From positions 1-64,000 of the forward strand of contig JAJSAL010000140.1 of the NCBI GenBank assembly GCA_024274705.1: a stretch of DNA of 64,000 nt, given 5' to 3'. This document shows, in pieces, positions 1-64,000 of the stretch. The notes below the pieces were generated by a model, which worked only from the letters and a program-made list of their open reading frames with translations, did not search any database and was not told the DNA's origin. The DNA is from Spirochaetota bacterium (lineage in GTDB: Bacteria > Spirochaetota > Spirochaetia > SPDA01 > JAJSAL01). Numbering within the stretch: the first letter of the stretch is position 1; each line of letters starts with the position of its first letter. The position numbers were made by a program, and so were the translations under genes.

Positions 1-2
1 AT

Positions 3-167
3 CTGTCTTATCAACAAAGCAAGAACCTTTCAGAATATAGTAATAGCACTGAAAATAATATTATACCCGGGTACTATTTCGCTCAAACCTATCCTATGGC
101 ACAATTACAAGTGAACTGGGGGACAAAGATTAAAAGTTCTGAACTCATGCATGAAAAATGTGTCTAA
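3..167 (+). CDS. 3' end of an unidentified gene, cut by the window edge
   Basis: Frame 3 is open from the window start through 54 codons and ends in TAA at 165-167. The composition (NLSEY, PGYYFAQTYP, AQLQVNWGTK) looks like real protein, and the other two forward frames close earlier. I do not recognise a family, and the N-terminal part lies outside the window. The neighbour on the same strand starts 63 bp downstream with its own ribosome binding site. It could also be chance open sequence in AT-rich DNA. Confidence 0.35.
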   Translation: MSYQQSKNLSEYSNSTENNIIPGYYFAQTYPMAQLQVNWGTKIKSSELMHEKCV

Positions 168-230
168 AAGTGAACCAAGTTCATTTAATCTTTATCACTC
201 CAGAAATTCCCCAACCTATAGGAGAACTGT

Positions 231-779
231 ATGAAACAGGTAAAGACCGCAAGTAAAAAAAACACTCGGAATTTTGCAGAATGGAACAACATCGCCGAAT
301 CAGTCGCCGATGCATTCAAGATGGACAATGAGGAGCGGGAATGCTTCCGTAACAAGAACCTGGCCCAATTGGTCGCGGCAATCCCGTAGCTGGCCGGCTG
401 CGAGGATCCCGGCAGGACAGCAATCACCCACTTGGGAGCTTACATCCTGTCCCTCAGGATTAAAACCGTCGCCAACTGCCAGCCGGCTGACAATGACTAC
501 CTTCTGAAACGTCTCGAAATGATCAACAACTTCATCGGAGGAGACAAGGAAATAATCGAAAGGGGAATGAGCCTTATCGCCCTCAACATGATTTCAGACT
601 ATGCCAGGGATATTGAAGAAGATCGTATTTTCTGTAAATATAACCCTGTAGGAGACGGCGTCATTGATTTTGAGGAAGAAAAACAGCGGTTGATCGAGAA
701 AATCGAATCCGTTGAATGCCCGGAAATGGACGCCATCATGAATATTGATGAGTCGATACAGGCTTATTGGCAACGATAA
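231..779 (+). pseudogene. conserved-looking hypothetical gene interrupted by an in-frame amber codon
   Basis: An ATG at 231 has a good ribosome binding site (AGGAG, 6 nt upstream) and opens a reading frame of 182 sense codons, broken only by TAG at 387-389 (codon 53). The frame continues without another defect to TAA at 777-779. The text around the stop (NLAQLVAAIP, stop, LAGCEDPGRTAITHLGAYIL) reads as one continuous domain, so one base change probably replaced an amino acid codon. The ORF track shows only the downstream part as 432..779. The product is a soluble, acidic, mostly helical protein with no motif I know. Its 3' end overlaps the start of the histidine kinase by about 30 nt, so the two may be co-transcribed. 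It could be a recent pseudogene, a sequencing error or a suppressed stop. Confidence 0.6.
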
Positions 780-2118
780 ATATCACTTGATACAGCATAA
801 AGCCGACACCGGTTTTGAAATCCAGCGAAAAACCGGTGTCGTACTATTCATACTTGCTGCAGCGGCAGCATTTGTAAATCTTTATCGAGGGATAAATATT
901 TTCAATGACTCTTTTTTTAATGCTCTTTTACATTATACTGTGCTGCCAACGTTTATTGGTTCAATTATATTTTTAATAACCGTATTCATAAAGACGAAGT
1001 ATTCCCGATATTTACAGGTATTTATCATCCTCGGGTTTGGTTTCACAACAACTATGCTTACTGAACCCGGTAATTTAACAGGATCATATATGTTTCTATT
1101 AGCTTTTGCTCTTTTATATCAGTATGATTTCCTGTCAAACCGGTTTGTTTCCAAAGTAACACTTGTATTTATCTCTTATTTGATAGCCTTTGTGGTAAAT
1201 ACCACAATGATCAGTAATTGGAAGTTTTTCTACGGGATCCCCACTATCTTGTTTACGATTGCTTCATTCTATCTTTTCTGGGTAGCATTTAATGAAGAAA
1301 TTAAAAATTATCTTTTTAACACAGATCAACTGAACATTAAGATTGATAAATACATAGAGGAAAACGTACACCTTTCCAAGGTTGCCCAACAAAGAAAGGA
1401 GGATTTAATCGATAGAAACATGGAACTGCAGAAGCAACTGAAAGAAAAGACCCTTTTAGAGGAGAATTTACGACGCACAATCGAACAAAAAGAAGTCCTT
1501 CTGCGTGAAGTCCACCACCGGGTAAAAAACAATCTTACCGTCATGTTGAGCATATTAAATCTACAGCTTGACCAGAATCTCACGGAAGAGATGAAAGATT
1601 TCATTCTTAAGAATAAAAACAGAATTCAGGCGATGGCAACTGTCCATGATCTCAACTATCAGGAGGAGAATTATTCAACCGTAGAACTTGGGTATTACTT
1701 ACGGAGCATCGTTGATGACATTCTTGTTTCTTATGATCTTTATCTTGATATTAATAAAACAGTTGAAGTTGAAGATTGTATCGTAACCCTCAATACCGCT
1801 ATTGCGTGTGGCTTGATTCTTAATGAATGTGTAACCAATTCCATAAAACATGCATTCGTTAACATGCAAGATGGAAAGGAGCTTACAATATCCGGAAAGT
1901 ATCTGCCTGATAATTCTTATAAACTTACTATTTCTGACAACGGCAACGGGAGCACCGGCTGCAGCGAAATGATAGAATCACAACCCTCCTTCGGAATCTG
2001 GCTAATAAAAAACATCGCTGAAGGGCAACTCAATGGATCCGCTGATTGCCGGCAGCATAATGGCACCATATGGGATATCACGTTTCCATTGTCGATGAAC
2101 CACAAAAACACTCAATAA
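748..2118 (+). CDS. membrane sensor histidine kinase, HisKA_2 type
   Basis: This is a 456-residue two-component sensor. The first 190 residues contain about six hydrophobic membrane segments with little periplasmic material, so it probably senses something in or at the membrane. A charged coiled coil follows (about 195-245). The phosphoacceptor region LREVHHRVKNNL near residue 255 is the HisKA_2 signature. The ATPase domain shows an N box (LNECVTNSIKHAF, near 358), a G1 box (ISDNGNG, near 400) and a late glycine box (SFGIWLIKNI). HisKA_2 kinases often phosphorylate response regulators with RNA-binding ANTAR or other outputs; no regulator is adjacent, so the partner is unknown. The start could be TTG 745 or ATG 748; both overlap the upstream interrupted gene and neither has a clear binding site. 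Confidence 0.88.
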   Translation: MSRYRLIGNDKYHLIQHKADTGFEIQRKTGVVLFILAAAAAFVNLYRGINIFNDSFFNALLHYTVLPTFIGSIIFLITVFIKTKYSRYLQVFIILGFGFTTTMLTEPGNLTGSYMFLLAFALLYQYDFLSNRFVSKVTLVFISYLIAFVVNTTMISNWKFFYGIPTILFTIASFYLFWVAFNEEIKNYLFNTDQLNIKIDKYIEENVHLSKVAQQRKEDLIDRNMELQKQLKEKTLLEENLRRTIEQKEVLLREVHHRVKNNLTVMLSILNLQLDQNLTEEMKDFILKNKNRIQAMATVHDLNYQEENYSTVELGYYLRSIVDDILVSYDLYLDINKTVEVEDCIVTLNTAIACGLILNECVTNSIKHAFVNMQDGKELTISGKYLPDNSYKLTISDNGNGSTGCSEMIESQPSFGIWLIKNIAEGQLNGSADCRQHNGTIWDITFPLSMNHKNTQ

Positions 2119-2121
2119 AAC

Positions 2122-2320
2122 TTATTCTTCACTTAAGTAATTCTTACACATCGCAATGATTTTTTCCCAGGCATCAACCTCTAATTCAACTGGAAAAGGG
2201 ACACCCGGTTACGAACTCATTTGCACTAACTGCCTTCAACTTTTCTGCATTAAGAAACTGCTACATAATGCTCGAAGATCTTCGCCCGATCCTGTCCTCC
2301 AAGAAATTACCAATGCTCAT
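2122..2320 (-). pseudogene. remnant of a small minus-strand gene with an amber stop and a frameshift
   Basis: Read on the minus strand from ATG at 2320, the sequence gives MSIGNFLEDRIGRRSSSIM, a TAG at 2263-2261, then QFLNAEKLKAVSANEFVTGC. A one-base shift in the CCCTTTTCC run near 2180 then leads into PVELEVDAWEKIIAMCKNYL and ends at TAA 2124-2122. The three pieces join into a natural-looking protein of about 65 residues with a helical, acidic C-terminus, but each piece is in a broken frame. The family is unknown. The plus-strand ORF 2156..2377 is the shadow of this remnant. Confidence is moderate because the call rests on how protein-like the joined pieces look. Confidence 0.4.
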
Positions 2321-2501
2321 AAAAGGTGGCGGTTTTGCTCTGAAATTTCAATTTCTGTTACTCCGGATAACATATAAATATAAAAATTAGTTTTTTCCTG
2401 TTTTTCTTTTTTTTTGAGATATATTGAAATGGTTTGCCCAGAGATTTTTCTGGATGTGAGCCACACGTTATGCTTTGCTTTCACTATCAGGAGGTTCACA
2501 C

Positions 2502-2873
2502 ATGGCATATTCATATTCAATTTCATCTGCAAATAAGCTGATAAATGTCCGGATTCACGGCATCCTGCAAATCACTGAAGTATTAAACGGTATCAAAGAA
2601 GTATCGTTTGATGATCATTTCCAAACTGACTACAAAATGCTTGTAGAAGTACGTGATGTGCAATTCAGACCAACCGCGGCTGAAGTGAAACAAATTGCAG
2701 AGCTTATCGTAGATTTAAAAAAAGCGTTTACTAATAAGACTGCTTTAATGGTTCCAGGAAATTTTTTATACCAGATGGCTAAACTGGCTAAATATTACAT
2801 TAAGCAGAGAACGAACATAGAAATGGAGATTTTTGACAATATAAAAGACGCGGTTTCGTGGTTAAACGAATGA
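2502..2873 (+). CDS. STAS/SpoIIAA-like small protein
   Basis: The start at ATG 2502 is fixed by the ribosome binding site AGGAGG 7 nt upstream; the longer ORF-track start at 2475 lacks one. The 123-residue product alternates short strands and amphipathic helices (NVRIHGIL, MLVEVRDVQF, KTALMVPGNFL, then a helix ending in DAVSWLNE). This pattern is typical of the SpoIIAA/STAS-like fold found in small single-domain proteins that often accompany sensor proteins. No phosphorylatable serine motif of classical anti-anti-sigma factors is obvious. It stands alone between a gene remnant and a tRNA, with no operon partner. The family call is by pattern only. Confidence 0.5.
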   Translation: MAYSYSISSANKLINVRIHGILQITEVLNGIKEVSFDDHFQTDYKMLVEVRDVQFRPTAAEVKQIAELIVDLKKAFTNKTALMVPGNFLYQMAKLAKYYIKQRTNIEMEIFDNIKDAVSWLNE

Positions 2874-2960
2874 TTATTTTCAGATTTAGATTGTTATTCA
2901 CCTGTGGATGCTGTTCTTGCAGGGCTGCCGCGACCACTCTGTAAGTCTATTCAGATAGCA

Positions 2961-2991
2961 AGAAGGAGCGCCCGGTAGGGCGCTCCTTCTT
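2961..2991 (-). terminator. intrinsic terminator of the tRNA-Leu gene
   Basis: A perfect 13-bp stem, AGAAGGAGCGCCC with its complement and a four-base loop, starts directly at the 3' end of tRNA-Leu on the minus strand. The trailing tract TTGCTATC is only weakly T-rich. The stem is so close that it must be removed, or end the precursor, during 3' maturation. Confidence 0.75.
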
Positions 2992-3077
2992 GCCGGAGAC
3001 CGGACTTGAACCGGTACGGCTATGCAATAGCCGGGGGATTTTAAGTCCCCGGTGTCTACCAATTCCACCACTCCGGC
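2991..3077 (-). tRNA. tRNA-Leu, anticodon UAA
   Basis: The minus strand reads GCCGGAGTGGTGGAATTGGT at the 5' end, with the Leu-type D arm. It continues with an anticodon stem GGGGA-CTTAAAA-TCCCC carrying UAA, a long variable arm (GGCTATTGCATAGCC), a T arm with GGTTCAAGTCC, and the acceptor 3' strand CTCCGGC plus discriminator A. The length of 87 nt is normal for a class II tRNA. CCA is not encoded, so it must be added by the CCA enzyme. Confidence 0.97.
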
Positions 3078-3097
3078 AATGGAATTTACCGAAGTGA

Positions 3098-3126
3098 AGT
3101 ATATAACCCACACAACCCTTGGTCAA
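3098..3126 (-). promoter_or_regulatory. sigma-70 promoter of tRNA-Leu
   Basis: On the minus strand TTGACC is followed by a 17-bp spacer and TATACT, which places transcription start about 13 nt before the mature tRNA 5' end. Confidence 0.8.
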
Positions 3127-3267
3127 CTCCAACGACCGCTTCTGCTGAGTTCTTCTTTGGCAGTATACCTGTACTACAGATTTCTTGCAGCACAACCGGT
3201 TTTTAGATACTAGAAGCATATTGACAAGTGAATTGTTTTTCTTCACCCTCCCCATAGCGGGTATACA

Positions 3268-4071
3268 ATGACACTGGCTGATGATCTTAACGGTATGATA
3301 GATTCTCATTTCCACTCCCTGGAAATGGATAAAAAAGGAATCAAACCTGCGAAAGCTTTGGAAAGTGCATTTGCAAACGGGTTGTCCGCGGCTGTGGATA
3401 TCGGTCTTTCCATTGAGGCTTTCGAAAAACAAAAAGCCTTGACCGCGGCATTTCCCCAGGTGTACTACACCCTGGGACTATATCCTGGTAATGCAGGACA
3501 TCCTGCTTCTTTGAAAAATCTTGACTTACTGGAAAGCTATGCAGCCTCAGGAGACATACTCGCCATCGGTGAATGCGGCCTGGACTATTACTGGATGTAC
3601 AGCACGAAAGATGAACAGAAAGATCTGTTTATCTCCCAGATAGCTATCGCAAACTGTTGTAACCTTCCCATCATCGTACATAACAGGGAGGGCGATGATG
3701 ATACCCTTGATGTTTTAGCACATCATCCCCCCGGGGCCGGAGGAGTTATGCACTGTTACTCTTCTGATGCGGCATATGCAAAGAAAGTTATCGATATAGG
3801 GATGTACATCTCATTTGCCGGCAATGTAACCTATAACAATGCCTATCCATTACAGGAAACCGCTAAAAAGATTCCCCTTTCCTCCATTATCATCGAAACC
3901 GATGCACCTTACCTTGCACCGGTACCCATACGCTGTAAACCATGCACACCTGGCGCTGTACAGCATACGTATAAATTTATTGCAGAATTACGTAATATGC
4001 ATATGAATGATCTCATCGCCGGAGTACGGGATAATTTCGTGAACCTCTTCCAGATCAATCTTCGAGAATAA
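3268..4071 (+). CDS. tatD: TatD-family metal-dependent hydrolase/DNase
   Basis: The 267-residue protein has the TatD TIM-barrel signature. It has the metal-binding IDSHFHS near the N-terminus, AIGECGLDYYW, the histidine in PIIVHNREG, the MHCYSSD segment and the aspartate in ETDAPYLAPVP. Family members are 3'-5' nucleases that degrade DNA or RNA and act in repair or turnover. ATG 3268 gives nine extra residues before MIDSHFHS; ATG 3295 would match the usual family start better. Neither has a Shine-Dalgarno sequence, so the start is uncertain. The gene is convergent with the OmpA-like gene, and the two overlap by 17 bp at their 3' ends. Confidence 0.9.
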   Translation: MTLADDLNGMIDSHFHSLEMDKKGIKPAKALESAFANGLSAAVDIGLSIEAFEKQKALTAAFPQVYYTLGLYPGNAGHPASLKNLDLLESYAASGDILAIGECGLDYYWMYSTKDEQKDLFISQIAIANCCNLPIIVHNREGDDDTLDVLAHHPPGAGGVMHCYSSDAAYAKKVIDIGMYISFAGNVTYNNAYPLQETAKKIPLSSIIIETDAPYLAPVPIRCKPCTPGAVQHTYKFIAELRNMHMNDLIAGVRDNFVNLFQINLRE

Positions 4072-5218
4072 AGATTTCCACCCGCCGGTTTTGCGCCCTG
4101 CCCTCTTCCGTATCATTGGATGCGACCGGTTCCATTCCTGCCCTGCCTTCAAATAGAAAGCGTTTTGCCGGGATTCCCTGGGCAGAAAGGATATCGACAA
4201 CCGCTTTGGCCCTCTCTATAGAGAGTATATACTGACTTTCATAGGTACCAATATCCGCCGTGTGTCCGACAACCAGGATAGAACGATCCGGAATCTTTTG
4301 CAGTGCTGTGGCAACTGCGGCAATACGGCCCTCTTCCCCGGGGAGAAATACCGCCTTGTCCGGCTGGAAGCGTATGTTCTGCAGGGTGAGGGATACCCCC
4401 TCCTCCCGTTTTTCCACGGTTACGTCTTCAACACCGGAATCCTGCAGCTCTTTCAGTAGTTCTTTCTCCACCAGGTCTCTGTCCAGCGGCTTGAATGAGC
4501 CGTACCATGTAAGCGTGAATCCTTTATAGGATATCTTTTCTCCATTTCTATAGGTAAAGAGATCCTCCATCTGGTCCCTGAGGAACATGGCCCCGCTCTT
4601 GCCTAAAAAGATACTGACCACGTGTTTCCCGGATATCCTGGAAAGATTTGAATCGCCGCCAGGATCATCTCCGGCGGAATAACGAAGAGCGTACCGGGCG
4701 GAAAAGGAATAACCCGGTTCCCCGTTATATTCGATAGGACCTTTGTAGATATATTCGCAGTAAAAACGAACTGCTGTTGTATTTCCATCACGCCGGGGAT
4801 CGACGATAACTTCTCCGAAATCTCTCCAGGAATCACCTATCGACAGGTCGGTTGCAGGAAACAGGGGGAAACTACGCAGCCTTGGATACCCCTGGTCATG
4901 TTCAAGGACAAACTGGCCGTTATCCCGGATGGCAAACGCTGCTGTAACGGTCTGTTCCACACGGTGAGCGGTTTGGGTATTCTCCGTGGTTTCTTCAAAA
5001 ATATAAAATCGTCCCTCATATGTACCCGAGGATCCTTCCAGGAGGTTCCCGCGAATTTCCCGGTACACGTATCCTGCATACTTGCCGTTTATCCGTTTTC
5101 GCAGGTTGTACTTCTCAGTGATCCTAAACCTGGAATCTCTTGGGAAGCTGAACGTATCCGGCATTACCCATGGGAGGTAAGTAAGTAAGAATAAAATAGT
5201 GATTAGAATAGTCTTCAG
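4055..5218 (-). CDS. OmpA-like peptidoglycan-binding envelope protein with a CTG start
   Basis: The C-terminal 110 residues form an OmpA/MotB peptidoglycan-binding domain (ILVVGHTADIG, LSIERAKAVVDIL, RAQNRRVEIFI). The N-terminal 270 residues are a beta-rich domain I do not recognise. The ORF track starts at ATG 5164, which removes the export signal. Extending the frame upstream gives KTILITILFLLTYLPWVMP, a clear signal peptide, and the only possible initiator is CTG at 5218. That CTG comes immediately after the TAG of the bactofilin gene and 5 nt after AGGAAAG. Stop-start adjacency implies translation by ribosomes finishing the bactofilin gene. The product should be periplasmic or outer-membrane associated, linking envelope and wall. 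Without the CTG start it would be cytoplasmic, which does not fit the domain. Confidence 0.85.
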   Translation of the reverse strand: MKTILITILFLLTYLPWVMPDTFSFPRDSRFRITEKYNLRKRINGKYAGYVYREIRGNLLEGSSGTYEGRFYIFEETTENTQTAHRVEQTVTAAFAIRDNGQFVLEHDQGYPRLRSFPLFPATDLSIGDSWRDFGEVIVDPRRDGNTTAVRFYCEYIYKGPIEYNGEPGYSFSARYALRYSAGDDPGGDSNLSRISGKHVVSIFLGKSGAMFLRDQMEDLFTYRNGEKISYKGFTLTWYGSFKPLDRDLVEKELLKELQDSGVEDVTVEKREEGVSLTLQNIRFQPDKAVFLPGEEGRIAAVATALQKIPDRSILVVGHTADIGTYESQYILSIERAKAVVDILSAQGIPAKRFLFEGRAGMEPVASNDTEEGRAQNRRVEIFILED

Positions 5219-5602
5219 CTACTCTTTCCTGTTGTAAATAGATTCTATGTACTGTTTGGTGTTTCCTGTTTCAAAATGACTTATCGTACATTTCCCTTCA
5301 AGAACGACCCCTTCCTGAATAATCAGTTCAGGGGTCTTAAGATTTCCAAGGACCCGTGCCGTCGACAGCAGGAGAATCCTGGCAGCGGCAGTGATATTGC
5401 CGATAACAACACCTTCCACCACCACACTTGTCGCTGTTATGTCTGTCTTTACCCTGCCTGTAGAACCAACCTGGATGTGCTCCACATGAAGACACTTCCC
5501 TTCAAATGTACCGTCAATTCTCAGGTTTCCCTGGATGGAAAATTGGCCGTCGAACCGGGAGTTCTCCCCAATTGTGTTGTTTGCCTCAATATCTATCTGC
5601 AC
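5219..5602 (-). CDS. bactofilin (polymer-forming cytoskeletal protein)
   Basis: The 127-residue product shows the right-handed beta-helix periodicity of bactofilins: repeated hydrophobic-glycine steps such as GQFSIQGNLRIDGTFEG, TSVVVEGVVIGNI and LGNLKTPELIIQEGVVLEG. Bactofilins polymerise without nucleotides and organise cell-wall synthesis and shape. The start is GTG 5602 with CGGAG 6 nt upstream. The gene follows the flaA terminator by only about 35 bp, so it either has its own compact promoter or depends on readthrough. The OmpA-like wall-binding gene starts directly after its stop codon, which suggests the two act together at the cell wall. Confidence 0.88.
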   Translation of the reverse strand: MQIDIEANNTIGENSRFDGQFSIQGNLRIDGTFEGKCLHVEHIQVGSTGRVKTDITATSVVVEGVVIGNITAAARILLLSTARVLGNLKTPELIIQEGVVLEGKCTISHFETGNTKQYIESIYNRKE

Positions 5603-5637
5603 ACATCGCTCCGCAACACCCTGACCATTCAGGGTAG

Positions 5638-5663
5638 AAAAAAAGCCCTCGTAATCGAGGGCT
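5638..5663 (-). terminator. intrinsic terminator downstream of the flaA pair
   Basis: On the minus strand the perfect 8-bp stem AGCCCTCG/CGAGGGCT with a four-base loop is followed by seven T residues. It lies 24 bp after the stop of the second flaA gene and before the bactofilin gene. Confidence 0.9.
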
Positions 5664-5686
5664 CATATATAATACGTCCGTGAATG

Positions 5687-6394
5687 TTACCACGAATCCA
5701 CCATATCGTCGATATCCCGGCTTTCTTCAGGGAAAAGGTCGGTAACAGCCCTCAAATCATCAAAGTAGATGTAGTAGCTGCCGTAGGATTCAGCGGGATC
5801 GGTCTCCACGATAAACCCAAGCACCTTGATCCCGGCCTGGGTTGAAAAATGAAAATCCTGCTGCCGGAGTGATGGAGGAATTGCAACGGTAAGCTTTTTC
5901 CATCCGGAAAAATTGAGTTTTCCCATGGTCACTTCAGCCCTCCCGCCATACTGGTCCTCTATAAGGATTTTAAGCACATGGTTGTAATTCCGGCCTACAA
6001 CCCACAGGGAAATCGTTTTGCAAATTCCTTCGATTGGAAGAGGCCTTACAGGATAGAGGGCGAATGTTTTTGGACCGCGGAAATAGAACCGGATTTTCAT
6101 ACCCACTACGTATTTATCCCGCTCCTTGATATTCGCCTCAGCTTCACCCTCCAGGGGTTCTTTATCTGCAGGAGCTCCCTCGAATCTTCGAATGGTTGCC
6201 AATCCGTCATCTGTAGAAATAGCAGCATACCAGAATCCTGCATCTTCGAATTTAGTAACCGAGATTTCACGAAGCTTCTGTTGAGCTGCATCTCTTCCAA
6301 TCTGTGTCGCATCGACTCCCTGTTGGGCAGTAAGTGAAACTGCTGCAAATAATAGACACAATGCAAATATGATAAACCGTTTTGCATTTTTCAC
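5687..6394 (-). CDS. FlaA-family flagellar filament outer layer (sheath) protein, second copy
   Basis: The 235-residue protein starts with a signal peptide (MKNAKRFIIFALCLLFAAVSLTA) and carries the FlaA beta-sandwich pattern, including KTISLWVVGRNYNHVLKILIEDQYGG, FSGWKKLTVAIP and the late YYIYFDDLRAVTDLF. These match equivalent stretches of the upstream paralogue. FlaA proteins coat the FlaB core of spirochaete periplasmic flagella. The gap to the upstream flaA is 2 bp, so the two are one operon driven by the promoter at 7284-7312 and ended by the hairpin at 5638-5663. It is shorter and more divergent than its neighbour and corresponds to the FlaA-like paralogue found beside flaA in treponemes. 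Confidence 0.88.
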   Translation of the reverse strand: MKNAKRFIIFALCLLFAAVSLTAQQGVDATQIGRDAAQQKLREISVTKFEDAGFWYAAISTDDGLATIRRFEGAPADKEPLEGEAEANIKERDKYVVGMKIRFYFRGPKTFALYPVRPLPIEGICKTISLWVVGRNYNHVLKILIEDQYGGRAEVTMGKLNFSGWKKLTVAIPPSLRQQDFHFSTQAGIKVLGFIVETDPAESYGSYYIYFDDLRAVTDLFPEESRDIDDMVDSW

Positions 6395-6396
6395 TG

Positions 6397-7224
6397 TTAG
6401 TTACCCCCCTCGCTGTTCCAGGTTTCCTGGATAAAATCAAAGTCCGCCAGATCGTCACCATCAAACCTTGAAACAAAAATGTCTGTGAGCACTTTGATAT
6501 GATCAATGTAGATAAGAAAATCATCGACCCTTTCCTCCGGCTTTGTCCAGAGTACCAGTTTTACCAGTTTTAGTTCCTTCAGATATCCCCCGGAAGTAAC
6601 ATATCCGCCCTCCTGGGGAATATAGGTCGGAATATTAACTCTCAGATTTCTCCAGCCGGTGTGCCTGATACCGCCGAAATTGAGCACGTGAACGATTCCC
6701 CTGAAATCCCGGATATGCATTTCCATATAGTAATCGAAATTTGCTCCCCATACCCAGAAATCGATCGTTTTCGCACGCCCGGGGATAGTGATTTCGTTGT
6801 TGGCCTCCAGACTTCTGGGTACCAATCCTCCATCGCTTTTCACTGCCGGAATAAACTCTATCCAGTTATACCCCCGCCGGTCGAATTTCCCATGAACACC
6901 CAGTACTTTGTACGGTTTGTTCTCCTTATTTGCTCCAAAGAGCGCATCCGGCCAGGTTTCGACATATTGATAAGATTCCCCGAGAATAAAATCGTAGTTT
7001 CCCTCTTCCTTGTTCTGGACCAGATCTGCACTTACAAACTTACTGCCTCGGACAATCCATTCACTGGAGGGCCATTCAGCAGATTCCGGATCGTCAGGCC
7101 GATCAAAACTTTCCAGCACACGTGAGACAAGATTCTCTGTGACGCTATCTGCTGCAACAGGCGCCGCTATTGCAAAGGGAAGAAGCAACAGAAGGCAAAG
7201 GGTCAGCAGGTTGCCTTTTCTCAT
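6397..7224 (-). CDS. flaA: FlaA, flagellar filament outer layer protein
   Basis: The 275-residue precursor has a signal peptide ending near PVAADS and the FlaA core: ESFDRPDDPESAEW, ITIPGRAKTIDFWVWGANFDYYMEM, HTGWRNLRVNIP and FLIYIDHIKVLTDIF. It forms the sheath around the FlaB core in the periplasm. AAAGGAG lies 6 nt before ATG 7224. The promoter upstream is a perfect sigma-70 consensus, in line with abundant expression of a structural protein rather than with a flagellar sigma-28 promoter. It is the first gene of a two-gene flaA operon. Confidence 0.93.
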   Translation of the reverse strand: MRKGNLLTLCLLLLLPFAIAAPVAADSVTENLVSRVLESFDRPDDPESAEWPSSEWIVRGSKFVSADLVQNKEEGNYDFILGESYQYVETWPDALFGANKENKPYKVLGVHGKFDRRGYNWIEFIPAVKSDGGLVPRSLEANNEITIPGRAKTIDFWVWGANFDYYMEMHIRDFRGIVHVLNFGGIRHTGWRNLRVNIPTYIPQEGGYVTSGGYLKELKLVKLVLWTKPEERVDDFLIYIDHIKVLTDIFVSRFDGDDLADFDFIQETWNSEGGN

Positions 7225-7283
7225 TATTCACTCCTTTTAAATGGAAAAAGTATAAGAAATTACATCGTATGTTCACATTTTGA

Positions 7284-7312
7284 ATTATATTTCCATAGCA
7301 ATTCTTTGTCAA
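7284..7312 (-). promoter_or_regulatory. perfect-consensus sigma-70 promoter of the flaA operon
   Basis: The minus strand reads TTGACA, a 17-bp spacer, then TATAAT, both hexamers exactly consensus. A leader of about 50 nt precedes flaA. Confidence 0.9.
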
Positions 7313-7342
7313 ATATTTTTCTTTTTTCCCGCGACTTATGTT

Positions 7343-8206
7343 TTACCTCTTTTCTGCCGGGACAGGAGTAAAAAATGCCTGAAACACCTGTTCCTTTTCC
7401 TCTGTTTTCAGCATTTCTATAGCAGTTGATACCAATCCCGTGTGATCAAAATCGATGAACCCGGCGATATTCCCTTCAATTTGTCCCTCAGGGACCGCTG
7501 TATCCAGTATGACAGCTCTTTTTTCCCGGACCAGTGTGTCCATACAAATACTGTTCAGTTTTGATGCCGAGACGAGCACCAGCGTCATCCTCTGTTCCCG
7601 GATCTTCTGCAGAGCCTGCTGTACCTTCCGCTCCTCATCCAGTGAATTAAAATCGTACACTTCCAACCGGACTTCACTGCCCTGAAATGAAAACCCGGCA
7701 ATAAAAGCTTCCAGTTCTTTTTTCCGGCTTTCCATACCGGTGAATACAACCGCACCGACAGTTGGTGCATCTGGCTCCTCATCCAAGGCAAAAGAATAGG
7801 CATACTCTCCCGCTTTGTAAAAAGCTTCCTCCCGGAGAAGCCGTATAACCCGGTCTCCGGGAAAACTCATGGTACCTCCCCAATCCAGAAAAACGCACCG
7901 GTCCAGGTCTATGGTAAAGTCGAAACCTGTTACCGCTTCTGATAGAAGGGGGCTCACAATACAACCAGGGTATGATGACTTTACTATTTCCTGTTCCAGG
8001 ACGTTCTCAATTCCTTCCGAAAACCGGACAATCCGATAGCTCAAACGTACGGATTGTTGATCCTCCACTGCTGCAACCGTTTCTCTTTGAGACCCGGTTT
8101 CCTCGATTATACGATACCAGGCAGGATCGGTGATGATCGTAAGGCCGGGCCGGGAACAAGACAGGATCAGTATACAGAAAGAGAACAGCAGTAAAGCACT
8201 TCTCAT
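7343..8206 (-). CDS. lipoprotein with a periplasmic-binding-protein-like fold
   Basis: The 287-residue product begins with a lipoprotein signal (LLLFSFCILILSC). Its alternating strands and helices (VGAVVFTGMESRKKELEAFIAGF, MTLVLVSASKLNSIC, RAVILDTAVPEGQIEGNIAGF) resemble the two-lobed fold of BMP/LacI-type periplasmic binding proteins. A ligand cannot be inferred. It sits between flaA and the divergent fba, and no transporter genes are adjacent. Its promoter (TTGACC, 18 bp, TAGGGT) ends 6 nt before the ATG, and only a weak AGGG could act as a ribosome binding site, so the message may be leaderless. Confidence 0.6.
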   Translation of the reverse strand: MRSALLLFSFCILILSCSRPGLTIITDPAWYRIIEETGSQRETVAAVEDQQSVRLSYRIVRFSEGIENVLEQEIVKSSYPGCIVSPLLSEAVTGFDFTIDLDRCVFLDWGGTMSFPGDRVIRLLREEAFYKAGEYAYSFALDEEPDAPTVGAVVFTGMESRKKELEAFIAGFSFQGSEVRLEVYDFNSLDEERKVQQALQKIREQRMTLVLVSASKLNSICMDTLVREKRAVILDTAVPEGQIEGNIAGFIDFDHTGLVSTAIEMLKTEEKEQVFQAFFTPVPAEKR

Positions 8207-8251
8207 GGGGTCACCCTATCACCCTGTACTTTGCGTGGTCAAGCCGACTGC

Positions 8252-8280
8252 TTGACACCAATACCCGGTAGACTTAGAAT
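8252..8280 (+). promoter_or_regulatory. sigma-70 promoter of the aldolase gene
   Basis: TTGACA, 17 bp, TAGAAT. It gives a leader of about 27 nt containing AAGGAG before ATG 8314. Confidence 0.85.
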
Positions 8281-8313
8281 CATTTTCATTCAGATTCACA
8301 AGGAGTAATATCC

Positions 8314-9312
8314 ATGACATCTTATACTGAATTGGGACTTGTTAATACAAAGGAACTGTTTTCAAAGGCAATGGACGGTAAATATGCCATTCCTGCTTAT
8401 AACTTCAACAATATGGAACAGCTTCAGGCCATTATCGGAGCATGTGTTGAAACCCGGTCTCCGGTTATCCTCCAGGTTTCCTCAGGAGCCCGAAAGTACG
8501 CAAATCAGACTCTACTGCGTTATATGGCTCAGGGTGCAGTAGAATATGCAAAGGAACTCGGGGTTTTCGTACCGGTAGCGCTTCATCTCGATCATGGTGA
8601 TACATTTGAACTGTGCAAAAGCTGTATCGAATACGGATTTTCATCGGTCATGATCGATGGATCACACCATCCGTATGAAGAAAACGTCGCTCTCACTAAA
8701 AAGGTGGTTGATTTTGCCCATTCACAGGATAAGTACGTGACGGTGGAAGGTGAACTTGGTGTACTCGCCGGAATCGAAGACGATGTCGTGGCAGAAAAGT
8801 CCACTTATACAAAACCGGAGGAAGTAATCGACTTTGTTTCACGGACCAACGTGGATTCTCTTGCCATATCAATCGGTACTTCCCACGGCGCTAACAAGTT
8901 CACTCCGGAGCAGTGCACACGAGACGAAAAGGGAAGACTGATTCCCCCACCCCTGAAATTCGATATTCTGGAAGCAATTGAAACGAAACTGCCTGGGTTT
9001 CCCATTGTACTGCACGGTTCATCTTCCGTCCCTGAAGACATGGTTAACATTATCAATTCATTCGGCGGTAAACTGAAAGACGCAGTAGGTATCCCGGAAG
9101 AACAGCTGAGAAAAGCTGCTACTTCAGCTGTATGCAAAATCAACATCGATTCAGATGGCCGGCTGGTTATGACCGCTGCGATACGGAAGCATATGGCGGA
9201 ACATCCTGCTGATTTTGACCCGAGAAAGTATCTCGGACCTGCCAGGGAAGCGCTTAAACAAATGTACAAGGATAAAATCATCAATGTACTCGGATCTGAC
9301 AGTAAGATCTAA
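8314..9312 (+). CDS. fba: class II fructose-1,6-bisphosphate aldolase
   Basis: This 332-residue zinc aldolase cleaves fructose-1,6-bisphosphate to dihydroxyacetone phosphate and glyceraldehyde-3-phosphate in glycolysis. Family marks are AYNFNNMEQLQAI near the start, the zinc-binding HLDHGDTFELCKSCIEYGFSSVMIDGSH, VEGELG, SIGTSHG and IVLHGSSS. The start ATG 8314 has AAGGAG 8 nt upstream. It is transcribed alone from its own promoter and ends at the hairpin 9333-9370. It lies close to the flaA pair, an order I recall from Treponema. Confidence 0.96.
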   Translation: MTSYTELGLVNTKELFSKAMDGKYAIPAYNFNNMEQLQAIIGACVETRSPVILQVSSGARKYANQTLLRYMAQGAVEYAKELGVFVPVALHLDHGDTFELCKSCIEYGFSSVMIDGSHHPYEENVALTKKVVDFAHSQDKYVTVEGELGVLAGIEDDVVAEKSTYTKPEEVIDFVSRTNVDSLAISIGTSHGANKFTPEQCTRDEKGRLIPPPLKFDILEAIETKLPGFPIVLHGSSSVPEDMVNIINSFGGKLKDAVGIPEEQLRKAATSAVCKINIDSDGRLVMTAAIRKHMAEHPADFDPRKYLGPAREALKQMYKDKIINVLGSDSKI

Positions 9313-9332
9313 AGTTCCGGATGTGAACAATG

Positions 9333-9378
9333 AGCCGCTTTCTCAATCCATTCAGGTTCAGGAAGCGGCTTTCTTATT
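9333..9378 (+). terminator. probable terminator after the aldolase gene
   Basis: An 8-bp perfect stem AGCCGCTT/AAGCGGCT has a long 22-nt loop and is followed by TTCTTATT. The long loop makes it weaker than usual. Confidence 0.55.
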
Positions 9379-10009
9379 CATGGATTTTCAGATAGGTAAA
9401 CACCATTGATCCAAGTAATACGGCTGTACTGAGGATCGCAATAACCAGGAAACCGCTCCAGTACAACATGGTGACTGCGGCTGCAGCTGCCATGTAACCA
9501 AATATCGCACATAGTCCCGCATACCGTTTCCATCCGAAATTCTGATCGAAAATGACGATACCGACAACGATTGCTAAAACGGAAGCAATACGCAGCGAAG
9601 GCTGCAGAAACAATACATACAGATCCCGCAGTTCAGAATAGATGAGGACATCTGAAATTACCAGGATCGAATAGAAACCGCTGAAGAATATAAGGGCTTT
9701 CTCTCCGACATTTGTGTCACTGTGGGTGTAACCTCTTCGTGCGATGTAAAAGATGAAGTACAGGCCCAATGGAAACAGGAGAAGAAAAAGATGCTCATTG
9801 AACAGTACATGAAAAAAAATCCGCTGCATCGTCAATTCTGCAGGCAAAGGACGGCGAATGTTTTGAACGATGAGAAAGGATGGCGTCGCCAGGATAACAC
9901 CGAAAAAGAAAGTCTTCCATGTCTTTCCGTCTGTCAGGCCGGGCTCATGCTTTAGGCCCATGAAGAGGAGGAAAGAGAGAGGAATCGACAGGATAGCGTA
10001 CATAATCAT
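9374..10009 (-). CDS. multi-pass membrane protein of unknown function
   Basis: The 211-residue product is almost entirely hydrophobic and has about six or seven membrane segments (for example MIMYAILSIPLSFLLFMGL, IASVLAIVVGIVIF, LVIAILSTAVLLGSMVFTYL). No transporter or enzyme signature is visible. Short charged loops (RRGYTHSDTNVGEK) suggest an inner-membrane protein. No Shine-Dalgarno sequence precedes the ATG at 10009; a candidate promoter TTGATA-17-TAGTTT lies 9 nt upstream of it. The 3' end reaches the aldolase terminator region. Confidence 0.6.
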   Translation of the reverse strand: MIMYAILSIPLSFLLFMGLKHEPGLTDGKTWKTFFFGVILATPSFLIVQNIRRPLPAELTMQRIFFHVLFNEHLFLLLFPLGLYFIFYIARRGYTHSDTNVGEKALIFFSGFYSILVISDVLIYSELRDLYVLFLQPSLRIASVLAIVVGIVIFDQNFGWKRYAGLCAIFGYMAAAAAVTMLYWSGFLVIAILSTAVLLGSMVFTYLKIHE

Positions 10010-10068
10010 TGCTTGGAAAAACTATCACTTACTCAGCCTTTTATCAACACACCGTGAATCAATACCTC

Positions 10069-10521
10069 TTATTCCGAAAGCAGTTCGAGTTCATACTGGT
10101 CTACCGCCCAGTTGTGGTATTTCTTTTCTTCGCAAGCCAAACGGGTCAACAAAAACGAAATTTCTTTATTTCTGCAGGAACTGGAAAGTTTCGATAGAAA
10201 ATCCATGGCGGTCTTTTCCCGCTGCATTATAGTGTGCATAACATCATTGAAATTACTCGAATCGGTATATGCACTTTTCTGCCGGAACAGAGCCGGCGTA
10301 AGTTCTTCATCCAGGTCAAACACCAGATCAATATCGTACTCTTCTATTAGTTGTTGGATCTCCTTCTCATGATCGCACAAACCCTGGTTGATGATAGTAA
10401 GCAGATGTCGTAAGCCGGGATTTGTTGTCCCTTTCAAATATCTGTGGTATATGTCCCGCGTCTCGGTCTCGAAGGCTACAAATGTCTTCAGTAAATTATG
10501 CGCGTCAGATTGATAATTCAT
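10069..10521 (-). CDS. ferritin-like/rubrerythrin-like small helical protein
   Basis: The 150-residue protein is predicted as a four-helix bundle with spaced glutamates and histidines in pairs: FETETRDIYHRYL, LCDHEKEIQQLIE, IMQREKTAMDFL, and LACEEKKYHNWAVDQYE. This is the ExxH-type pattern of the ferritin-like superfamily, whose members bind di-iron and handle peroxide or iron. There is no rubredoxin domain. It is single-gene, and the promoter at 10528-10555 puts the first transcribed base on the start codon, so the mRNA is probably leaderless. Confidence 0.62.
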   Translation of the reverse strand: MNYQSDAHNLLKTFVAFETETRDIYHRYLKGTTNPGLRHLLTIINQGLCDHEKEIQQLIEEYDIDLVFDLDEELTPALFRQKSAYTDSSNFNDVMHTIMQREKTAMDFLSKLSSSCRNKEISFLLTRLACEEKKYHNWAVDQYELELLSE

Positions 10522-10527
10522 ACTTAC

Positions 10528-10555
10528 ATTATAGTATATTTAATCCTAATGTCTA
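10528..10555 (-). promoter_or_regulatory. promoter of the ferritin-like gene, predicting a leaderless mRNA
   Basis: The minus strand reads TAGACA, 16 bp, TATAAT, then six bases (GTAAGT), then ATG. No Shine-Dalgarno sequence is present. Confidence 0.7.
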
Positions 10556-10643
10556 TCAAACGGGGTTTTTTTCATTGCCTTTGACTCCGTGGGCAAGCTA
10601 CCTGGGCTGCACAACACATGGAGAATTCAATTACCGCTGGTGG

Positions 10644-10672
10644 TTTACTATTTCAAACCCTGATGATATAAT
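10644..10672 (+). promoter_or_regulatory. promoter of the infC-rpmI-rplT operon
   Basis: TTTACT, 17 bp, TATAAT. The predicted start near 10679 leaves a leader of about 34 nt that contains a hairpin. Confidence 0.8.
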
Positions 10673-10681
10673 TTATTCGCC

Positions 10682-10699
10682 GTTCCGTTAAAACGGAAC
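10682..10699 (+). promoter_or_regulatory. hairpin at the 5' end of the infC mRNA
   Basis: GTTCCGTT and AACGGAAC form a perfect inverted repeat separated by only two bases. As RNA it would be a 6-bp stem with a TTAAAA loop. It lies between the promoter and the ribosome binding site GGGAGG, so it may protect the 5' end or act in control of infC. Confidence 0.6.
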
Positions 10700-10712
10700 C
10701 GAGGGAGGTGAG

Positions 10713-11231
10713 TTGTCCACTAAAGATTTGCGAGTAAATGATCAGATTCGGGTAGCTGAGGTTCGTTTAATCGATGCCGAGGGAAATCAAAGGGGAGTAG
10801 TACCGATAACCGAAGCCATGGGGCTTGCAAAGGATGCGGGGCTTGATTTAATAGAGGTTGCACCAAGGGCTGCCCCACCGGTATGTAAAATTCTTGATTA
10901 TGGAAAATATAAGTTCGATCAGGAAAAGCGTATCAGGGAAGCGAAAAAGAAACAAAAACTGATCAAGATGAAAGAGATTCGAATGCAGCCGAAGATCGAG
11001 GAGCACGATCTCAATTTCAAGACCAAACATATCCGGGAGTTTCTCGAAGATGGGAACAAAGTAAAGGTCACCATCCGTTTTCGCGGAAGGGAGCTTGCTC
11101 ACACTGAACTCGGCAGAGTGGTTCTTGACAAAGTTCTCGATATTCTGGACATTCCTTTTGCCGTGGATAAACCGCCGAAAATGGAGGGGAGATTCATGTC
11201 TATGATTCTCTCGCCTAAGACGAAGAAATAG
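10713..11231 (+). CDS. infC: translation initiation factor IF-3, TTG start
   Basis: The 172-residue product carries both IF-3 domains. The N-domain has [16 protein letters not shown] and GLDLIEVAP, with the linker [17 protein letters not shown]. The C-domain has [19 protein letters not shown] and [14 protein letters not shown]-3 binds the 30S subunit and checks start codons. In many bacteria infC uses a rare start codon so that IF-3 limits its own synthesis; here the start is TTG 4 nt after GGGAGG. It is the first gene of infC-rpmI-rplT, though rpmI also has its own promoter. Confidence 0.96.
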
Positions 11232-11294
11232 GGTCACGGAAATTCACGGTAGACTGTCCTTCAAGGGATATTCTCACATAGATCACACAGGCTA

Positions 11295-11323
11295 TTGCAT
11301 CTCGCTACCTTTTTTAGTAATAT
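11295..11323 (+). promoter_or_regulatory. internal promoter in front of rpmI
   Basis: TTGCAT, 17 bp, TAATAT lies in the 152-bp gap between infC and rpmI, so the L35-L20 pair can be made independently of IF-3. Confidence 0.6.
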
Positions 11324-11347
11324 CGTGTACCTGATTCAAAGTACGAG

Positions 11348-11365
11348 TATGTAATAAGATACATA
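11348..11365 (+). promoter_or_regulatory. hairpin just upstream of the rpmI ribosome binding site
   Basis: TATGTA and TACATA flank a six-base loop about 20 nt before the rpmI ATG. In other bacteria L20 represses rpmI-rplT by binding a structured leader; this hairpin is a candidate for such a site, but the pseudoknot needed was not found. Confidence 0.35.
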
Positions 11366-11383
11366 TAAAGAAGGGTTAATAAT

Positions 11384-11584
11384 ATGCCAAAGATGAAAAC
11401 GAAAAAGAGTGCAGCAAAACGGTATTCGATTACCGGTACCGGTAAGGTAAAGTATAAGAAACAGGGTTTACGCCATATTCTTACCAAAAAGAGTCCAAAA
11501 CGGAAAAGAAACCTCAGACACTCAGGGATACTAAGCCCGGAAGAAACAAAGAAGGTGAAGGTCCTGCTCCCCTATGGAAGATAG
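11384..11584 (+). CDS. rpmI: 50S ribosomal protein L35
   Basis: This is a 66-residue basic protein, [13 protein letters not shown] at the N-terminus and [19 protein letters not shown] in the middle, typical of bL35 in length and sequence. It lies 34 bp before rplT, the conserved partner. Confidence 0.97.
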
Positions 11585-11618
11585 GGAGCATGTGAACACC
11601 ATCAAGGAGAACTGATCG

Positions 11619-11978
11619 ATGCCAAGAGCTGTAGACGGAACAAGACGAAAAAATAGACGAAAAAAAATACTCAAGCAGGCAAAGGGGTACTGGGGAAGTA
11701 GGAGCAAGCTCTTTAGAACTGCGAAAGATGCAATTGCCAAAGCTCATGCCTATGCCTATCGCGATCGGAAGAGACGAAAACGGGATTTCAGATCGTTATG
11801 GATCGCCCGGATATCTGCCGCCGTACGAAATGAAGGAATGACCTATTCTCATTTCATACACGGTCTTCAGAAATCCGGTATCGAAATAAACCGGAAAGTC
11901 CTTTCTAACCTGGCGATAGAAGATGCTGCGGCGTTTAAAGCCCTCGTGGATAAAACAAAAGAGGCACTTGGAGAGTAG
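11619..11978 (+). CDS. rplT: 50S ribosomal protein L20
   Basis: This 119-residue bL20 has the basic N-terminal extension and the core YRDRKRRKRDFRSLWIARI and SHFIHGLQKSGIEINRKVLS. It binds 23S rRNA early in assembly and in many bacteria represses its own operon. AAGGAG precedes the ATG. A coiled-coil gene starts 7 bp after its stop and is probably co-transcribed. Confidence 0.97.
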   Translation: MPRAVDGTRRKNRRKKILKQAKGYWGSRSKLFRTAKDAIAKAHAYAYRDRKRRKRDFRSLWIARISAAVRNEGMTYSHFIHGLQKSGIEINRKVLSNLAIEDAAAFKALVDKTKEALGE

Positions 11979-11984
11979 AAGAGC

Positions 11985-12389
11985 ATGATAACGCTGGAAC
12001 AAATCCACCAGCTCGATCAGAGAGTCCGCAACGCTGTTGAGCTCATACAGAAACTCAGGTCGGAAAATGAATCGCTGAAACTCAAACTGGATGGATATGA
12101 AAAGAGGATTGAAGAGCTCCAGAAACTGGTTTCAGACTACAAGGAAGATCAGGGAGAAATCGAGAAAGGCATTCTCAAGGCACTTGACCAGCTTGACGCT
12201 CTGGAAGATGAGATAGACTCACCGGAGCCGAGTGCGCATGGGGTGATTTCTCAGGATGCTGTTACTCCTGTTGAGCCGCCTGAAGTTGAACCGGATCTCA
12301 CCCCTTCCTCAAACGGAGATACAGAAGAAGATCCTAACGAAACTCCGGAGCAGGACGAAGATTCAACATCTGAACTGGACATTTTCTGA
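11985..12389 (+). CDS. coiled-coil protein with an acidic tail, ZapB-like
   Basis: The 134-residue product has an N-terminal coiled coil (residues 1-75; heptads such as QKLRSENESLKLKLDGYEKR) and a disordered tail rich in E, P, D and T. The position directly before zapA and the short coiled coil suggest a cell-division role like that of ZapB, which crosslinks ZapA-FtsZ bundles. Similarity to ZapB is by architecture only. It is co-transcribed with rplT and zapA in the same direction. Confidence 0.5.
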   Translation: MITLEQIHQLDQRVRNAVELIQKLRSENESLKLKLDGYEKRIEELQKLVSDYKEDQGEIEKGILKALDQLDALEDEIDSPEPSAHGVISQDAVTPVEPPEVEPDLTPSSNGDTEEDPNETPEQDEDSTSELDIF

Positions 12390-12408
12390 GAGCTACACCT
12401 GTATGTAG

Positions 12409-12717
12409 ATGGATACACGGCATGTAACATTAAACGTTTTAGGAACTTCATTGACCATTAAATCCGATGAAGAACCTGAATACATGTCTGAAGTGGTTAC
12501 GTATCTCGAACAGAAAATCAAAGAAACAGAAAAACTGGTAAAACTCGAAGATCCTCTTAAAGTCTGTATTCTTTCCGCATTGCTCCTTACGGATGAGTTG
12601 TTAAAAGAGCGGAGAAAAAAAAGCGGCACAGACATGAATGCAGAGGATTCTCTGGAGATCGAAAGAATCGCTGCAGATATGATTCGGCGGATAGAAACCA
12701 GTATCGAAGAGCGTTGA
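12409..12717 (+). CDS. zapA: cell division protein ZapA
   Basis: The 102-residue protein shows the ZapA pattern: a short N-terminal strand pair (HVTLNVLGTSLTIKSDEE), then a helix YMSEVVTYLEQKIKETEKL and a long C-terminal coiled coil. ZapA bundles FtsZ filaments at midcell. It follows the coiled-coil gene by 19 bp and ends 7 bp from the convergent PfkB-family gene. No obvious Shine-Dalgarno precedes ATG 12409, so it may rely on coupling to the upstream gene. Confidence 0.82.
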   Translation: MDTRHVTLNVLGTSLTIKSDEEPEYMSEVVTYLEQKIKETEKLVKLEDPLKVCILSALLLTDELLKERRKKSGTDMNAEDSLEIERIAADMIRRIETSIEER

Positions 12718-12724
12718 CTCTCTG

Positions 12725-13723
12725 TCAGACCATTTCGATACAGTCCCGGTCCAGAGCAGTGTAGTTGCTGCCCTCCACGGTTACGATCCGGGATGCCAGG
12801 CTGTTCGCTATCATGCAGCACCGCTGTAGATCGTAACCCCGTATAAGACCGTAAAGAAACCCTCCGGCAAAGGAATCTCCTGCACCGGTAGTATCCAGAG
12901 GATTTACCCGATACCCGGAAACAACCGTTATCTTACCTCCCTCCGAGAGCAGACAGCCAGCACTTCCCGTCTTCATGACGATTATTTCAGCCAATCCCCG
13001 GGCAGCAGAAAGTACCGTTTCCGGATCGGTGTCCTTCTGCTCGCTAAATCCGGTTATCATGGACAGTTCTTCCTTATTCGCAAACAGTATATCGACATTT
13101 CCCGGGAGCCACTCGATGAGTTCAACCCCGTACCGGAGGACAACGAAGGGATCTGCAAGATCAAACGCGATAGGAATGCCGCATCCCCGTGCCTGGGTTA
13201 CAGCATGTTTTGCGGCTGCCTTCTGATTTTCCGTATCCCACATGTAGCCTGCCATATAGATATAGTCAGATGAACACACCAGGTCAAATTCAATATCTTC
13301 CATGACAAGATCACGGCAGGCGCCCAGATATGTAAACATCGTGCGTTCATGATCCGGTGTCACCATTATGCCTGACACCCCGGTAGGAGTTTCTTTGAAG
13401 GAAAGACAGGGGCGAACCCGATGATTCCCGAGAATTTCCTCGAATTGTTTGCCGTAGGGATCGTTTCCAACGGCACCGATGTAGATGGGCTGAGGCACGT
13501 CCGGGTCTGACCCGAGAAGCCAGGAAAGCCCCCGAAGAGTGTTTGCACAACTGCCTCCGGGTATAATAAGCACGTCCTCATGGCGTGTTACGATTGAGTC
13601 GACTGTTGCCCTATCTACAAGATGCATGGTCCCTGGAAACGCATTGAACTCCTCCAGCATTGTAAAATCGGTATGCATGATGAGATCCATCAATGGGTTG
13701 CCTATTCCTGCTACAGACACCAA
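12725..13723 (-). CDS. PfkB-family carbohydrate/nucleoside kinase
   Basis: The 332-residue kinase has the two PfkB signatures: GGSCANTLRGLSWLLG near residue 57 and the C-terminal DTTGAGDSFAGGFLYGL with the catalytic aspartate. The overall layout resembles adenosine kinase-like members that phosphorylate nucleosides or sugars with ATP; the substrate cannot be fixed from the sequence. The start is TTG 13723 (6 nt after AGGAGG) or GTG 13720. It is divergent from the PilZ gene. Confidence 0.85.
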   Translation of the reverse strand: MVSVAGIGNPLMDLIMHTDFTMLEEFNAFPGTMHLVDRATVDSIVTRHEDVLIIPGGSCANTLRGLSWLLGSDPDVPQPIYIGAVGNDPYGKQFEEILGNHRVRPCLSFKETPTGVSGIMVTPDHERTMFTYLGACRDLVMEDIEFDLVCSSDYIYMAGYMWDTENQKAAAKHAVTQARGCGIPIAFDLADPFVVLRYGVELIEWLPGNVDILFANKEELSMITGFSEQKDTDPETVLSAARGLAEIIVMKTGSAGCLLSEGGKITVVSGYRVNPLDTTGAGDSFAGGFLYGLIRGYDLQRCCMIANSLASRIVTVEGSNYTALDRDCIEMV

Positions 13724-13748
13724 GGGTTGCCTCCTGAAATCATAGCCG

Positions 13749-13778
13749 TTGACATCGTCAAAGAATGTATCATACTAT
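13749..13778 (+). promoter_or_regulatory. promoter of the PilZ-TPR pair
   Basis: TTGACA, 18 bp, TACTAT. The predicted leader before ATG 13792 is only about 7 nt and has no Shine-Dalgarno sequence. Confidence 0.6.
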
Positions 13779-13791
13779 TTGATCGATAGCT

Positions 13792-14607
13792 ATGGCCCTG
13801 ATTACCAGTCAGCAGATTTCAAACTTTTACGATCGATACCGCGAACATGATGTAGCTTTTACGAAAGAAGTCATCACCGCTACCGGTCTCAAAAGAGACC
13901 AGGTGTTTATAAAATGCTTAGGCGAGCAGTGGCGGTGTATTATATACTCTACATCCATGACCAGTTCAAAGGTTATTCTCAATCTGAATAAACAGTCCTT
14001 TGATAAAATTCGTAAAGCCAACAATCTCGTATCTCTCCGCTTCAGTTTTACGAATCCAGATGCTCCTGACCCAATTGCATTTTTCATCACCGGCAAAGTA
14101 ACCGGGTATAACCAGTACAGCAAAGACAGTCCGGAATTGATGTTTCTTACATTATCGTATACGCAACGCCCTCCGGATAATCTTATCGAAGTCCTGGGTT
14201 CTCTCCTGGAAGCCTCCATGAACTCGCAAAAAAGAAGTGAAGAACGAATCCTGATAACTCCTTTAAGCTTGAAAAAACTGGGAATCCCCAATAAAGAGAC
14301 GGTCATTTTCGTCGAAAGCGTTCCCAGGAAAGGAATCTTAAGGGATCTTTCATTTTCCGGGGCAAAAGTCATCGTTGTGGGAGTTGCAAAATTCCTCGTT
14401 GGCAAAGACATACAATTGAAGCTGGACCTGGAAGAGAAATTTGTGAGAATTTCCGGAAAGGTCCTCAGGTTTGAGCCTGTTGAAGGACGTAAAGATCTTG
14501 CAGCACTGGTAATCCTCTTTGATAAGGAGAAGGTTCCTATGGAATACAAACTGAAAATCAACGAATACCTTAAATCGATAAAACCAACAATCTCTTCGGA
14601 TTCCTGA
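13792..14607 (+). CDS. spirochaete-type PilZ domain protein (c-di-GMP receptor)
   Basis: The 271-residue protein has an N-terminal domain of about 150 residues of the kind seen in long spirochaete PilZ proteins, and a C-terminal PilZ barrel. The c-di-GMP motifs are recognisable: an arginine-rich QKRSEERI near residue 145 and LRDLSFSGAKV, matching the (D/N)xSxxG signature. PilZ proteins bind c-di-GMP and change motility or surface behaviour. It is followed 17 bp later by a TPR protein in the same direction. Confidence 0.8.
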   Translation: MALITSQQISNFYDRYREHDVAFTKEVITATGLKRDQVFIKCLGEQWRCIIYSTSMTSSKVILNLNKQSFDKIRKANNLVSLRFSFTNPDAPDPIAFFITGKVTGYNQYSKDSPELMFLTLSYTQRPPDNLIEVLGSLLEASMNSQKRSEERILITPLSLKKLGIPNKETVIFVESVPRKGILRDLSFSGAKVIVVGVAKFLVGKDIQLKLDLEEKFVRISGKVLRFEPVEGRKDLAALVILFDKEKVPMEYKLKINEYLKSIKPTISSDS

Positions 14608-14624
14608 GTGATAAAGGGCTGGTG

Positions 14625-15758
14625 ATGAACGATTCCAATAATCCTTTACAGCACATCTGCTATATCTCTGTTCCTGAAGATTTTCATACAGAACTGGACC
14701 CTTCTTTTTTCAATCCTGCAAAACTCCTCCCTCTAGAGCTTCCCCCTGGAGAAGAAGAGTGGCGCCTGCAGGATCTGTCCTGGGAAATGATCATTGCGGC
14801 AATGTTGAAAATTCTCGCCTATCAGCCGGATCATGAAGACGGGGATTACTACCGTTCCTTTATCCTTTCAGTCCGGCCTGACATGGTAAATGAGCTGACC
14901 GAAGCAGGAATTCACAAGGCAAAAAATAGCGAGTTTGAGCTTGCAGAAGAGGTATTCAGCGCTCTTGCAAACCTGTTAAAGGATGATGCTTCGGCGATAA
15001 TCAATCTTGCCCTCGTTTACGAGCAGCATGCCGAAGCGTATGATAAAGTAGGTAAAGAGGATCTTGCAGAACGGTGTGTCGATCAGGCATTCTCAGCGTA
15101 TCAAAGGGCCCTGCAGGTCGATCCTGAATCTCCTGATATTCATCATTACACAGGGCAATTTTATTTCCGGTTAGGAGAATTCGAAAAAGCTGAAACCCAT
15201 TTCAGGATAGCAGCTGAAGAATCACCAAATAGTGATCAGAAAAAGGAAGTGATATCTATTCTCGATAAAATACATGATCAGCAGATGCTGGATACCCTGT
15301 TCAAGGAATCCTACGACTACATCCGCCTCGGAAAAGAAGAAGAAGGGATAAATAAAATAAAACAATTCCTTGAGCTCAATCCGAATGTCGGGAATGCCTG
15401 GTTTCTTCTCGGTTGGGCTTTCCGCAGACTGGGTAATTACCGTGAAGCCAGAGATGCGTTTACACGGGCAATTGAGATAGGTCCTCCGGAAACAGATGCT
15501 CTCAACGAGCTGGCAATCTGTCTGATGGAGCTTGGTGATTATAAAAACAGCAGAAAATACCTCGATCAGGCTCTTCGAAAAGAACCGGAAAACGTGAAAA
15601 TTATCTCGAATATGGGTATCCTTTCGATAAAGGAGAAAAAAATCGATGAGGCAGAAGGGTTTTTTCGAGCTGTACTCGAAATCGAGCCGGAAGATAACAT
15701 CGCCCGCCAGTATCTGGAGTTCCTGGATATCGATAGTAAACATCCGGTATACAGGTAG
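14625..15758 (+). CDS. TPR repeat protein
   Basis: The 377-residue product has a 90-residue N-terminal region, then at least six tetratricopeptide repeats (for example AFSAYQRALQVDPESPDIHHYTG, KAETHFRIAAEESPN, EARDAFTRAIEIGPPETDALN, NSRKYLDQALRKEPENVKI). No signal peptide is seen, so it is a cytoplasmic scaffold. It is probably co-transcribed with the PilZ gene and could be a partner of it. ATG 14625 is preferred to GTG 14622. Confidence 0.8.
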   Translation: MNDSNNPLQHICYISVPEDFHTELDPSFFNPAKLLPLELPPGEEEWRLQDLSWEMIIAAMLKILAYQPDHEDGDYYRSFILSVRPDMVNELTEAGIHKAKNSEFELAEEVFSALANLLKDDASAIINLALVYEQHAEAYDKVGKEDLAERCVDQAFSAYQRALQVDPESPDIHHYTGQFYFRLGEFEKAETHFRIAAEESPNSDQKKEVISILDKIHDQQMLDTLFKESYDYIRLGKEEEGINKIKQFLELNPNVGNAWFLLGWAFRRLGNYREARDAFTRAIEIGPPETDALNELAICLMELGDYKNSRKYLDQALRKEPENVKIISNMGILSIKEKKIDEAEGFFRAVLEIEPEDNIARQYLEFLDIDSKHPVYR

Positions 15759-15814
15759 TTTTTACTACCTCTTGCCGGGCCCACAATCTCCGGTCTTGGA
15801 GGTATGATGCAACA

Positions 15815-15843
15815 TTTACAATCACGAAATACTATCGTATCAT
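15815..15843 (+). promoter_or_regulatory. promoter predicting a leaderless mRNA for the 957-residue envelope protein
   Basis: TTTACA, 17 bp, TATCAT, six bases, then ATG 15850. There is no Shine-Dalgarno sequence. Confidence 0.65.
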
Positions 15844-15849
15844 GGGATC

Positions 15850-18723
15850 ATGATCAATAAACCGACTGTATTCTTCTGCGTAATGCTGTGCTTAGGCACC
15901 CTGCTTTTCGGACTCGACGATTACCGTACCCGCATCGCAGTCCTTCCCATGTCGAACGAAACCGGGGATGCTCAGTATGACGCAGTATGTTCCACCGTAA
16001 CCGATACGGTTGCCCTGGTCCTGCGTTTTCTCGATGACTATCTCGTTTCCACCAGCGACGACGACCCGGACCTTGAACGTTACAACGCTGCTGATGTTGA
16101 TGCGGTAAAAACGATTTCCGAAGAGAGTGTATATGATGAAATTCTCTACGGTAATGCCGAAACCACCGATTCAGGTGGATTCAAGTTTACCTTATCTATT
16201 TACAACAGGTCTAAAGAAGCAGTCATTATCCAGGAGGAGGTAACAGCAGAAACGCTGCTCGACATCTTTAACGCAGCAGATGAAATTACACTTGCCCTCA
16301 TCTCACATATCAGCGATATCCACGTAGGATTTGGTTCCATCGAACTCATCCAGGAAAGCGGTAAGGGATTTTACCAGGTATATCTCGATAGTAAGAGGGT
16401 CCGTAATCCTAAAAAGCTGTTCAAAACAGTACTTAACGGCTCGTACACTCTTACTATCCACCAGGAACGTATGAAGGGGGATACGGTAGTATTTGAAAAA
16501 ACCGTGGAAGTATATGAAGATCAAACCACGAAAGTGCTGTTTTCCATACCTCCGGCCACTGAGGAGGATTGGGATTATCTGGAAGAGTTGAAAAATAATA
16601 TTGTGCAAACTGCATCAGAACACGAGGGAGATATCGAAGGGTTTTTTAATAAAATTGCAGAATTTCAGAAGGTTACTCAGACAATCAATTACGACAATGA
16701 CCTGATAAAAAGAAGGGATGCCATTCTCGATGAGATCAGCAAAACCGCTACTTCTATGCTTCAGGGCATCATTACCGAAGCTGACCGGAACTATTACAGG
16801 AAAAAACCGAATTTTGAAGATGCGCTGAAAACCTACAATGCCATTTCTCTCCTGGTAAACAATGTGTTCGAATACCGGATAATCGATACTACATCCGAAG
16901 GAATGGAAGGCAGAGAACTGATACAGCCGTTTCTTATAGAACGCTCCCCGGATGGAACACTCTTTGTTATAGATGGAACGGATGAGGTAATCCTCTTCTC
17001 CTTCGACCCGGAAGGCTCCCTGATTGCTTCCATGCCCCTGGGCATCAGCATTGAAGAGTATACCTCCGGGGCCGACTGTGTTGCTGCCGTATCGGCAGGT
17101 GTATACTATCTGGCTCCCGAAGGCGATTCTATTACCGTATTGAATAAATACCTTGAAACACGGCAGACCATCCCGATTCCGGAATATACCCCGGTGTCCG
17201 GCGAATCCGTCCACCTGTCTGTCTCTACCGACGGTATCGTCTATCTCCTCACCGACTCTCAAACCGTTGTCTTCGAGCCGTCGACAGACAAGGACTCTCC
17301 TTCCGAAAGAGATGCAATTATTGAACAGACTATTTCCACTAGTATCATGAATATAACCAACCCCGGCTTAAGTGATATCCGTTTCGATTTATTTTCCCGG
17401 CTCAATATATTCAGTACGAATGCCGGTGCCGTACTGCAGTTGGACCTTCTGGGTAATTTGATTGCAGAAATCCCCCTTACTGAGAGCGAGGAGCGTTCCC
17501 AATTCGCTATCGATACCCTGGGATACTTTTATCTTTCCCTCCCTGAAGAACACAGAATAGTCAAATACAGTCCCGATGGCGGTATGGTAACCTCTTTCGG
17601 TCAATTCGGTGTTGCGCCTGGAGAGTTTTCTTTCCCACAGGGTTTGTGCGTAGACGACGCAGGGACACTCTACGTGGCAGACTCTTACACCGGCCGTGTG
17701 CAGATCATGCAGCTTGTATCTCCTCCTATTCTCCTTCCGGAGGTGGCCCGGTACGGTATGCGTTTTTCCGAGCGGGAGAATAAAACAGAAGAGGCAATAC
17801 GCAAAGTTGGAAACGTAAGGGAACGAATAAAAATAGGTAGAAGTGTAGGAAGCTTCATCGGTGCAGGTCTCTTTGTCGGCGGCTCCCTGGGACTGCATTT
17901 CCTCGCTTCAAACCTGGAAAACAGGGCTATCGACCAGTATTACAGCTACCGGGAGGAGGCTGTCCAGGAAGCCTTGACTGAATTCAAATCCCAATCCACA
18001 GCAAACTGGATATTTTCCCGGATATCCCGCATCGGTGGATATTCGAGTTTCGGAATAGGTGCGATCTTTCTCACTTCGAGTATTCTCATGACCACCGATT
18101 TTGCCGTGCTCAAGCGAAGAACCATTAAAGACCTCCAGTCCGTTCAGTTCGACGGTGATTATCAACTGGATGAAGAAAGATACAGGAGCCTTCAAAGGGC
18201 TAACATGATCGGGTTCTGGACAGGAGTGATGCCACCCATCGCTGGAGGCGGAACAGCCTTAACCCTCTATTTCCTTAAGGATTCATTCACCGTGAAAAAA
18301 GCCGCCCAGGTAACCGCAGCTTCGATCGTGGTTCCCCCCATTTTTTCTCACCTCTACGGAGGGCGGTTTCACCTGGGGCTGCTGGCCGCCGGGCTCATTG
18401 CAGATATACTCGCTCTTTCGACCCTTCTTTCGATAGACCGGCTCGAACTCGAGGATAGTGATATCTATTCCCAAAACCAGACCCTGACAGTCTCTTCGAC
18501 ATGGGCATCGATGGAAAAACAGTTCCCCCTCTATCTTCTCATAAGTGCCGCCTGTATCCGGCTTGGCGCCGGTATTTATGACATGAACAACGGTTGGAAA
18601 GTTACCCATTCCTACAATCAGTACAAGGCTTTAAAGAAAGTGGGACCTGTCGCGGAAGTTTCGGTTTTACCCATTATCGATGCCGACCTGGGTATGGGTG
18701 TGAGCATCAGGATCCAAAAATAG
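15850..18723 (+). CDS. large exported NHL/PEGA-like envelope protein
   Basis: The 957-residue protein starts with a signal peptide (TVFFCVMLCLGTLLFG). Residues about 20-140 resemble a CsgG/TolB-type N-domain (TRIAVLPMSNETGDAQYD). A PEGA-like segment follows (GSIELIQESGKGFYQVYLDSKRV, LNGSYTLTIHQE), then a beta-propeller region with an NHL repeat (FGQFGVAPGEFSFPQGLCVDDAGTLYVADS). The C-terminal third has several hydrophobic stretches (IGAGLFVGGSLGLHF, IAGGGTALTLYF) that may be membrane segments. The likely site is the periplasm, anchored in a membrane. The exact role is unknown; similar multi-domain proteins are common in spirochaetes. Its promoter predicts a leaderless message. Confidence 0.65.
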   Translation: MINKPTVFFCVMLCLGTLLFGLDDYRTRIAVLPMSNETGDAQYDAVCSTVTDTVALVLRFLDDYLVSTSDDDPDLERYNAADVDAVKTISEESVYDEILYGNAETTDSGGFKFTLSIYNRSKEAVIIQEEVTAETLLDIFNAADEITLALISHISDIHVGFGSIELIQESGKGFYQVYLDSKRVRNPKKLFKTVLNGSYTLTIHQERMKGDTVVFEKTVEVYEDQTTKVLFSIPPATEEDWDYLEELKNNIVQTASEHEGDIEGFFNKIAEFQKVTQTINYDNDLIKRRDAILDEISKTATSMLQGIITEADRNYYRKKPNFEDALKTYNAISLLVNNVFEYRIIDTTSEGMEGRELIQPFLIERSPDGTLFVIDGTDEVILFSFDPEGSLIASMPLGISIEEYTSGADCVAAVSAGVYYLAPEGDSITVLNKYLETRQTIPIPEYTPVSGESVHLSVSTDGIVYLLTDSQTVVFEPSTDKDSPSERDAIIEQTISTSIMNITNPGLSDIRFDLFSRLNIFSTNAGAVLQLDLLGNLIAEIPLTESEERSQFAIDTLGYFYLSLPEEHRIVKYSPDGGMVTSFGQFGVAPGEFSFPQGLCVDDAGTLYVADSYTGRVQIMQLVSPPILLPEVARYGMRFSERENKTEEAIRKVGNVRERIKIGRSVGSFIGAGLFVGGSLGLHFLASNLENRAIDQYYSYREEAVQEALTEFKSQSTANWIFSRISRIGGYSSFGIGAIFLTSSILMTTDFAVLKRRTIKDLQSVQFDGDYQLDEERYRSLQRANMIGFWTGVMPPIAGGGTALTLYFLKDSFTVKKAAQVTAASIVVPPIFSHLYGGRFHLGLLAAGLIADILALSTLLSIDRLELEDSDIYSQNQTLTVSSTWASMEKQFPLYLLISAACIRLGAGIYDMNNGWKVTHSYNQYKALKKVGPVAEVSVLPIIDADLGMGVSIRIQK

Positions 18724-18732
18724 ATTCTCAGG

Positions 18733-19269
18733 TTACGGGAAATTGACCAGTTTATAATCCTGCCAGGCAAGCCAGTGGTCGTCTTTCTGCAGTACTTTTT
18801 TGATGACCCGCCCCTGGTCCAGGAATACGCCGGGTCTGTCGATTCTATACCAGCCGTCTTCGTTATCGACAACTGTAATCCCCCGGGCATTCAACTGAAC
18901 TACATTTTTTTCCACAAAAAAGTCTATAGCGAACCAGGGATGGGCATCCTGTCTGCGGTCCGGGTTCCCACTGGTTCTCTGCATTGTAACGATAAGATTG
19001 TTCAGTGAGTACCTTCCACGCTCCACAGGGATAGCTTTATAGGATGCTCCGGGAAAAAACATGATAATAGTTTTCTTCCCCGTGTCTTCCGATTGCAGGG
19101 ACAGTTGAACAGAGACAATTTTATATTCACCCTCTCTGAAATTCGAATCTATATTCGTAGCAATGACAAACAGGCTCTGATAAGGTGAACTCGGTAAAGG
19201 GAGAGACGAACAGGACATGAACACGAGAGGGATCATCACAATCAGGAGAGACAAAACCGGTTTTTTCAT
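18733..19269 (-). CDS. lipoprotein of unknown function
   Basis: The 178-residue protein has a lipobox (MIPLVFMSCSS) and a mostly beta C-terminal domain (EGEYKIVSVQLSLQS, KNVVQLNARGITVVDNEDGWYRI). CAGGAGTT precedes ATG 19269. It is convergent with the large envelope gene and divergent from the inositol monophosphatase gene. No family is recognised. Confidence 0.7.
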   Translation of the reverse strand: MKKPVLSLLIVMIPLVFMSCSSLPLPSSPYQSLFVIATNIDSNFREGEYKIVSVQLSLQSEDTGKKTIIMFFPGASYKAIPVERGRYSLNNLIVTMQRTSGNPDRRQDAHPWFAIDFFVEKNVVQLNARGITVVDNEDGWYRIDRPGVFLDQGRVIKKVLQKDDHWLAWQDYKLVNFP

Positions 19270-19277
19270 AACTCCTG

Positions 19278-19306
19278 ATTGTGAGGTTTTTTCTTCCTCA
19301 TGTCAA
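19278..19306 (-). promoter_or_regulatory. promoter of the lipoprotein gene
   Basis: The minus strand reads TTGACA, 17 bp, CACAAT just upstream of the lipoprotein ribosome binding site. Confidence 0.55.
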
Positions 19307-19357
19307 TTATCCCGCATACCCTTCTCCATTCTTCTGTTCGGTGGTAGTATACCCGCC

Positions 19358-20176
19358 ATGGAAGATATCTTCTTAACAACAGCGAAAACTGCAGCGCTCA
19401 ATGCGGCAAAGATTCATCTATCGTATTTTCAGAAGAGTTACGGCGTTTCCTTCAAGGATGTTCACCATAACGTCGTTACCGATGCGGATATCGAATCTGA
19501 AAAATCCATTGTTCGAACCATACGCTCCGAGTTCCCGGATCACAATTTCATCTGTGAGGAAGGAACGTATACGAAAACAGACTCGCCATATACGTGGATC
19601 ATCGATCCCCTTGATGGTACCGTCAATTTCTCCCGGAACATTCCCCATTTCTGCGTGTCCCTGGCTCTCGCGTATGAGGAAACACTCATTGTCGGTGTTG
19701 TCTATGATCCGGTACGGAAAGAAATGTTTTCCGCGGTAAAGGGAGGCGGAGCTTTCCTGGGTGATAGGCCTGTACATGTAACCGAAACCAGTGATCTGAA
19801 ACAGGCACTTTTGTACACCGGGTTTTATTATGACCGGGGAATGGAGATGAAAAACACCTTGCGCCAGATAGAACGTTTTTTTCTTAAGGGCATTTTGGGA
19901 TTCAGGAGAACAGGTACAGCCGCACTGGACCTCTGTTACGTAGCCTGCGGCAGGGGAGAAGGAGTATGGGAACATAAACTGAGCGCATGGGATACTGCTG
20001 CATCCATCGTTATCCTGAGGGAGGCCGGCGGACGTATCACCGATTTAACCGGCACAGATTTAGGTGTAGAGGATTCCCCCATCGTTGCATCTAACGGTCA
20101 CCTGCATCAGACCATGATCGATGTCATTACCCGGATAATAGACAGCCCCAACCTGCACACAGGCTCATATAGTTGA
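19358..20176 (+). CDS. suhB: inositol monophosphatase family protein
   Basis: The 272-residue product carries the metal-site motifs of the family: EEGTYT near residue 67, WIIDPLDGTVNF with aspartates near 83 and 86, and WDTAAS near 213. It hydrolyses inositol or related sugar phosphates. SuhB members can also serve in rRNA antitermination. The ORF track starts at 19217 inside the divergent lipoprotein gene; ATG 19358 gives the normal family length. No Shine-Dalgarno sequence is present, and TAGTAT ends 7 nt before the ATG, so this message too could be leaderless, although its -35 is poor. Confidence 0.9.
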   Translation: MEDIFLTTAKTAALNAAKIHLSYFQKSYGVSFKDVHHNVVTDADIESEKSIVRTIRSEFPDHNFICEEGTYTKTDSPYTWIIDPLDGTVNFSRNIPHFCVSLALAYEETLIVGVVYDPVRKEMFSAVKGGGAFLGDRPVHVTETSDLKQALLYTGFYYDRGMEMKNTLRQIERFFLKGILGFRRTGTAALDLCYVACGRGEGVWEHKLSAWDTAASIVILREAGGRITDLTGTDLGVEDSPIVASNGHLHQTMIDVITRIIDSPNLHTGSYS

Positions 20177-20180
20177 GCCT
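20161..20180 (+). terminator. short hairpin at the suhB stop codon
   Basis: AGGCTCA and TGAGCCT form a 7-bp stem with a six-base loop, overlapping the TGA stop and followed by TTAACATTAT. It lies between convergent suhB and rpsU and may serve either strand. The T tract is weak. Confidence 0.45.
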
Positions 20181-20217
20181 TTAACATTATGTGCCGGATG
20201 GAACTGGCAGAGAAGCG

Positions 20218-20427
20218 TTAGTAGTTCTTCATTGCCTGGAGCTTCCGCATCTTTTTCATCTGTTTCCGCTCCATAGCCTTTTTCTTCTTGTTTTTTATAG
20301 TAGAGGGTTTTTCGAAGTATGCCCGTTTCTTCCATTCGCGGATAATACCTTCTTTTTCAACCATTCTCTTAAAACGCTTCAGCGCTTTCTCAAGTGGTTC
20401 CCCGACATCAATCCTTACGTAGGCGAT
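20218..20427 (-). CDS. rpsU: 30S ribosomal protein S21 with an ATC start codon
   Basis: No ORF in the track covers this gene because it has no ATG, GTG or TTG start. The minus strand reads GGAGG, seven bases, then ATC GCC TAC GTA. Read with M for the first codon, this is [19 protein letters not shown], the normal bS21 N-terminus. The 69-residue basic product continues [19 protein letters not shown] and ends KLQAMKNY. bS21 joins the 30S late and supports initiation. It is the last gene of recO-thpR-recJ-M23-rpsU, 26 bp after the peptidase gene. The only in-frame ATG lies within the conserved part and would delete 21 residues. Confidence 0.9.
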
Positions 20428-20453
20428 ATAATCACCTCCCTTCTTTGCATAAT

Positions 20454-21383
20454 CTATGGTGTAATAATACTTAAAATGTGGTCTTTGTCAATAATAGCTT
20501 CTTCCACAAATATATACGGATCTACCGGAATTCCGGAAATTCTCATCTCCCAGTGCAGGTGGGGACCTGTTACCAGGCCCGTGGATCCTATGGTACCCAG
20601 GAGTTCTCCGGTGGCAACCATCTGTCCGGGTTCAACCGATAAGGTATCCATATGGAAATAGAGAGAATATACTCCCGGGAGGTGTTCCACCACTGCAGTT
20701 AATCCGGTTAAAATCCTCTCTTTTGCCATGACAACCCGCCCTGCACCGCAGGCATGAACTTCGGTTCCCCGGACGCCGGCAAAGTCTATTCCGTTGTGAA
20801 TCGACGAGGAAGTACGGACATCGGAATAGCGGAAGGTCCGTCTGTCTCCGTAGAAGGAAGTAATCCTTACTTCCTCAACAGGAACGATTATCTCCGAATC
20901 ATGATATATGGCATCGATATTGAACTGGTAGAGTAGTTCTGTAAGTTCCCGGCTTTCCTCTCTCTTTTCCGGTTCGTCGGACTGCCTTAAGGTACTCATG
21001 GCCCCATTCAAAGATATCTGTTCGCTTTTAAAATCTTTCTTATGAACCGTTACCCCTTGTTTTCGAAAGTCGATCCCGCCATTGATACTGTACCGGGCAT
21101 CCAGTATGTACCTGCCTTCTTCAACTGTGGAGGGCACACCTAACAGTGCAGTAACCATATACTTCCCTTCAGCAGGGGCCAAGGGGAACCCATAAGCCCG
21201 GGCAACGATCTGCTCTGAATCCTCCGGTAACAATTGTACATACAGCTCCCCGACAGGGTCTTCTGAAACAATCAGTACCCTGAACACCCCCCCGGGATCC
21301 GCTGAATCGGGGCAATCGAGTATGACATCCGCACATACAAATGAAGACAGAAAGAGGCATAAAACGATGAAGAGGTTTCTCAT
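20454..21383 (-). CDS. exported M23-family metallopeptidase (LytM-like)
   Basis: The 309-residue protein has a signal peptide ([18 protein letters not shown]), a beta-rich N-domain and a C-terminal peptidase M23 domain. Zinc-site motifs are HNGIDFAG near residue 200, LYFHMDTLS and [10 protein letters not shown] near 280. M23 enzymes cut peptidoglycan cross-bridges or activate amidases in the periplasm. The ATG overlaps the end of recJ by 4 bp, so its translation is probably coupled to that of recJ. Confidence 0.9.
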
Positions 21384-23494
21384 GAAGGTTTCACGTCCAG
21401 AATAGTAAGCTGAAGCGTCTCTGTGTTCTGAAAATAGTTTCTTCCCATTCGGAACACCAGATCAACCGTGTCGCCCAGGGTAAAATCTCTGCCCACCCGC
21501 TGGGAGGCATTCCAGAACACAGCCGGCCATTTATAGCTCTGCGTGTCCACCAACATCCGGACATGTTGTTTGTCAGTTTTTCCGATTAACTCCAGTTCAG
21601 CTATCTTTACCCGGTTCAACTGGAATACCAGAGGAGCATTTGCCTGTCCATACGGTTCGAGTCCCTCAACAATCTGTATCAATTTCGGCGTCATAAAAGA
21701 CAGAGGGATCTCCGCATCTATATTTATGCTTTCCTCAATCTCCTCCGGAGTTTTAATGGTAGAGACATACTGTTTAAGCAGTTCTTTAAGCTTCGGGAAA
21801 TGCTCTTTAGGCATATTGAAACCAGCTGCAAAATCGTGTCCCCCGTAGTCGGTAAACAATCGTGAACAATACTCCAACATGTCATGGACCTTAAAACCAT
21901 CTTTACTCCTCAGGCTCCCTACGGCTTTACCTTCGAGAAAAGCAACCACAATTGCCGTAGTGTTGAAGTATTTCATCAGCCGTACAGCCAGGATACCGGT
22001 AATACCCCGGTGTATCCCTTGATCTCCTATGAGTACCAATTTTCCTTCCAGTTCCTGATGACTTTCCTCTGCAGTATTCCGGACCCGGTCCCATATATCG
22101 TCACCCAGTTTTTTCCGCTTCTTATTGAGGGATACGATTTCATCTGCCAGGTTTTCACAGGTCTCAGGATCATGGGAAAGGAGAAGTTCTACGGCTTTCT
22201 CGGGAACACCCATTCTGCCGGTGGCATTGATCAGCGGAGTTACCTGCCAGGCGATATCGGTTGTACTGAGTTTCTTACCTGCCAGGTTCTGCCGAATCAG
22301 GAGCTGAACCAGCCCTTCCCTATTGGTTCTCTCCAGTATCTTGACGCCCTCCTTTACGATGATCCTGTTCTCGTTTACCAGGGGCATAAGATCTGCAAGG
22401 GTTCCCAAAGCAACCAGATCCAGATTTTTTTCAAAAGTCAGAAACCGTTTTTTCTCCCGGTTAAGATAAAGGGATGTAAATAAATTCACCAGGATATCAA
22501 TTTCGGATAACCGCAGTTTTCGATACCGTGCCAGCCTGCTGCTTTCCCGAATACGGAGCAGACTTTTCTTTTGCAGCGCGGGAAACACATTCCACACCTC
22601 AGGTGCGATATCAGTGAGACCGATCAAAGCTTCCGGACCAAAAACCCTCTTGAGCATATTCAGCTGAAGCTGTTCATCGTACACGTATATTTCAACCCCG
22701 GAAAGAAACGCTGCAATCCTGGAGTTGTCCATCTCTACCATTCCGGGAACGATAATCTCGGTAATCCTGTCGATTTCCACGAAATTAACCACTTTTACCG
22801 CTTCAAGGGTGTACGCTTCATTGCTGGGAAGGATATTTAACAGACAGATTTCATGATTGAAGAGATCTGTCTCGGAAAAGGCAAGGGCCCACAGAAATTT
22901 CGAAACAACTGCACAGCCGCACAAATCACGAAAAGGATACCTTGTATCTTCCAGTTTCGGGTTGATAATGGCATGGGCGGGTGGCAGATCCTCCTGAGGA
23001 TTGTGATGATCAAATACGATGGTGTCAATATTTTTATTATTAGCTGCGATAATCTCCTTGTGATTCGATATACCACAATCTACAGTGATGATAAGCGTTC
23101 CTGAATTGTCGGCGAATTGTTCTACTGCATCGAGAGTAAGCCCGTAGGGGTCGTCCCCGAAAGGAACTGCCCATTGAACATCCATTCCCATGGAGGAAAG
23201 GATTTCAGTCATGAGAACCGTGGATGTAATACCGTCTACATCCCGGTCTCCAAAAACAAGCACCCGCTCCCCCTCTTCCGCCGCACGCCGAACCCGGTCA
23301 ACTGCCGCTTCCATATCTTCGAAGAAGAACGGATTATGAAGGAACCGTGGATCATCTTCAAGAAAAAAGCAGATCTCCTCCGGACCTGATTTATCCCGGC
23401 GGGCAAGTATCGAAGATGTAAGGAGATCCGTTTCATAACGTGATGCTATTTCTCGTACCAGGTCTTTATCTATCTCTTTCTTCTTCCAGATCAT
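21380..23494 (-). CDS. recJ: single-stranded-DNA exonuclease RecJ
   Basis: The 704-residue protein has DHH-family motifs: FGDRDVDGITS (residues 81-91), ITVDCGISNH (137-146), FDHHNP (161-166), then a DHHA1 domain with GGHDFAAGF and a C-terminal OB-like domain. RecJ degrades single-stranded DNA 5'-3' in RecFOR recombination and mismatch repair. Motif I has R where most RecJ have Y (DYDVDG); the metal-binding aspartates are intact. It is longer than the typical 570-580 residues. It lies in one operon with recO, a pathway partner. Confidence 0.93.
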   Translation of the reverse strand: MIWKKKEIDKDLVREIASRYETDLLTSSILARRDKSGPEEICFFLEDDPRFLHNPFFFEDMEAAVDRVRRAAEEGERVLVFGDRDVDGITSTVLMTEILSSMGMDVQWAVPFGDDPYGLTLDAVEQFADNSGTLIITVDCGISNHKEIIAANNKNIDTIVFDHHNPQEDLPPAHAIINPKLEDTRYPFRDLCGCAVVSKFLWALAFSETDLFNHEICLLNILPSNEAYTLEAVKVVNFVEIDRITEIIVPGMVEMDNSRIAAFLSGVEIYVYDEQLQLNMLKRVFGPEALIGLTDIAPEVWNVFPALQKKSLLRIRESSRLARYRKLRLSEIDILVNLFTSLYLNREKKRFLTFEKNLDLVALGTLADLMPLVNENRIIVKEGVKILERTNREGLVQLLIRQNLAGKKLSTTDIAWQVTPLINATGRMGVPEKAVELLLSHDPETCENLADEIVSLNKKRKKLGDDIWDRVRNTAEESHQELEGKLVLIGDQGIHRGITGILAVRLMKYFNTTAIVVAFLEGKAVGSLRSKDGFKVHDMLEYCSRLFTDYGGHDFAAGFNMPKEHFPKLKELLKQYVSTIKTPEEIEESINIDAEIPLSFMTPKLIQIVEGLEPYGQANAPLVFQLNRVKIAELELIGKTDKQHVRMLVDTQSYKWPAVFWNASQRVGRDFTLGDTVDLVFRMGRNYFQNTETLQLTILDVKPS

Positions 23495-23510
23495 ATGGTA
23501 ATATTACATC

Positions 23511-24053
23511 CTATTTCAATTTCCGGAACGCAATCTCCCGGTATTCTGCCCCATGGGGCTTAAGAACAGATTCAAAAAGGGAAACCCTGTCTACCCTGAA
23601 CGCACCCTCCGGTTCTCCCAGGCCGGACAGATCAAGAACCGTGCTGCTCTGTTTCTTTATCCTGGATAAAGTCAGATGCGGTTTGTAGGGTCGCTTATCC
23701 AGGTTCAGAAAGGGGTGAAGGAGATCCTCCAGGTCCCGGTATACCGCTGAACACTCATCCCGGCCTTCGATGATATTGAGAAAAAGGACCCGGGCACGTC
23801 CTAAAGGGGGAAATTTGTCGAAACCATCGTAACTCAGCTTAAAGGAGGGCCTGTCCAGGAGAGGGTGGGATAGAACCTCGCTGTACACCGTTACCATTTC
23901 ATCCTGGACATCACCGAGAAAATGGAGAGTAATGTGGATATTTTCAGACGGCACCCACTTCAGCCCGGGGCACACGCTCCTGCCGGTTTCCACTATCGAT
24001 GAGAGAGCGCTCTTCATCTCATCAGGAAGGGGGAATGCATAAAAGCACCTCAC
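23511..24053 (-). CDS. thpR: RNA 2',3'-cyclic phosphodiesterase (2'-5' RNA ligase family)
   Basis: The 180-residue product has the two HxTx motifs of the 2H phosphoesterase family, IHITLHFLG near residue 39 and PHLTLSRIK near 127, and ends at the usual length. It opens 2',3'-cyclic phosphates on RNA. Its ATG overlaps the recO stop by 4 bp, and recJ starts 16 bp after it. Confidence 0.9.
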   Translation of the reverse strand: MRCFYAFPLPDEMKSALSSIVETGRSVCPGLKWVPSENIHITLHFLGDVQDEMVTVYSEVLSHPLLDRPSFKLSYDGFDKFPPLGRARVLFLNIIEGRDECSAVYRDLEDLLHPFLNLDKRPYKPHLTLSRIKKQSSTVLDLSGLGEPEGAFRVDRVSLFESVLKPHGAEYREIAFRKLK

Positions 24054-24805
24054 AATAGTTCCCTCCCAACATCTACCGTATTGAATGATGATTCAACAGC
24101 ATGCTCGATGATACGCAGTACAACCTGCTTCAGTTCTCTCTGTGTGTTTTTTTCAAGCCCTACAGCCAGAGCCCTGGTAAAATCCAGGTTCTGTGTATAT
24201 TTCAGATAGGCTCTCCCTCCGGAGGGTATTTTTACATCGCTGCTACCGCTGCAGGCCATGCACAGAAAGTCTCCGTCTGGGAAAGAGTAATAGAGATCGC
24301 TCTTTTGATCAAACCCCCTGTTGCAGCTAGAGCAGCTCTCTATTCCCGGTTTAACACCTAGCAAGGTCAAATACCTCCAGATAAACTGGATGATACCCAG
24401 CTCAGTACTTCCGGATTCACCGGTATCGAGATTATTCAGGAGAGCAGACAGGAGGTTGTACGCCTGTCTGAAATCATCTCCGGTACCGTATGACTTAAGG
24501 ATTATTTCACACGCCAGATACGCATTGAAAACTTTTTTCAGATCCCGTTTAAGGCCTTCAAAGTAGGCGAGGCATTCGGCATCGGTAATCTTATAGGTGT
24601 TCTTCACCGGGTCAAAATAGAGATACACCGTCAGAATGTTAAAAACGTTCGTTCTGGAGCTCAGCCGGCTTTTCCCCCTGTATCCCCCATGAGCAATGGC
24701 ATGGATAATACCGGATTCAGGGGTAAAGATGACCACACCTTTATGTATCTCACCAATCCGATAGTTTTTCAGTACGATTGCCTGTAGACGCAGGTTCCTC
24801 TTCAT
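24050..24805 (-). CDS. recO: DNA repair protein RecO
   Basis: The 251-residue protein has the N-terminal OB fold (QAIVLKNYRIGEIHKGVVIFTPESG), a helical middle and a zinc site with CSSC and CMAC (near residues 160-190). RecO loads RecA with RecR and anneals single strands. It is the first gene of the minus-strand repair operon and is divergent from lon across a 103-bp gap with an inverted repeat. Confidence 0.9.
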   Translation of the reverse strand: MKRNLRLQAIVLKNYRIGEIHKGVVIFTPESGIIHAIAHGGYRGKSRLSSRTNVFNILTVYLYFDPVKNTYKITDAECLAYFEGLKRDLKKVFNAYLACEIILKSYGTGDDFRQAYNLLSALLNNLDTGESGSTELGIIQFIWRYLTLLGVKPGIESCSSCNRGFDQKSDLYYSFPDGDFLCMACSGSSDVKIPSGGRAYLKYTQNLDFTRALAVGLEKNTQRELKQVVLRIIEHAVESSFNTVDVGRELL

Positions 24806-24828
24806 CTGCTACGTATCTTCCAGAAAAA

Positions 24829-24866
24829 AAGAGATAAGAACAAGTACTTGCTCTTAGATATCTCTT
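24829..24866. repeat. imperfect palindrome between recO and lon
   Basis: AAGAGATAAGAACAAGT is the near-complement of ACTTGCTCTTAGATATCTCTT, centred on AGTACT. It overlaps the -35 box of the lon promoter and lies about 25 bp upstream of the recO start. It could be an operator for a stress regulator controlling both genes, or a hairpin in a transcript. It does not match CIRCE. Confidence 0.5.
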
Positions 24867-24876
24867 TTCATATATT
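24848..24876 (+). promoter_or_regulatory. promoter of lon
   Basis: TTGCTC, 17 bp, TATATT. The predicted leader is about 26 nt and includes GGGAGG before ATG 24909. Confidence 0.6.
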
Positions 24877-24908
24877 GAAGTATGAACAAACAGCAGGGAG
24901 GTTGAACA

Positions 24909-27248
24909 ATGGCAGAAAAAAACATCATTCGAGCCGATCAGATGTTGCCCCATAAACTTCATATAATCCCCATGAAGGGAAATCCCATTTTCCCGGGCAT
25001 ATTTACTCCCCTTATGATCGTCTCCCCTGAAGACATCGATGCAGTCAACCATTCCCTGGAGGCAGACAGTATGATCGGCCTGCTTATGCTTAAAGGAGAT
25101 GACATCGAAAAAATTGAACCCGATGATCTCTATCGAATCGGCACCATTGCGAAAATCGTAAAGAAAATCAATCTTCCTGACGGCGGTTTAAATCTATTTG
25201 TTTCTACTCTTAAAAGATTTAAAGTAAAGAAATTCCTGAGTCTGGACAATCCTGTCCATGCAGCCGTCGATTACCTGGACGACATCAATGACGAAAGCGA
25301 TGAAGTGCAGGCCCTGACCCGGTCGCTTATCAGTGAAATGAAGCAGGTATCTGAGAACAATCCACTCTTTTCCGAAGAAATGCGCCTTAACATGGTAAAC
25401 ATCGACCATCCCGGGAAGATCGCGGATTTTATAACATCGATTCTGAACATCAACAGGGAGGAGCAGCAGAAGATCCTTGAAACCATTGATGTACGGGAGC
25501 GGATGGAAAAGGTGCTTATTTTCATCAAACGGGAACAGGAGCTGATGCGTATTCAGAAAAAGATACAGAAACAGATCAACGAGAAAATCGAAAAGAGTCA
25601 ACGGGACTATTTTCTCAAAGAACAGCTTAAGCATATCAAACAGGAACTGGGTATGCCTGTAGATGCTAAAAGCGGTGAATACAACCGGTTTAAAGAAGCA
25701 ATAGAAAAATTTAATTTTGAAGGTGAGCTGAAAGATCAGATCGAACAGGAACTGGAAAAATTTTCTCTCATGGATCCTAACTCTTCCGAGTTCATGGTTA
25801 CCCGGAACTATCTGGATACCATCATCAGTCTGCCCTGGGACACCCCGAAACCTGAAACCGTTGATCTGGAAAAGGCAAACACGATTCTGAACGAAGATCA
25901 CTACGGTCTGGAAGATGTGAAAGAACGGATTATAGAATATTTAGCTGTAAGAAAACTGAAATGGGACACAAAAGGTTCTATCGTCTGCCTGGTGGGCCCT
26001 CCGGGGGTCGGTAAGACATCCGTTGGAAAATCGATTGCCCGGGCTCTCAACAAGGAGTTCTTTCGTTTCTCTGTCGGCGGTATGCGGGATGAAGCGGAAA
26101 TCAAGGGCCACCGCAGAACCTATGTAGGTGCCATGCCGGGAAAAATCATCCAGGGGCTGAAGATTGTTAAACGGAAAGACCCTGTGTTTATGATCGATGA
26201 AATCGATAAGATGGGAGCCTCCTTTCAGGGAGATCCTTCTTCGGCGCTGCTTGAAGTGCTGGATCCTGAGCAGAATATGTATTTCCGGGATCACTATCTT
26301 GATCTTCCCTTCGACATATCCCACATTCTCTTCATAACCACTGCCAATACCCTGGATACCATACCACGGCCCCTCCTGGACCGCATGGAAGTGATCCGCC
26401 TGTCCGGATACATCGATCAGGAGAAAGTTTCCATTGCAACGCGTTATCTCATCCCTAAAAGCCTCAACCGCTCCGGATTGAAAAAGACGGATGTGAAGTA
26501 TCCGAAAGCAACACTCAGGAGTATTGCCGAGGATTACGCCAGGGAAGCAGGAGTGAGAAGATTCGAACAGGCATTGGACAAAATAAACCGTAAAGTAGCT
26601 AAAAAAGTGGTAATGGCGGAAGGGACTCCTCCTTATGTGATCACCAAAGAGGGTCTGGAGGAATACCTCGGGAAACCGATTTTTCGCGGAGATGATAGTA
26701 AGAAGGTGAGCAAACCCGGCATGGTTATCGGACTGGCCTGGACCCCCTTAGGCGGAGACACCCTGATGATCGAAGCGGTTTCGAATCCCGGGAAGGAGAG
26801 TTTTAAGCTGACAGGAAAAATGGGCGAAGTGATGCAGGAATCCGCCAGTATCGCCTATTCCCACATACGGCACATCGCCCGGGATTACCATGTGGACCTT
26901 GATTTTTTTGAAAAGAACACCATCCACCTCCACATTCCTGAAGGTGCAACACCAAAAGATGGTCCATCCGCCGGTATCACCATGGCAACCGCCCTCCTCT
27001 CCCTGGGTATGGGGAAAATGGTAAAACCAGGTTTTACAATGACCGGGGAACTCTCTCTGGTGGGAAACGTACTTCCTATTGGAGGGCTGAAAGAGAAAAC
27101 GATTGCCGCTCGGCGCAATAAAATCAAGAACATCATCATTCCTCAACAGAACGTGAGAGATCTGGAGGAGATTCCGGATCACATCAAAAAAAGCATTACA
27201 TTTCACCCGGTGAAAACCATGGAGGAAGTAATAGGACTGCTGCTTTGA
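24909..27248 (+). CDS. lon: ATP-dependent protease Lon
   Basis: The 779-residue protein has all Lon parts: the N-terminal substrate domain (LHIIPMKGNPIFPGIFTPL), coiled coil, Walker A GPPGVGKT near residue 362, Walker B VFMIDEIDKMG, and the C-terminal serine protease with PKDGPSAGIT (catalytic Ser near 686) and GGLKEKTIAARR (catalytic Lys near 728). It degrades misfolded and regulatory proteins in the cytoplasm. The start is fixed by GGGAGG. The stop codon overlaps the TTG start of the following carboxypeptidase gene. Confidence 0.97.
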   Translation: MAEKNIIRADQMLPHKLHIIPMKGNPIFPGIFTPLMIVSPEDIDAVNHSLEADSMIGLLMLKGDDIEKIEPDDLYRIGTIAKIVKKINLPDGGLNLFVSTLKRFKVKKFLSLDNPVHAAVDYLDDINDESDEVQALTRSLISEMKQVSENNPLFSEEMRLNMVNIDHPGKIADFITSILNINREEQQKILETIDVRERMEKVLIFIKREQELMRIQKKIQKQINEKIEKSQRDYFLKEQLKHIKQELGMPVDAKSGEYNRFKEAIEKFNFEGELKDQIEQELEKFSLMDPNSSEFMVTRNYLDTIISLPWDTPKPETVDLEKANTILNEDHYGLEDVKERIIEYLAVRKLKWDTKGSIVCLVGPPGVGKTSVGKSIARALNKEFFRFSVGGMRDEAEIKGHRRTYVGAMPGKIIQGLKIVKRKDPVFMIDEIDKMGASFQGDPSSALLEVLDPEQNMYFRDHYLDLPFDISHILFITTANTLDTIPRPLLDRMEVIRLSGYIDQEKVSIATRYLIPKSLNRSGLKKTDVKYPKATLRSIAEDYAREAGVRRFEQALDKINRKVAKKVVMAEGTPPYVITKEGLEEYLGKPIFRGDDSKKVSKPGMVIGLAWTPLGGDTLMIEAVSNPGKESFKLTGKMGEVMQESASIAYSHIRHIARDYHVDLDFFEKNTIHLHIPEGATPKDGPSAGITMATALLSLGMGKMVKPGFTMTGELSLVGNVLPIGGLKEKTIAARRNKIKNIIIPQQNVRDLEEIPDHIKKSITFHPVKTMEEVIGLLL

Positions 27249-28030
27249 AATACCTGACTGCGGCCCTCCTCCTGTTTATCATTATGGCGGGCAGTTGTGA
27301 AGAAAAGGAACCTACAGAAACCGTGTTGCACCCTGATTTTTCCTTAACACTATCGGCACTGAGTGATCTCATCGAAGACCAGCCCGTGCCGGTGAAGAAT
27401 GCTATTCTGGCCAGACCGGAATATTTTCTCGAGCTTATCTCCGAAGCTTTAAAACTTCCGGATTACACCCTGGTTCTGGTAGATAAAAAACACGGTCTCT
27501 TACCGGGGGATAAACCGGAACATCTGGTGTCCATTTTCGATTATGGCCTTAAGGTATCCAGGAGGGACCTTCAGGTGAGAGCATCTGTTGTTCCTGACCT
27601 GCTGGCTATGAACGAGGCTGCCCGGCAGGCAGGGCTGGAGCTTGTCCATTCGTCAGCCTACAGAAGTTATGAATATCAGGCAGAAGTATATCAACGCAAT
27701 GTAGAAACCCTGGGGAAAGAACAGGCAGACCGGGAATCCGCCCAGCCGGGAAAATCTCAGCACCAGCTGGGTTCGGTTATCGATTTCGGAAGCATAACCG
27801 ACGCATTTGCAGATACACCAGAGGGAATGTGGCTTGCAGAACACGCCTGGGAATTCGGGTTTTCCCTCTCCTATCCGGACGGGTACGAGGATGTTACCGG
27901 GTACCGGTATGAGCCCTGGCATTTCAGGTATATCTCCCGTGTCGGCACCCGGTTGGAACGGGACTTTTTCAACGGCATCCAGCAGTATCTTCTGGAATTC
28001 ATGGTTCTTTACAGGACCTCCAATTATTGA
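27245..28030 (+). CDS. VanY-type D-alanyl-D-alanine carboxypeptidase lipoprotein
   Basis: The 261-residue product is an M15B peptidase with the zinc motifs SAYRSYEYQAEVY, SQHQLGSVIDFG and EPWHFRY. A lipoprotein signal ends at MAGSC, so it should sit on the periplasmic face of a membrane and trim peptidoglycan stem peptides. It starts with TTG inside the lon stop (TTGA overlap), which means its translation is coupled to lon. In this context it is likely a cell-wall maintenance enzyme rather than a vancomycin resistance factor; no van genes are present. Confidence 0.87.
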   Translation: MKYLTAALLLFIIMAGSCEEKEPTETVLHPDFSLTLSALSDLIEDQPVPVKNAILARPEYFLELISEALKLPDYTLVLVDKKHGLLPGDKPEHLVSIFDYGLKVSRRDLQVRASVVPDLLAMNEAARQAGLELVHSSAYRSYEYQAEVYQRNVETLGKEQADRESAQPGKSQHQLGSVIDFGSITDAFADTPEGMWLAEHAWEFGFSLSYPDGYEDVTGYRYEPWHFRYISRVGTRLERDFFNGIQQYLLEFMVLYRTSNY

Positions 28031-28082
28031 CTTTTAAACGTCCTGAACCTATCTTTAGTGAACATCAAAGGAACCGGAATCT

Positions 28083-29309
28083 ATGGAACTGCTCTCTCCT
28101 GCAGGTAATCTGGAAAAATTAACATACGCATATCTCTATGGTGCCGACGCAGCATATATCGGGCTGGGGAATTTTTCCCTCCGGGCCAAGGCGGACAATT
28201 TCCACCTTAGCCAATTTTCCGATCTTGAAAGAATAAAAGGTGGCAACAAGCTCTACCTTGCCCTGAACATCTATTTTCATGACCGGGATATCCGGGAACT
28301 TGAAGAGCTTCTGACAGAACTGAAAAACGCTCCCTTTGACGGCATCATTGTAAGTGATTTCGGTATCCTCCCGTTACTACAGAAACATCTGTCCGGCATG
28401 GAATTCCACCTGAGCACCCAGGCGAACTGTGTAAATACTGAATCAGCCAGGATCTATCACGATATGGGGTTCTCCCGCATCATCCCCGGCAGGGAACTCA
28501 CCCTGGATGAAATCGCGGAAATAAAACAGCGGGTGCCTTCCCTCGAAATAGAGGTGTTCGTCCATGGTGCAATGTGCCTCGCCTATTCAGGCCGGTGTTT
28601 CTTAAGTGCGTACCTGTCCGGCCGTTCCGGAAACAGGGGAGATTGCGCCCACTCCTGCAGGTGGAACTACAGGGTCCTGGAAGAACAGGAACGCCCGGGA
28701 GAGTATTTTCCTCTTGTCGAAGGCGAAGAGTTTACAACGATTCTAAGCTCGAAAGATCTGTGCATGATTGAATATATGAACCATCTCAAAGAAGCAGGCG
28801 TAGATTCCTGTAAAATAGAGGGACGCATGAAATCACTCTATTACACCGCAATCGTAACCCGGGCTTACCGTAAAGCGATAGACGCCCTTTCGGGACTTAC
28901 TTCTATAGAAATCTCGGGCTTTAAAGAGGAGTTATACAAAGTAAGTCACCGCGAGTTCTCAACAGGATTCTTTTTCGGCAAAGAGGATATCCAGGTACCT
29001 ACAAAAAAGTCATACATGCGGGAGTACATCTTTCTTGGCACCTTTGCCGAAAAGGTTCGGGGACATACCTTCAGGATCGATGTAAAAAACAGTATACGTA
29101 CCGGAGATGTTATCGAGTACATAGGGCCTGATGTTCTCTTCATCGAAGACCGGAATTTTCAACTTTTCGATGCACACTGGAATCCGGCATGCGCTGCACA
29201 CCATGGAAAAGTATTTTATCTTAAGACCGGGTGTAATGTCGGTCCAGGCTTCATCATCCGTTCCAGGATTCCGGAACCTGCCGTACAGCCCCCATGTCCG
29301 CAGACGTAG
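28083..29309 (+). CDS. U32-family protein, TrhP-like tRNA hydroxylation factor
   Basis: The 408-residue protein contains the U32 signature [19 protein letters not shown] near residue 160, with cysteines in [11 protein letters not shown] that may bind an iron-sulfur cluster, and [11 protein letters not shown] near 240. Characterised relatives (TrhP/RlhA) hydroxylate RNA, using prephenate as donor. Protease activity is historic labelling. The last 56 bp overlap the convergent ilvD gene. Confidence 0.85.
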
Positions 29310-31101
29310 CCATGAGAGCATACGCTTTAAGGGCGTCTGATACCTGGCGGTCCCTTTCACCGGGCTTGAAAGCTTTTTTACCCTTTTCTTCCTCTTTCTT
29401 CCGTCTTTCTTCCAGCTCTTTTTCCGAAATCTTCAGGTGGATCGTTCTCCTGGGAATATCGATTTCAATGATATCGTCACTATACACCAGGGCAATGTTC
29501 CCTCCCGCAGCAGCCTCGGGAGAGATATGACCGATTGAAAGGCCGGAAGTGCCGCCGGAAAACCTTCCATCCGTCAGGAGTGCACACTCCTTTCCAAGAT
29601 GCACTGATTTGAGGTAAGAAGTGGGGTAGAGCATCTCCTGCATTCCCGGACCGCCTTTCGGACCTTCGTACATGATAACTATCACATCTCCTGATTTTAC
29701 TTTTCCTTCCAGAATTCCGCTACAGGCATCTTCCTGAGATACGTACACCTTCGCCGGTCCGCTGAAATTGAGATTACCTGGATCAACCCCGGCTGTTTTT
29801 ACAATACATCCTTTTTCTGCAATATTCCCATAAAGAACCGCAAGTCCCCCATCGGGATAATAACAGTGCCCGATGTCCCTTATACAACCTGCCGTTCTGT
29901 CAGTATCGAGCTCTTCATATTGTGTATGCTGCGAGCCCAGTACCAGGTTTCTCCCTTTACCGGCCGGGGCACTTCTGTACAATTCCGTAGCCTCCGGAAG
30001 AACCGTTGGACGTTTAATATCGTATTTATCGAGAGCCTGCTGCAGCGTATTGCCGTCGGCCCGCATCACGGAAGTATCCAGCAATGTGCCCCGGTCGAGC
30101 TCCCCGAGAATTGCCATGATACCTCCGGCTCTGCCCACATCTTCTACATGGTAATGAGAACTTGGAGCGACCTTGCAGATACAGGGAATCTTTTTCGAAA
30201 GCTTATCAATATCTGTCATGGTAAAGTCGACTTTACCGCTCCTGGCGATGGCAAGTAGATGAAGCACTGTATTGGTTGATCCACCCATAGCGATATCAAG
30301 TGCCATGGCGTTGAGAAAAGCGTTCCTGGTAGCGATCGATCCGGGAAGAACGGAAGTATCGCCATCTTCGTAATACGCCTCGGCCATTTCGACAATACGG
30401 TGTGCGGCCTTTTCGAATAACCTTTTTCGATATCCATGGGTCGCGAGTACTGTTCCATTCCCAGGCAGAGCGAATCCTAAGGCTTCATTAAGACAGTTCA
30501 TGGAATTGGCGGTGAACATTCCGGAACAGCATCCGCAGGTAGGGCAGGCTTCCTGTTCCAGCATGGTGATCTCTTCTTCAGATACACTTGTATCTGCACT
30601 CATGACCATGGCATCGATGAGATCGTATTTCTTTCCGTCCACAACACCGGCCTCCATGGGTCCTCCGGATACGAATATCGTGGGTATATTGAGCCGGACC
30701 GCAGCTATAAGCATGCCCGGGGTAATCTTGTCGCAATTGCTGATGCATACCAGGGCATCCACCTTGTGAGCATTGCACATATATTCAACGCTGTCTGCGA
30801 TGAGCTCCCTGGAAGGAAGTGAGTAGAGCATGCCGTCATGCCCCATGGCAATACCGTCATCGATCGCTATTGTATTGAATTCCGCTGCAAAGCACCCTTT
30901 TTCTTCGATAATCTGCTTCATATACTGACCGATGGAGTGGAGATGAACATGCCCCGGTACGAGTTGAGTGAAAGAGTTCGCAATGCCGATAATCGGTTTT
31001 CCGAACTGATCTTCTTTCATACCGTTGGCACGCCAGAGACTCCTGGCACCGGCCATTCTGCGTCCTGAAGTCGTAATACTGCTTCGTAACGGATATCCCA
31101 C
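29254..31101 (-). CDS. ilvD: dihydroxy-acid dehydratase
   Basis: The 615-residue enzyme converts 2,3-dihydroxy-3-methylvalerate and its isovalerate analogue to the 2-oxo acids for isoleucine and valine. Iron-sulfur ligands are visible in [10 protein letters not shown] and [20 protein letters not shown], and the substrate signature in [23 protein letters not shown]. The start is GTG 31101 with AAAGGAG upstream. A lysine/glutamate-rich insert ([17 protein letters not shown]) lies near the C-terminus. No other ilv gene is in the window. The presence of ilvD argues for branched-chain amino acid synthesis and a free-living lifestyle. Confidence 0.96.
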
Positions 31102-31153
31102 TGAAAACTCCTTTTAAGGGGAAAATAATCCCACGATGATGTTATGTTCGTGT

Positions 31154-31182
31154 ATGATAGTATAAAATCTTGTGAATGTGAA
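31154..31182 (-). promoter_or_regulatory. promoter of ilvD
   Basis: The minus strand reads TTCACA, 17 bp, TATCAT, leaving a leader of about 45 nt before the ilvD GTG. Confidence 0.55.
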
Positions 31183-31193
31183 GGATAGGTAAT

Positions 31194-31502
31194 ATGGTCG
31201 TGAGAGGAATTACGGTACAGGTGTTCGAGGGGCAGGTTGAAGCGTTCAAAGCTGCAACGATAAGAAACCGCGCCGGTTCGATAGGGGAACCGGGAATTTT
31301 ACGATTCGATATTCTGCAGAACAGTGATGAACCAACTCTCTTTTTCCTCTATGAAGTGTATGTGTCTGAGAAGGCTACTCTGGCACATAAAGAGACGGAT
31401 CACTATAAAACGTGGAAAACTGCCGTTGAGTCGATGATGTCGGCACCCCGGAAGGGGATGGCATACACTGTTATCGACCCTGTTGATGAAGACGAGTGGT
31501 AG
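31194..31502 (+). CDS. antibiotic-biosynthesis-monooxygenase-fold (ABM/LsrG-like) protein
   Basis: The 102-residue protein matches the dimeric ABM ferredoxin-like fold: ITVQVFEGQVEAFKAATIRN, EPGILRFDILQNSDEPTLFFLYEVY and the helix ATLAHKETDHYKTW. Members act as small oxygenases or, as in LsrG, process autoinducer-2 derivatives. No lsr genes are near, so the substrate is unknown. AAGGAT precedes ATG 31194. A small cysteine-containing ORF starts inside its 3' end. Confidence 0.85.
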   Translation: MVVRGITVQVFEGQVEAFKAATIRNRAGSIGEPGILRFDILQNSDEPTLFFLYEVYVSEKATLAHKETDHYKTWKTAVESMMSAPRKGMAYTVIDPVDEDEW

Positions 31503-31605
31503 AAGGGGACAAGCCGCACTGAGAACTTATCATTTCTGCCAACTGAACAATAAGTTGAGGCTCTACCGGAGGGGCCGCTGCCCGCACTGTGCCTTCCCGG
31601 ACTAA
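31486..31605 (+). CDS. possible 39-residue zinc-ribbon-like small protein
   Basis: A short ORF not in the track starts at ATG 31486 inside the end of the ABM gene, in another frame, and ends at TAA 31603-31605. The product is very basic and contains HFCQLNNKLRLYRRGRCPHC, with cysteines at residues 18, 32 and 35 spaced like half of a zinc ribbon. It has no Shine-Dalgarno of its own, so it would depend on coupling to the ABM gene. It overlaps the convergent glyA stop by 4 bp. It could be chance; the CPHC motif and otherwise empty position make it worth recording. Confidence 0.35.
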   Translation: MKTSGRRGQAALRTYHFCQLNNKLRLYRRGRCPHCAFPD

Positions 31606-33119
31606 AAGAACGTATTTTTCAGATACTCCAGGTCCAATTCGGGGTATACAGGGAACCGGGAAAGAAGATTTTTTACACGGGCACTCTCACTCTTTTTCAC
31701 TCCCGGATCTATGGTGTAATGCGTTCTGCTGTTCTCCCCCGCCCTTCTGCCTTCTGATATAACAGACGGTTTTGTCGCATCAAGGACGTTTTTTATTACA
31801 CCGGCTATTTCTACCATCTCTTCTTTCCCCATGCCGAGAGTGGTCACCGCCGGTGTTCCCATCCGCAGTCCGCTGGTGTACCAGGCTCCGTTAGGATCGA
31901 AAGGGAGGGAATTCCTATTCAGTGTAATATGGCATTCCCGTACAGCGGATTCGGCTTGTCTGCCGGTAAGTCCGAAATCCCTTACATCGATGAGAAAGAG
32001 ATGGTTGTCCGTTCCGCCTGTGGTGAGTGACATACCTCGATCCATACAGGCCTCTGCCAGTGCCCGGGCATTTTCAACGATTTTCCAGGTATATGTTTTG
32101 AATTCCGGTGTACTTGCCTCCTGTAATGCAACCGCTTTTGCGGCCATCATGTGCGGGAGGGGTCCACCGATAACCAGGGGACACCCTTTGTTTACAGCAT
32201 CTACGAATTCCCGGGTGCACAAAATGAGTCCGCCCCGGGGTCCTTTCAAGGTTTTATGTGTGGTACTGGTGACGATATGTGCAAAAGGTACTGGATTGTG
32301 ATCACCGCTGAATACTCCTCCTGCAACAAGTCCTCCGAAATGGGCCATGTCCACCATGAATACGGCATCTACTTTATCCGCTATTTCACGCATGCGTCTG
32401 AAATTAATGTGCCGGGGGTAGGCACTATAGCCTGCCAGCAGGATAAGGGGTTTTATCTCCAATGCACGTTTTTCGATCTCATCATAATCGAGCACACCTG
32501 TTTCTCTATTCACCCCATAGGAGTAGGCATCGAACATCTTGGCCGGCACATTATGTCTGTACCCGTGAGTCAGATGCCCTCCTGAGTAATACCCCATACC
32601 CAGGAGTTTCTGGTTTCCAGTCTCTTTCCGAATTGCATTCCACTGTTCATGGGTCAAATCCGATGGATTGGCAATACCTAACTTTTCGAGAAGAGGAGTT
32701 TCGATCCTTTTATTCAAAACCGCCCAGTATGCAATAAGATTGGCATCTGCACCGCTGTGAGGCTGTACATACGCATGTTCACATCCGAAGACCCTGCATG
32801 CCTGCTCAGCAGCATAACTCTCGATATCATCCACATTATCGCAGCCCGCATAGAATCTGTGATGGGGAACCCCTTCGGCGTATTTATCGGTAAAAAGGTT
32901 CCCCATGGCAACCTGGGAAGAAATAGAGGAATAATTCTCACTGGCGATTAATTTCAGATTGTTCCGCTGGTCCTCAAGCTCATTGATGATCGACCGGGCG
33001 ACTTCCGGTGATCCCTGAGAGACCATGGTTAGATTCCCCAGGTACGCCATAAACTCATGATTCAGATCATCACTGGATGTATGATTATTCAAGTAATCCA
33101 AGAGTGGACTGTGTTTCAC
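31602..33119 (-). CDS. glyA: serine hydroxymethyltransferase
   Basis: The 505-residue PLP enzyme interconverts serine and glycine while charging tetrahydrofolate. The PLP-lysine motif is TSTTHKTLKGPRGG; other marks are IASENYSS, YAEGVPHHRFYAGC and FMVDMAHFGGLVAGG. It is about 80 residues longer than the usual 415-430, through an N-terminal extension and an insert near LGIANPSDLTHEQWNAIRKE. This long form is also found in other spirochaetes and chlamydiae, as I recall. The start is GTG 33119, 8 nt after AAGGAG. The 79-bp repeat array lies immediately upstream of its promoter. Confidence 0.95.
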   Translation of the reverse strand: MKHSPLLDYLNNHTSSDDLNHEFMAYLGNLTMVSQGSPEVARSIINELEDQRNNLKLIASENYSSISSQVAMGNLFTDKYAEGVPHHRFYAGCDNVDDIESYAAEQACRVFGCEHAYVQPHSGADANLIAYWAVLNKRIETPLLEKLGIANPSDLTHEQWNAIRKETGNQKLLGMGYYSGGHLTHGYRHNVPAKMFDAYSYGVNRETGVLDYDEIEKRALEIKPLILLAGYSAYPRHINFRRMREIADKVDAVFMVDMAHFGGLVAGGVFSGDHNPVPFAHIVTSTTHKTLKGPRGGLILCTREFVDAVNKGCPLVIGGPLPHMMAAKAVALQEASTPEFKTYTWKIVENARALAEACMDRGMSLTTGGTDNHLFLIDVRDFGLTGRQAESAVRECHITLNRNSLPFDPNGAWYTSGLRMGTPAVTTLGMGKEEMVEIAGVIKNVLDATKPSVISEGRRAGENSRTHYTIDPGVKKSESARVKNLLSRFPVYPELDLEYLKNTFF

Positions 33120-33163
33120 GAAGGAACTCCTTATTGAAGCAATGGTGTTTAGAAAATACGCGT

Positions 33164-33193
33164 AATATAATCATGAAACTAGTTGTAGATCAA
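33164..33193 (-). promoter_or_regulatory. promoter of glyA, abutting the repeat array
   Basis: The minus strand reads TTGATC, 18 bp, TATATT. The -35 hexamer overlaps the first bases of the repeat array, so the array is upstream DNA rather than mRNA leader if this is the promoter used. Confidence 0.55.
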
Positions 33194-33524
33194 GGTTGCT
33201 AAGCAGCAGGAACCGTGGGGGCAGCTTAACACAACCTTGCCTCCACATAATCTATGGGTAAAAGGGCCGGTCAACTTTGCTAAGTAGCACAGCCGAGGGG
33301 GTAGCCCAACGCAAAGTAACCTCCACAAGCAGGGTAGTAAAATGGCCGGTCAACTTTGCTAAGTAGCACAGCCGAGGGGGTAGCCCAACGCAAAGTAGCC
33401 TCCACAAGCAGGGTAGTAAAATGGCCGGTCAACTTTGCTAAGTAGCACAGCCGAGGGGGTAGCCCAACGCAAAGTAGCCTCCACAAGCAGGGTAGTAAAA
33501 TGGCCGGTCAAGGTTGCTAAGCAG
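33192..33524. repeat. tandem array of 79-bp structured repeats upstream of glyA
   Basis: Repeat starts are at 33192, 33273, 33352, 33431 and 33510: one degenerate 81-bp unit, three nearly identical 79-bp units and a 15-bp partial. Each full unit has an inverted repeat around a loop of about 31 nt: ACTTTGC/GCAAAGT in units 2-4 and CAAGGTTG/CAACCTTG in unit 1. Two paired positions differ between the types on both arms, keeping the pairing. No spacers and no consistent reading frame exist (79 is not a multiple of 3). The last partial unit contains the stop codon of the upstream ATPase gene. The region 33120-33516 holds only this array and the glyA promoter. Confidence 0.95.
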
Positions 33525-34812
33525 AAGGAGCATTAATTTGAAGCTGATTGGTGAATTCGTGAAGCCTGGTTAATCGTTGTGCTATCAGCCGGGCAAGGAG
33601 TATCCCGTAATGAGGATTGTTTTTAATCATATCGAGGAATTGATCTTTTGATACTTTGATAAGAACACACTTCGATCCGGCTTTAACAGTTGCAGATCTT
33701 CGATTGCTCAAAAGAAAAGACATTTCACCTAGAAAAACATCTTTTGGTGTGAGAACAGATATCTGCTTTCCTTTGGAAATGATGTTGAGCTCTCCGGAAA
33801 CAATATAATACAGGTAGTTTGATTCTTCTCCTTCACGAAAAATCACCTGATTTTTCCGGAATGTGGCTTCCTCGTGACCTTCAAATACCTTAGGAATCAA
33901 ATTACTCTCATTCTTCATGTGCTGAATCTTAAAAGATACTTCGTTTCCTTTATCGTTGTACCACAAGGAATCTGTGTATATCTCTGTCATCTTTATACCA
34001 TGCCCGTGAAGAGCGGTGGCACCGCCATCCGTTGACCAGTCGGTATATGTCCGCCAATCAAACCCGTTTCCTTCGTCACGGATGGTAAAAGTGGAATCCT
34101 CCTGCCTGATAGTGTACGAAAAATAAACTTTTTTCTTTTTCACCGATGGATTCCTGTTCTTTTTCCGTATCAGCTCGATGCTGTCACCGCCGTTTTCAAG
34201 CCACGCTGTCTTTTCTTCAAAACTGATATTACAGTTGCCGTGCTCTACCGCATTCATAAGCATTTCGAATAGTGCCACATGGAGACGTTCACGCTGATCA
34301 TGATTTATGTAATTAGAGTTAAACAGATAATTCGTTACCAGGTTTGCATATGTCCTTACTTCAAATGGGTCGTTATCCATTGTCAATGAACCCGTGATCT
34401 GGGCCAGCAACTTCCGCTGCAGGTCCCGGTGAAAGAGGATGTGGCTGTTATCTTTCACGATTTTCAGAACCCGGGGCAGACCGGAACTGAATTCATTTTC
34501 ATGGATAAGACTGATGATGTTCATCGTGTGAATTCTCTGGAGCAGTTCCCTTTCGTTTTCCTTGTGAAGACCGATAATTCCACCTGCATGGAGCCACGTA
34601 TCTTTCTTTATCGTTGAAACAATGGAATTTACTTCCCTTCCCGGAATAGTGAAATCGATGATATTGAATTCCGGAAGTTCAAATTTCAGGTATTGAAGAA
34701 ATGATTCAGGATTATCAAAATAGATTGGATTGAAATCATGTTTAAATTTATAGACACATTCTTCTACCAGCGTGTTTACGGTGTCTTTTTTTGAAAAAAC
34801 CGGTATTTTCAT
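33517..34812 (-). CDS. histidine-kinase-like ATPase fused to a cyclic-nucleotide-binding domain
   Basis: The 431-residue protein has three parts. Residues 1-110 form a strand-helix domain that may be a degenerate receiver (no clear acceptor aspartate). Residues about 170-310 are an RsbW/SpoIIAB-type ATPase with the N box LHVALFEMLMNAVEHGN and IRDEGNGFDWRT. Residues about 315-431 are a cNMP-binding barrel (NQVIFREGEESNYLYYIVSGEL, FLGEMSFLLSNRRSATVKA). It may be a switch kinase controlled by a cyclic nucleotide. ATG 34812 with AGGA upstream is preferred to TTG 34878. Its stop lies inside the repeat array. Confidence 0.75.
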   Translation of the reverse strand: MKIPVFSKKDTVNTLVEECVYKFKHDFNPIYFDNPESFLQYLKFELPEFNIIDFTIPGREVNSIVSTIKKDTWLHAGGIIGLHKENERELLQRIHTMNIISLIHENEFSSGLPRVLKIVKDNSHILFHRDLQRKLLAQITGSLTMDNDPFEVRTYANLVTNYLFNSNYINHDQRERLHVALFEMLMNAVEHGNCNISFEEKTAWLENGGDSIELIRKKNRNPSVKKKKVYFSYTIRQEDSTFTIRDEGNGFDWRTYTDWSTDGGATALHGHGIKMTEIYTDSLWYNDKGNEVSFKIQHMKNESNLIPKVFEGHEEATFRKNQVIFREGEESNYLYYIVSGELNIISKGKQISVLTPKDVFLGEMSFLLSNRRSATVKAGSKCVLIKVSKDQFLDMIKNNPHYGILLARLIAQRLTRLHEFTNQLQINAPSA

Positions 34813-34895
34813 GAACAATTTCCTGAATACTGTAATACTATCGGCTGGATAACCGGATAATCTGTAGTTTCCGTCCAAGATGGCACGATACAGAC

Positions 34896-35909
34896 TTACC
34901 TGGACATCCGGTATCCGATGTTAAAACCGGATGTATCATCCGGATTAGAGAGATATCCTAACACCATGGCAACCATGTTGTTCCAGAAATGAAATGCAAC
35001 AGCCTTTTCCAGACGGTAACCATTCTGTTTAGTGAGTTCTGCGCTGTAAAAGCCAAAACCGATGGCTGCGATCGTCTGGAGTACCGTATCCTCTACAGAT
35101 ATTCCGGGAACGAGCATATTGGGCAAATGAGCAAATCCGAATGTGAGAGAGGAATAGCCGGTCCCCATCGTTTCAAGACTGAATCCCCGGAAGGCGATTT
35201 CTTCCCAGAGGGCATTTGCCCAGACAAAGAGAAGGCCGGTTCCTGCAGCAAGACCTAATCCTGTCCATGGAGAAACTTGCCTCCCCCAGAACAGAACCGA
35301 ATCCCTGGTAAAATAGCTGCCGATAGACCGTACATCACTGCTACCCAGACTCCCCGCTGAACTAAAGACCAGGGCGGGCAGTACCAGTGGATCGAATATA
35401 TTCTGCGGTTTGAAAGGAGCGAATAGGAGATCTATCAGTCTATCCGCACCCGAACGTACAGGGTTGAGGCCAAGATACCCGGCATAACGGTCCATATATG
35501 TCCGTTGCGCCTCATACTGACTGTATGAAGAAAGAAGGGTTCCATAAAGGGTAAGAGTCATTCCACTTAACAGGAGGATATAATCCGATGTTTCAATGAC
35601 ATCGTCTCTATAGGAAACGAGATAGGTTTTATCTTCAGTGGTTCGGACCGAAAGTTTCACACCTTCAAGATTCCTGAAAATGGTAAAGAGAAGGATCCCC
35701 TCCCCTGCGAGTTTAAGCGGAATGGAGGACATGTAGAGAAATCCTTCGGTCCTCTTATCCATCTGCACCTGGGCATATCCTGGAATGATCGAATTGATGA
35801 ACATTAGGCGTCGATAATCAGGAATATCAACATCAGGTTCATCAGCCTGGATAGATACAGATCCCCACATACAGATGAGAATACTGATATACACAAAAAA
35901 TCTTGGCAT
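34896..35909 (-). CDS. CPBP-family intramembrane metalloprotease
   Basis: The 337-residue membrane protein starts with a signal-like segment (FFVYISILICMWGSVSIQA) and has a C-terminal CPBP domain with the motifs WEEIAFRG, FGFAHLPN and AFHFWNN, the glutamate and histidines that form the active site. The family includes CAAX prenyl endopeptidase Rce1 and bacteriocin-processing proteins; the bacterial substrate is unknown. The N-terminal 200 residues, with a TxxIPGYAQ-like segment common to envelope proteins, are extra. It sits 7 bp after Sua5 in the same operon. Confidence 0.8.
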   Translation of the reverse strand: MPRFFVYISILICMWGSVSIQADEPDVDIPDYRRLMFINSIIPGYAQVQMDKRTEGFLYMSSIPLKLAGEGILLFTIFRNLEGVKLSVRTTEDKTYLVSYRDDVIETSDYILLLSGMTLTLYGTLLSSYSQYEAQRTYMDRYAGYLGLNPVRSGADRLIDLLFAPFKPQNIFDPLVLPALVFSSAGSLGSSDVRSIGSYFTRDSVLFWGRQVSPWTGLGLAAGTGLLFVWANALWEEIAFRGFSLETMGTGYSSLTFGFAHLPNMLVPGISVEDTVLQTIAAIGFGFYSAELTKQNGYRLEKAVAFHFWNNMVAMVLGYLSNPDDTSGFNIGYRMSR

Positions 35910-35916
35910 AGATAGA

Positions 35917-36480
35917 CTAGTCTAAGAGGTATGGAGGAATATGACAAGCTCCCTGGCGCAGAATTCTATAAGGAGAGCCGGCGGCATCCAGAATGGTGGA
36001 ATGCTGACCTTCCGGGAGATCACCGGCATCAATGATGCAGTCAACACGTTCATCGAACTGCTCCTGAATTTCATTTATCTTCCACAAGGATTGCATACCG
36101 CTGAAATTGACGCTTGTGGAAAAAAGAGGTTTCCCCACAGCATTTATAATGGAAACGAGCCAGGGATCATCAGGGACACGAAAGGATGTTGTTTTTCCCG
36201 GTTCGGTTTTCAGGATCACCGTTAACGGTCCCGGCCATAGAGCAACAATCTGTGGATCGATTACAATATCATAGGCTTTTTCTATATATTCAGAATCGGG
36301 AAAAAGTCGAATGAACGGCTTTCTCTCCCTTCTTTTTATCTTTCGGATACGGGATTCCGTATCCGGAGCAATTCCGACTACTCCGTATATCGTGTCACAG
36401 GGAATAATACCAACCCCGCCGCGTAGCAGAATGTTAACGATAGTATGTATTGCATCAGGATCACTTTTTTTTAGTGTCAT
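35917..36480 (-). CDS. L-threonylcarbamoyladenylate synthase (YrdC/Sua5)
   Basis: The 187-residue single-domain YrdC makes threonylcarbamoyl-AMP for the t6A37 tRNA modification. Marks are IIPCDTIYGVVGIA, IKRRERKPFIRLF, LWPGPLTVIL and PLFSTSVNFSG. The ORF track begins at 36582; ATG 36480 with AAGGA upstream gives the correct family start. The start overlaps the end of the FtsB-like gene by 20 bp. Confidence 0.9.
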   Translation of the reverse strand: MTLKKSDPDAIHTIVNILLRGGVGIIPCDTIYGVVGIAPDTESRIRKIKRRERKPFIRLFPDSEYIEKAYDIVIDPQIVALWPGPLTVILKTEPGKTTSFRVPDDPWLVSIINAVGKPLFSTSVNFSGMQSLWKINEIQEQFDERVDCIIDAGDLPEGQHSTILDAAGSPYRILRQGACHIPPYLLD

Positions 36481-36904
36481 GGAATAATCCTTGCAGCAGG
36501 AAGAGCAACATGCAGCCTGCGATTCCTGCACAAATACTGATGGTCCGAAAGAGCTGTTTTCGATCTTTCGGAAGATCGGCATGCTTGATCAAACGTCCAA
36601 CGGAATAAAAATTTGTTAATTTATGATAACCAGCTATTCTTATGATGACCTCATCTTTCTCAAAATAGCCGAGTTCCCGGGACCGGAGTCTAATTAGTTC
36701 CGAGCTTGATTTCAGTCGATCCAGTTCATCTGCCAGGTCCCCATGAAGAGTTTCCAGATTTCCGATGTTCTTTTCAATGCTATACCGAAAATTCTCCAAT
36801 TTCCTCATTTCAAGAATACCATTCGAACCCCATACGAGGGAGAGTACAGAATAAACACAGAAAGTGATATACAACGAATATAACACCGGAAGAAATCTCT
36901 TCAT
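36461..36904 (-). CDS. FtsB/DivIC-like septum formation initiator
   Basis: The 147-residue protein has a short cytoplasmic start, one membrane helix (VLYSLYITFCVYSVLSLVW), then a periplasmic coiled coil (MRKLENFRYSIEKNIGNLETLHGDLADELDRL) and RSRELGYFEKDEVII, the pattern of the FtsB/DivIC family. A second hydrophobic helix near the C-terminus (ISICAGIAGCMLLFLLQGLF) is unusual for FtsB. It would act in the divisome. ATG 36904 is chosen because MKRF is the natural start before the helix. It overlaps sua5. Confidence 0.75.
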   Translation of the reverse strand: MKRFLPVLYSLYITFCVYSVLSLVWGSNGILEMRKLENFRYSIEKNIGNLETLHGDLADELDRLKSSSELIRLRSRELGYFEKDEVIIRIAGYHKLTNFYSVGRLIKHADLPKDRKQLFRTISICAGIAGCMLLFLLQGLFHDTKKK

Positions 36905-36985
36905 ACTTGATGTTACGGTTATCTCTGGTATTTTCTTTACTTCACAATGCAATAATTCTCTACATCATCTTACTGTATGTCCTTA

Positions 36986-37014
36986 TTGACAAGTATTTAC
37001 ACCTTATTTACACT
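36986..37014 (+). promoter_or_regulatory. promoter of the acidic-protein/DUF115 cluster
   Basis: TTGACA, 17 bp, TACACT. It gives a leader of about 67 nt with AGGAG before ATG 37089. Confidence 0.6.
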
Positions 37015-37088
37015 CTAATAAAGGGTCAATACTGGTGGATGATATACCGATAATATAGCGAAGCAATGTTCTTATCCAGGAGTTTATA

Positions 37089-39584
37089 ATGGCCACCGAT
37101 ATGCAAGACGAATTTGGACAAGAACTGAAGGAAAAAAATCCAATGGATTCGAACACAACTGCAGATTCAGAACTCGAAGAATACGGAGTCTGGGTAAAAG
37201 CCGGCCCGGAAGACCTGGTAGAAGCTGAGTCTGACGGCGACGAATTCAGCCTTCAGGATCTCGAAGTCGACAACTCAATGGAAGAACCAGTTTTAAGTGA
37301 AGAAGAAGAAGAACTCCTGGGTGATCTGGAAGGGGACACCTTTTCAGCCGAAGAAGATGTGTTTCCTGCTGAAGATGTACCTGATATTGAAGATTCTGTA
37401 ACCGAAGACCTCTCTACAGATTCGGCCGTCGATGGTCTCGTCGAACCTGAGGAACCTGAGGAACCTGAGGAACCTGAGGAACCTGAGGAACCTGAGGATA
37501 GATCAGAAAAGGCTGAACTCAACATTGATATCGACAGCGAACTTGATGAAATTGGTTCAGCAGAAGAAGCTGAGGAAAAGATTACCGAAGACCTTTCTGA
37601 TTTTGAGTTCGATCTCGAAGATGAACCTGTTTCTGCGGAAGCTGAAAGTCCTGATGCTGAAAAATCCTCCGAGGAGGAACTCATTGAAATACCTCTCGAT
37701 TTTGCCGATGATGTGGAAGAGTCTGAACTTGAAGATGTGGAAGAGTCTGAACTTGAAGATGTGGAAGAAGAGGAATTTGATCTCTCGTTTCAATCTGAAA
37801 CGGAAAAAAACCTGGAAAATATTGAAGAAATCGGTGACGATGTCACATTTGACGATAATACTCTACCCTCTGCTGAAGATAATCTTGACAATATCAACCT
37901 TGATGAAATCCAGCAATCCGACTTCGGTGAAGAGCTTCCGGAACTGGAACTCGACGAGGGAGGGGTTTTAGGTGACCAACAAACCGTTTCTTCCGAGGAT
38001 GCCGGATCCACTTCTATTCTTCTTAAGATCGAGCAGGAACTCTTAGCGATTAAGAATGAACTCGCCTCGTTGAAAAGGGAACTTACAACTTTGCGGATTT
38101 CCGAACGCGAAGAACCTTCTGTTCCCCAAGCTGATGAAACCGGCGGCTTTTTTGATGAGGAAGAAGATGAAACGATAGCTCTTACAGGCGATGAACTCGA
38201 TAACATCCTTAACACAGCTGAATTCACTGATGAAGTCGGTGAGGCAACGGATATTGCAGATGAAGATCTCACTCCTGAGGAAGGGATCGAAGAAGCTGAT
38301 GAAACCTTGACCGGTGACGAACTCAACAACATTCTGAACACTGCTGATTTCACAGAACAGGAGGGTGAGGACACCCTTTCCGTTGAAGATGAGGGGGAAC
38401 AGCCTGTAGAATCCCTGGATGAAGATCAAATATCCCTTAAAGAGGATATCATTTCTTTAGATGAAACACCCGATAGTTTCGATCTGGTACCACCGGTTGA
38501 GGATCTTACGATCGAGACACCCCTGGAGTCCGAACAAGAATCCTCTTCTGAAGTTATTACTGAAATGGATGAAGTATCTGTTCCTGTTGCCGGTAATGAA
38601 TTAATAGATGAAATAGAAGTAGACATCCCTTCAAGTGGTGCGAGAGTACCTGATGCCGACGAAACTATTTTTGCTGAAGAATCTGTTGATGACCTGGACC
38701 TCATTTCAGAACACGAAGAATCCCTACTCGACGAAGAAACCGTCGGGAAAGAAACGTTGGAAGATCTTTCTGAACTCCCGGAATTGCCATCGGAAGAAAT
38801 GAGTCATGATCATGACGAACTTGCTTTGGAAGAACCTCTGGATGAAGAAATCGGTCTTGAAGAAATCAGTCCTGAAGAAGAAACGGAGCCTGAAGAACTC
38901 TCCCTGGAAACTGATGAACTGACCCTCGATGAGGTACCTGTCCCGGAGGAGAGTGCTCTCGAAACGGAAGAACCGGCCATAGAGGATGAACCGGTTATAG
39001 AAGAGATTTCTCTGGAACCGGATGATCTTGCCCTTGAGGAAGCAGCCGCTGACCTGCCGGCCGAGGACCTTTCCACGGAAGAACTGACCCTCGATGAGGT
39101 ACCTGTCCCGGAGGAAAGTGCTCTCGAAACGGAAGAACCGGCCATAGAGGATGAACCGGTTATAGAAGAGATTTCTCTGGAACCGGATGATCTTGCCCTT
39201 GAGGAAGCAGCCGCTGACCTGCCGGCTGAGGACCTTTCCACGGAAGAACTGACCCTCGATGAGGCTCCTGCAGTTGAAGAGGATTCTGAACTTCCTGAAA
39301 TAGAAGAATCAGCAGCCGAAGACCTTATTGAAATGGATGAAGCTCCATTAGTGGAAAATGAGGTCGAAGAGGTAAGTGAAGAAGAGCTGCCGCAGGTTGA
39401 ACCTTCCGGGGAAGAAAGCTTCACCGAAATTCCGGATACTCTTAAATCTGAACTGAAATCAGTCCTTACTTATATGGACCAGCTTCTCGAAGCATTACCG
39501 GAAGACAAGATCCAGGAATTTGCCCGGTCAGAACATTTTGAAGTGTATAAAAAATTGTTCGAAGAACTGGAGTTGAACGTATAA
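37089..39584 (+). CDS. hyperacidic, repeat-rich cytoplasmic protein
   Basis: The 831-residue protein is dominated by E, D, L, S and P and is probably disordered and strongly negative. It has no signal peptide. Repeats are nested: a six-fold GAACCTGAG run (EEP) at 37443-37496, a 24-bp duplication near 37715, two LTGDELNNILNTA-type copies, and a 55-residue tandem duplication at 38916-39245. A short coiled coil (LLKIEQELLAIKNELASLKREL) lies near residue 310. The only folded-looking end is the C-terminal 50 residues (LKSELKSVLTYMDQLLEALPEDKIQEFA). Its stop overlaps the ATG of the next gene (TAATG), so the two are coupled. The function is unknown. Serine-rich minus-strand ORFs here are shadows. 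Confidence 0.85.
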   Translation: MATDMQDEFGQELKEKNPMDSNTTADSELEEYGVWVKAGPEDLVEAESDGDEFSLQDLEVDNSMEEPVLSEEEEELLGDLEGDTFSAEEDVFPAEDVPDIEDSVTEDLSTDSAVDGLVEPEEPEEPEEPEEPEEPEDRSEKAELNIDIDSELDEIGSAEEAEEKITEDLSDFEFDLEDEPVSAEAESPDAEKSSEEELIEIPLDFADDVEESELEDVEESELEDVEEEEFDLSFQSETEKNLENIEEIGDDVTFDDNTLPSAEDNLDNINLDEIQQSDFGEELPELELDEGGVLGDQQTVSSEDAGSTSILLKIEQELLAIKNELASLKRELTTLRISEREEPSVPQADETGGFFDEEEDETIALTGDELDNILNTAEFTDEVGEATDIADEDLTPEEGIEEADETLTGDELNNILNTADFTEQEGEDTLSVEDEGEQPVESLDEDQISLKEDIISLDETPDSFDLVPPVEDLTIETPLESEQESSSEVITEMDEVSVPVAGNELIDEIEVDIPSSGARVPDADETIFAEESVDDLDLISEHEESLLDEETVGKETLEDLSELPELPSEEMSHDHDELALEEPLDEEIGLEEISPEEETEPEELSLETDELTLDEVPVPEESALETEEPAIEDEPVIEEISLEPDDLALEEAAADLPAEDLSTEELTLDEVPVPEESALETEEPAIEDEPVIEEISLEPDDLALEEAAADLPAEDLSTEELTLDEAPAVEEDSELPEIEESAAEDLIEMDEAPLVENEVEEVSEEELPQVEPSGEESFTEIPDTLKSELKSVLTYMDQLLEALPEDKIQEFARSEHFEVYKKLFEELELNV
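37443..37496 (+). repeat. six perfect copies of a 9-bp repeat
   Basis: GAACCTGAG is repeated six times and encodes (EPE)n. The unit is a multiple of three, so copy number changes would lengthen or shorten the protein without breaking the frame. Confidence 0.95.
38916..39245 (+). repeat. 165-bp tandem duplication inside the acidic gene
   Basis: The segment starting GAACTGACCCTCGATGAG recurs at 38916, 39081 and (partial) 39246, exactly 165 bp apart. The two full copies differ at only a couple of positions, so the duplication is recent or kept uniform by recombination. Confidence 0.95.
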
Positions 39585-40737
39585 TGGGGCTTCTCAACAA
39601 GGCAAGATATTCCCTCTTAACGGAGAATAAACAGAGTTTTTTCGAAAAACCTAGCGATCTGGAAAGTAACGCACCTGTTACAGAAAAAAAAAAGTCCTTA
39701 ACGGCAGCGTAGATACAAACGCTAGTTGGCTTACTCCCCAGCTTTTATCTGAAGATGAATCTACTCTATTGCCTCAGGAAAAAGTGACTATACAGCCTGT
39801 TATGAGTGAATCTGCTTATCCTGCTGAAAAAACAGCTTCTTCCGTACTATCCCGCCTGGAAGAACTTAAAGCAGGCATAGAAACTCCTGGTAGAGTGTTT
39901 TCCCTGTTGAGGGATGAAATCTCCTTTGAAAAAGGTTCGCTTCTTTTAGAAGACACCGCACTCGCAACTTATATCCCATGGGCGTTGACCGGATATGATA
40001 AAACGACCGCTCACAGATTACGTTTTCCTACCGAACTATTGGAATCTTTGTTCGTAGATGAAAAACTTTATCCTAGAATTCTTGATAAAAGCGATACAGT
40101 CAATCTTAAGCAGTACTTTTCTATCAGGGAATACGGTCTCCTTGAAAGAATACTTTTACATCCCTTCTCGCATGACGGAATAATGGTGGGCTTTCTTCTT
40201 ATCACAGAAACAATCAATACACCTAATCTCGAAGAACTCAAAACTGCACTGCAGAAGCTTTCTCCTCATGTTTCCGCTATCCTCTTCAAATCGAGAAAAG
40301 AGATACTTCATAATATACCTTCAGTATCAGGAAAGACGGATAATAACTCAGTGAAAGAAATCGTAGACGAGATCAGGCTATGCAGGGAACAGGGCAAACA
40401 TACCTTACTGCTTACATTTTCCATCGACAGAGCAGTTGAACGCCTCCACGATAAAATCAAGGATGCTGATCCGTTTCGATTTCGTCAGGATATTTACGCA
40501 ATACTGTCCACGATGATTTCTGACTCCGGAGGTGTCTGGCGTATTAATTCCGGCACCCTGCTCCTTCTTTTTTCGGGAACAGCTATTCATGATGAAAAAC
40601 TTATTATACATCAACTGACTGTTTCCATGAACGATCTTTTTCAGGAAGGTATCAACATGTCTCAATTCATCGGCGGTGTGTTAAAAGATCCACAGGAAGA
40701 TACTCACGTTTATTCATTTATTGAATCCATTCAGTGA
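39584..40737 (+). CDS. GAF-like protein expressed across a -1 frameshift at a poly-A run
   Basis: ATG 39584 (overlapping the TAA of the acidic gene) opens a frame that stops after 42 codons at 39710-39712. The main frame, given in the track from TTG 39769, has no ATG, GTG or Shine-Dalgarno upstream. The two are joined at GAAAAAAAAAAGTCC: zero-frame codons AAA AAG within A_AAA_AAG allow a -1 slip that continues GTC CTT AAC GGC into the long frame, giving a protein of about 384 residues. The middle resembles a GAF domain (GRVFSLLRDEISFEKGSLLLED, LLHPFSHDGIMVGFLLITE). The C-terminal 130 residues look like a degenerate GGDEF-type fold (VWRINSGTLLLLFSG). If no shift occurs the gene is dead. Confidence 0.7.
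39684..39694 (+). other. A10 run with dnaX-type slippery heptamer A_AAA_AAG
   Basis: The heptamer at 39688-39694 is in the correct phase for -1 frameshifting. A 5-bp stem AGCGT/ACGCT with an 8-nt loop (39706-39723) lies 11 nt downstream. The run could also slip during transcription or change length during replication. Confidence 0.7.
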
Positions 40738-40746
40738 TCAACCCTT

Positions 40747-42345
40747 ATGATGACGATCGAGACTGCGCGTTCGGGAGATCTCTATGCTAAATCAGGAGCT
40801 CTCCATATTCACTCTTCTTTTAACCCTAAAAAGGAGGCTGAAAAATTTATTGATTCACACTGTACCGGTTCATCATCGGTTTTTCTTGTCCTTGGTCCCG
40901 GGCTTTCCTACATACAACCCCTTTTAAACGTTAGATTCCCTCATTCCCGGGTAATTTCTTTGTTTTACCACACCCTTTTTTACCAGCGCTTCGATGTAAA
41001 CGATCAGAATTCCTGGTTTCCGGAATTTAAAGAGACCTTACCTGAATTCCTCCGAAATCGTATTCCTGAATACGATTCTGACGGATTGTGCGTTGTTGAA
41101 TGGGCCCCAAGCGCCCGTATTTTTCCAAAAGTTTCCAGGTATGTAAACTCGGTAATTCATCAGCTTCTTCGGGAATACAGCGGTAGTATGGCAGTTACCC
41201 GGACATTCGGTAAGAAATGGTTTCTCAATACCATCACCAACTATATTGCTATCGATCAGTATGCAGAGATACGAAAAGCAGACCATCCAGTTGTTATCGC
41301 TGCATCCGGCCCCAGCCTTGAGCAGAGTTTAACGTTGTTACGTAAGTATCGTAAGAAATATTATCTCTGGGCTTTGCCTTCATCCCTCAACTTCCTCACA
41401 ACCGCCGGTATTTCACCTGATATGATCATATCTACGGATCCAGGTTTTTACGCAGGATACCATCTTGTTTCTCTGGAAAAGTACTCGGATGTACCTGTTG
41501 CGATGCCGTTAACATCTCATCCCCTGCCCCGTTCTGCTGCAAACTGTGTAATCCCCCTTCACCAGCATACATGGATTGAAAAGCTCTTTCTTCCTTCCCT
41601 GTCACTTCCCTTCCTCAATGCTGGTTCTCACGGTACCGTTGCCGGAACTGCTCTCGAAATGACCCGGTACGCTTTTCCTCCTGCAGTATTATTTACCGGC
41701 CTCGATCTTTGTTTTTTTGATATCCAGGAACATGTGAAACCTCATACCTTTGATACGATTATAGCTGCATCTGCAAACCGAATGAGTTCGATAGAAACGT
41801 TATATACCTCCAGGGCGATCCAGCTGGCACCTAAACTACACATTCAGGAACATATCCGCACCTCGATTTCTCTTGAGACATATACAGGCTGGTTCCGTGA
41901 TCATATCAAGGAATACCCTGTACCCTGTTACCGGATCCTCCCTTCCCCTGTCAGAATAGACGGATTTGGTTCGCTCTTGGCGATAGATATTCCCGGATTT
42001 TTTTCAGCATGGAATAATAACCCCGGGGAACCTTACTATTTGAAAAAGAATACTTTTCCCCGGGATGAACGTAAAAAGCGTATAACTTGTTTTTTAACCC
42101 ACAATATACATACATTGGATAAATTCTTAAGCGCAACCAGAAAAAACGGCCTGCCGCCGGAAGGAGAAAGAACGTCTGTATTCGAACTGCTCTACCAACT
42201 CGATTTACCATCACTTCAAGCTGTCTATAAAAAGGTGCGAAAGGAGCAGGCATGGGATACCTCAACGCTGACTCTTCTCTTTACTTTGCTCGAGGATACT
42301 ATTAGGTTTCTCAGGAACATGAATCAGATCGCCGGATCGCTATGA
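40747..42345 (+). CDS. DUF115/Maf-like protein 1
   Basis: The 532-residue protein belongs to the DUF115 (MptE-like, Maf) family: a Rossmann-like core with VIAASGPSLEQSLTLLRKY near residue 185, DMIISTDPGF and the late NAGSHGTVAGTALEMTRYAF. Maf proteins of other flagellated bacteria transfer nonulosonic acids to flagellin. In a spirochaete the candidate substrate is FlaB or a surface protein. It follows the GAF-like gene by 9 bp and overlaps the second DUF115 gene by 4 bp (ATGA). Confidence 0.82.
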   Translation: MMTIETARSGDLYAKSGALHIHSSFNPKKEAEKFIDSHCTGSSSVFLVLGPGLSYIQPLLNVRFPHSRVISLFYHTLFYQRFDVNDQNSWFPEFKETLPEFLRNRIPEYDSDGLCVVEWAPSARIFPKVSRYVNSVIHQLLREYSGSMAVTRTFGKKWFLNTITNYIAIDQYAEIRKADHPVVIAASGPSLEQSLTLLRKYRKKYYLWALPSSLNFLTTAGISPDMIISTDPGFYAGYHLVSLEKYSDVPVAMPLTSHPLPRSAANCVIPLHQHTWIEKLFLPSLSLPFLNAGSHGTVAGTALEMTRYAFPPAVLFTGLDLCFFDIQEHVKPHTFDTIIAASANRMSSIETLYTSRAIQLAPKLHIQEHIRTSISLETYTGWFRDHIKEYPVPCYRILPSPVRIDGFGSLLAIDIPGFFSAWNNNPGEPYYLKKNTFPRDERKKRITCFLTHNIHTLDKFLSATRKNGLPPEGERTSVFELLYQLDLPSLQAVYKKVRKEQAWDTSTLTLLFTLLEDTIRFLRNMNQIAGSL

Positions 42346-44009
42346 CTGATATGAATTTTCTCGAAAGAAATCTTCTCGCTTTATCATCACACAATACCAG
42401 ACTTTCATTTCAGATTGGTACTGCCAAAAAAAGTCCTGGCCTGGAAATCGTCACCTCGAGATCAGGCCACATGGTGCCGGTATTCATACAGGGTAACAGG
42501 AAACTCCCTCTCCATTCGACCTTCGATCCGAAGCGTGAAGGCAACAGGTATGCCAGGATGTTTCCTACCGGGGGTTTTCTGGTTTTTCTCGGTTTTGGAG
42601 CTGGATATCATATCCTTCCATTTCTCGAACGTAACTACGTTTCTAACATCATTGTTATCGACAAAGATATTGGAATGTTCAAAACAGTACTTGAGGCGAT
42701 AGATCTCCGGTTCTTATGCCTGGACCGCAGAGTGACGTTTCTCATCGATTACACAACTGTACAGATTCAGGATTATATTCTTTCAAACTATTTCCCGGCA
42801 GTATGCGGAGATCTTCAGACCCTTCATCTTCTATCCAGGCTTCAAACCGAAGAAGACTACTTTACCGATGTTATGACGGTTATTAAACAGACGATAAACA
42901 CTATTTCTGATGACTATACAGTCCAGGTGCATTTCGGAAAAAAATGGTTTAAAAACACAATTCTCAATCTACCGCGAGCCCAACTGGCAACAACCGCACT
43001 TCCTCCGGTAAAAAAGGCGATTGTAACCGGTGCAGGACCTTCTCTCGAAACACAGATTCCAATGATTAGGAAGGAAAGATCATCCTCGTGTCTCATTGCA
43101 ACGGATACCTCTCTTCCGGCTTTGCTGACATATGACATAAAACCTGACCTGGTCATTTCGATCGACTGTCAGCACATCTCGTATCACCATTTTTTATCCG
43201 GGTACCCTCGGGATATCCCGCTTGTCCTTGATCTGGCTTCACCGCCGGGGCTTACTCGCCTTACGGAAAAACTGGTATTTTTTACCAGTGGTCATCCCTT
43301 GTCTCGATATGTTAACGCCAACTGGAGGAAATTCCCCTTTATCGATACTTCCGGAGGAAATGTGAGCCATGCAGCGGTTTCTCTCGCAGACAGTCTTGGA
43401 GCGCATGAAATAACATTATTCGGCGCAGATTTTTCATTCCCCGAAGGAAAATCCTACTCCCGGGGAACATATATCTATCCCTATTTCAGGATTAAAGAAT
43501 TCCGGAATATCCCTCTTGAAAGTCAGTTTTTCTCCTTTCTTCTCAGGAATAAAAATATCGAAAAGGAGTATGACCAGGATATGATACGTTACACGACCAA
43601 ACCGATGATTAGTTACAAGGAACGGCTGGAATCTGCAGCAGCCTCTTTATCCGGCAGAATTATCCATTCCCAGGGTAAAGGGGTTCCTCTGAACTTTCCC
43701 TCAAAAACACCGGACCGGAGGAATACAAAAGCGTTTGCTTCTCTTTTCGCTGCAGGTTCCCCTAAAAGTGACTGGAGGGTTTTTCTTGATCAGTACAACC
43801 GTCAGCTTCATAACCTGCCTGAACCGTCTGAACCTTTTACATCCTATTTTTACGAACTGGAAGCAAGGGAACGCGATCTCTGGACAACACTATTCCCCGC
43901 TGTAGCAACCTTCAGGCAGGAATACGTAAACGACGGCATTGACGGCATTAAACTGTTAAAGCAGGTTAAAAGGTGGAGCACAGCACTTTTGGGACCTGTT
44001 ACTACTTAG
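42342..44009 (+). CDS. DUF115/Maf-like protein 2
   Basis: The 555-residue paralogue of the upstream protein shares the core motifs: AIVTGAGPSLETQIPMIRKE near residue 225, DLVISIDCQH and GNVSHAAVSLADSLGAHEITLFGADFSF. It starts at ATG 42342 within the stop of its partner, so the two are made together and may form a heteromer or act on two sites. It is probably a flagellin or surface glycosylation enzyme. The 3' end overlaps the convergent MEMO gene by 8 bp. Confidence 0.83.
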   Translation: MTDMNFLERNLLALSSHNTRLSFQIGTAKKSPGLEIVTSRSGHMVPVFIQGNRKLPLHSTFDPKREGNRYARMFPTGGFLVFLGFGAGYHILPFLERNYVSNIIVIDKDIGMFKTVLEAIDLRFLCLDRRVTFLIDYTTVQIQDYILSNYFPAVCGDLQTLHLLSRLQTEEDYFTDVMTVIKQTINTISDDYTVQVHFGKKWFKNTILNLPRAQLATTALPPVKKAIVTGAGPSLETQIPMIRKERSSSCLIATDTSLPALLTYDIKPDLVISIDCQHISYHHFLSGYPRDIPLVLDLASPPGLTRLTEKLVFFTSGHPLSRYVNANWRKFPFIDTSGGNVSHAAVSLADSLGAHEITLFGADFSFPEGKSYSRGTYIYPYFRIKEFRNIPLESQFFSFLLRNKNIEKEYDQDMIRYTTKPMISYKERLESAAASLSGRIIHSQGKGVPLNFPSKTPDRRNTKAFASLFAAGSPKSDWRVFLDQYNRQLHNLPEPSEPFTSYFYELEARERDLWTTLFPAVATFRQEYVNDGIDGIKLLKQVKRWSTALLGPVTT

Positions 44010-44832
44010 AATATACAATACCTGTATAGCCGACAAACGAATCCGACGGATGTATATCATAACTTGTTCCATAGGCGGTGACGATTCCCTTTTCTATTCC
44101 TGTACCCCTGGCAAAGGCCCCGGCTGCAACAGCGCCTCCGGCCGAACAAGCGGACCTGTTAATCCTGCTTACATCAAGGGCTTCTTCCAGGTGCAGATGC
44201 ACCATAGCCTCAATGAATATCCGGTCATTTGTCTTCTTTACCCATTCAACGGCTTTCTCTCCTGATCCATGAGTACTAAAACCATAAGAAGGGCCATAAT
44301 GTGTCAGGTCTGTTGAACCGATAACTACCACGCTCTTCTCGAGCTCATCAGCGGTCTCTTTTATCATTTTGCCTAAAGCAATGGATGTTTTCGAATGTTC
44401 AACCCTAATCCATACTATTTCTGCATCCGGCATGAAATATTTCACAAGAGGCAGCTGTATTTCTACGGTATTATCTTCAAATAGGTCCGGTTTTACGGCC
44501 ATTCGTTCCTGTAATGCTTCGACCATCGCTCTGTCAGCCTGAAGATTCCCCAGTGGAGTCTGAAAACCATCTTCCAAAGCGATATAGATACCGGCTCCTT
44601 CAGGAAGATGCCCTCCTATAATGATAACCGTATCCGGGTCCGGTTTAAGATACTGGAACACCGAAGCGGCAATCCCTCCTGAAAAGGTCCATCCGGCATG
44701 AGGGGCAACGCCGGCAACTCCCGTTTTTTGACTGATAACCACATCTTTGTTCCAGCATCGGATCATATCAAGAATCCGTTCCTTACTGTCCGGATACCAA
44801 CCTGGAGGAAGCATTCTTTTTCGTAATTTCAT
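44002..44832 (-). CDS. MEMO1-family protein (AmmeMemoRadiSam system protein B)
   Basis: The 276-residue protein has the MEMO fold motifs GVAPHAGWTFSGG, IIGGHLP, GSTDLTHYGPSYGF and the late CSAGGAVAAGAFARG, related to extradiol dioxygenases. In bacteria it often accompanies AMMECR1 and a radical SAM protein, neither of which is in the window. ATG 44832 with GAGGAA upstream is preferred to the track start 44946. The gene is convergent with DUF115-2 and divergent from the GGDEF-like gene. Confidence 0.88.
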   Translation of the reverse strand: MKLRKRMLPPGWYPDSKERILDMIRCWNKDVVISQKTGVAGVAPHAGWTFSGGIAASVFQYLKPDPDTVIIIGGHLPEGAGIYIALEDGFQTPLGNLQADRAMVEALQERMAVKPDLFEDNTVEIQLPLVKYFMPDAEIVWIRVEHSKTSIALGKMIKETADELEKSVVVIGSTDLTHYGPSYGFSTHGSGEKAVEWVKKTNDRIFIEAMVHLHLEEALDVSRINRSACSAGGAVAAGAFARGTGIEKGIVTAYGTSYDIHPSDSFVGYTGIVYSK

Positions 44833-44890
44833 AATTATTCCTCTTATATCAATGTTATCAAATATTGGGCCCTGTTGTAAGGAAAAAGTA

Positions 44891-44918
44891 TTCACATTTA
44901 GTGAATTTTCCGTATAAT
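44891..44918 (+). promoter_or_regulatory. promoter predicting a leaderless mRNA for the GGDEF-like gene
   Basis: TTCACA, 16 bp, TATAAT, six bases (GTTGGT), then ATG 44925. No Shine-Dalgarno sequence. Confidence 0.7.
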
Positions 44919-44924
44919 GTTGGT

Positions 44925-46109
44925 ATGGGAAAAAGAGTATCAACATTATATATCGTGTTAAGTATTCTTGTTTTTGCCTTTGTCATCATCTGGCCTGCAG
45001 TAAGGTTCTCTTCCATAAGGAACAGGAATATCGAAGCTTCACACACAGCTTACAGGAAAATCGCACGGAAACTGAGAGTTAATTTTGAGATCTTCGGAAG
45101 CTTCGCATCACCTCTTTTCATGGATTCAGCACAAAGTATATTGAAACATAATACCCCTGGTCTCGTCGGAATAATTATTCATTCCCCCCGAAATGGTATA
45201 GAGTACTTGCTGTCTAATCAGCCTGGTCTTCTTCTTGATCTTCCGGAGATGACAGGGTCTGATAACCTGCCGCCGGAATACTCCATCAATTCTCTCGGGC
45301 AAATAGTTCTTTCAGCGCCGATGGGTTCATCTGTAAGAACAGATCTTACCGTCGATGCTGTTTTTTCTGTTATCGACAAAGAACAGATATTCCCGATATT
45401 TCGTGATACCCTGATTATTGCCGGCAGTTTTTTCATAATTACCCTTATTTTCCTCATCGTGTATGCCTCAGAAGGTGCCCCAAAAGGACAACAGCAACCC
45501 CTTACCGATAAGACAAGTCTCCAGTCACCCAGGATTAAGACGGGGACCGGAAAACGCCGAAAAGCTGCTCCTTTGAAGCATGCTGAGCAGCCTGCTTCAA
45601 AGGATAGTGCAGAGGAGGGCTTGTTTTCACCTGACAGCGGTTTAGGCTGGGAACGCCTTCTGGAAAGCAGACTGAATTTCGAACTACGCAGATCTGCTTC
45701 TTTTGATCAGGATCTCGTACTATCTCTTATCGATATCAGAGAAATCCGTAAGCAAGACCTGCTTTATAAAACAATTTCCCAGCTTCTTATTGATTCCTTT
45801 TCATTTCAGGATCTTCTTTTTGAGTTTGAGACCAATGGATTTGCAGTTGTCATACCGAATATCGATCTCGATCTGGGAGTACAGGATATGGAAAAATGTA
45901 TGAAGAAAATACACGGCATGGGAACCGGTCAGCCTCTGAAAATATCCGTCGGACTGAGTTCACGCAATGGACGTCTTATGAGCGGTACAAGGTTGATAAG
46001 TGAGACAAAAAGTGCACTGTTAAAGGCAAAAAAAGATAAACAGAGCTCGATGATTGTATTCAGACCGGATCCCGTGAAATACCGGGAGTATATTGCATCA
46101 AAAATGTAG
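44925..46109 (+). CDS. membrane protein with a degenerate GGDEF domain
   Basis: The 394-residue protein has two membrane helices (TLYIVLSILVFAFVIIWPAV and LIIAGSFFIITLIFLIVYA) that enclose a periplasmic sensor loop of about 130 residues. A charged linker follows, then a C-terminal domain that aligns to GGDEF by its secondary elements: LNFELRRS, LSLIDI, DLLFEFETNGFAVVIP, LKISVGLSSR and ETKSALLKAKKDKQSS. The signature GGDEF is replaced by ETNGF, so it cannot make c-di-GMP and may be a receptor or scaffold. ATG 44925 is chosen because the promoter ends six bases before it; the track start 44865 lies upstream of that promoter. Confidence 0.75.
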   Translation: MGKRVSTLYIVLSILVFAFVIIWPAVRFSSIRNRNIEASHTAYRKIARKLRVNFEIFGSFASPLFMDSAQSILKHNTPGLVGIIIHSPRNGIEYLLSNQPGLLLDLPEMTGSDNLPPEYSINSLGQIVLSAPMGSSVRTDLTVDAVFSVIDKEQIFPIFRDTLIIAGSFFIITLIFLIVYASEGAPKGQQQPLTDKTSLQSPRIKTGTGKRRKAAPLKHAEQPASKDSAEEGLFSPDSGLGWERLLESRLNFELRRSASFDQDLVLSLIDIREIRKQDLLYKTISQLLIDSFSFQDLLFEFETNGFAVVIPNIDLDLGVQDMEKCMKKIHGMGTGQPLKISVGLSSRNGRLMSGTRLISETKSALLKAKKDKQSSMIVFRPDPVKYREYIASKM

Positions 46110-46121
46110 CCTCCTTCCTCC

Positions 46122-47072
46122 TTACCGATCTGCAGTATGTTGATCAACTTTACAAGTGACAGGGATTACCTGTCCGTCCTTTGTAAGAAATGAATCCGGA
46201 AAAAGGGAACGGGCTTCATTTAACAGTAGTTTGAGATCACGATCGGTGTACCTGGGACTGTAATGTATGAGTCCCAGTTTCCCCACGCCTCCTGCAGATT
46301 CTGCAATAGCAGCAGCCTGAAGCGCTGTAAGGTGTTTTTTTTCCCGGGCACTCTGTTCCAGGTCCTGATGAAACATACCTTCACAGATAAGGAGATCGGA
46401 ACCGGAGACATGAGCCGCAATATCCTGCGTGAAGAGAGTATCCGTAACAAAGCTGATTTTCCTCCCACTCCTTGGAGGGCCGAGAACCATTTCCGGGGAT
46501 ACAGTAGTTCCATCCTCTAAAGCGACATCATTTCCACCCTGTAGCTTCGACCATAACGGTCCTTTCGGTACAAGGAGTTCTTTCGCCCTTTCCGGATTGA
46601 ATTCCCCCGGCCTTTGATCTTCCTCCAAGGTATATCCGAAACACGGTTTAGAGTGGGTCAGGGGAAAACTGCGTATGCGATATCCTTCACCGGAAAAAAC
46701 AATACCCCCTTTGCTTACTTCCTTTACCACGATGTCATAATTGATATACATATCCAGTACGCTTCTTGTAAGTTCTACGAAATCCTTTATTTTTGGAGGA
46801 CCGATGATGTAAAGCGGTTCACTCCTGTCTACCTGTGAAGAAAGCATGAGAATTCCAGGAAGGCCGGTTACATGATCTGCGTGGGTGTGGGATATCAGAA
46901 TAACGGATATTTTTTTCCACCGTAGATTGAGTTTTCTTAATGAGACCTGAGTCCCCTCGCCGCAGTCAAAAAGGAAGAGGTCCCCCTCCCGTCTGAGAAG
47001 CATGGATGTAAGATACCGGTTAGGCAGAGGCATCATACCTCCAGTTCCTAAAATGAAAACTTCTAAATTCAT
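46122..47072 (-). CDS. rnz: ribonuclease Z
   Basis: The 316-residue metallo-beta-lactamase-fold nuclease matures tRNA 3' ends, needed here since the tRNA-Leu gene does not encode CCA. Motifs are GTGGMMPLPNRY, the zinc site SHTHADH (H62, H64, D66, H67), FPLTHSKPCFGY, FVTDTLFTQD and IHYSPRY. ATG 47072 gives the family-typical MNLEVFILGTGG start; TTG 47111 in the track would add 13 residues. No Shine-Dalgarno sequence is seen; TATGAT lies 9 nt upstream. Confidence 0.93.
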   Translation of the reverse strand: MNLEVFILGTGGMMPLPNRYLTSMLLRREGDLFLFDCGEGTQVSLRKLNLRWKKISVILISHTHADHVTGLPGILMLSSQVDRSEPLYIIGPPKIKDFVELTRSVLDMYINYDIVVKEVSKGGIVFSGEGYRIRSFPLTHSKPCFGYTLEEDQRPGEFNPERAKELLVPKGPLWSKLQGGNDVALEDGTTVSPEMVLGPPRSGRKISFVTDTLFTQDIAAHVSGSDLLICEGMFHQDLEQSAREKKHLTALQAAAIAESAGGVGKLGLIHYSPRYTDRDLKLLLNEARSLFPDSFLTKDGQVIPVTCKVDQHTADR

Positions 47073-47093
47073 GGTGATAGCATCATAACGTAA

Positions 47094-47124
47094 ACAACCT
47101 CTCCTATTCAAACGGAGAGGTTGT
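47094..47124. terminator. strong hairpin between clpC and rnz
   Basis: ACAACCTCTCC and GGAGAGGTTGT form a perfect 11-bp stem with a nine-base loop. The long T run (CATTTTTTTTG) follows on the plus strand, although the clpC operon that needs ending is on the minus strand, where the tail is TTTACGTT. It may work in both directions. It also overlaps the possible TTG start and promoter region of rnz. Confidence 0.75.
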
Positions 47125-47150
47125 CATTTTTTTTGCTCAATTGTTCTCTA

Positions 47151-49643
47151 TTAATTCACTGCTGTTGCTTCAGGAGCAACGGATTTTACTTTTTTCTGAG
47201 AGAGTACGAGCTTGTCTCCCTTTTTGCTTACGATAATGGTAGAACCACTGGTAAACCTTACTTTCAGAATTTCCAATGAAATTGGATCCTCAACTTCTTT
47301 CTGTATAGTTCTGCGGAGCGGCCGTGCACCGTATTTCATATCGAATCCCTTAGTGATCAAGTACTCCTTTGCAGATTTCTTTACGTCCAGGTATATATTC
47401 ATCTCGAACAGTCTCTCCATGACCTCCGAAAGCATGATTTCCAGGATTTCCTTAACATGCTCTTTATCAAGACTGTGGAACACCACCGTTTCATCTACCC
47501 TGTTAAGGAATTCCGGACGGAACACACGCTTAAGTTCAGTGATTGCAGAGCTTTCTATCTCTTTTTGGGCCATTATTCCCTCACCTACGTGGAACCCGAG
47601 GGTCGCATCCCGTGATATTTCCCGGGCTCCTGCATTGGAAGTCATAATGATGACGGTATTCCTGAAAGAAACCTTATGTCCCAGGTTATCCTGCAATTCA
47701 CCTTCTTCGAACACCTGAAGCAGGAGGTTGAATACATCAGGATGGGCTTTTTCTATTTCGTCCAGGAGGATCACACTGTATGGACGTCTGCGGATTTTTT
47801 CTGTAAGCAGACCCCCTTCTTCATATCCCACATATCCCGGAGGCGCTCCCACAAGACGGGATACATTGTGTTTTTCCATAAAATCCGACATGTCTATTCG
47901 GACCAGGGCGTCTTCGCTGCCGAATAGGAACCGGGCAAGGGTTTTTGCCAGGAGGGTTTTCCCTACACCTGTAGGACCAAGGAAGATGAACGATCCCATA
48001 GGTCTCTTGGGCGAGGATAGCCCTGTTCGTGACCGCCGTATAGCCGAAGCAACAACCGTAATTGCAGGATCCTGTCCAATCACCGTTTTATGGAGTTCTT
48101 CCTCTATTTTAAGAAGCTTTTCCGATTCGGTCTCGACAATTCTATTGAGAGGTATTCCGGTGATGTCGGAAATCACATGCTGAATATCGTATTCATCTAT
48201 AATGTTTTTCTCATTCCTTAAGGAGGTGTGCCAGTCCTTCTTCATGTCTTCCACTTTCAGTTTCAGCTGTCGCACAGTATCCCTCACAGCCGCCGCTTTT
48301 TCATAGTTTTGATTATTTACAAGAGCAATCTTTTCGGCTGTAAGTTCTTCGATTTCCCGCTCCAGTTCTGCAAGCTCCTTAGGCCGCACACTGTTGTTGA
48401 TCTTCTTTCTAGACCCTGCTTCATCTATCAGATCGATAGCCTTGTCCGGCAGAAACCGGTCGGTTATATACCGGTAACCAAGGGAAACGGCTACATCCAG
48501 CGCTTCTCCTGTATAGGTAACATTGTGATGCTCCTCGTATCTGCTCTTTATACCTTTCAGAATATCAACGGTCTGTTCAACTGTAGGTTCATCGACGAAT
48601 ATAGTTTGAAAGCGCCTTTCCAAAGCGGCATCTTTTTCGATGTATTTTTTATATTCATTGAGAGTTGTTGCACCTATACACTGCAATTCACCTCTGGAAA
48701 GAGCAGGCTTCAGCATATTTGAAGCATCTATGGCTCCTTCTGCCCCCCCTGCACCGATGATCGTGTGAAGTTCATCTATAAAAAGGATGACATTTTTCAC
48801 GGAGAGAATCTCCTTCATCACCCTCTTAAGACGCTCTTCGAACTCTCCCCGATATTTGGTTCCGGCGATGAGGGATGCCAGGTCCAACGTCATTACTCTT
48901 TTATCCATCAGAACTTCAGGAGCAACGCCGTCGGTAATCAACTGGGCGAGTCCTTCCACAATGGCTGTCTTTCCTACACCAGGTTCACCGATAAGTACCG
49001 GATTATTCTTCGTCCTCCGGGCAAGGATCTGTATCACCCGCTGGATCTCGCGTTCCCTTCCGATTACCGGGTCCAGCTTACCCTCATGCGCAAATTTAGT
49101 CAGATCCCGGGAAAACTCGTCCAGGGTGGGGGTTGATTTCTTTGTGACGTTCTGGACTTTCCGTTTCTGCTGAGCCGTTCTGGCGTTTTTATCCCGTGAA
49201 CCGGCAGATCCGCTGACTTCAACAATTACCTGGCGTATACTCTCGGAAGACACATTATATTTAACCAGGCTTCTGGCTACAATACTACCGTTTTCATTAG
49301 CCGCTGCCAGAAGGAGGTGTTCTGTACCGATATATTCATGACCTAGATTCCTCGCTTCTTCTGCGGAACCTTCGAGGATCTTTTTTCCGCGTCTTGACGG
49401 AGGTACATCTCCCAGTATAAATCCTCCGCTCTTTTTGGGAATACTCGCCTCTATTTCTAACTGCATCGCCACAGGGTCGACATTCAGGCGTTTGAGCACC
49501 TTATAGGCCAGGCCCTCACCATCTTTCAGCAATGCAAGAATAATATGTTCCGGAAGAAGCTGATCAGAATGAAACCGCTTTGCTTCTTCCTGCGCAAGTA
49601 TGGTGAGTATTTTTTGTGCTCTCTGTGTCAAGCCTTTAAACAT
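47151..49643 (-). CDS. clpC: ATP-dependent Clp protease ATPase subunit ClpC
   Basis: The 830-residue class I Clp/Hsp100 has the double Clp-N domain (residues 1-145), AAA1 with [16 protein letters not shown] and [14 protein letters not shown], a middle coiled domain with a UVR motif ([18 protein letters not shown]), and AAA2 with [19 protein letters not shown] and [13 protein letters not shown]. It unfolds substrates for ClpP, including proteins marked by arginine phosphorylation. GGAGG sits 8 nt before ATG 49643, so [10 protein letters not shown] is the true start, not the track's 49661. It follows mcsB by 28 bp. clpP is not in the window. Confidence 0.95.
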
Positions 49644-49671
49644 CCTATATTCCTCCATCACCGATCATTGT

Positions 49672-50736
49672 CTACGTAGCAGTGCTTTGTGCCAGACAAT
49701 CCTGTATCAACTTCGAACGGGTGTAATCGATCAGTTTGGTATCTGCTCCTGTTTCCTGGCTCTGGATAACCTGTTGTATATGTGCTTTCTGTGTTACAAA
49801 CACAGCCGCAGTTATCCTCTCCAAAGGAAGCGTTAACAAACCCAGGGATATGCCCATTCTCAAAGCGCTCAGTAATTCAATTGCCTCTTTTGCAGACAAT
49901 GATTTACAGTGCTGCAATATACCGTATGCGCGGTAAACCTCATCTTCCATATCAATCCGGCGTTTTTCCATAAGGTCTTCCCTCGCTTTCCTCTCATAAT
50001 GTACTATCTGACGGGCAATATTTTCAAGCTTTTCAATGATTTCTTTTTCATTCAAACCTAGAGTTATCTGGTTTGAGATCTGGTACATGTTGCCCAGTGA
50101 ATGATCATCGTCTCCAAAAAACCCTTTAACATTGAGCCCAATCTGCATGACCGCCTTAAAAGCCTTTTCGATATGAGAGGTCTTAACCAAAGCAGGCAGA
50201 TGAAGCATTACAGAAGCCCGAAGCCCTGTACCGATATTTGCAATTTCCGTGTTCAGATATCCCATATCGATGGAAACAGCATATTCCAGATACTCTTCAA
50301 GTTCGGTATCAATTCCGTTTATTTCCCTGAAAACTTTGCTTATTCCCATGCCTCCGCTTATCCCGAAGAGTCTTAAATGATCGATTTCATTCATCAGAGC
50401 GGTTCTTTTCTGCGACGGATCCGTAATAATCATCCTCCCGGGATTGAGAGAGTATTCCTGGGAGATGATGTTCCTCTCCAGAAGAATTTTCCTGGCTGTA
50501 GGGGTAATTTCGCTTAAAAGAATCTTCTGAAAATCACCTCCCGAGGGTATTGCTGAAAACGCGCGACCCACCTGCTCCTGGACGTTGTCCTCTTCCTCTT
50601 TAGTCATCATTCCTGGAAAGAGAAATCCGGATATATTTCTGGAAAGCCGTACCCTGGATGCAATTACTACATCATATTCAGGACCTGACTCCTGAAACCA
50701 TCCGGGAACATCATGGATGTGAGAAAACTCAAACAT
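49672..50736 (-). CDS. mcsB: protein arginine kinase McsB
   Basis: The 354-residue ATP:guanido phosphotransferase has YDVVIASRVRLSRNISGFLFP at residues 24-45, NIGTGLRASVMLHLPAL in the middle and a C-terminal SALRMGISLGLL. McsB phosphorylates arginines on misfolded proteins, tagging them for ClpC-ClpP, and needs McsA as activator. The start overlaps the end of mcsA by 8 bp. All three genes of the pathway's targeting part are present in one operon. Confidence 0.95.
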   Translation of the reverse strand: MFEFSHIHDVPGWFQESGPEYDVVIASRVRLSRNISGFLFPGMMTKEEEDNVQEQVGRAFSAIPSGGDFQKILLSEITPTARKILLERNIISQEYSLNPGRMIITDPSQKRTALMNEIDHLRLFGISGGMGISKVFREINGIDTELEEYLEYAVSIDMGYLNTEIANIGTGLRASVMLHLPALVKTSHIEKAFKAVMQIGLNVKGFFGDDDHSLGNMYQISNQITLGLNEKEIIEKLENIARQIVHYERKAREDLMEKRRIDMEDEVYRAYGILQHCKSLSAKEAIELLSALRMGISLGLLTLPLERITAAVFVTQKAHIQQVIQSQETGADTKLIDYTRSKLIQDCLAQSTAT

Positions 50737-51241
50737 CTATCTCTCCTGATGCACGCTCGATCTCCATCATTCTGTCGCGAAGGCATGCGGCTTCTTCATA
50801 ATCTTCATTCCTCACCGCATGATCAAGTTTCTTCCTGATCTCCTCCTTGTCTACCAGAAGTGTTTTATACATGAGAAGTTTCGTGGGATATTTCCCGCTG
50901 TGACGCACTTTACCATACATATTTTTCAGCATCATTTTTACCTCTGTCCTAAAAGCATTGAAGCATTCGATGCATCCGAATTTGCCTTCTTTCCTGAAAT
51001 CTTTGTATTTCATTCCGCAGTTAGGGCAATCGCTTGCAGGCAATTGATCATCAGTCAAGTCTGATGTTTCAAGAAGTCCGGTCAGTATTTCCGAAAGGGT
51101 CAGCTCAATTTTATCTGACTGACTGGAAATTCCTCTCTCTTTTGCACAGTCTTCACACATATGCAGATCATAGACATCTTCCCCGATAATTTGCTGTATA
51201 TGTACGATTGCTTCATGTTCACCGCAGATTTCACATTTCAT
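50729..51241 (-). CDS. mcsA: McsA, activator of McsB
   Basis: The 170-residue protein has four CxxC zinc motifs in the first 110 residues (CEIC, CEDC, CPNC, CIEC) and a C-terminal UVR motif (LDHAVRNEDYEEAACLRDRMME). This is the standard McsA layout. It is the first gene of mcsA-mcsB-clpC. In Firmicutes the repressor gene ctsR precedes it; here the upstream gene is lolE on the same strand and no ctsR or CtsR heptad repeat was found. Confidence 0.93.
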   Translation of the reverse strand: MKCEICGEHEAIVHIQQIIGEDVYDLHMCEDCAKERGISSQSDKIELTLSEILTGLLETSDLTDDQLPASDCPNCGMKYKDFRKEGKFGCIECFNAFRTEVKMMLKNMYGKVRHSGKYPTKLLMYKTLLVDKEEIRKKLDHAVRNEDYEEAACLRDRMMEIERASGEIDV

Positions 51242-51377
51242 ACTGTTTCCAGGATACTCCTCTATAATGTATATTAATAATATTTTGACAATTCCGCAAG
51301 AATCATTCAGAAGAATAGATAAAAAATCGACTCACTGGAAAATATACAGTCATATGTTTTATAAGTACAGGAAATTG

Positions 51378-52685
51378 CTATCCGTGTTTCCTGAGAACTT
51401 CCAAAGGTTTCAACATCGCAGCTTTGCGTGAAGGTAAATAGGAAGCAACGAGGGATAGTACCATCACCATGACAACTACAAAACAAATATCGATGAGACG
51501 AATACGTATCGGTATCGATTCGAGATAATATGCCGGATTCAGCACCTTAAACTCAGATGGAATGAGGGTACCATGGCTCAGAATCGCTGTTATCGGCTGT
51601 ACAACCCGTTCCATGACCCATTCAATAAATCTGATCACACTGTTTATATTCACTGCGATAGCCAGTCCAAAGATCACACCGAACAGGACCCCTGCAAGGC
51701 CGGTAATAAACCCGGTAAGGAGAAACGATAGGGATATAAGTCGCGGACCGGTCCCGAATCCTTTTAAAATAGCGATTTCCTCGTGTTTTTCAAGGACCAG
51801 CATATACAATGACGACGATATATTTACAGCGGCAACACAAACGATCACTGCCATGATAAATATCAGGAGATTTCTGGTAGTTGATAGTGATGCGAACATG
51901 GAACGTTCTACTTCATACCAGGGATAAAAAAACCATTTCCCCTCCAGAACTTCCCGGAACTCGTCTATCGTGGAGGAAAGATCTTGAAAGGGGTGGTCAA
52001 CTTTCACTCCCAAATACAGTGATCCCATTTCTGAAAACAGAGTGGAGGCTGTTTCAAAGGGAATATATACCAGAGAAGCATCCAGTTCCTGATACCCTGT
52101 GGAAAATACACCTTTTATTATAAAATTCACCGTCTTCAGTACCAGGGGCCTGCCTGGAAATCTTCTCGCTGTTACCAGTTTGACTGTATCGCCGATAGAG
52201 ACATCAATACTTTCAGCAACTGTCTTACTGACTACCATACTGTTTGGATCGGATAGGTCAAAATCTCCGGACACTATTTCAATATGCTTATTAAAACCTG
52301 CATCTCTTTCATAAACTGTCTCTCCCAGGCCGCGAACAGATACTCCCAGCCTTTTTTCAGGGGTGTTAAGGAGGCCTAACCCCTGCCTGATAGGCACTAC
52401 TGCAGCTACATCGTTTTCGTTTTCCAAGAGATGTACTATAGAATTAAGTTCTTCTTCTGAAATGTCTCTGAAGGAAGAAAGGCGAATGTGATAACTTGCA
52501 ACCTCCAGATAACGGCTTGTAATACCTTCTATCATACCGCCGGAAACAACGATAACAATTATCAGTGGGATAAGACTGACAGCGATACCAAGAACTGCAT
52601 TGGCTAAACGGGATACGTGCCTGCTGTTTTTTTTCCCTGCCTGAAAATTCCGCAGACTTAAGAATAGTGCCGCCCTGATATTCAC
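51378..52685 (-). CDS. LolC/LolE-family lipoprotein-release permease, intact copy
   Basis: The 435-residue permease has an N-terminal membrane helix (LANAVLGIAVSLIPLIIVIVVSGG), a periplasmic MacB/PCD-like domain of about 220 residues and three C-terminal FtsX-type helices (LIFIMAVIVCVAAVNISSSLY, LLTGFITGLAGVLFGVIFGLAIAV, ICFVVVMVMVLSLVASYL). With LolD it extracts lipoproteins from the inner membrane for transport outward. It overlaps lolD by 4 bp. It is the last gene of the prfB-to-lol operon. Confidence 0.88.
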   Translation of the reverse strand: MNIRAALFLSLRNFQAGKKNSRHVSRLANAVLGIAVSLIPLIIVIVVSGGMIEGITSRYLEVASYHIRLSSFRDISEEELNSIVHLLENENDVAAVVPIRQGLGLLNTPEKRLGVSVRGLGETVYERDAGFNKHIEIVSGDFDLSDPNSMVVSKTVAESIDVSIGDTVKLVTARRFPGRPLVLKTVNFIIKGVFSTGYQELDASLVYIPFETASTLFSEMGSLYLGVKVDHPFQDLSSTIDEFREVLEGKWFFYPWYEVERSMFASLSTTRNLLIFIMAVIVCVAAVNISSSLYMLVLEKHEEIAILKGFGTGPRLISLSFLLTGFITGLAGVLFGVIFGLAIAVNINSVIRFIEWVMERVVQPITAILSHGTLIPSEFKVLNPAYYLESIPIRIRLIDICFVVVMVMVLSLVASYLPSRKAAMLKPLEVLRKHG

Positions 52686-53380
52686 TCTTCCACCAGCATC
52701 CCTTTCGTAAGTATACAGTGCCTGTCACCCTTACCAGCGAGAAACCGGTCATGAGACACAAGGATCAGGGTCTTTTCCTGTTCTTTCGTAAGGCTGAACA
52801 GGATCTCTTCCACATTCCTGGAGTTCCATTCATCCAGATTGCCGGTAGGTTCATCTGCAAGTATTACTTTTGGATCGTTCATCAGTGCCCGTGCGAAGGT
52901 AACCCTTTGCCGCTCCCCGCCGGACAGCTCCATAGGAAAATGGCTGAGTCTTTCCTCCATGTGAACCAGATTGAGAAGATATTCAGCCCGGTCCGAAGCT
53001 TCTTTCCGGCTCACCCCACGGATATAGCCTGGAAGCATCACATTTTCCAGGGCAGTGAAGTCTTTCAGAAGATAATGGAACTGAAAGACGTATCCAATAA
53101 TGTTCTGCCGGTATTTTGTAAGCATTTCTTCTCCTAAAGATGTGACATTCCAGGAATCTACCGTGATAATTCCAGACGTTACATCATCGAGGCCGCCGAT
53201 AAGATTGAGCAGGGTACTCTTTCCACATCCGCTCTCACCTGTTATTACCAGAATTTCACCCGACGTTATTTTCAGGGAAACATCCAGCAGTACAGGCAGT
53301 GTATTATGACCGCTGGAATACACTTTCTTAACAGAATCGAGGGATACGATAAAACCGTTCTCCTTTTTTCTTTCACTCAT
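52682..53380 (-). CDS. lolD: LolD-like ABC transporter ATPase
   Basis: The 232-residue ATPase has Walker A GESGCGKSTLLNLIGG, the Q loop in IIGYVFQFHYLL, signature LSGGERQRVTFARAL, Walker B VILADEPTGNLD and the switch SHDRF. The size and sequence fit the LolD/MacB subgroup. It is encoded between two permease genes with overlaps of 4 and 8 bp, so the three should form one lipoprotein-releasing complex. Confidence 0.93.
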   Translation of the reverse strand: MSERKKENGFIVSLDSVKKVYSSGHNTLPVLLDVSLKITSGEILVITGESGCGKSTLLNLIGGLDDVTSGIITVDSWNVTSLGEEMLTKYRQNIIGYVFQFHYLLKDFTALENVMLPGYIRGVSRKEASDRAEYLLNLVHMEERLSHFPMELSGGERQRVTFARALMNDPKVILADEPTGNLDEWNSRNVEEILFSLTKEQEKTLILVSHDRFLAGKGDRHCILTKGMLVEE

Positions 53381-54689
53381 AACGAAGGACCTCGCATGGA
53401 TTTACTTCTACTACTGCATTTGAAGCCAGAAAAGCTGCCAGTGTACTGGTTGCAAGGGCAAAGAAAAAAACCATGACTGCTTCCAGAGGAAGCACCTCGG
53501 CTGGAATCTCGGTGAGGTAATAATAGGAGGAAGAAAAAACGGCAAAATCTCCTTTCCCGGCAACTGCTTCAAGTGCCGTTTGCAACAGCCGTTGAATACC
53601 ATTTACCGCTGTTTCTACACCGCTCATCAGAAAATCGATATTTCCTGCAACGGCAAGACCTGTAAGAAGCCCAAGGAAACCGCCGATACCTCCTATAAAG
53701 ATTCCTTCCAGGATGAAAATCCACCGCACTGAACTTCCCGAAGCCCCGATGGATCGCAGGATACCGATTTCTTCCCGTTTTTCATACACTGTCCTCCGTA
53801 AGGCATGGTAAATATTAACCCCGACTACGATAAATATAAGACTCAGTAGAATAATCATAACCAGTTTTTCGAGTTTCAAGGCACTGAAAAACGAACGATT
53901 AAAGTCACGCCATGAAACCGGGGCATATAAATCAGGCTGTACCCTTTGTGAAATTCGTGCCAGAGTTTATCTGTCCCGAAAGTAGTTATGTAATTTTACG
54001 CCAATAACCTTACCCCTTTCATTTCCCTGGAGAGTGAAGGCATCATCCATTCGAATGAATCCCATCGAACTATCGAATTCGTAGTAACCGCTTTTAAAAA
54101 TACCGGTAATAACAAAATCTTCACTCTCCGGTTGTAAATCAGAAAACGAATCCCCGGAAAGTGCGTAAACCGTAACGGTATCGTCGATACCAACACCCAG
54201 GCTGCGTGCTATTTCTGAACCCAGGATGATGTTCCTGTGCTGCCGGAGGTCCATGGAGCCTCTGATAAGAGAGAGCTGTTTGACCAGATCCGGGTCCAGG
54301 CGTTCAACATCCGGAGGCACCCCCCGAAGAGAAGCGACTTCGAAATCCTCGAAATATCCCTCTGCTATGACCTGTATGTCAAGAAAGGGTAGTACTGCTT
54401 TTACATTATCTATCTGCTTAATTTGTTCAACAGCGTTTTCAGTTTCCGTGGAATCTTCTGTAAAGGTAAGTCTTAGGTGGTAGGAACGAATTTCCAGTAT
54501 ATCTTCGATAAATCCCAGCTGAAAACCATTCATCACACCGATGACCGAAATAATAGCTATTACACCGACACTGATACCGAGAACCGAAAGAATGGACGTA
54601 GTAAACCCCCGGGATTTTCCCTTTGTACGAAAATAGCGAAACGCGGTAAAAAAAATCCATTTCCCTGTCGAAGGTGTATTAGTGCTCAT
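53373..54689 (-). pseudogene. LolC-like permease gene with a single in-frame TAA
   Basis: The track shows two pieces, 53967..54689 and 53373..53879, in the same frame. Between them the frame is open except for TAA at 53969-53967 (codon 241): NYFRDR, stop, TLARISQRVQPDLYAPVSW. Together they make a 438-residue permease with the same layout as the 435-residue copy downstream. The first piece alone keeps one helix and the periplasmic domain and lacks the three FtsX helices, so it could not work normally. CAA to TAA is a one-step change. The rest of the operon is intact, which suggests the lesion is very recent, is an error or is read through. Confidence 0.8.
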
Positions 54690-55725
54690 AACTGTCGAGA
54701 AACTCTTCTCCTGTTTTTCTATCTTCTGAATAAAAAACCCTGATCACAGGGATTTCATTTCTATACAGATCTTCATAATAGGTATCTTCACCGGTGTACA
54801 CCGTTACTTTTATAAGGTTTCCGTTTTTAACATATTCTTCCTGCTCCAGGTCACCATCCTGATTATACTCATATGTCCATTTCTCCTTTAAGCCCGGAGT
54901 TCTTCTCTGTTTTATGGTAAGATCGTCCCCTTCATATTGTTGAATAATCTCCTCGATAAGACTACCCTGCTGTGTAGTTCTTTCCAGAACGACCCGGTCC
55001 CTGTCATCATACTGCCGATATACAGCAAATCCCTCCTGCATGTTTTCCGTTATCGATCGTTTCCCCTCTTCACTCTTAAAAAATTCCGTATGTTCAGTAA
55101 GGACATTCTCCTCCCACCGTTCTTCGCTTAAGGTGTTCCCCGAAGCATCGAGACGAAATAGATTTCCGGTACCTCGTGTACCATGCCATTCTTCCATGAG
55201 TGTCCCAGTGCTGTATCTGAACAGGGAAACTCGTCCTTCATCCTTTTCCCCCTCCCTGATCATTTTCCTCAGCCTACCTGCAGACGATCGTAAAAACCTG
55301 GTTGACCATACCTTCTGGTCGTTACCATTGAACAGTATGATTTCTTTGAGAAGTCCCTGAACATACACATATGCTCTCCTTTCATTAACTTCTCCTTCCA
55401 GGTAGGAGATCTCCTCAAGTAAAAGACCGTTATTATCATACTTATTGATTGAACTCAGTTCTCCATCCTCGTAATACTTTTCCTCTATTCCTCCTTTACT
55501 TCGTACTTTTTCCCATTTCTTGGTGATTTCTCCGTCGGTATAAAGCCTGCGGATTTCCGTGTCCTCTTCCTTATCTACAGAGAGCACATTGGTAAACTCA
55601 TCTCTTCTGTAATCCTGAATACGCTCTAAAGGCATTCCCATTTCATTGGATCTGAACAGTAATTCTTCTCCGGAGAGACCGATAGACAGCATCATTGAAA
55701 GTAGCAGTATCCAAAAAAATCTCAT
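54679..55725 (-). CDS. exported protein with YD/MORN-like antitoxin-type repeats
   Basis: The 348-residue product has a signal peptide (FFWILLLSMMLSIGLSG) and then repeated beta-hairpin units with tyrosine, aspartate and glycine (EEKYYEDGELSSINKYDNNGLLLEE, WTYEYNQDGDLEQEEYVKNG), like YwqK/RHS-type repeats. It is likely a periplasmic surface-binding protein. ATG 55725 overlaps the ftsY stop by 4 bp, and its end overlaps the lolC start by 11 bp, so it is embedded in the operon. Confidence 0.65.
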   Translation of the reverse strand: MRFFWILLLSMMLSIGLSGEELLFRSNEMGMPLERIQDYRRDEFTNVLSVDKEEDTEIRRLYTDGEITKKWEKVRSKGGIEEKYYEDGELSSINKYDNNGLLLEEISYLEGEVNERRAYVYVQGLLKEIILFNGNDQKVWSTRFLRSSAGRLRKMIREGEKDEGRVSLFRYSTGTLMEEWHGTRGTGNLFRLDASGNTLSEERWEENVLTEHTEFFKSEEGKRSITENMQEGFAVYRQYDDRDRVVLERTTQQGSLIEEIIQQYEGDDLTIKQRRTPGLKEKWTYEYNQDGDLEQEEYVKNGNLIKVTVYTGEDTYYEDLYRNEIPVIRVFYSEDRKTGEEFLDSYEH

Positions 55726-56600
55726 GCGTTTCCGAGAAGAGTATCGAGAAAAAGGTCCTTATCGAATGGTTTCAAATCTTCATACCTTTCTCCTACACCC
55801 ATGTAAGAAAAAGGTATGTTCAAGGTACGGCATATGGATACGACAATCCCGCCTTTGGCAGCCGAATCGTATTTGGTCAACGCCACGGAGTCAACACCGA
55901 TTGCTTCGTGAAATATCTCCGCTTGACGCAATCCGTTTTGTCCGGTAGTAGCGTCGATCACCAGAAGAGAATGGCATGCTTCAGATGAAACCTTTTTTTT
56001 AATGATGCGATCCATTTTCTGGAGTTCATTTACAAGATTCGCTTTGTTATGCATTCTCCCGGCGGTATCAGCTATAACGAGACATGCATTTTTTGACAGA
56101 GCACTCTCAATACTGTCAAAGAGTACCGATCCCGCATCAGATCCCTGCTGTTGACTTACCACCCGGATTCCCAGGCGATCACCATGGATTTTAAGCTGGT
56201 CCACAGCAGCAGCCCTGAACGTATCTCCTGCGGCCAGTATGATGTTTTCCCTGCCGACAACTTCTGCGTATCTATGGGCAAGCTTCGCAATCGTAGTTGT
56301 CTTACCTACCCCATTCACACCTAATACAAGAATAACGGTTAATCCATCCTGGTCAACAGGGATTTCAGCAGAAATGATATACTCAGTCAACAGGGTTTTC
56401 AGTGTCCCGACAACATCCTTATGGTCCCGAATTTTTTCTCTTTTCACAAGATCTTTAAGCTCATCCACCACCGCCTTGGCGGCTGAGGCACCTATATCCC
56501 CTTCGATCAGTGCATCTTCAAGATTTTCAAAAAAATCGGGATCCCATTTCCCCCCGCTTATCAGCGCTTTCAACCGTTCTCCGAGTTTTTTAATCGGCAC
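55722..56600 (-). CDS. ftsY: signal recognition particle receptor FtsY
   Basis: The 292-residue SRP GTPase targets ribosomes making membrane proteins to SecYEG. It has the short N domain, G1 GVNGVGKTTTIAKLA near residue 105, DTFRAAAVDQL, DTAGRMHNKANLVNEL and the TKYDSAAKGG motif. The long acidic A domain of Escherichia coli FtsY is missing, as in many other bacteria. GTG 56600 with AAGGAGAGG 3 nt upstream is the real start, not 56645. Confidence 0.95.
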   Translation of the reverse strand: MPIKKLGERLKALISGGKWDPDFFENLEDALIEGDIGASAAKAVVDELKDLVKREKIRDHKDVVGTLKTLLTEYIISAEIPVDQDGLTVILVLGVNGVGKTTTIAKLAHRYAEVVGRENIILAAGDTFRAAAVDQLKIHGDRLGIRVVSQQQGSDAGSVLFDSIESALSKNACLVIADTAGRMHNKANLVNELQKMDRIIKKKVSSEACHSLLVIDATTGQNGLRQAEIFHEAIGVDSVALTKYDSAAKGGIVVSICRTLNIPFSYMGVGERYEDLKPFDKDLFLDTLLGNA

Positions 56601-56610
56601 TAACCTCTCC

Positions 56611-58053
56611 TTATTCCACCCTTGTCGTTTCAATATACTGCACAAGATGTACTATAGAATTGATAAAAAGTGAAGCGCTGAGGAAAAATGAACCAACATA
56701 CGAATGGTAGTAAAAAGCTGTACGGTTGAACATACGTTCCGTCTCCAGAGTGTTTCTTTCTTCGGCAGCCATGTAGAACCCGGTCGCATACTCCTGGCTT
56801 AAATTGTAAAACACAAGGGGAAAGGGAAGTGACAAAATGAAAAGACTTAAGGAACCGTATACCTTGTCACGCCTTTCGTCGATATAATCATTCCAGTCGA
56901 ATTCAGCAGGCGAAAGACGCACGCGGATTTCCAGCTGGTCATCGGGAAACCTGCTGATTCCGTATTCGCGATATCCCTCTCTCGTCAGAGAAAGAAGGGT
57001 GTTTTCCTGAAGATCGTGCAGAAACAGCGGAGTTTTCCCCACCCATTTTGAAGCAACATACACATCGGCACCGGGTGGATAAGTACTCAGACTGCGTACT
57101 ATTACCGGGGTTTCTGCCAGCTGAAACGTGAACTCCCCGGTTTCCTTCGGAAACAGACGGATGGAGTGTTCCTGTGTTTCGAATCCCGGATAAGAAATGG
57201 TAAGGGAGTATTCTCCAGGTTCAAGGAGTTCCTTCACTACCCGTCCGCTTCCCTGGAATACACCATCCATGGCAATTCGTGCGTCACGGGGTTCTGCCTC
57301 GATGACGATGTTGGCCCACTCCCGGCCTAACACGACTGTTTTCACAGCATTACTGAATTCCACTACTTTTTCGCGTACCGTATCCCCTGTCGCAACGAAT
57401 TCGGAAGACACCATTATTCGATCTTCTATGCTCGAATACGCATAGAGAGAGAGGATAAAGAATCCTTCTATCTCCTCTACACTCCCGTAAAGCAGCAGGT
57501 TCAGCCCGTTCTCTTCAGCCGTGACCTTGTTCGACACAAGGGGTTTCGGAAAGAGCCGCTGCTGTTCGCTGTAATCCTTCAGTAATATGGGTTTACTCTC
57601 TATTGCCGTGATTGTGTCCAACGACGTATTCAGCAGTGTTTCCTTACTCTTCATAAGACCATCGATGGTATCTTCGATTTTTTGCTGGAATTCATCTTTA
57701 TCTGTTCCCTTGAACAACAGAGCATCCAACTGGGCATATTGTTCCTCGAGCTCTTTATCGATACGCTCTGTACCTTTACTCACCATATAACGTTTATACG
57801 CCTCTTCCTGTGCCGGGTCGAAATAATGAACGGTGCATTCTGCAAGCTGCTCAAATAATAAAAGAGGAACGCTTTTCTCCAGATAAGCGTATTCTCCAGG
57901 GAGATTTATCCCTCGGAACAAAGATATTCCCACTGTATAGTATTCATGAGGATCTTCAACGATGACGCCCGTTTCCTGGCGCCCCCGTGCCCAGGCATGA
58001 TGTATCGAACCTAAGACCAGGATCATGAGAACCCAGGCCTGTTTATTAGACAT
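56611..58053 (-). CDS. exported PEGA-domain protein
   Basis: The 480-residue product has a signal peptide (AWVLMILVLGSIHHAWA) and a helical N-domain. Two PEGA repeats follow (residues about 260-400: IEAEPRDARIAMDGVFQGSGRV and STYPPGADVYVASKWVGKTPL). Hydrophobic C-terminal segments follow (YGSLSLFILSLPFPLVFYNL, SYVGSFFLSASLFINSIVHLV). PEGA domains are small beta sandwiches in envelope proteins. ATG 58053 is chosen because it directly precedes the signal peptide. It overlaps the CheY-like gene by 8 bp. Confidence 0.75.
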   Translation of the reverse strand: MSNKQAWVLMILVLGSIHHAWARGRQETGVIVEDPHEYYTVGISLFRGINLPGEYAYLEKSVPLLLFEQLAECTVHYFDPAQEEAYKRYMVSKGTERIDKELEEQYAQLDALLFKGTDKDEFQQKIEDTIDGLMKSKETLLNTSLDTITAIESKPILLKDYSEQQRLFPKPLVSNKVTAEENGLNLLLYGSVEEIEGFFILSLYAYSSIEDRIMVSSEFVATGDTVREKVVEFSNAVKTVVLGREWANIVIEAEPRDARIAMDGVFQGSGRVVKELLEPGEYSLTISYPGFETQEHSIRLFPKETGEFTFQLAETPVIVRSLSTYPPGADVYVASKWVGKTPLFLHDLQENTLLSLTREGYREYGISRFPDDQLEIRVRLSPAEFDWNDYIDERRDKVYGSLSLFILSLPFPLVFYNLSQEYATGFYMAAEERNTLETERMFNRTAFYYHSYVGSFFLSASLFINSIVHLVQYIETTRVE

Positions 58054-58414
58054 TATATATTGCCTTGTGAATCGCAGAAATGATCCTCTCGGGATTAAAG
58101 GGCTTAACGACAAAATCCCTGGCGCCGCACTGGATTGCTTTTATGATGTACTCCTGCTGTCCCAAGGCGGAACACATGATTACCGTTGCGTCCTGATGGT
58201 GTCTTTTGATTTGTTTGAGTGCTTCGATACCGTCCATGACAGGCATGGTTATATCCATCAGTACCAGGTCAGGTTTGAGCTGGTTGAACATTGCCACACC
58301 TTCTTCACCATTCGCAGCTTCACCGGCTATCTCGAACCCTGCCTGTTCGAGAATCTCTCTGATAACAGTACGCATAAACTCAAGATCGTCGACGATAAGC
58401 ACCCTAAGAGACAT
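58046..58414 (-). CDS. CheY-like single-domain response regulator
   Basis: The 122-residue receiver domain has the acidic pair D9-D10, phosphoacceptor D54 in VLMDITMPVMDG, S82 and K104 (VVKPF). It has no output domain, so it acts by protein contact, as CheY does on flagellar motors, or as a phosphate relay. Its ATG overlaps the prfB stop (TAATG), and PEGA follows with an 8-bp overlap. No chemotaxis gene is in the window, so the kinase is unknown. Confidence 0.9.
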   Translation of the reverse strand: MSLRVLIVDDLEFMRTVIREILEQAGFEIAGEAANGEEGVAMFNQLKPDLVLMDITMPVMDGIEALKQIKRHHQDATVIMCSALGQQEYIIKAIQCGARDFVVKPFNPERIISAIHKAIYNV

Positions 58415-59518
58415 TACTGCTTGTTAGCCCAATTATGTTTTAAGTATTCCTGAATAAAAGGTTGAATATCTCCATCCATGACCGCCTGAATGTTCCCTTT
58501 CTCAAATTTTGTCCGGTGATCCTTTACCATGGAATACGGGTGAAATACGTAAGAACGTATCTGATTACCCCAGGATATATCCTTTTTCTCAGTGAGTTTT
58601 TTTTCATTTTCTTTGTCCCGTTCTTCTTTGAAATGTTCATACAGCCTCGACCGCAGCACCTTCATCGCCGTTGCTTTATTCTTGTGCTGGCTCCTTTCAT
58701 TCTGACATTGTACCACGATACCCGTAGGAAGATGCGTTATACGTACAGCAGAATCGGTTTTGTTTACGTGCTGACCACCTGCTCCCTGAGCCCGGTAGGT
58801 ATCTATACGAAGATCATCCGGCTGAATATTCACATCTATTTCGTCCGCTATGACCGGGGAAGCGTATACCGACGCAAAGGATGTATGCCTGCGGGCACCT
58901 GAATCAAAGGGAGAAATCCTCACAAGACGGTGTATTCCCGTCTCACTTCTCAGGTATCCAAAGGCATACCTGCCGCTGATCTGCAAGGTTACCGATTTTA
59001 TCCCCCCCTCTGCTTCCATCATATCCAGAAATTCAACTTTATACTCTCTGTTTTCCGCCCACCGGGTATACATGCGTAACAGCATGCTTACCCAGTCACA
59101 GGCCTCGGTACCACCGGCCCCTGAGTGTATTGTAAGAAAAGCATCGCTATCGTCATATTCATCACTCAGCATCTCAAAAAACTTAAGAGAATCGAGCCGC
59201 TTCTGTTGTTCTTCGATTCCTTCTTTTATCTCGTTTTGAAGCGTTTCGTCCTCTTCTTCCAGGGCCAGTTCGTACAAGGCTTTCAACTCGCCAAGATCAT
59301 TCCACAGTTCCTTCCAGGGCTCAAACCTCTTTTTCATTCTGTTCAGCTCTGCAAGTGTCCGTTCTGCATGTTCACGGTCATTCCAGAAATCCGGATGAGC
59401 AGACTTTCCTTCCAAATCGCTGATTTTCCGGGTCAGTTTATCCGGGTCAAAGATGCCTCCATGTTTCAGAAATTTTCGAGTCCAGTTCTTCTATCAAGGT
59501 GGATAGATCAGATAACAT
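58414..59518 (-). CDS. prfB: peptide chain release factor 2 with programmed +1 frameshift
   Basis: RF2 reads UGA and UAA. The gene starts at ATG 59518 and reaches an in-frame TGA at codon 24. The site GGAGG CAT CTT TGA C then shifts ribosomes +1 (CTT to TTT), continuing GAC CCG GAT AAA. The complete product has about 367 residues. The GGQ motif (GAGGQHVNKTDSAVR) and GIHRLVRISPFD are present. The ORF track gives only the part after the shift (start 59415). Frameshifting is the known autoregulation of RF2: low RF2 favours the shift. It lies 11 bp after the Cas2-like gene, in the same operon as cheY, ftsY and lol. Confidence 0.97.
59446..59462 (-). promoter_or_regulatory. RF2 +1 recoding site
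   Basis: The minus strand reads ATGGAGGCATCTTTGAC: a Shine-Dalgarno-like GGAGG 3 nt before the CTT shift codon, then TGA C. This is the canonical architecture. Confidence 0.95.
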
Positions 59519-59529
59519 ATATTCCGCTC

Positions 59530-59802
59530 CTATGTGCGCACAATAGTTTTTCGCCATCGTTTATTCGATAGAAAAGTAATAACAAACGTTTCTTCATATG
59601 GAAATTGATAAAAACGTATTTTATCAAATGAATCTGTTGCCCTGTCAATATCCCGCTTCAATCTTAACAGGATCTCCTCTTTCACTCTGACAGATTCATA
59701 CACGTTCCTCATAATCTGCTTAAATCCATACTGAACTAAAAGATTATTTACTGTTGATTGATGATCCTCATTACTAAAATCGCATACCACGGATACAAAC
59801 AT
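59530..59802 (-). CDS. stand-alone Cas2-like small protein
   Basis: The 90-residue product begins MFVSVVCDFSNEDHQ, like the first strand of Cas2 with its conserved aspartate. It then has a helix, a strand ending in VYESVRVKEEILLRLKRDI, and the strand IRFYQFP, the order of the Cas2/VapD ferredoxin-like fold. No other cas gene or CRISPR array is in the window, so it is not a working adaptation system here. VapD-like RNase or an unrelated housekeeping role is possible. Its promoter (59810-59838) predicts a leaderless message and also serves prfB downstream. Confidence 0.55.
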   Translation of the reverse strand: MFVSVVCDFSNEDHQSTVNNLLVQYGFKQIMRNVYESVRVKEEILLRLKRDIDRATDSFDKIRFYQFPYEETFVITFLSNKRWRKTIVRT

Positions 59803-59809
59803 GCCCTAC

Positions 59810-59838
59810 AGTGTATGTATATCGTTTTCTCTTGTCAA
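59810..59838 (-). promoter_or_regulatory. promoter of the Cas2-like/prfB operon
   Basis: The minus strand reads TTGACA, 17 bp, TACACT, then seven bases and ATG 59802, with no Shine-Dalgarno sequence. Confidence 0.75.
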
Positions 59839-59932
59839 ACCCATACAGTATAGACTTTTCTCCTCAGCACCATGAAGGAGCAGGTGTTTTTACTATGGAC
59901 TTTTACCCTTTAAGCCGAATATTATAAAGTAT

Positions 59933-61162
59933 ATGCGGAAAATGATCTTACCTGTTTTATTTTCGATACTCTCATTTTCAACACTATCTGCCCAGGATAG
60001 AGATGTATTCGCACCCTTTGTTTCCAGGCTCAAGGTTAAGGCTGAGGAATCGTATATCACGATCGCCTGGCAGGATACCGAGGATGTAGACGGTACCTAC
60101 CTGATCTACAGGCATACACAGGAAATCAACGCAGAGAATTTTAAAAACGCTGTGAAACTTGCCGAATTATCAAAAGGCACGGGAATTTACCTCGATTATC
60201 CACTGGACACAAATACCTATTATTATGCTGTCCTTGTTCGTGACAGTAACGGGAAAATCTACGAACTTTTTATCCCTTTCAGGAATAAAAGCATCACCGG
60301 TGTTGCAGTGACGTCCCTTGCATCCCAGGAACAGATTGCCGCAAAAATCACCGGCATATCGGCTTCAACCCAGGAAGATTCGGTTCTTATCTCTTTTACC
60401 TCGTCCAAGCCGGATAGAAACCTCATTTTATACCGTGGAACCGTTCCCCTGCGGACACGGGAGGATCTTATTCACTCCCAGGCGCTCCGCACCATTTCCA
60501 GTTCGGAAACGGGAATTAAGGACTTTCCCGTTCCAGGCATATCGTATTACTACGGCATCATCGACAGTTCCCTGGTTAAAACCGGGGATGTCGAGTTTAC
60601 GCCCGGTGAAAACGCGACCCTTACTCCAGTTGAGATCTCTTTGGGAATTCGGATCGGTTTACCCGAATCAATTATCAGCCGGCCGATTCCCCTTCCCCTT
60701 CTTCCGATTTCCAGGGCAATTGAATCAGGTGAACCCCTTTCCCAGTCAGCTATCCCTGTAAAAGTGTTGAAAAAGCCCCTAAGTCCCGCAACCATTAAAG
60801 CTGTTGTCAGTATTCTCTCGTCGATTCCTGCTGAACCACCTGTTGTTATGGAGCCCCATATCCTCGATGAAGACAGGGTCCGTGAAGCAAGCGGCAGCGA
60901 ACAATATACCCTTAAATCGATTCTGGATAACGAGTTTACCGAACAGCGGTGGGAACGGTCTGAAGAACTGCTTAATAATTATTTAAGCATCTATCACTCG
61001 GAAGATATTGAAATTCGATCTCACTATTATCTAGGTCAGGTTTATTATTTCCAGGGCAAATACCGGGAAGCATTCATAGAGTTTTTACTGGTGCTGGATA
61101 ATATATATACAACGGTTAAACCCTGGATGGATGCAATTTTCACAAAGTTAAGCCGGGGATAG
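59933..61162 (+). CDS. exported protein with fibronectin-like N-part and TPR-like C-part
   Basis: The 409-residue product has a signal peptide (MILPVLFSILSFSTLSAQ), two fibronectin III-like beta domains (ITIAWQDTEDVDGTYLIYRHT, SVLISFTSSKPDRNLILYRG), a proline-rich stretch and a C-terminal helical repeat (SHYYLGQVYYFQGKYREAFIEFLLVLD). It is probably periplasmic. ATG 59933 or ATG 59942 may be used; TATAAA and TAAAGT lie only 2-4 nt before the first ATG, so the leader is absent or a few bases long. It is divergent from the Cas2-like gene. Confidence 0.65.
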   Translation: MRKMILPVLFSILSFSTLSAQDRDVFAPFVSRLKVKAEESYITIAWQDTEDVDGTYLIYRHTQEINAENFKNAVKLAELSKGTGIYLDYPLDTNTYYYAVLVRDSNGKIYELFIPFRNKSITGVAVTSLASQEQIAAKITGISASTQEDSVLISFTSSKPDRNLILYRGTVPLRTREDLIHSQALRTISSSETGIKDFPVPGISYYYGIIDSSLVKTGDVEFTPGENATLTPVEISLGIRIGLPESIISRPIPLPLLPISRAIESGEPLSQSAIPVKVLKKPLSPATIKAVVSILSSIPAEPPVVMEPHILDEDRVREASGSEQYTLKSILDNEFTEQRWERSEELLNNYLSIYHSEDIEIRSHYYLGQVYYFQGKYREAFIEFLLVLDNIYTTVKPWMDAIFTKLSRG

Positions 61163-61224
61163 ACGACCACACTACCCACAGCACCATTTACTATTTCATC
61201 TAGGTTTTTACATCATGTAACTAT

Positions 61225-63219
61225 TCAACTCTTTTTGATCTTACTGAATGAAAGGGTTATCGAATTTGTCCAGGATTCTTTTGGGGACAGTTGCACGTTC
61301 CACATTGTAAGAAAGCAGGAAGACTGATACTGCTTTTCGAAATCTTCCTGTGTTAAGTAACACGTTTCTACCGGCAGGCTCCATAATCTGCATGGCTGAT
61401 CCATACGGATGGATACCTCCACCTTGTTGGATATGTCGTTTAACTGTAGTGCAGATACCTTTGATACTTCCACCGGTGTCAATGCAATTTCCGACATCTT
61501 ATTATCCTGTTCCGTATTGAAACGCAGTGTTTCGACACAATTCGAACCAAAGGAGAGATTTATTTCACTTCCGAAGGTCGTTTGAACATCTTCTCCGGAT
61601 TCATTGAGTATCGTGTACGTGCAGGAGAAAGAATTCTTTCTAAATCTGAATACTTTGGTTAATTGAATCGGAATATGCTTTTTCTTTACGATTATTGATC
61701 CATTTTTTCGGAGTTCAAGAACTTTCTGTTCTCTATGCAACATAGTAACATCATACGCTGCATCAACGAAATTACCGAGTTCCTGGTACGACATGGCGTC
61801 GAATTGTGATATATGCTCCTTTTCATTAAGAAAATGATCAACAAACGCTTTTCGAGGATACCAGTCTACCCCCTTGTTCTGACACTCTTTGCTGTGATAC
61901 AGCTCCGGGTAACGTGAAAACGTATCTAGATAATTCCAGGAAGCAGGAAGATAGTCGAGTTCGAAAATCATCCCGCCATGTAAGTGGGCGTAGGCGTTAA
62001 GTTCATAACCCTGGTAAAGGTATTCGGTTTCACCATCCATATCGAAATCCGCAGTAACGATAGATGGAATAAATATTCCTTTCTCCTGGGTTATTTTTTC
62101 CGCATCTAGGAGCGCCTTGTATGCTTTTTTTCTCAGGTTATTCTGATATATACCACCGAACGGTGTGTGCCAGTATGTCTGGTTGCACTGTCCCTTCCAC
62201 AGCTCTTCCCTGGCTGCTTTTTTTCGTGCACGGTCTCCACGGATCTGTTTAACCAGAATCTGCGTATACATCATTTTTGAATATAACAAGTTGCTTTCGT
62301 AATACCTGGTGAGAAACTTTCTAAAATTACCTTGAAGGCCGTCTTTTTTTCTTATGATGCCTGTACCGCGATTTGTGTTTACCGGGTGTTGTCCATTCTG
62401 ATACCATCTGCTCAATTCACCGAATGAACTGGAAAGAAAATAACATTTCTTAAAAGAGCCCGCTTTCTTTTGTAAATTCACAGGGATCACTACAGATAGA
62501 TTATCCCGGTGGGTGTGCAGCAGTTCCAGAAACCGGGGTATCCATTTTTCTTTGTTAAGCCGGCTGAGATAGTCTCCCTTCAGTAACAGGGTGACTACAG
62601 CATCGTCGATACTCTTTAACGAGAGTATTGAATCGATAATAGCTTCCGGTTCTTCAGACTACATGCGTTCAGAGATCTTTGATGCAATAGGATACACTGT
62701 AATTACTTTTCCCTGGTCTTCCGTCATAACAGGGTTATATAAATCCTTTTCACTCAACCCGGCATTGATGAAATGATATTCCTCCAGGAAGATATAGTCT
62801 AATCCGCTGTTCTTCAGCATCGAAACCAATGCCGGATCCCAAATATTCTCAGTAATCCAACCACCACGAGGTCGCTTTCCGAATCGTTCCCGTATCAGCG
62901 TGGTAAGGCTCTCTACCTGTCCCAACCTGTCTGTGTGAGGGATAAGAGGAAGAAACGGATCATAAAACCCACCTCCCAGCAGTTCCACCTGTTTCCGTTT
63001 CACCATATCGTTCAGCAACATGAGAAATTCAGGATGATGATCCTTAAGCCAATCCAGTACAATGCCTGAGTAATGAATGATCGTAAACAGTTCAGGGTTA
63101 TTGTATAGTTCAGTCAGAAACGGTTTATAGTCTTTTTGATAGGCATTTTCAAATACGGCATCCGGACTCCCGTAGGGGAGACTGTTGTGCGTTCCGAAAA
63201 TTACATTAATTTTCCCCAT
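61225..63219 (-). pseudogene. GH57-type 4-alpha-glucanotransferase/amylase gene with one in-frame amber
   Basis: Two track pieces, 62659..63219 and 61225..62490, are in one frame separated only by TAG at 62661-62659 (KISERM, stop, SEEPEAIIDSIL). Together they give a 664-codon glycoside hydrolase of the GH57 family, with the nucleophile region RGGWITENIWDP near residue 145 and a C-terminal DUF1925/1926-like beta domain (FDMDGETEYLYQGYELNAYAH, HGGMIFELDY). The first strand FGTHNSLPYG lacks the usual HQP, so activity may differ. Such enzymes rearrange alpha-1,4-glucans. The start overlaps the rnfB end by 14 bp. Everything but the stop looks healthy. Confidence 0.75.
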
Positions 63220-64000
63220 TTCGTTTTGGCGTATTCGACTCCTTTTTTACATCGATAACAACCATTTCAACCCCTGCTTTCAAAGGAATAATACATTGAG
63301 GAGGACATGCTTCTGCAGCTTCTTTTCTTTCACCCTCTGCAGAGTAATCGATGGTTGCAAGAAAATCTTCGACTTTAAATCCTCCCTCAGGAGATTTCTT
63401 TTCACATAGTTTACACCCTATACACCCAACAGAGCAATATTTTCTTACAGCAGCACCTTTGTCCGTGGAGTTACATGCAACCATGAGATCCGCATTGTAA
63501 GGTATCCATTTCATTACCCCGGTAGGACACACGTCGATACACTTTCCGCAGGAAATGCACACATCTCTGTCCACCCAGACCAGGTTCTCATCATCGTATA
63601 TTATTGCATCAACAGGGCAAACTTTTATACAGCTGCCAAGGCCAAGGCAGCCGAATTTACACACCTTATCCCCCTGGTAGAGGAGGTAAAGGGCGTTACA
63701 GTCCGCCAGACCCTGGTACGGGAACAGATATTCAGAATGTTTTCCCCCGCCACGGCAGAACACCTGGGCAACCTTTTTCTCTGTTGCAACATCTACCTCA
63801 ACTCCCATGACATCTGCCAGCGCCTTTGCTACCGAACCACTGCCGGGCGTACAAAGGGTGAGCGATTCCGATGACATAACGATAGCCTCGGCATACCCGG
63901 AACATCCGGCATATCCGCAGGCGCCGCAATTGAGCTGGGGAAGGAGCTCGGTAACTTCGGAGATTCGTTTATCACGTTTCACTGTCAGCAGCTTCGAAGC
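63206..64000 (-). CDS. rnfB: RnfB, ferredoxin-type subunit of the Rnf complex (5' part outside the window)
   Basis: The visible 265 codons include the Fe-S domain LLPQLNCGACGYAGCSGYAEA and two 4Fe-4S ferredoxin motifs (CLGLGSCIKVCP, CISCGKCIDVCP), plus a further cysteine cluster (CSVGCIGCKLCEKKSP). Rnf couples ferredoxin oxidation to NAD+ reduction and ion pumping at the membrane. The track starts at GTG 63982, but the frame stays open to the window edge (SKLLTVKRDKRISEV), which is where the membrane anchor should continue, so the gene is cut by the window. rnfB is usually the last rnf gene. Confidence 0.93.
   Translation of the reverse strand, partial: ASKLLTVKRDKRISEVTELLPQLNCGACGYAGCSGYAEAIVMSSESLTLCTPGSGSVAKALADVMGVEVDVATEKKVAQVFCRGGGKHSEYLFPYQGLADCNALYLLYQGDKVCKFGCLGLGSCIKVCPVDAIIYDDENLVWVDRDVCISCGKCIDVCPTGVMKWIPYNADLMVACNSTDKGAAVRKYCSVGCIGCKLCEKKSPEGGFKVEDFLATIDYSAEGERKEAAEACPPQCIIPLKAGVEMVVIDVKKESNTPKRNGEN

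Follow-up and report, generated by a model that had tools for sequence, protein, structure and literature searches.

Hairpin-forming repeats dispersed at predicted −35 boxes of a spirochaete genome: a possible class of mobile DNA

A structured repeat array upstream of glyA

The analyzed window is a 64,000-nucleotide stretch of contig JAJSAL010000140.1 from a Spirochaetota bacterium. Within it, a tandem array separates glyA from its upstream neighbor. Read in register, this array consists of one 81-bp unit, three 79-bp units and a 23-bp partial unit, arranged as follows:

31602–33119 (minus strand): glyA, encoding serine hydroxymethyltransferase, the gene behind the promoter and outside the element (Pfam SHMT, 397 bits)
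33164–33169 (minus strand): predicted glyA −10 hexamer TATATT, with an 18-nt spacer (promoter scan)
33188–33193 (minus strand): predicted glyA −35 hexamer TTGATC, common to the element end (promoter scan)
33189–33269 (minus strand, that of the adjacent promoter): unit 1, 81 bp, type A, promoter-proximal (in-register layout)
33193–33198 (unstranded): unit 1 stem arm AGGTTG, partner of 33232–33237 (covariation)
33232–33237 (unstranded): unit 1 stem arm CAACCT (covariation)
33270–33348 (minus strand): unit 2, 79 bp, type B, arms ACTTTG/CAAAGT (repeat call and in-register layout)
33349–33427 (minus strand): unit 3, 79 bp, type B (repeat call and in-register layout)
33428–33506 (minus strand): unit 4, 79 bp, type B (repeat call and in-register layout)
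33507–33529 (minus strand): partial type-A unit, 23 bp, with a ragged distal end (in-register layout)
33517–34878 (minus strand): upstream open reading frame (ORF) with cNMP-binding and HATPase_c_2 domains, a neighbor outside the element (ORF and domain search)

Tandem Repeats Finder reported a period of 79 bp with 3.3 copies and 97% matches across 33258–33521 and, together with the in-register reading, confirmed the array with its 81-bp and partial units, as described in the original prediction. The left end lies on the predicted glyA −35 box, and the right end runs over the stop codon of the upstream ORF, with the partial unit covering the last 13 nt of that ORF, stop codon (33517) included. 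The arms read AAGGTTG/CAACCTT in unit 1 and AACTTTG/CAAAGTA in units 2–4, so that the reported exchange of GG:CC for CT:AG is exact on both arms. Nothing else in the window resembles the array, again as predicted. The other tandem repeats, with periods of 9 bp (37443–37498), 24 bp (37710–37768) and 165 bp (38916–39264), are apparently coding and unrelated to the unit family. The next copy on the same contig is located just beyond the window (C110:70387).

A dispersed unit family with a covarying stem

Searching the array against its own genome, a fragmented assembly of 4.59 Mb in 198 contigs with an estimated contamination of 7.7%, returned 29 places, spread over more than 20 contigs. When 27 distinct units were combined into a covariance model, it gave 55 matches at about 30 places, including new divergent or partial copies, with unit 1 of the glyA array as the best match in the genome. 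The glyA repeats belong to a dispersed family of ~80-bp hairpin-forming units and are not specific to glyA. In register, each unit follows one plan: GTCAA, a variable arm, CTAAGYAG, a conserved loop of ~33 nt, the second arm, GCCTCCACA, a short hairpin, AAAAGGGCCG and GTCAA. On the promoter-sense strand, it runs from CGGCC to TTGAC, and TTGAC is present at intact distal ends as well as at every internal junction of the arrays.

Promoters carry from one to four or more units, although these numbers are uncertain because many arrays end contigs. Two loci with identical flanks (L022 and L029, on G000:C92 and C197) hold two units and one recombinant-looking unit, respectively; they represent strain variants or an assembly artefact, and the pair points to a unit number that differs within the population. 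Four arrays (L012, L013, L014 and L031) close with a truncated unit that matches their own first unit exactly or almost exactly; in three of them a different unit type intervenes. Simple insertion does not account for this pattern. About ten loci have an intact or nearly intact distal end; in the others it is truncated. Having one precise and one ragged end, and possibly a structured transcript, the units recall a SINE-like retroelement, one copied from a structured RNA whose 3' end is fixed and whose 5' end is ragged; we regard this origin as extremely unlikely, as a search for reverse-transcriptase domains in the assembly returned none and several distal ends are intact at TTGAC.

Covariation provided the evidence for a folded form. 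The stem comprises six pairs, and 92.6% of its cells are paired across 27 distinct units, a value slightly biased towards pairing by the omission from the alignment of L011 unit 2 and L029 unit 1, the two units with mismatched arms, which resemble products of recombination between unit types and could stem from chimeric assembly. Double-changed stem cells numbered 37, compared to 9.1 ± 2.3 in shuffles, with none of 500 shuffles reaching 37; changes on both sides occurred in five of the six pairs, and the signal was lost once partners were shifted by one to three columns. Arm variants among the arrays include AGGTTG/CAACCT, ACTTTG/CAAAGT, ACCAGG/CCTGGT, ACATGT/ACATGT, AGATTT/AAATCT and AGAATG/CATTCT. 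In the same line, a mutual-information scan placed the pairs of this stem among the strongest, and one copy (L095) has lost the whole loop but kept a hairpin. These data support the selection on a folded single strand that had been proposed from the glyA array, and the arm changes in other copies largely preserve pairing. Folding energies of the array units were, in turn, unremarkable (z from −1.2 to +0.6); the case for structure therefore rests on covariation among the copies.

The second, short hairpin was more stable than shuffled sequences, and the minus strand was the more stable one in 18 of 30 cases. An inner stem, TAAGC/GCTTA, was 79% paired, showing no double changes within alignment A1 and one compensatory pair in L094, while the columns of a candidate H-type pseudoknot (GRGG/CCTC) hardly vary. 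Two conserved AGYAG-like loop motifs at A1 columns 16 and 34, mutually unable to pair, change together, mostly as both C or both T. Rfam 15 covariance models did not match the window units (E up to 10) or 17 further loci (E up to 5), and an Rfam riboswitch or ribozyme was rejected on these grounds.

Position at predicted promoters

On the gene-sense strand, the promoter-side end of the element is TTGAC or TTGAT, at the −35 position, in 24 of 24 readable loci, all promoters being predicted from sequence. A −10-like hexamer follows at a distance of 16–18 nt at 19 of the 24 loci, with a sharp mode at 17. Such a hexamer accompanies 11% of other TTGAC/T occurrences in the window and 21% of the intergenic ones, resulting in binomial p values of ~1e-14 and ~1e-9, respectively. 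Selection against promoter-breaking insertions could partly explain the −35 placement and may thereby exaggerate the apparent targeting. The consensus −35 box is TTGACA; the base after TTGAC/T is A at 15 of 24 promoter ends and C inside arrays. Adjacent genes or tRNAs mostly start 14–77 nt from the element end.

Such a fixed position bears directly on the idea of a plain local minisatellite generated by replication slippage. Near-identical tandem 79-bp units and array-specific variants recurring within one array would suit it; yet the unit occurs at about 30 distant places in the genome, always starting with the same base on a −35-like box, and its arms covary. We thus consider this explanation, which the original prediction had weighed against itself, very improbable, even if slippage probably shapes unit number.

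Genes downstream of the element were identified by Pfam as glyA, hom, nadA, rplM and phoH; others we take, from their translations, to be metG, hisD, proS, a CtpA-like protease and a purine nucleoside phosphorylase, and further loci precede tRNAs. A search for a common regulon among these targets found none; they are unrelated housekeeping genes and tRNAs. This leaves hardly any credence for a glycine- or folate-linked regulatory RNA of glyA, as originally suggested: the array is structured and adjoins glyA, but copies stand beside tRNAs and unrelated genes, the element ends at the −35 box and thus lies upstream of the glyA transcript, and Rfam offered no match.

Among relatives, we searched 98 genomes by DNA, and 395 genomes of the class and 393 of the phylum by covariance model under strict filters. 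No unit copies were found except in G006, a single metagenome-assembled genome (MAG; Spirochaetales RS_13_41) that carries degenerate ones. The model search that had been called for across spirochaetes, run under these strict filters, recovered the family at some 30 places in its own genome, and elsewhere in degenerate form in this MAG only. The G006 copies (L085, L086 and L092) are degenerate kin of the unit's distal half and lie upstream of three duplicated genes; one of the downstream regions is presumably Rhs-like. Phages, plasmids, viral contigs and other genome contigs contained no similar DNA apart from that same MAG.

The corresponding promoters in relatives, all belonging to other families, lack the element. 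In 10 of 12 of them, rplM orthologues are preceded by TTGACA 64–95 nt before the start codon; this distance is 79 nt both in the genome studied here and in G001, a member of the same order with unrelated upstream DNA. Similarly, glyA of G002 has TTGAAA-17-TATGAT and no element where our genome has TTGAT and the array. The promoters therefore appear to be older than the element, which would have joined existing −35 boxes.

These comparisons also bear on a regulatory DNA module, that is an upstream activating or insulating cruciform, or a protein-binding array, kept beside the −35 box for its effect on transcription and spread by duplication. Position and orientation are fixed at the box, tRNA, ribosomal-protein and amino-acid genes are among the targets, and the loop sequence is conserved. 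However, the targets form no clear regulon, relatives run the same promoters without the element, copies per promoter vary from one to four or more, and both arms change jointly, unlike in a double-strand protein site. We consider such a module unlikely. Of the three readings initially offered, a mobile satellite came nearest; the glycine/folate RNA fell away, and joint arm swaps would be unexpected for the conserved double-strand sites of a protein-binding array. The units represent a natural case of a sequence held at a fixed distance upstream of many promoters.

A candidate hairpin mobile element and its possible enzymes

The best reading, which we hold to be reasonably probable, is that the units are non-autonomous mobile elements that move as single-strand hairpins and integrate at TTGA^C/T within −35 boxes, regenerating the box. 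We infer both active movement and the cut site: the folded single strand would be the intermediate, which a recombinase or transposase would recognize and insert at TTGA^C/T in a −35 box. As the element itself ends in TTGA, its insertion would complete the −35 box again, and the promoter would survive. Repeated insertion, or recombination between units, could then build tandem arrays at the box, while the distal end of the array would decay. At 4 of 24 promoter ends the box ends in T, and at 31 of 31 internal junctions in C (hand count, p ~0.03); this weakly suggests an exchange point between TTGA and C/T. Element ends show no inverted repeats, and no variable target duplication was seen; together with the fixed pentamer, they would fit insertion of a strand or circle, as in ISDra2, or site-specific recombination.

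It is conceivable, if somewhat less probable than otherwise, that these elements constitute a new class of hairpin mobile DNA whose attachment site is the −35 box and which builds up as tandem copies at housekeeping and tRNA promoters while leaving them functional. As a rule, mobile repeats of bacteria stay out of regulatory sequence. If the proposal holds, a −35 box used as landing site and returned intact would be a harmless way to colonize essential promoters, with a parallel in yeast retrotransposons, which sit beside tRNA genes. Through stems that vary freely yet stay paired, the roughly 30 natural copies provide testable rules for what the putative recombinase reads. No relevant work on insertion at TTGACA boxes emerged from a literature search.

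Among known systems, ISDra2 of the IS200/IS605 family inserts 3' of TTGAT and carries hairpins at both ends (PMC2806898). The units share with it a fixed pentanucleotide (TTGAT in ISDra2, TTGAC/T in the units), no sign of a variable target duplication, and perhaps subterminal secondary structures at both ends; in the units, hairpin 1 is strongly supported and hairpin 2 exceeds shuffled sequences in stability. In contrast to this family, the units are 80 bp long and in tandem, their sites are promoter −35 boxes and the stem nearly touches the terminal pentamer; moreover, neither tnpB nor a tnpA of the IS200/IS605 type is linked to them, no autonomous copy shares the unit ends, the genome search for a TnpB domain returned none, and the two Y1 transposase genes are RAYT-like and without units. 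REPs, which measure 20–40 bp, carry GTAG or CGTC as a tag and are mostly found downstream of genes (PMC3733652), resemble the units as short, dispersed intergenic hairpins in a genome with a RAYT-like Y1 transposase. The units, however, are ~80 bp long and positioned upstream, at the −35 box. REP/REPIN membership was rejected, since the hairpin foot bears no GTAG/CGTC tag and the RAYT loci contain no units.

Pneumococcal BOX elements are small repeats interspersed in intergenic DNA, built of tandem modules whose number varies and predicted to form stem-loops; they have distinct A, B and C modules and terminal inverted repeats, and were proposed to be moved by an insertion sequence (PMC3049150). 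Compared by description only, BOX and the units share the small interspersed intergenic repeats, the variable tandem modules and the stem-loops, and, on the same descriptive footing, BOX differs by having no fixed −35-box position. A MITE moved by a DDE transposase was rejected, since the ends do not form inverted repeats and one and the same pentamer recurs at every copy.

An integron-like origin would make the units gene-less attC-like sites, moved as circles into secondary sites by an integron-type tyrosine recombinase. To our knowledge, integrons are little known in spirochaetes outside Treponema. Within the spirochaete Treponema itself, they do occur (PMC3607928). Like attC, the units combine a folded single-strand site with free variation of the stem sequence and tandem insertion; the exchange point apparently falls within the shared pentamer, and the genome holds integron-integrase-like recombinases and a decayed integrase fragment. 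On the other hand, the units are without cassette genes and dispersed over more than 20 contigs rather than gathered in one array, and the boundary is GTCAAG, not GTTRRRY. We judge this origin to be quite improbable. attC membership itself was rejected, the unit boundary (G/A)TCAAG/C departing from the R' core GTTRRRY. Taken together, IS200/IS605, REP, attC and MITE membership is in each case contradicted by at least one tested feature, and the element may work like IS200/IS605 or like attC.

Candidate enzymes for the proposed hairpin mobility are encoded in the genome: RAYT-like Y1 transposases, Xer-like and integron-integrase-like tyrosine recombinases, and a decayed integron integrase fragment. 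The covariance model placed no unit on the contigs of the intact tyrosine recombinases, and no candidate enzyme gene adjoins a unit. The decayed integrase fragment lies ~3.3 kb from the nadA array, possibly by chance. The integron-integrase-like fragment scored 69.7 bits with TIGR02249 against a cut-off of 265, and two related recombinases also remained below the integron cut-off. Broken contig-end fragments like integron integrase occur at L054 (G000:C29:96063–96200) and perhaps at L052 (C3:28320–28514). Finally, one intact and one truncated RAYT-like Y1 transposase are located at L045 (C24) and L046 (C97), and near both lies the motif CCTCCGTCCC, which may be these genes' own REP.

Follow-up and report, generated by a model that had tools for sequence, protein, structure and literature searches.

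A frame break at a tract of exactly ten A's in a sensor-like gene of Spirochaetia

In the window, by which we mean the whole stretch of 64,000 nucleotides analysed here, a run of exactly ten A's splits a sensor-like gene over two reading frames. An A-run at the same place breaks the frame of homologous genes in 16 family-level groups of the class Spirochaetia. The pattern argues very strongly that recoding of one kind or another, by the polymerase or by the ribosome, joins the two frames. As to the mechanism, the evidence leans towards slippage of RNA polymerase, which would probably leave one extra A in some of the mRNAs. The features of the locus in the window are the following:

37089-39584, plus strand: acidic gene, 831 aa, an open reading frame (ORF) upstream of the split gene
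39584-39712, plus strand: 0-frame ORF of 42 aa from the ORF list, MGLLNKARYSLLTENKQSFFEKPSDLESNAPVTEKKKSLTAA*, with the start, an N-terminal segment carrying an MGLLxKA motif, the tract and an early stop
39684-39693, plus strand: A10 slippery tract, read from the sequence as G + A10 + G at 39683-39694
39670-40737, plus strand: -1-frame ORF with the main domain, 355 aa, open without internal stop and under purifying selection in close homologue pairs
39838-40731, plus strand: predicted GAF and degenerate GGDEF-like domain (profile match, structure model, Foldseek against the PDB)
40747-42345, plus strand: first DUF115 / MptE-like gene (PF01973, E 2.4e-18)
42342-44009, plus strand: second DUF115 / MptE-like gene (PF01973, E 9.1e-32)

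The original prediction, made from the letters of the window, described a start codon coupled to the acidic gene whose frame is lost after 42 codons, and this is what we find: the upstream gene's stop and the ATG at 39584 overlap in TAATG, and the 0 frame ends at the stop codon 39710-39712. Across the tract this frame reads GAA AAA AAA AAG, and the dnaX-type heptamer A_AAA_AAG (39688-39694) is in phase with it, as had been stated. The real domain does lie in the -1 frame, in which no ATG, GTG or TTG occurs 3' of the tract until the TTG at 39769.

The encoded domain (303 modelled residues, mean pLDDT 93.5, pTM 0.90) is predicted to combine a GAF fold with a degenerate GGDEF-like fold C-terminal to it, in keeping with its earlier description as GAF-like, and is named by no Pfam or NCBIfam family. 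Foldseek matches in the PDB include the GAF domain of Lcd1 (E 2.3e-6), DcsBis (E 1.1e-5) and PelD (E 1.8e-5), and the high rmsd of the multi-domain superpositions indicates that the relative orientation of the domains differs. PelD and DcsBis are GAF-GGDEF proteins in which a GAF fold likewise precedes a GGDEF-like one. However, they share 11-15% identity with the window protein, which is known from a predicted structure and whose translation lacks the catalytic GG(D/E)EF motif, the matching hairpin being GVWRINSGTLLLLF.

The neighbouring genes are of interest in their own right. The C-terminus of the acidic protein (encoded at about 39420-39581) is strongly conserved throughout the class and marks the locus; its last 55 residues, which include YMDQLLExLPEEKIxEFAxSEHFxVYKKLFEELGL, show 61-75% identity in other families and match no Pfam or NCBIfam family. 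Within the same gene, at 38905-39260, lies a long internal repeat that is almost exact (EELTLDEVPVPEESALETEEPAIEDEPVIEEISLEPDDLALEEAAADLPAEDLST and its copy). Downstream, the two genes that had been read as DUF115 genes both match PF01973, and the second also resembles the flagellin modification protein PseD, in a weak match far under the curated cut-off (NF050051, E 6.9e-17). A relative with a genome of 1.14 Mb (G076) shows the same order, with the GAF-like gene preceded by a large ORF and followed by two more genes, the last of them again with a weak match to PseD. It is from these gene neighbours only that a part in modifying flagella or the cell surface might be suggested.

Of 59 other relatives, 26 yielded homologues of the -1-frame protein, with identities of 19-35%, and a profile built from 24 of those sequences matched in 144 of 395 genomes of the class; a scan of the genome contigs with the single protein gave no match. 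Loci were also traced by way of the conserved terminus of the acidic gene. In this way 132 usable Spirochaetia loci were oriented, the start was set 3' of the conserved upstream-gene end, and the frame of the start was compared with that of the domain. At 43 loci the frame is broken with an intervening A-run, always by -1. The gene is in frame with a tract (A10-A13) at 13 loci and is one single in-frame ORF with no tract at 68. A +1 offset was seen once, at a locus that has no tract and contains N's, and never together with a tract; for the remaining seven loci, two of them with A10, no start could be assigned. The frame-broken loci come mostly from metagenome assemblies, range in GC from 39 to 69% and fall into 16 family-level groups (our family labels are group codes), a safer count than that of the loci, which are not independent events. 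By a quick tree of the domain, the locus has switched between the three states at least 16 times, a figure of which only the order of magnitude counts since the tree has several long branches.

The A-run length in relatives, which the original prediction proposed to compare, is exactly A10 in 40 of the 43 frame-broken loci, with one case each of A9, A11 and A12. The tract occupies all three codon phases, even inside one family (f30), and the base that follows it is G, C or T. At least one GLL or GLLxK-type motif precedes it in all 43 N-terminal segments and at least two in 20. Two single-contig genomes of family f10 (L149 and L150, 2.47 and 2.56 Mb) carry A10 at the same place in frame, in a context that looks GC-rich. 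In the complete chromosome of Brucepastera parasyntrophica (L222, 2620-3500) an A9 near the start of the GAF-like gene comes with a -1 offset, and the frame breaks a second time further along, so that the gene may be decaying or contain a sequence error.

To place the tract against its background, A-tracts in genomes were counted by pattern search. The genome of the window (4.59 Mb) has about ten distinct tracts of at least ten A's. In two GC-rich relatives (G014 and G187) the A10 of the split gene is the sole A10 of the genome, and a third (G039) has two, one in the split gene and one in a LytR-CpsA-Psr (LCP) gene. From local base composition, the number of A10 tracts expected per start-to-domain interval has a median of about 4e-5 and a maximum of 0.03. 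By these counts, the recurrence of the tract at one place in 16 families is far above chance. At loci with more than 55% GC only 42% of lysine codons are AAA, yet all ten A's are retained. Since the tract is found in all three codon phases, it seems to be its length, and not the A_AAA_AAG heptamer, that is under selection.

Both halves of the gene are also under purifying selection. For the domain, translated in the -1 frame, 12 of 14 close frame-broken pairs have a dN/dS of 0.04-0.22 (one further pair gave 0.51 and one was not computable); for the N-terminal segment it is 0.11-0.33 in the 0 frame, again in 12 of 14 close pairs, and near or above 1 over 32 codons in two pairs of family f40. 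Purifying selection on both halves indicates that both are translated and selected. It also speaks against a recent pseudogene or an assembly or sequencing error in the homopolymer. Homopolymers are error-prone and the genome of the window is an assembly of 198 contigs, but the identical A10 and offset recur in dozens of independently assembled genomes, and public records of the same loci (labelled Spirochaetales, Spirochaetaceae and Spirochaetia) show them too. Thus, assembly error, which the original prediction had named as its refutation, is excluded for the pattern, and we regard error or recent decay as a practically negligible explanation.

A phase-variable switch, in which DNA polymerase slippage would alter the A-count between cells and turn the gene on or off, had also been considered. 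Long A-runs are indeed unstable in DNA, and in-frame homologues with A10-A13 exist. However, phase variation would leave both off-frames and varied lengths, whereas the tract-bearing offset is -1 in all frame-broken loci and +1 in none (16 families to 0), and the length is fixed at ten in nearly all of them. Moreover, most lineages would be OFF by consensus, yet the domain is under purifying selection. Such a switch is therefore very unlikely.

Could the two frames be two separate genes, the second translated from an internal start or by re-initiation? In the window, potential starts do precede the domain in the -1 frame, namely the TTG at 39769 and, further on, an ATG at 39802. Across the survey, though, in 25 of the 43 frame-broken loci the domain frame offers no ATG, GTG or TTG ahead of the domain core, so that re-initiation was rejected for want of a common start; ATG is missing there in 36, and a start with a Shine-Dalgarno core occurs in only one. 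The 68 single in-frame fusions likewise tell against separate genes, which would in addition leave the tract unexplained, and we give this arrangement hardly any credence.

What remains is the choice between ribosome and polymerase, the two forms of recoding that the original prediction had put forward. Recoding itself is strongly supported; what is conserved, however, is not the pairing of dnaX-type heptamer and hairpin that accompanied the proposal. In programmed -1 ribosomal frameshifting, tRNA-Lys would re-pair one base back on A_AAA_AAA or A_AAA_AAG. The constant direction of the shift in all 43 loci favours this, and every locus has a heptamer in the correct phase, as A10 contains A_AAA_AAA in every phase, a point that also counts against the polymerase. 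In E. coli reporters, efficiency rose from 10% at seven A's to 40% at nine and 63% at eleven in an assay that does not separate polymerase from ribosome (PMC3711429). However, the usual stimulators are lacking. The small hairpin proposed 3' of the junction is not above chance in the window (z = -0.29 against shuffled sequence), and the 43 loci have a mean z of -0.15 with two below -2, stem-loops being scored and pseudoknots lying outside the model. An upstream Shine-Dalgarno core of five or more occurs at one of the 43, against a rate of 4% in shuffled sequence. The long A-run might itself offset the missing stimulators; still, all three phases keep the length of ten where A7 would be enough, and AAG is not preferred in the phase where it would matter (G follows the tract in 20 of 26 phase-1 loci and in 10 of 17 in other phases). 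On balance, ribosomal frameshifting is the less likely explanation, if a possible one.

The lack of structure, the use of all three phases and the variable next base instead favour polymerase slippage, in which we place moderate confidence. A length of ten in any phase fits the RNA-DNA hybrid of bacterial RNA polymerase, which measures 9-10 bp (PMC5009743), and slippage at A9-A11 sites reaches roughly 15-55% with no stimulators (PMC4256274). Antonov et al. took a constant shift direction as a sign of ribosomal frameshifting and noted that slippage orthologues may differ in direction (PMC3711429); here the direction does not differ, all frame-broken loci being -1. Two other hallmarks are present: a homopolymer of at least nine A/T is conserved at the junction of all 43 frame-broken loci, and both ORFs look functional, with dN/dS below 0.25 in most pairs, and are joined in some homologues (81 in frame, 13 of them with the tract). 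Because in-frame versions with the tract also exist, differing direction is a supporting and not a defining sign. In addition, one-A insertion is reported to be the commonest slippage product at Thermus dnaX (PMC5009743), and if this is general a constant direction would be expected of the polymerase too. Against polymerase slippage, A9 tracts number about 70 in the genome of the window, and of 30 that were inspected most fall within open frames; slippage at A9 would thus be tolerable here, or the polymerase may slip little at A9.

In polymerase slippage as we picture it, RNA polymerase would slip while the RNA-DNA hybrid consists entirely of A-T pairs. The fraction of mRNAs with one extra A would then give a full-length protein with the N-terminal segment and the GAF/GGDEF-like domain, and the remaining mRNAs a short peptide that ends soon 3' of the tract. 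The trait under selection may be a fixed proportion between the long and the short product, or else a dose kept low in comparison with the acidic and DUF115 genes to which this gene is coupled. Such a trait would explain why tracts occur both in frame, where slippage would yield the short form, and out of frame, where it would yield the long one.

The sensor-like gene may have company. A second A10 outside the window (G000, contig C82, 26197-26206, minus strand; L168 / L256) likewise stands where the frame changes by -1: a 396-aa ORF ends directly at the tract and is followed by a LytR-CpsA-Psr domain (PF03816, E 9.3e-30). Among 41 LCP loci (40 homologous loci and the one from the genome of the window), 15 are frame-broken at A9 or A10, all by -1 and often with a stop one base 3' of the tract, and ten keep the frame with A10-A12; a further locus, apparently -1 but lacking a tract, is doubtful. 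Seven homologues (L258, L262, L274, L283, L291, L292 and L296) have exactly A10 but in frame, and slippage there would give a short product. As read from these sequences, the LCP gene is unrelated to the GAF-like gene and carries the same arrangement in the same clade. With the device in two unrelated genes, a class-wide reading is worth testing, and we tentatively propose that Spirochaetia reuse the exactly ten-A tract to set a long/short ratio in at least two unrelated genes, possibly in response to nucleotide pools.

The phenomenon itself is already known from Thermus dnaX, Shigella mxiE and Citrobacter tssM, and IS elements make up the largest known group that relies on A-tract slippage (PMC1088944). 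We found no earlier report for the GAF-like or LCP gene families, and none of transcriptional slippage in spirochaetes, the latter being weak evidence since most subscription journals lay outside the search. The cellular cases of A-tract slippage that we found in the literature concern single genes in few species. Here, an A10 is fixed at one spot of a cellular gene in 16 family-level groups, sometimes as the sole A10 of the genome, which makes this gene well suited to studies of the purpose that a slippage ratio serves. In practical terms, annotation likely truncates, splits or labels as pseudo both the sensor-like gene and the LCP gene in many spirochaetes.

Compared with known systems, the heptamer A_AAA_AAG of the Escherichia coli dnaX -1 ribosomal frameshift is the one found in phase in the window, but a stem-loop and a Shine-Dalgarno element stimulate the shift in E. 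coli dnaX, and neither was found at the spirochaete loci. In Shigella flexneri mxiE two ORFs likewise need one extra nucleotide in a fraction of the mRNAs (PMC1088944); in contrast to the spirochaete case, the run is one of U's in the mRNA, in an unrelated gene of one system. Closer is Thermus thermophilus dnaX, where transcriptional slippage at A9, a run of similar length, gives two products of a cellular gene with no stimulator (PMC1088944, PMC5009743). Its protein is unrelated, and its run is in frame, so that slippage gives the short product, whereas the spirochaete run lies close to the N-terminus and, as a rule, out of frame. Similarly, the poly-A tract of tssM is out of frame in one of the genes Citrobacter rodentium tssM1 and Yersinia pseudotuberculosis tssM3 and in frame in the other, as among the spirochaetes, with slippage giving the long form from the out-of-frame tract and the short form from the in-frame one (PMC4256274). 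The tssM case comprises only two genes, with proof at the RNA level, whereas the spirochaete site, known from sequence, extends over 16 family-level groups.
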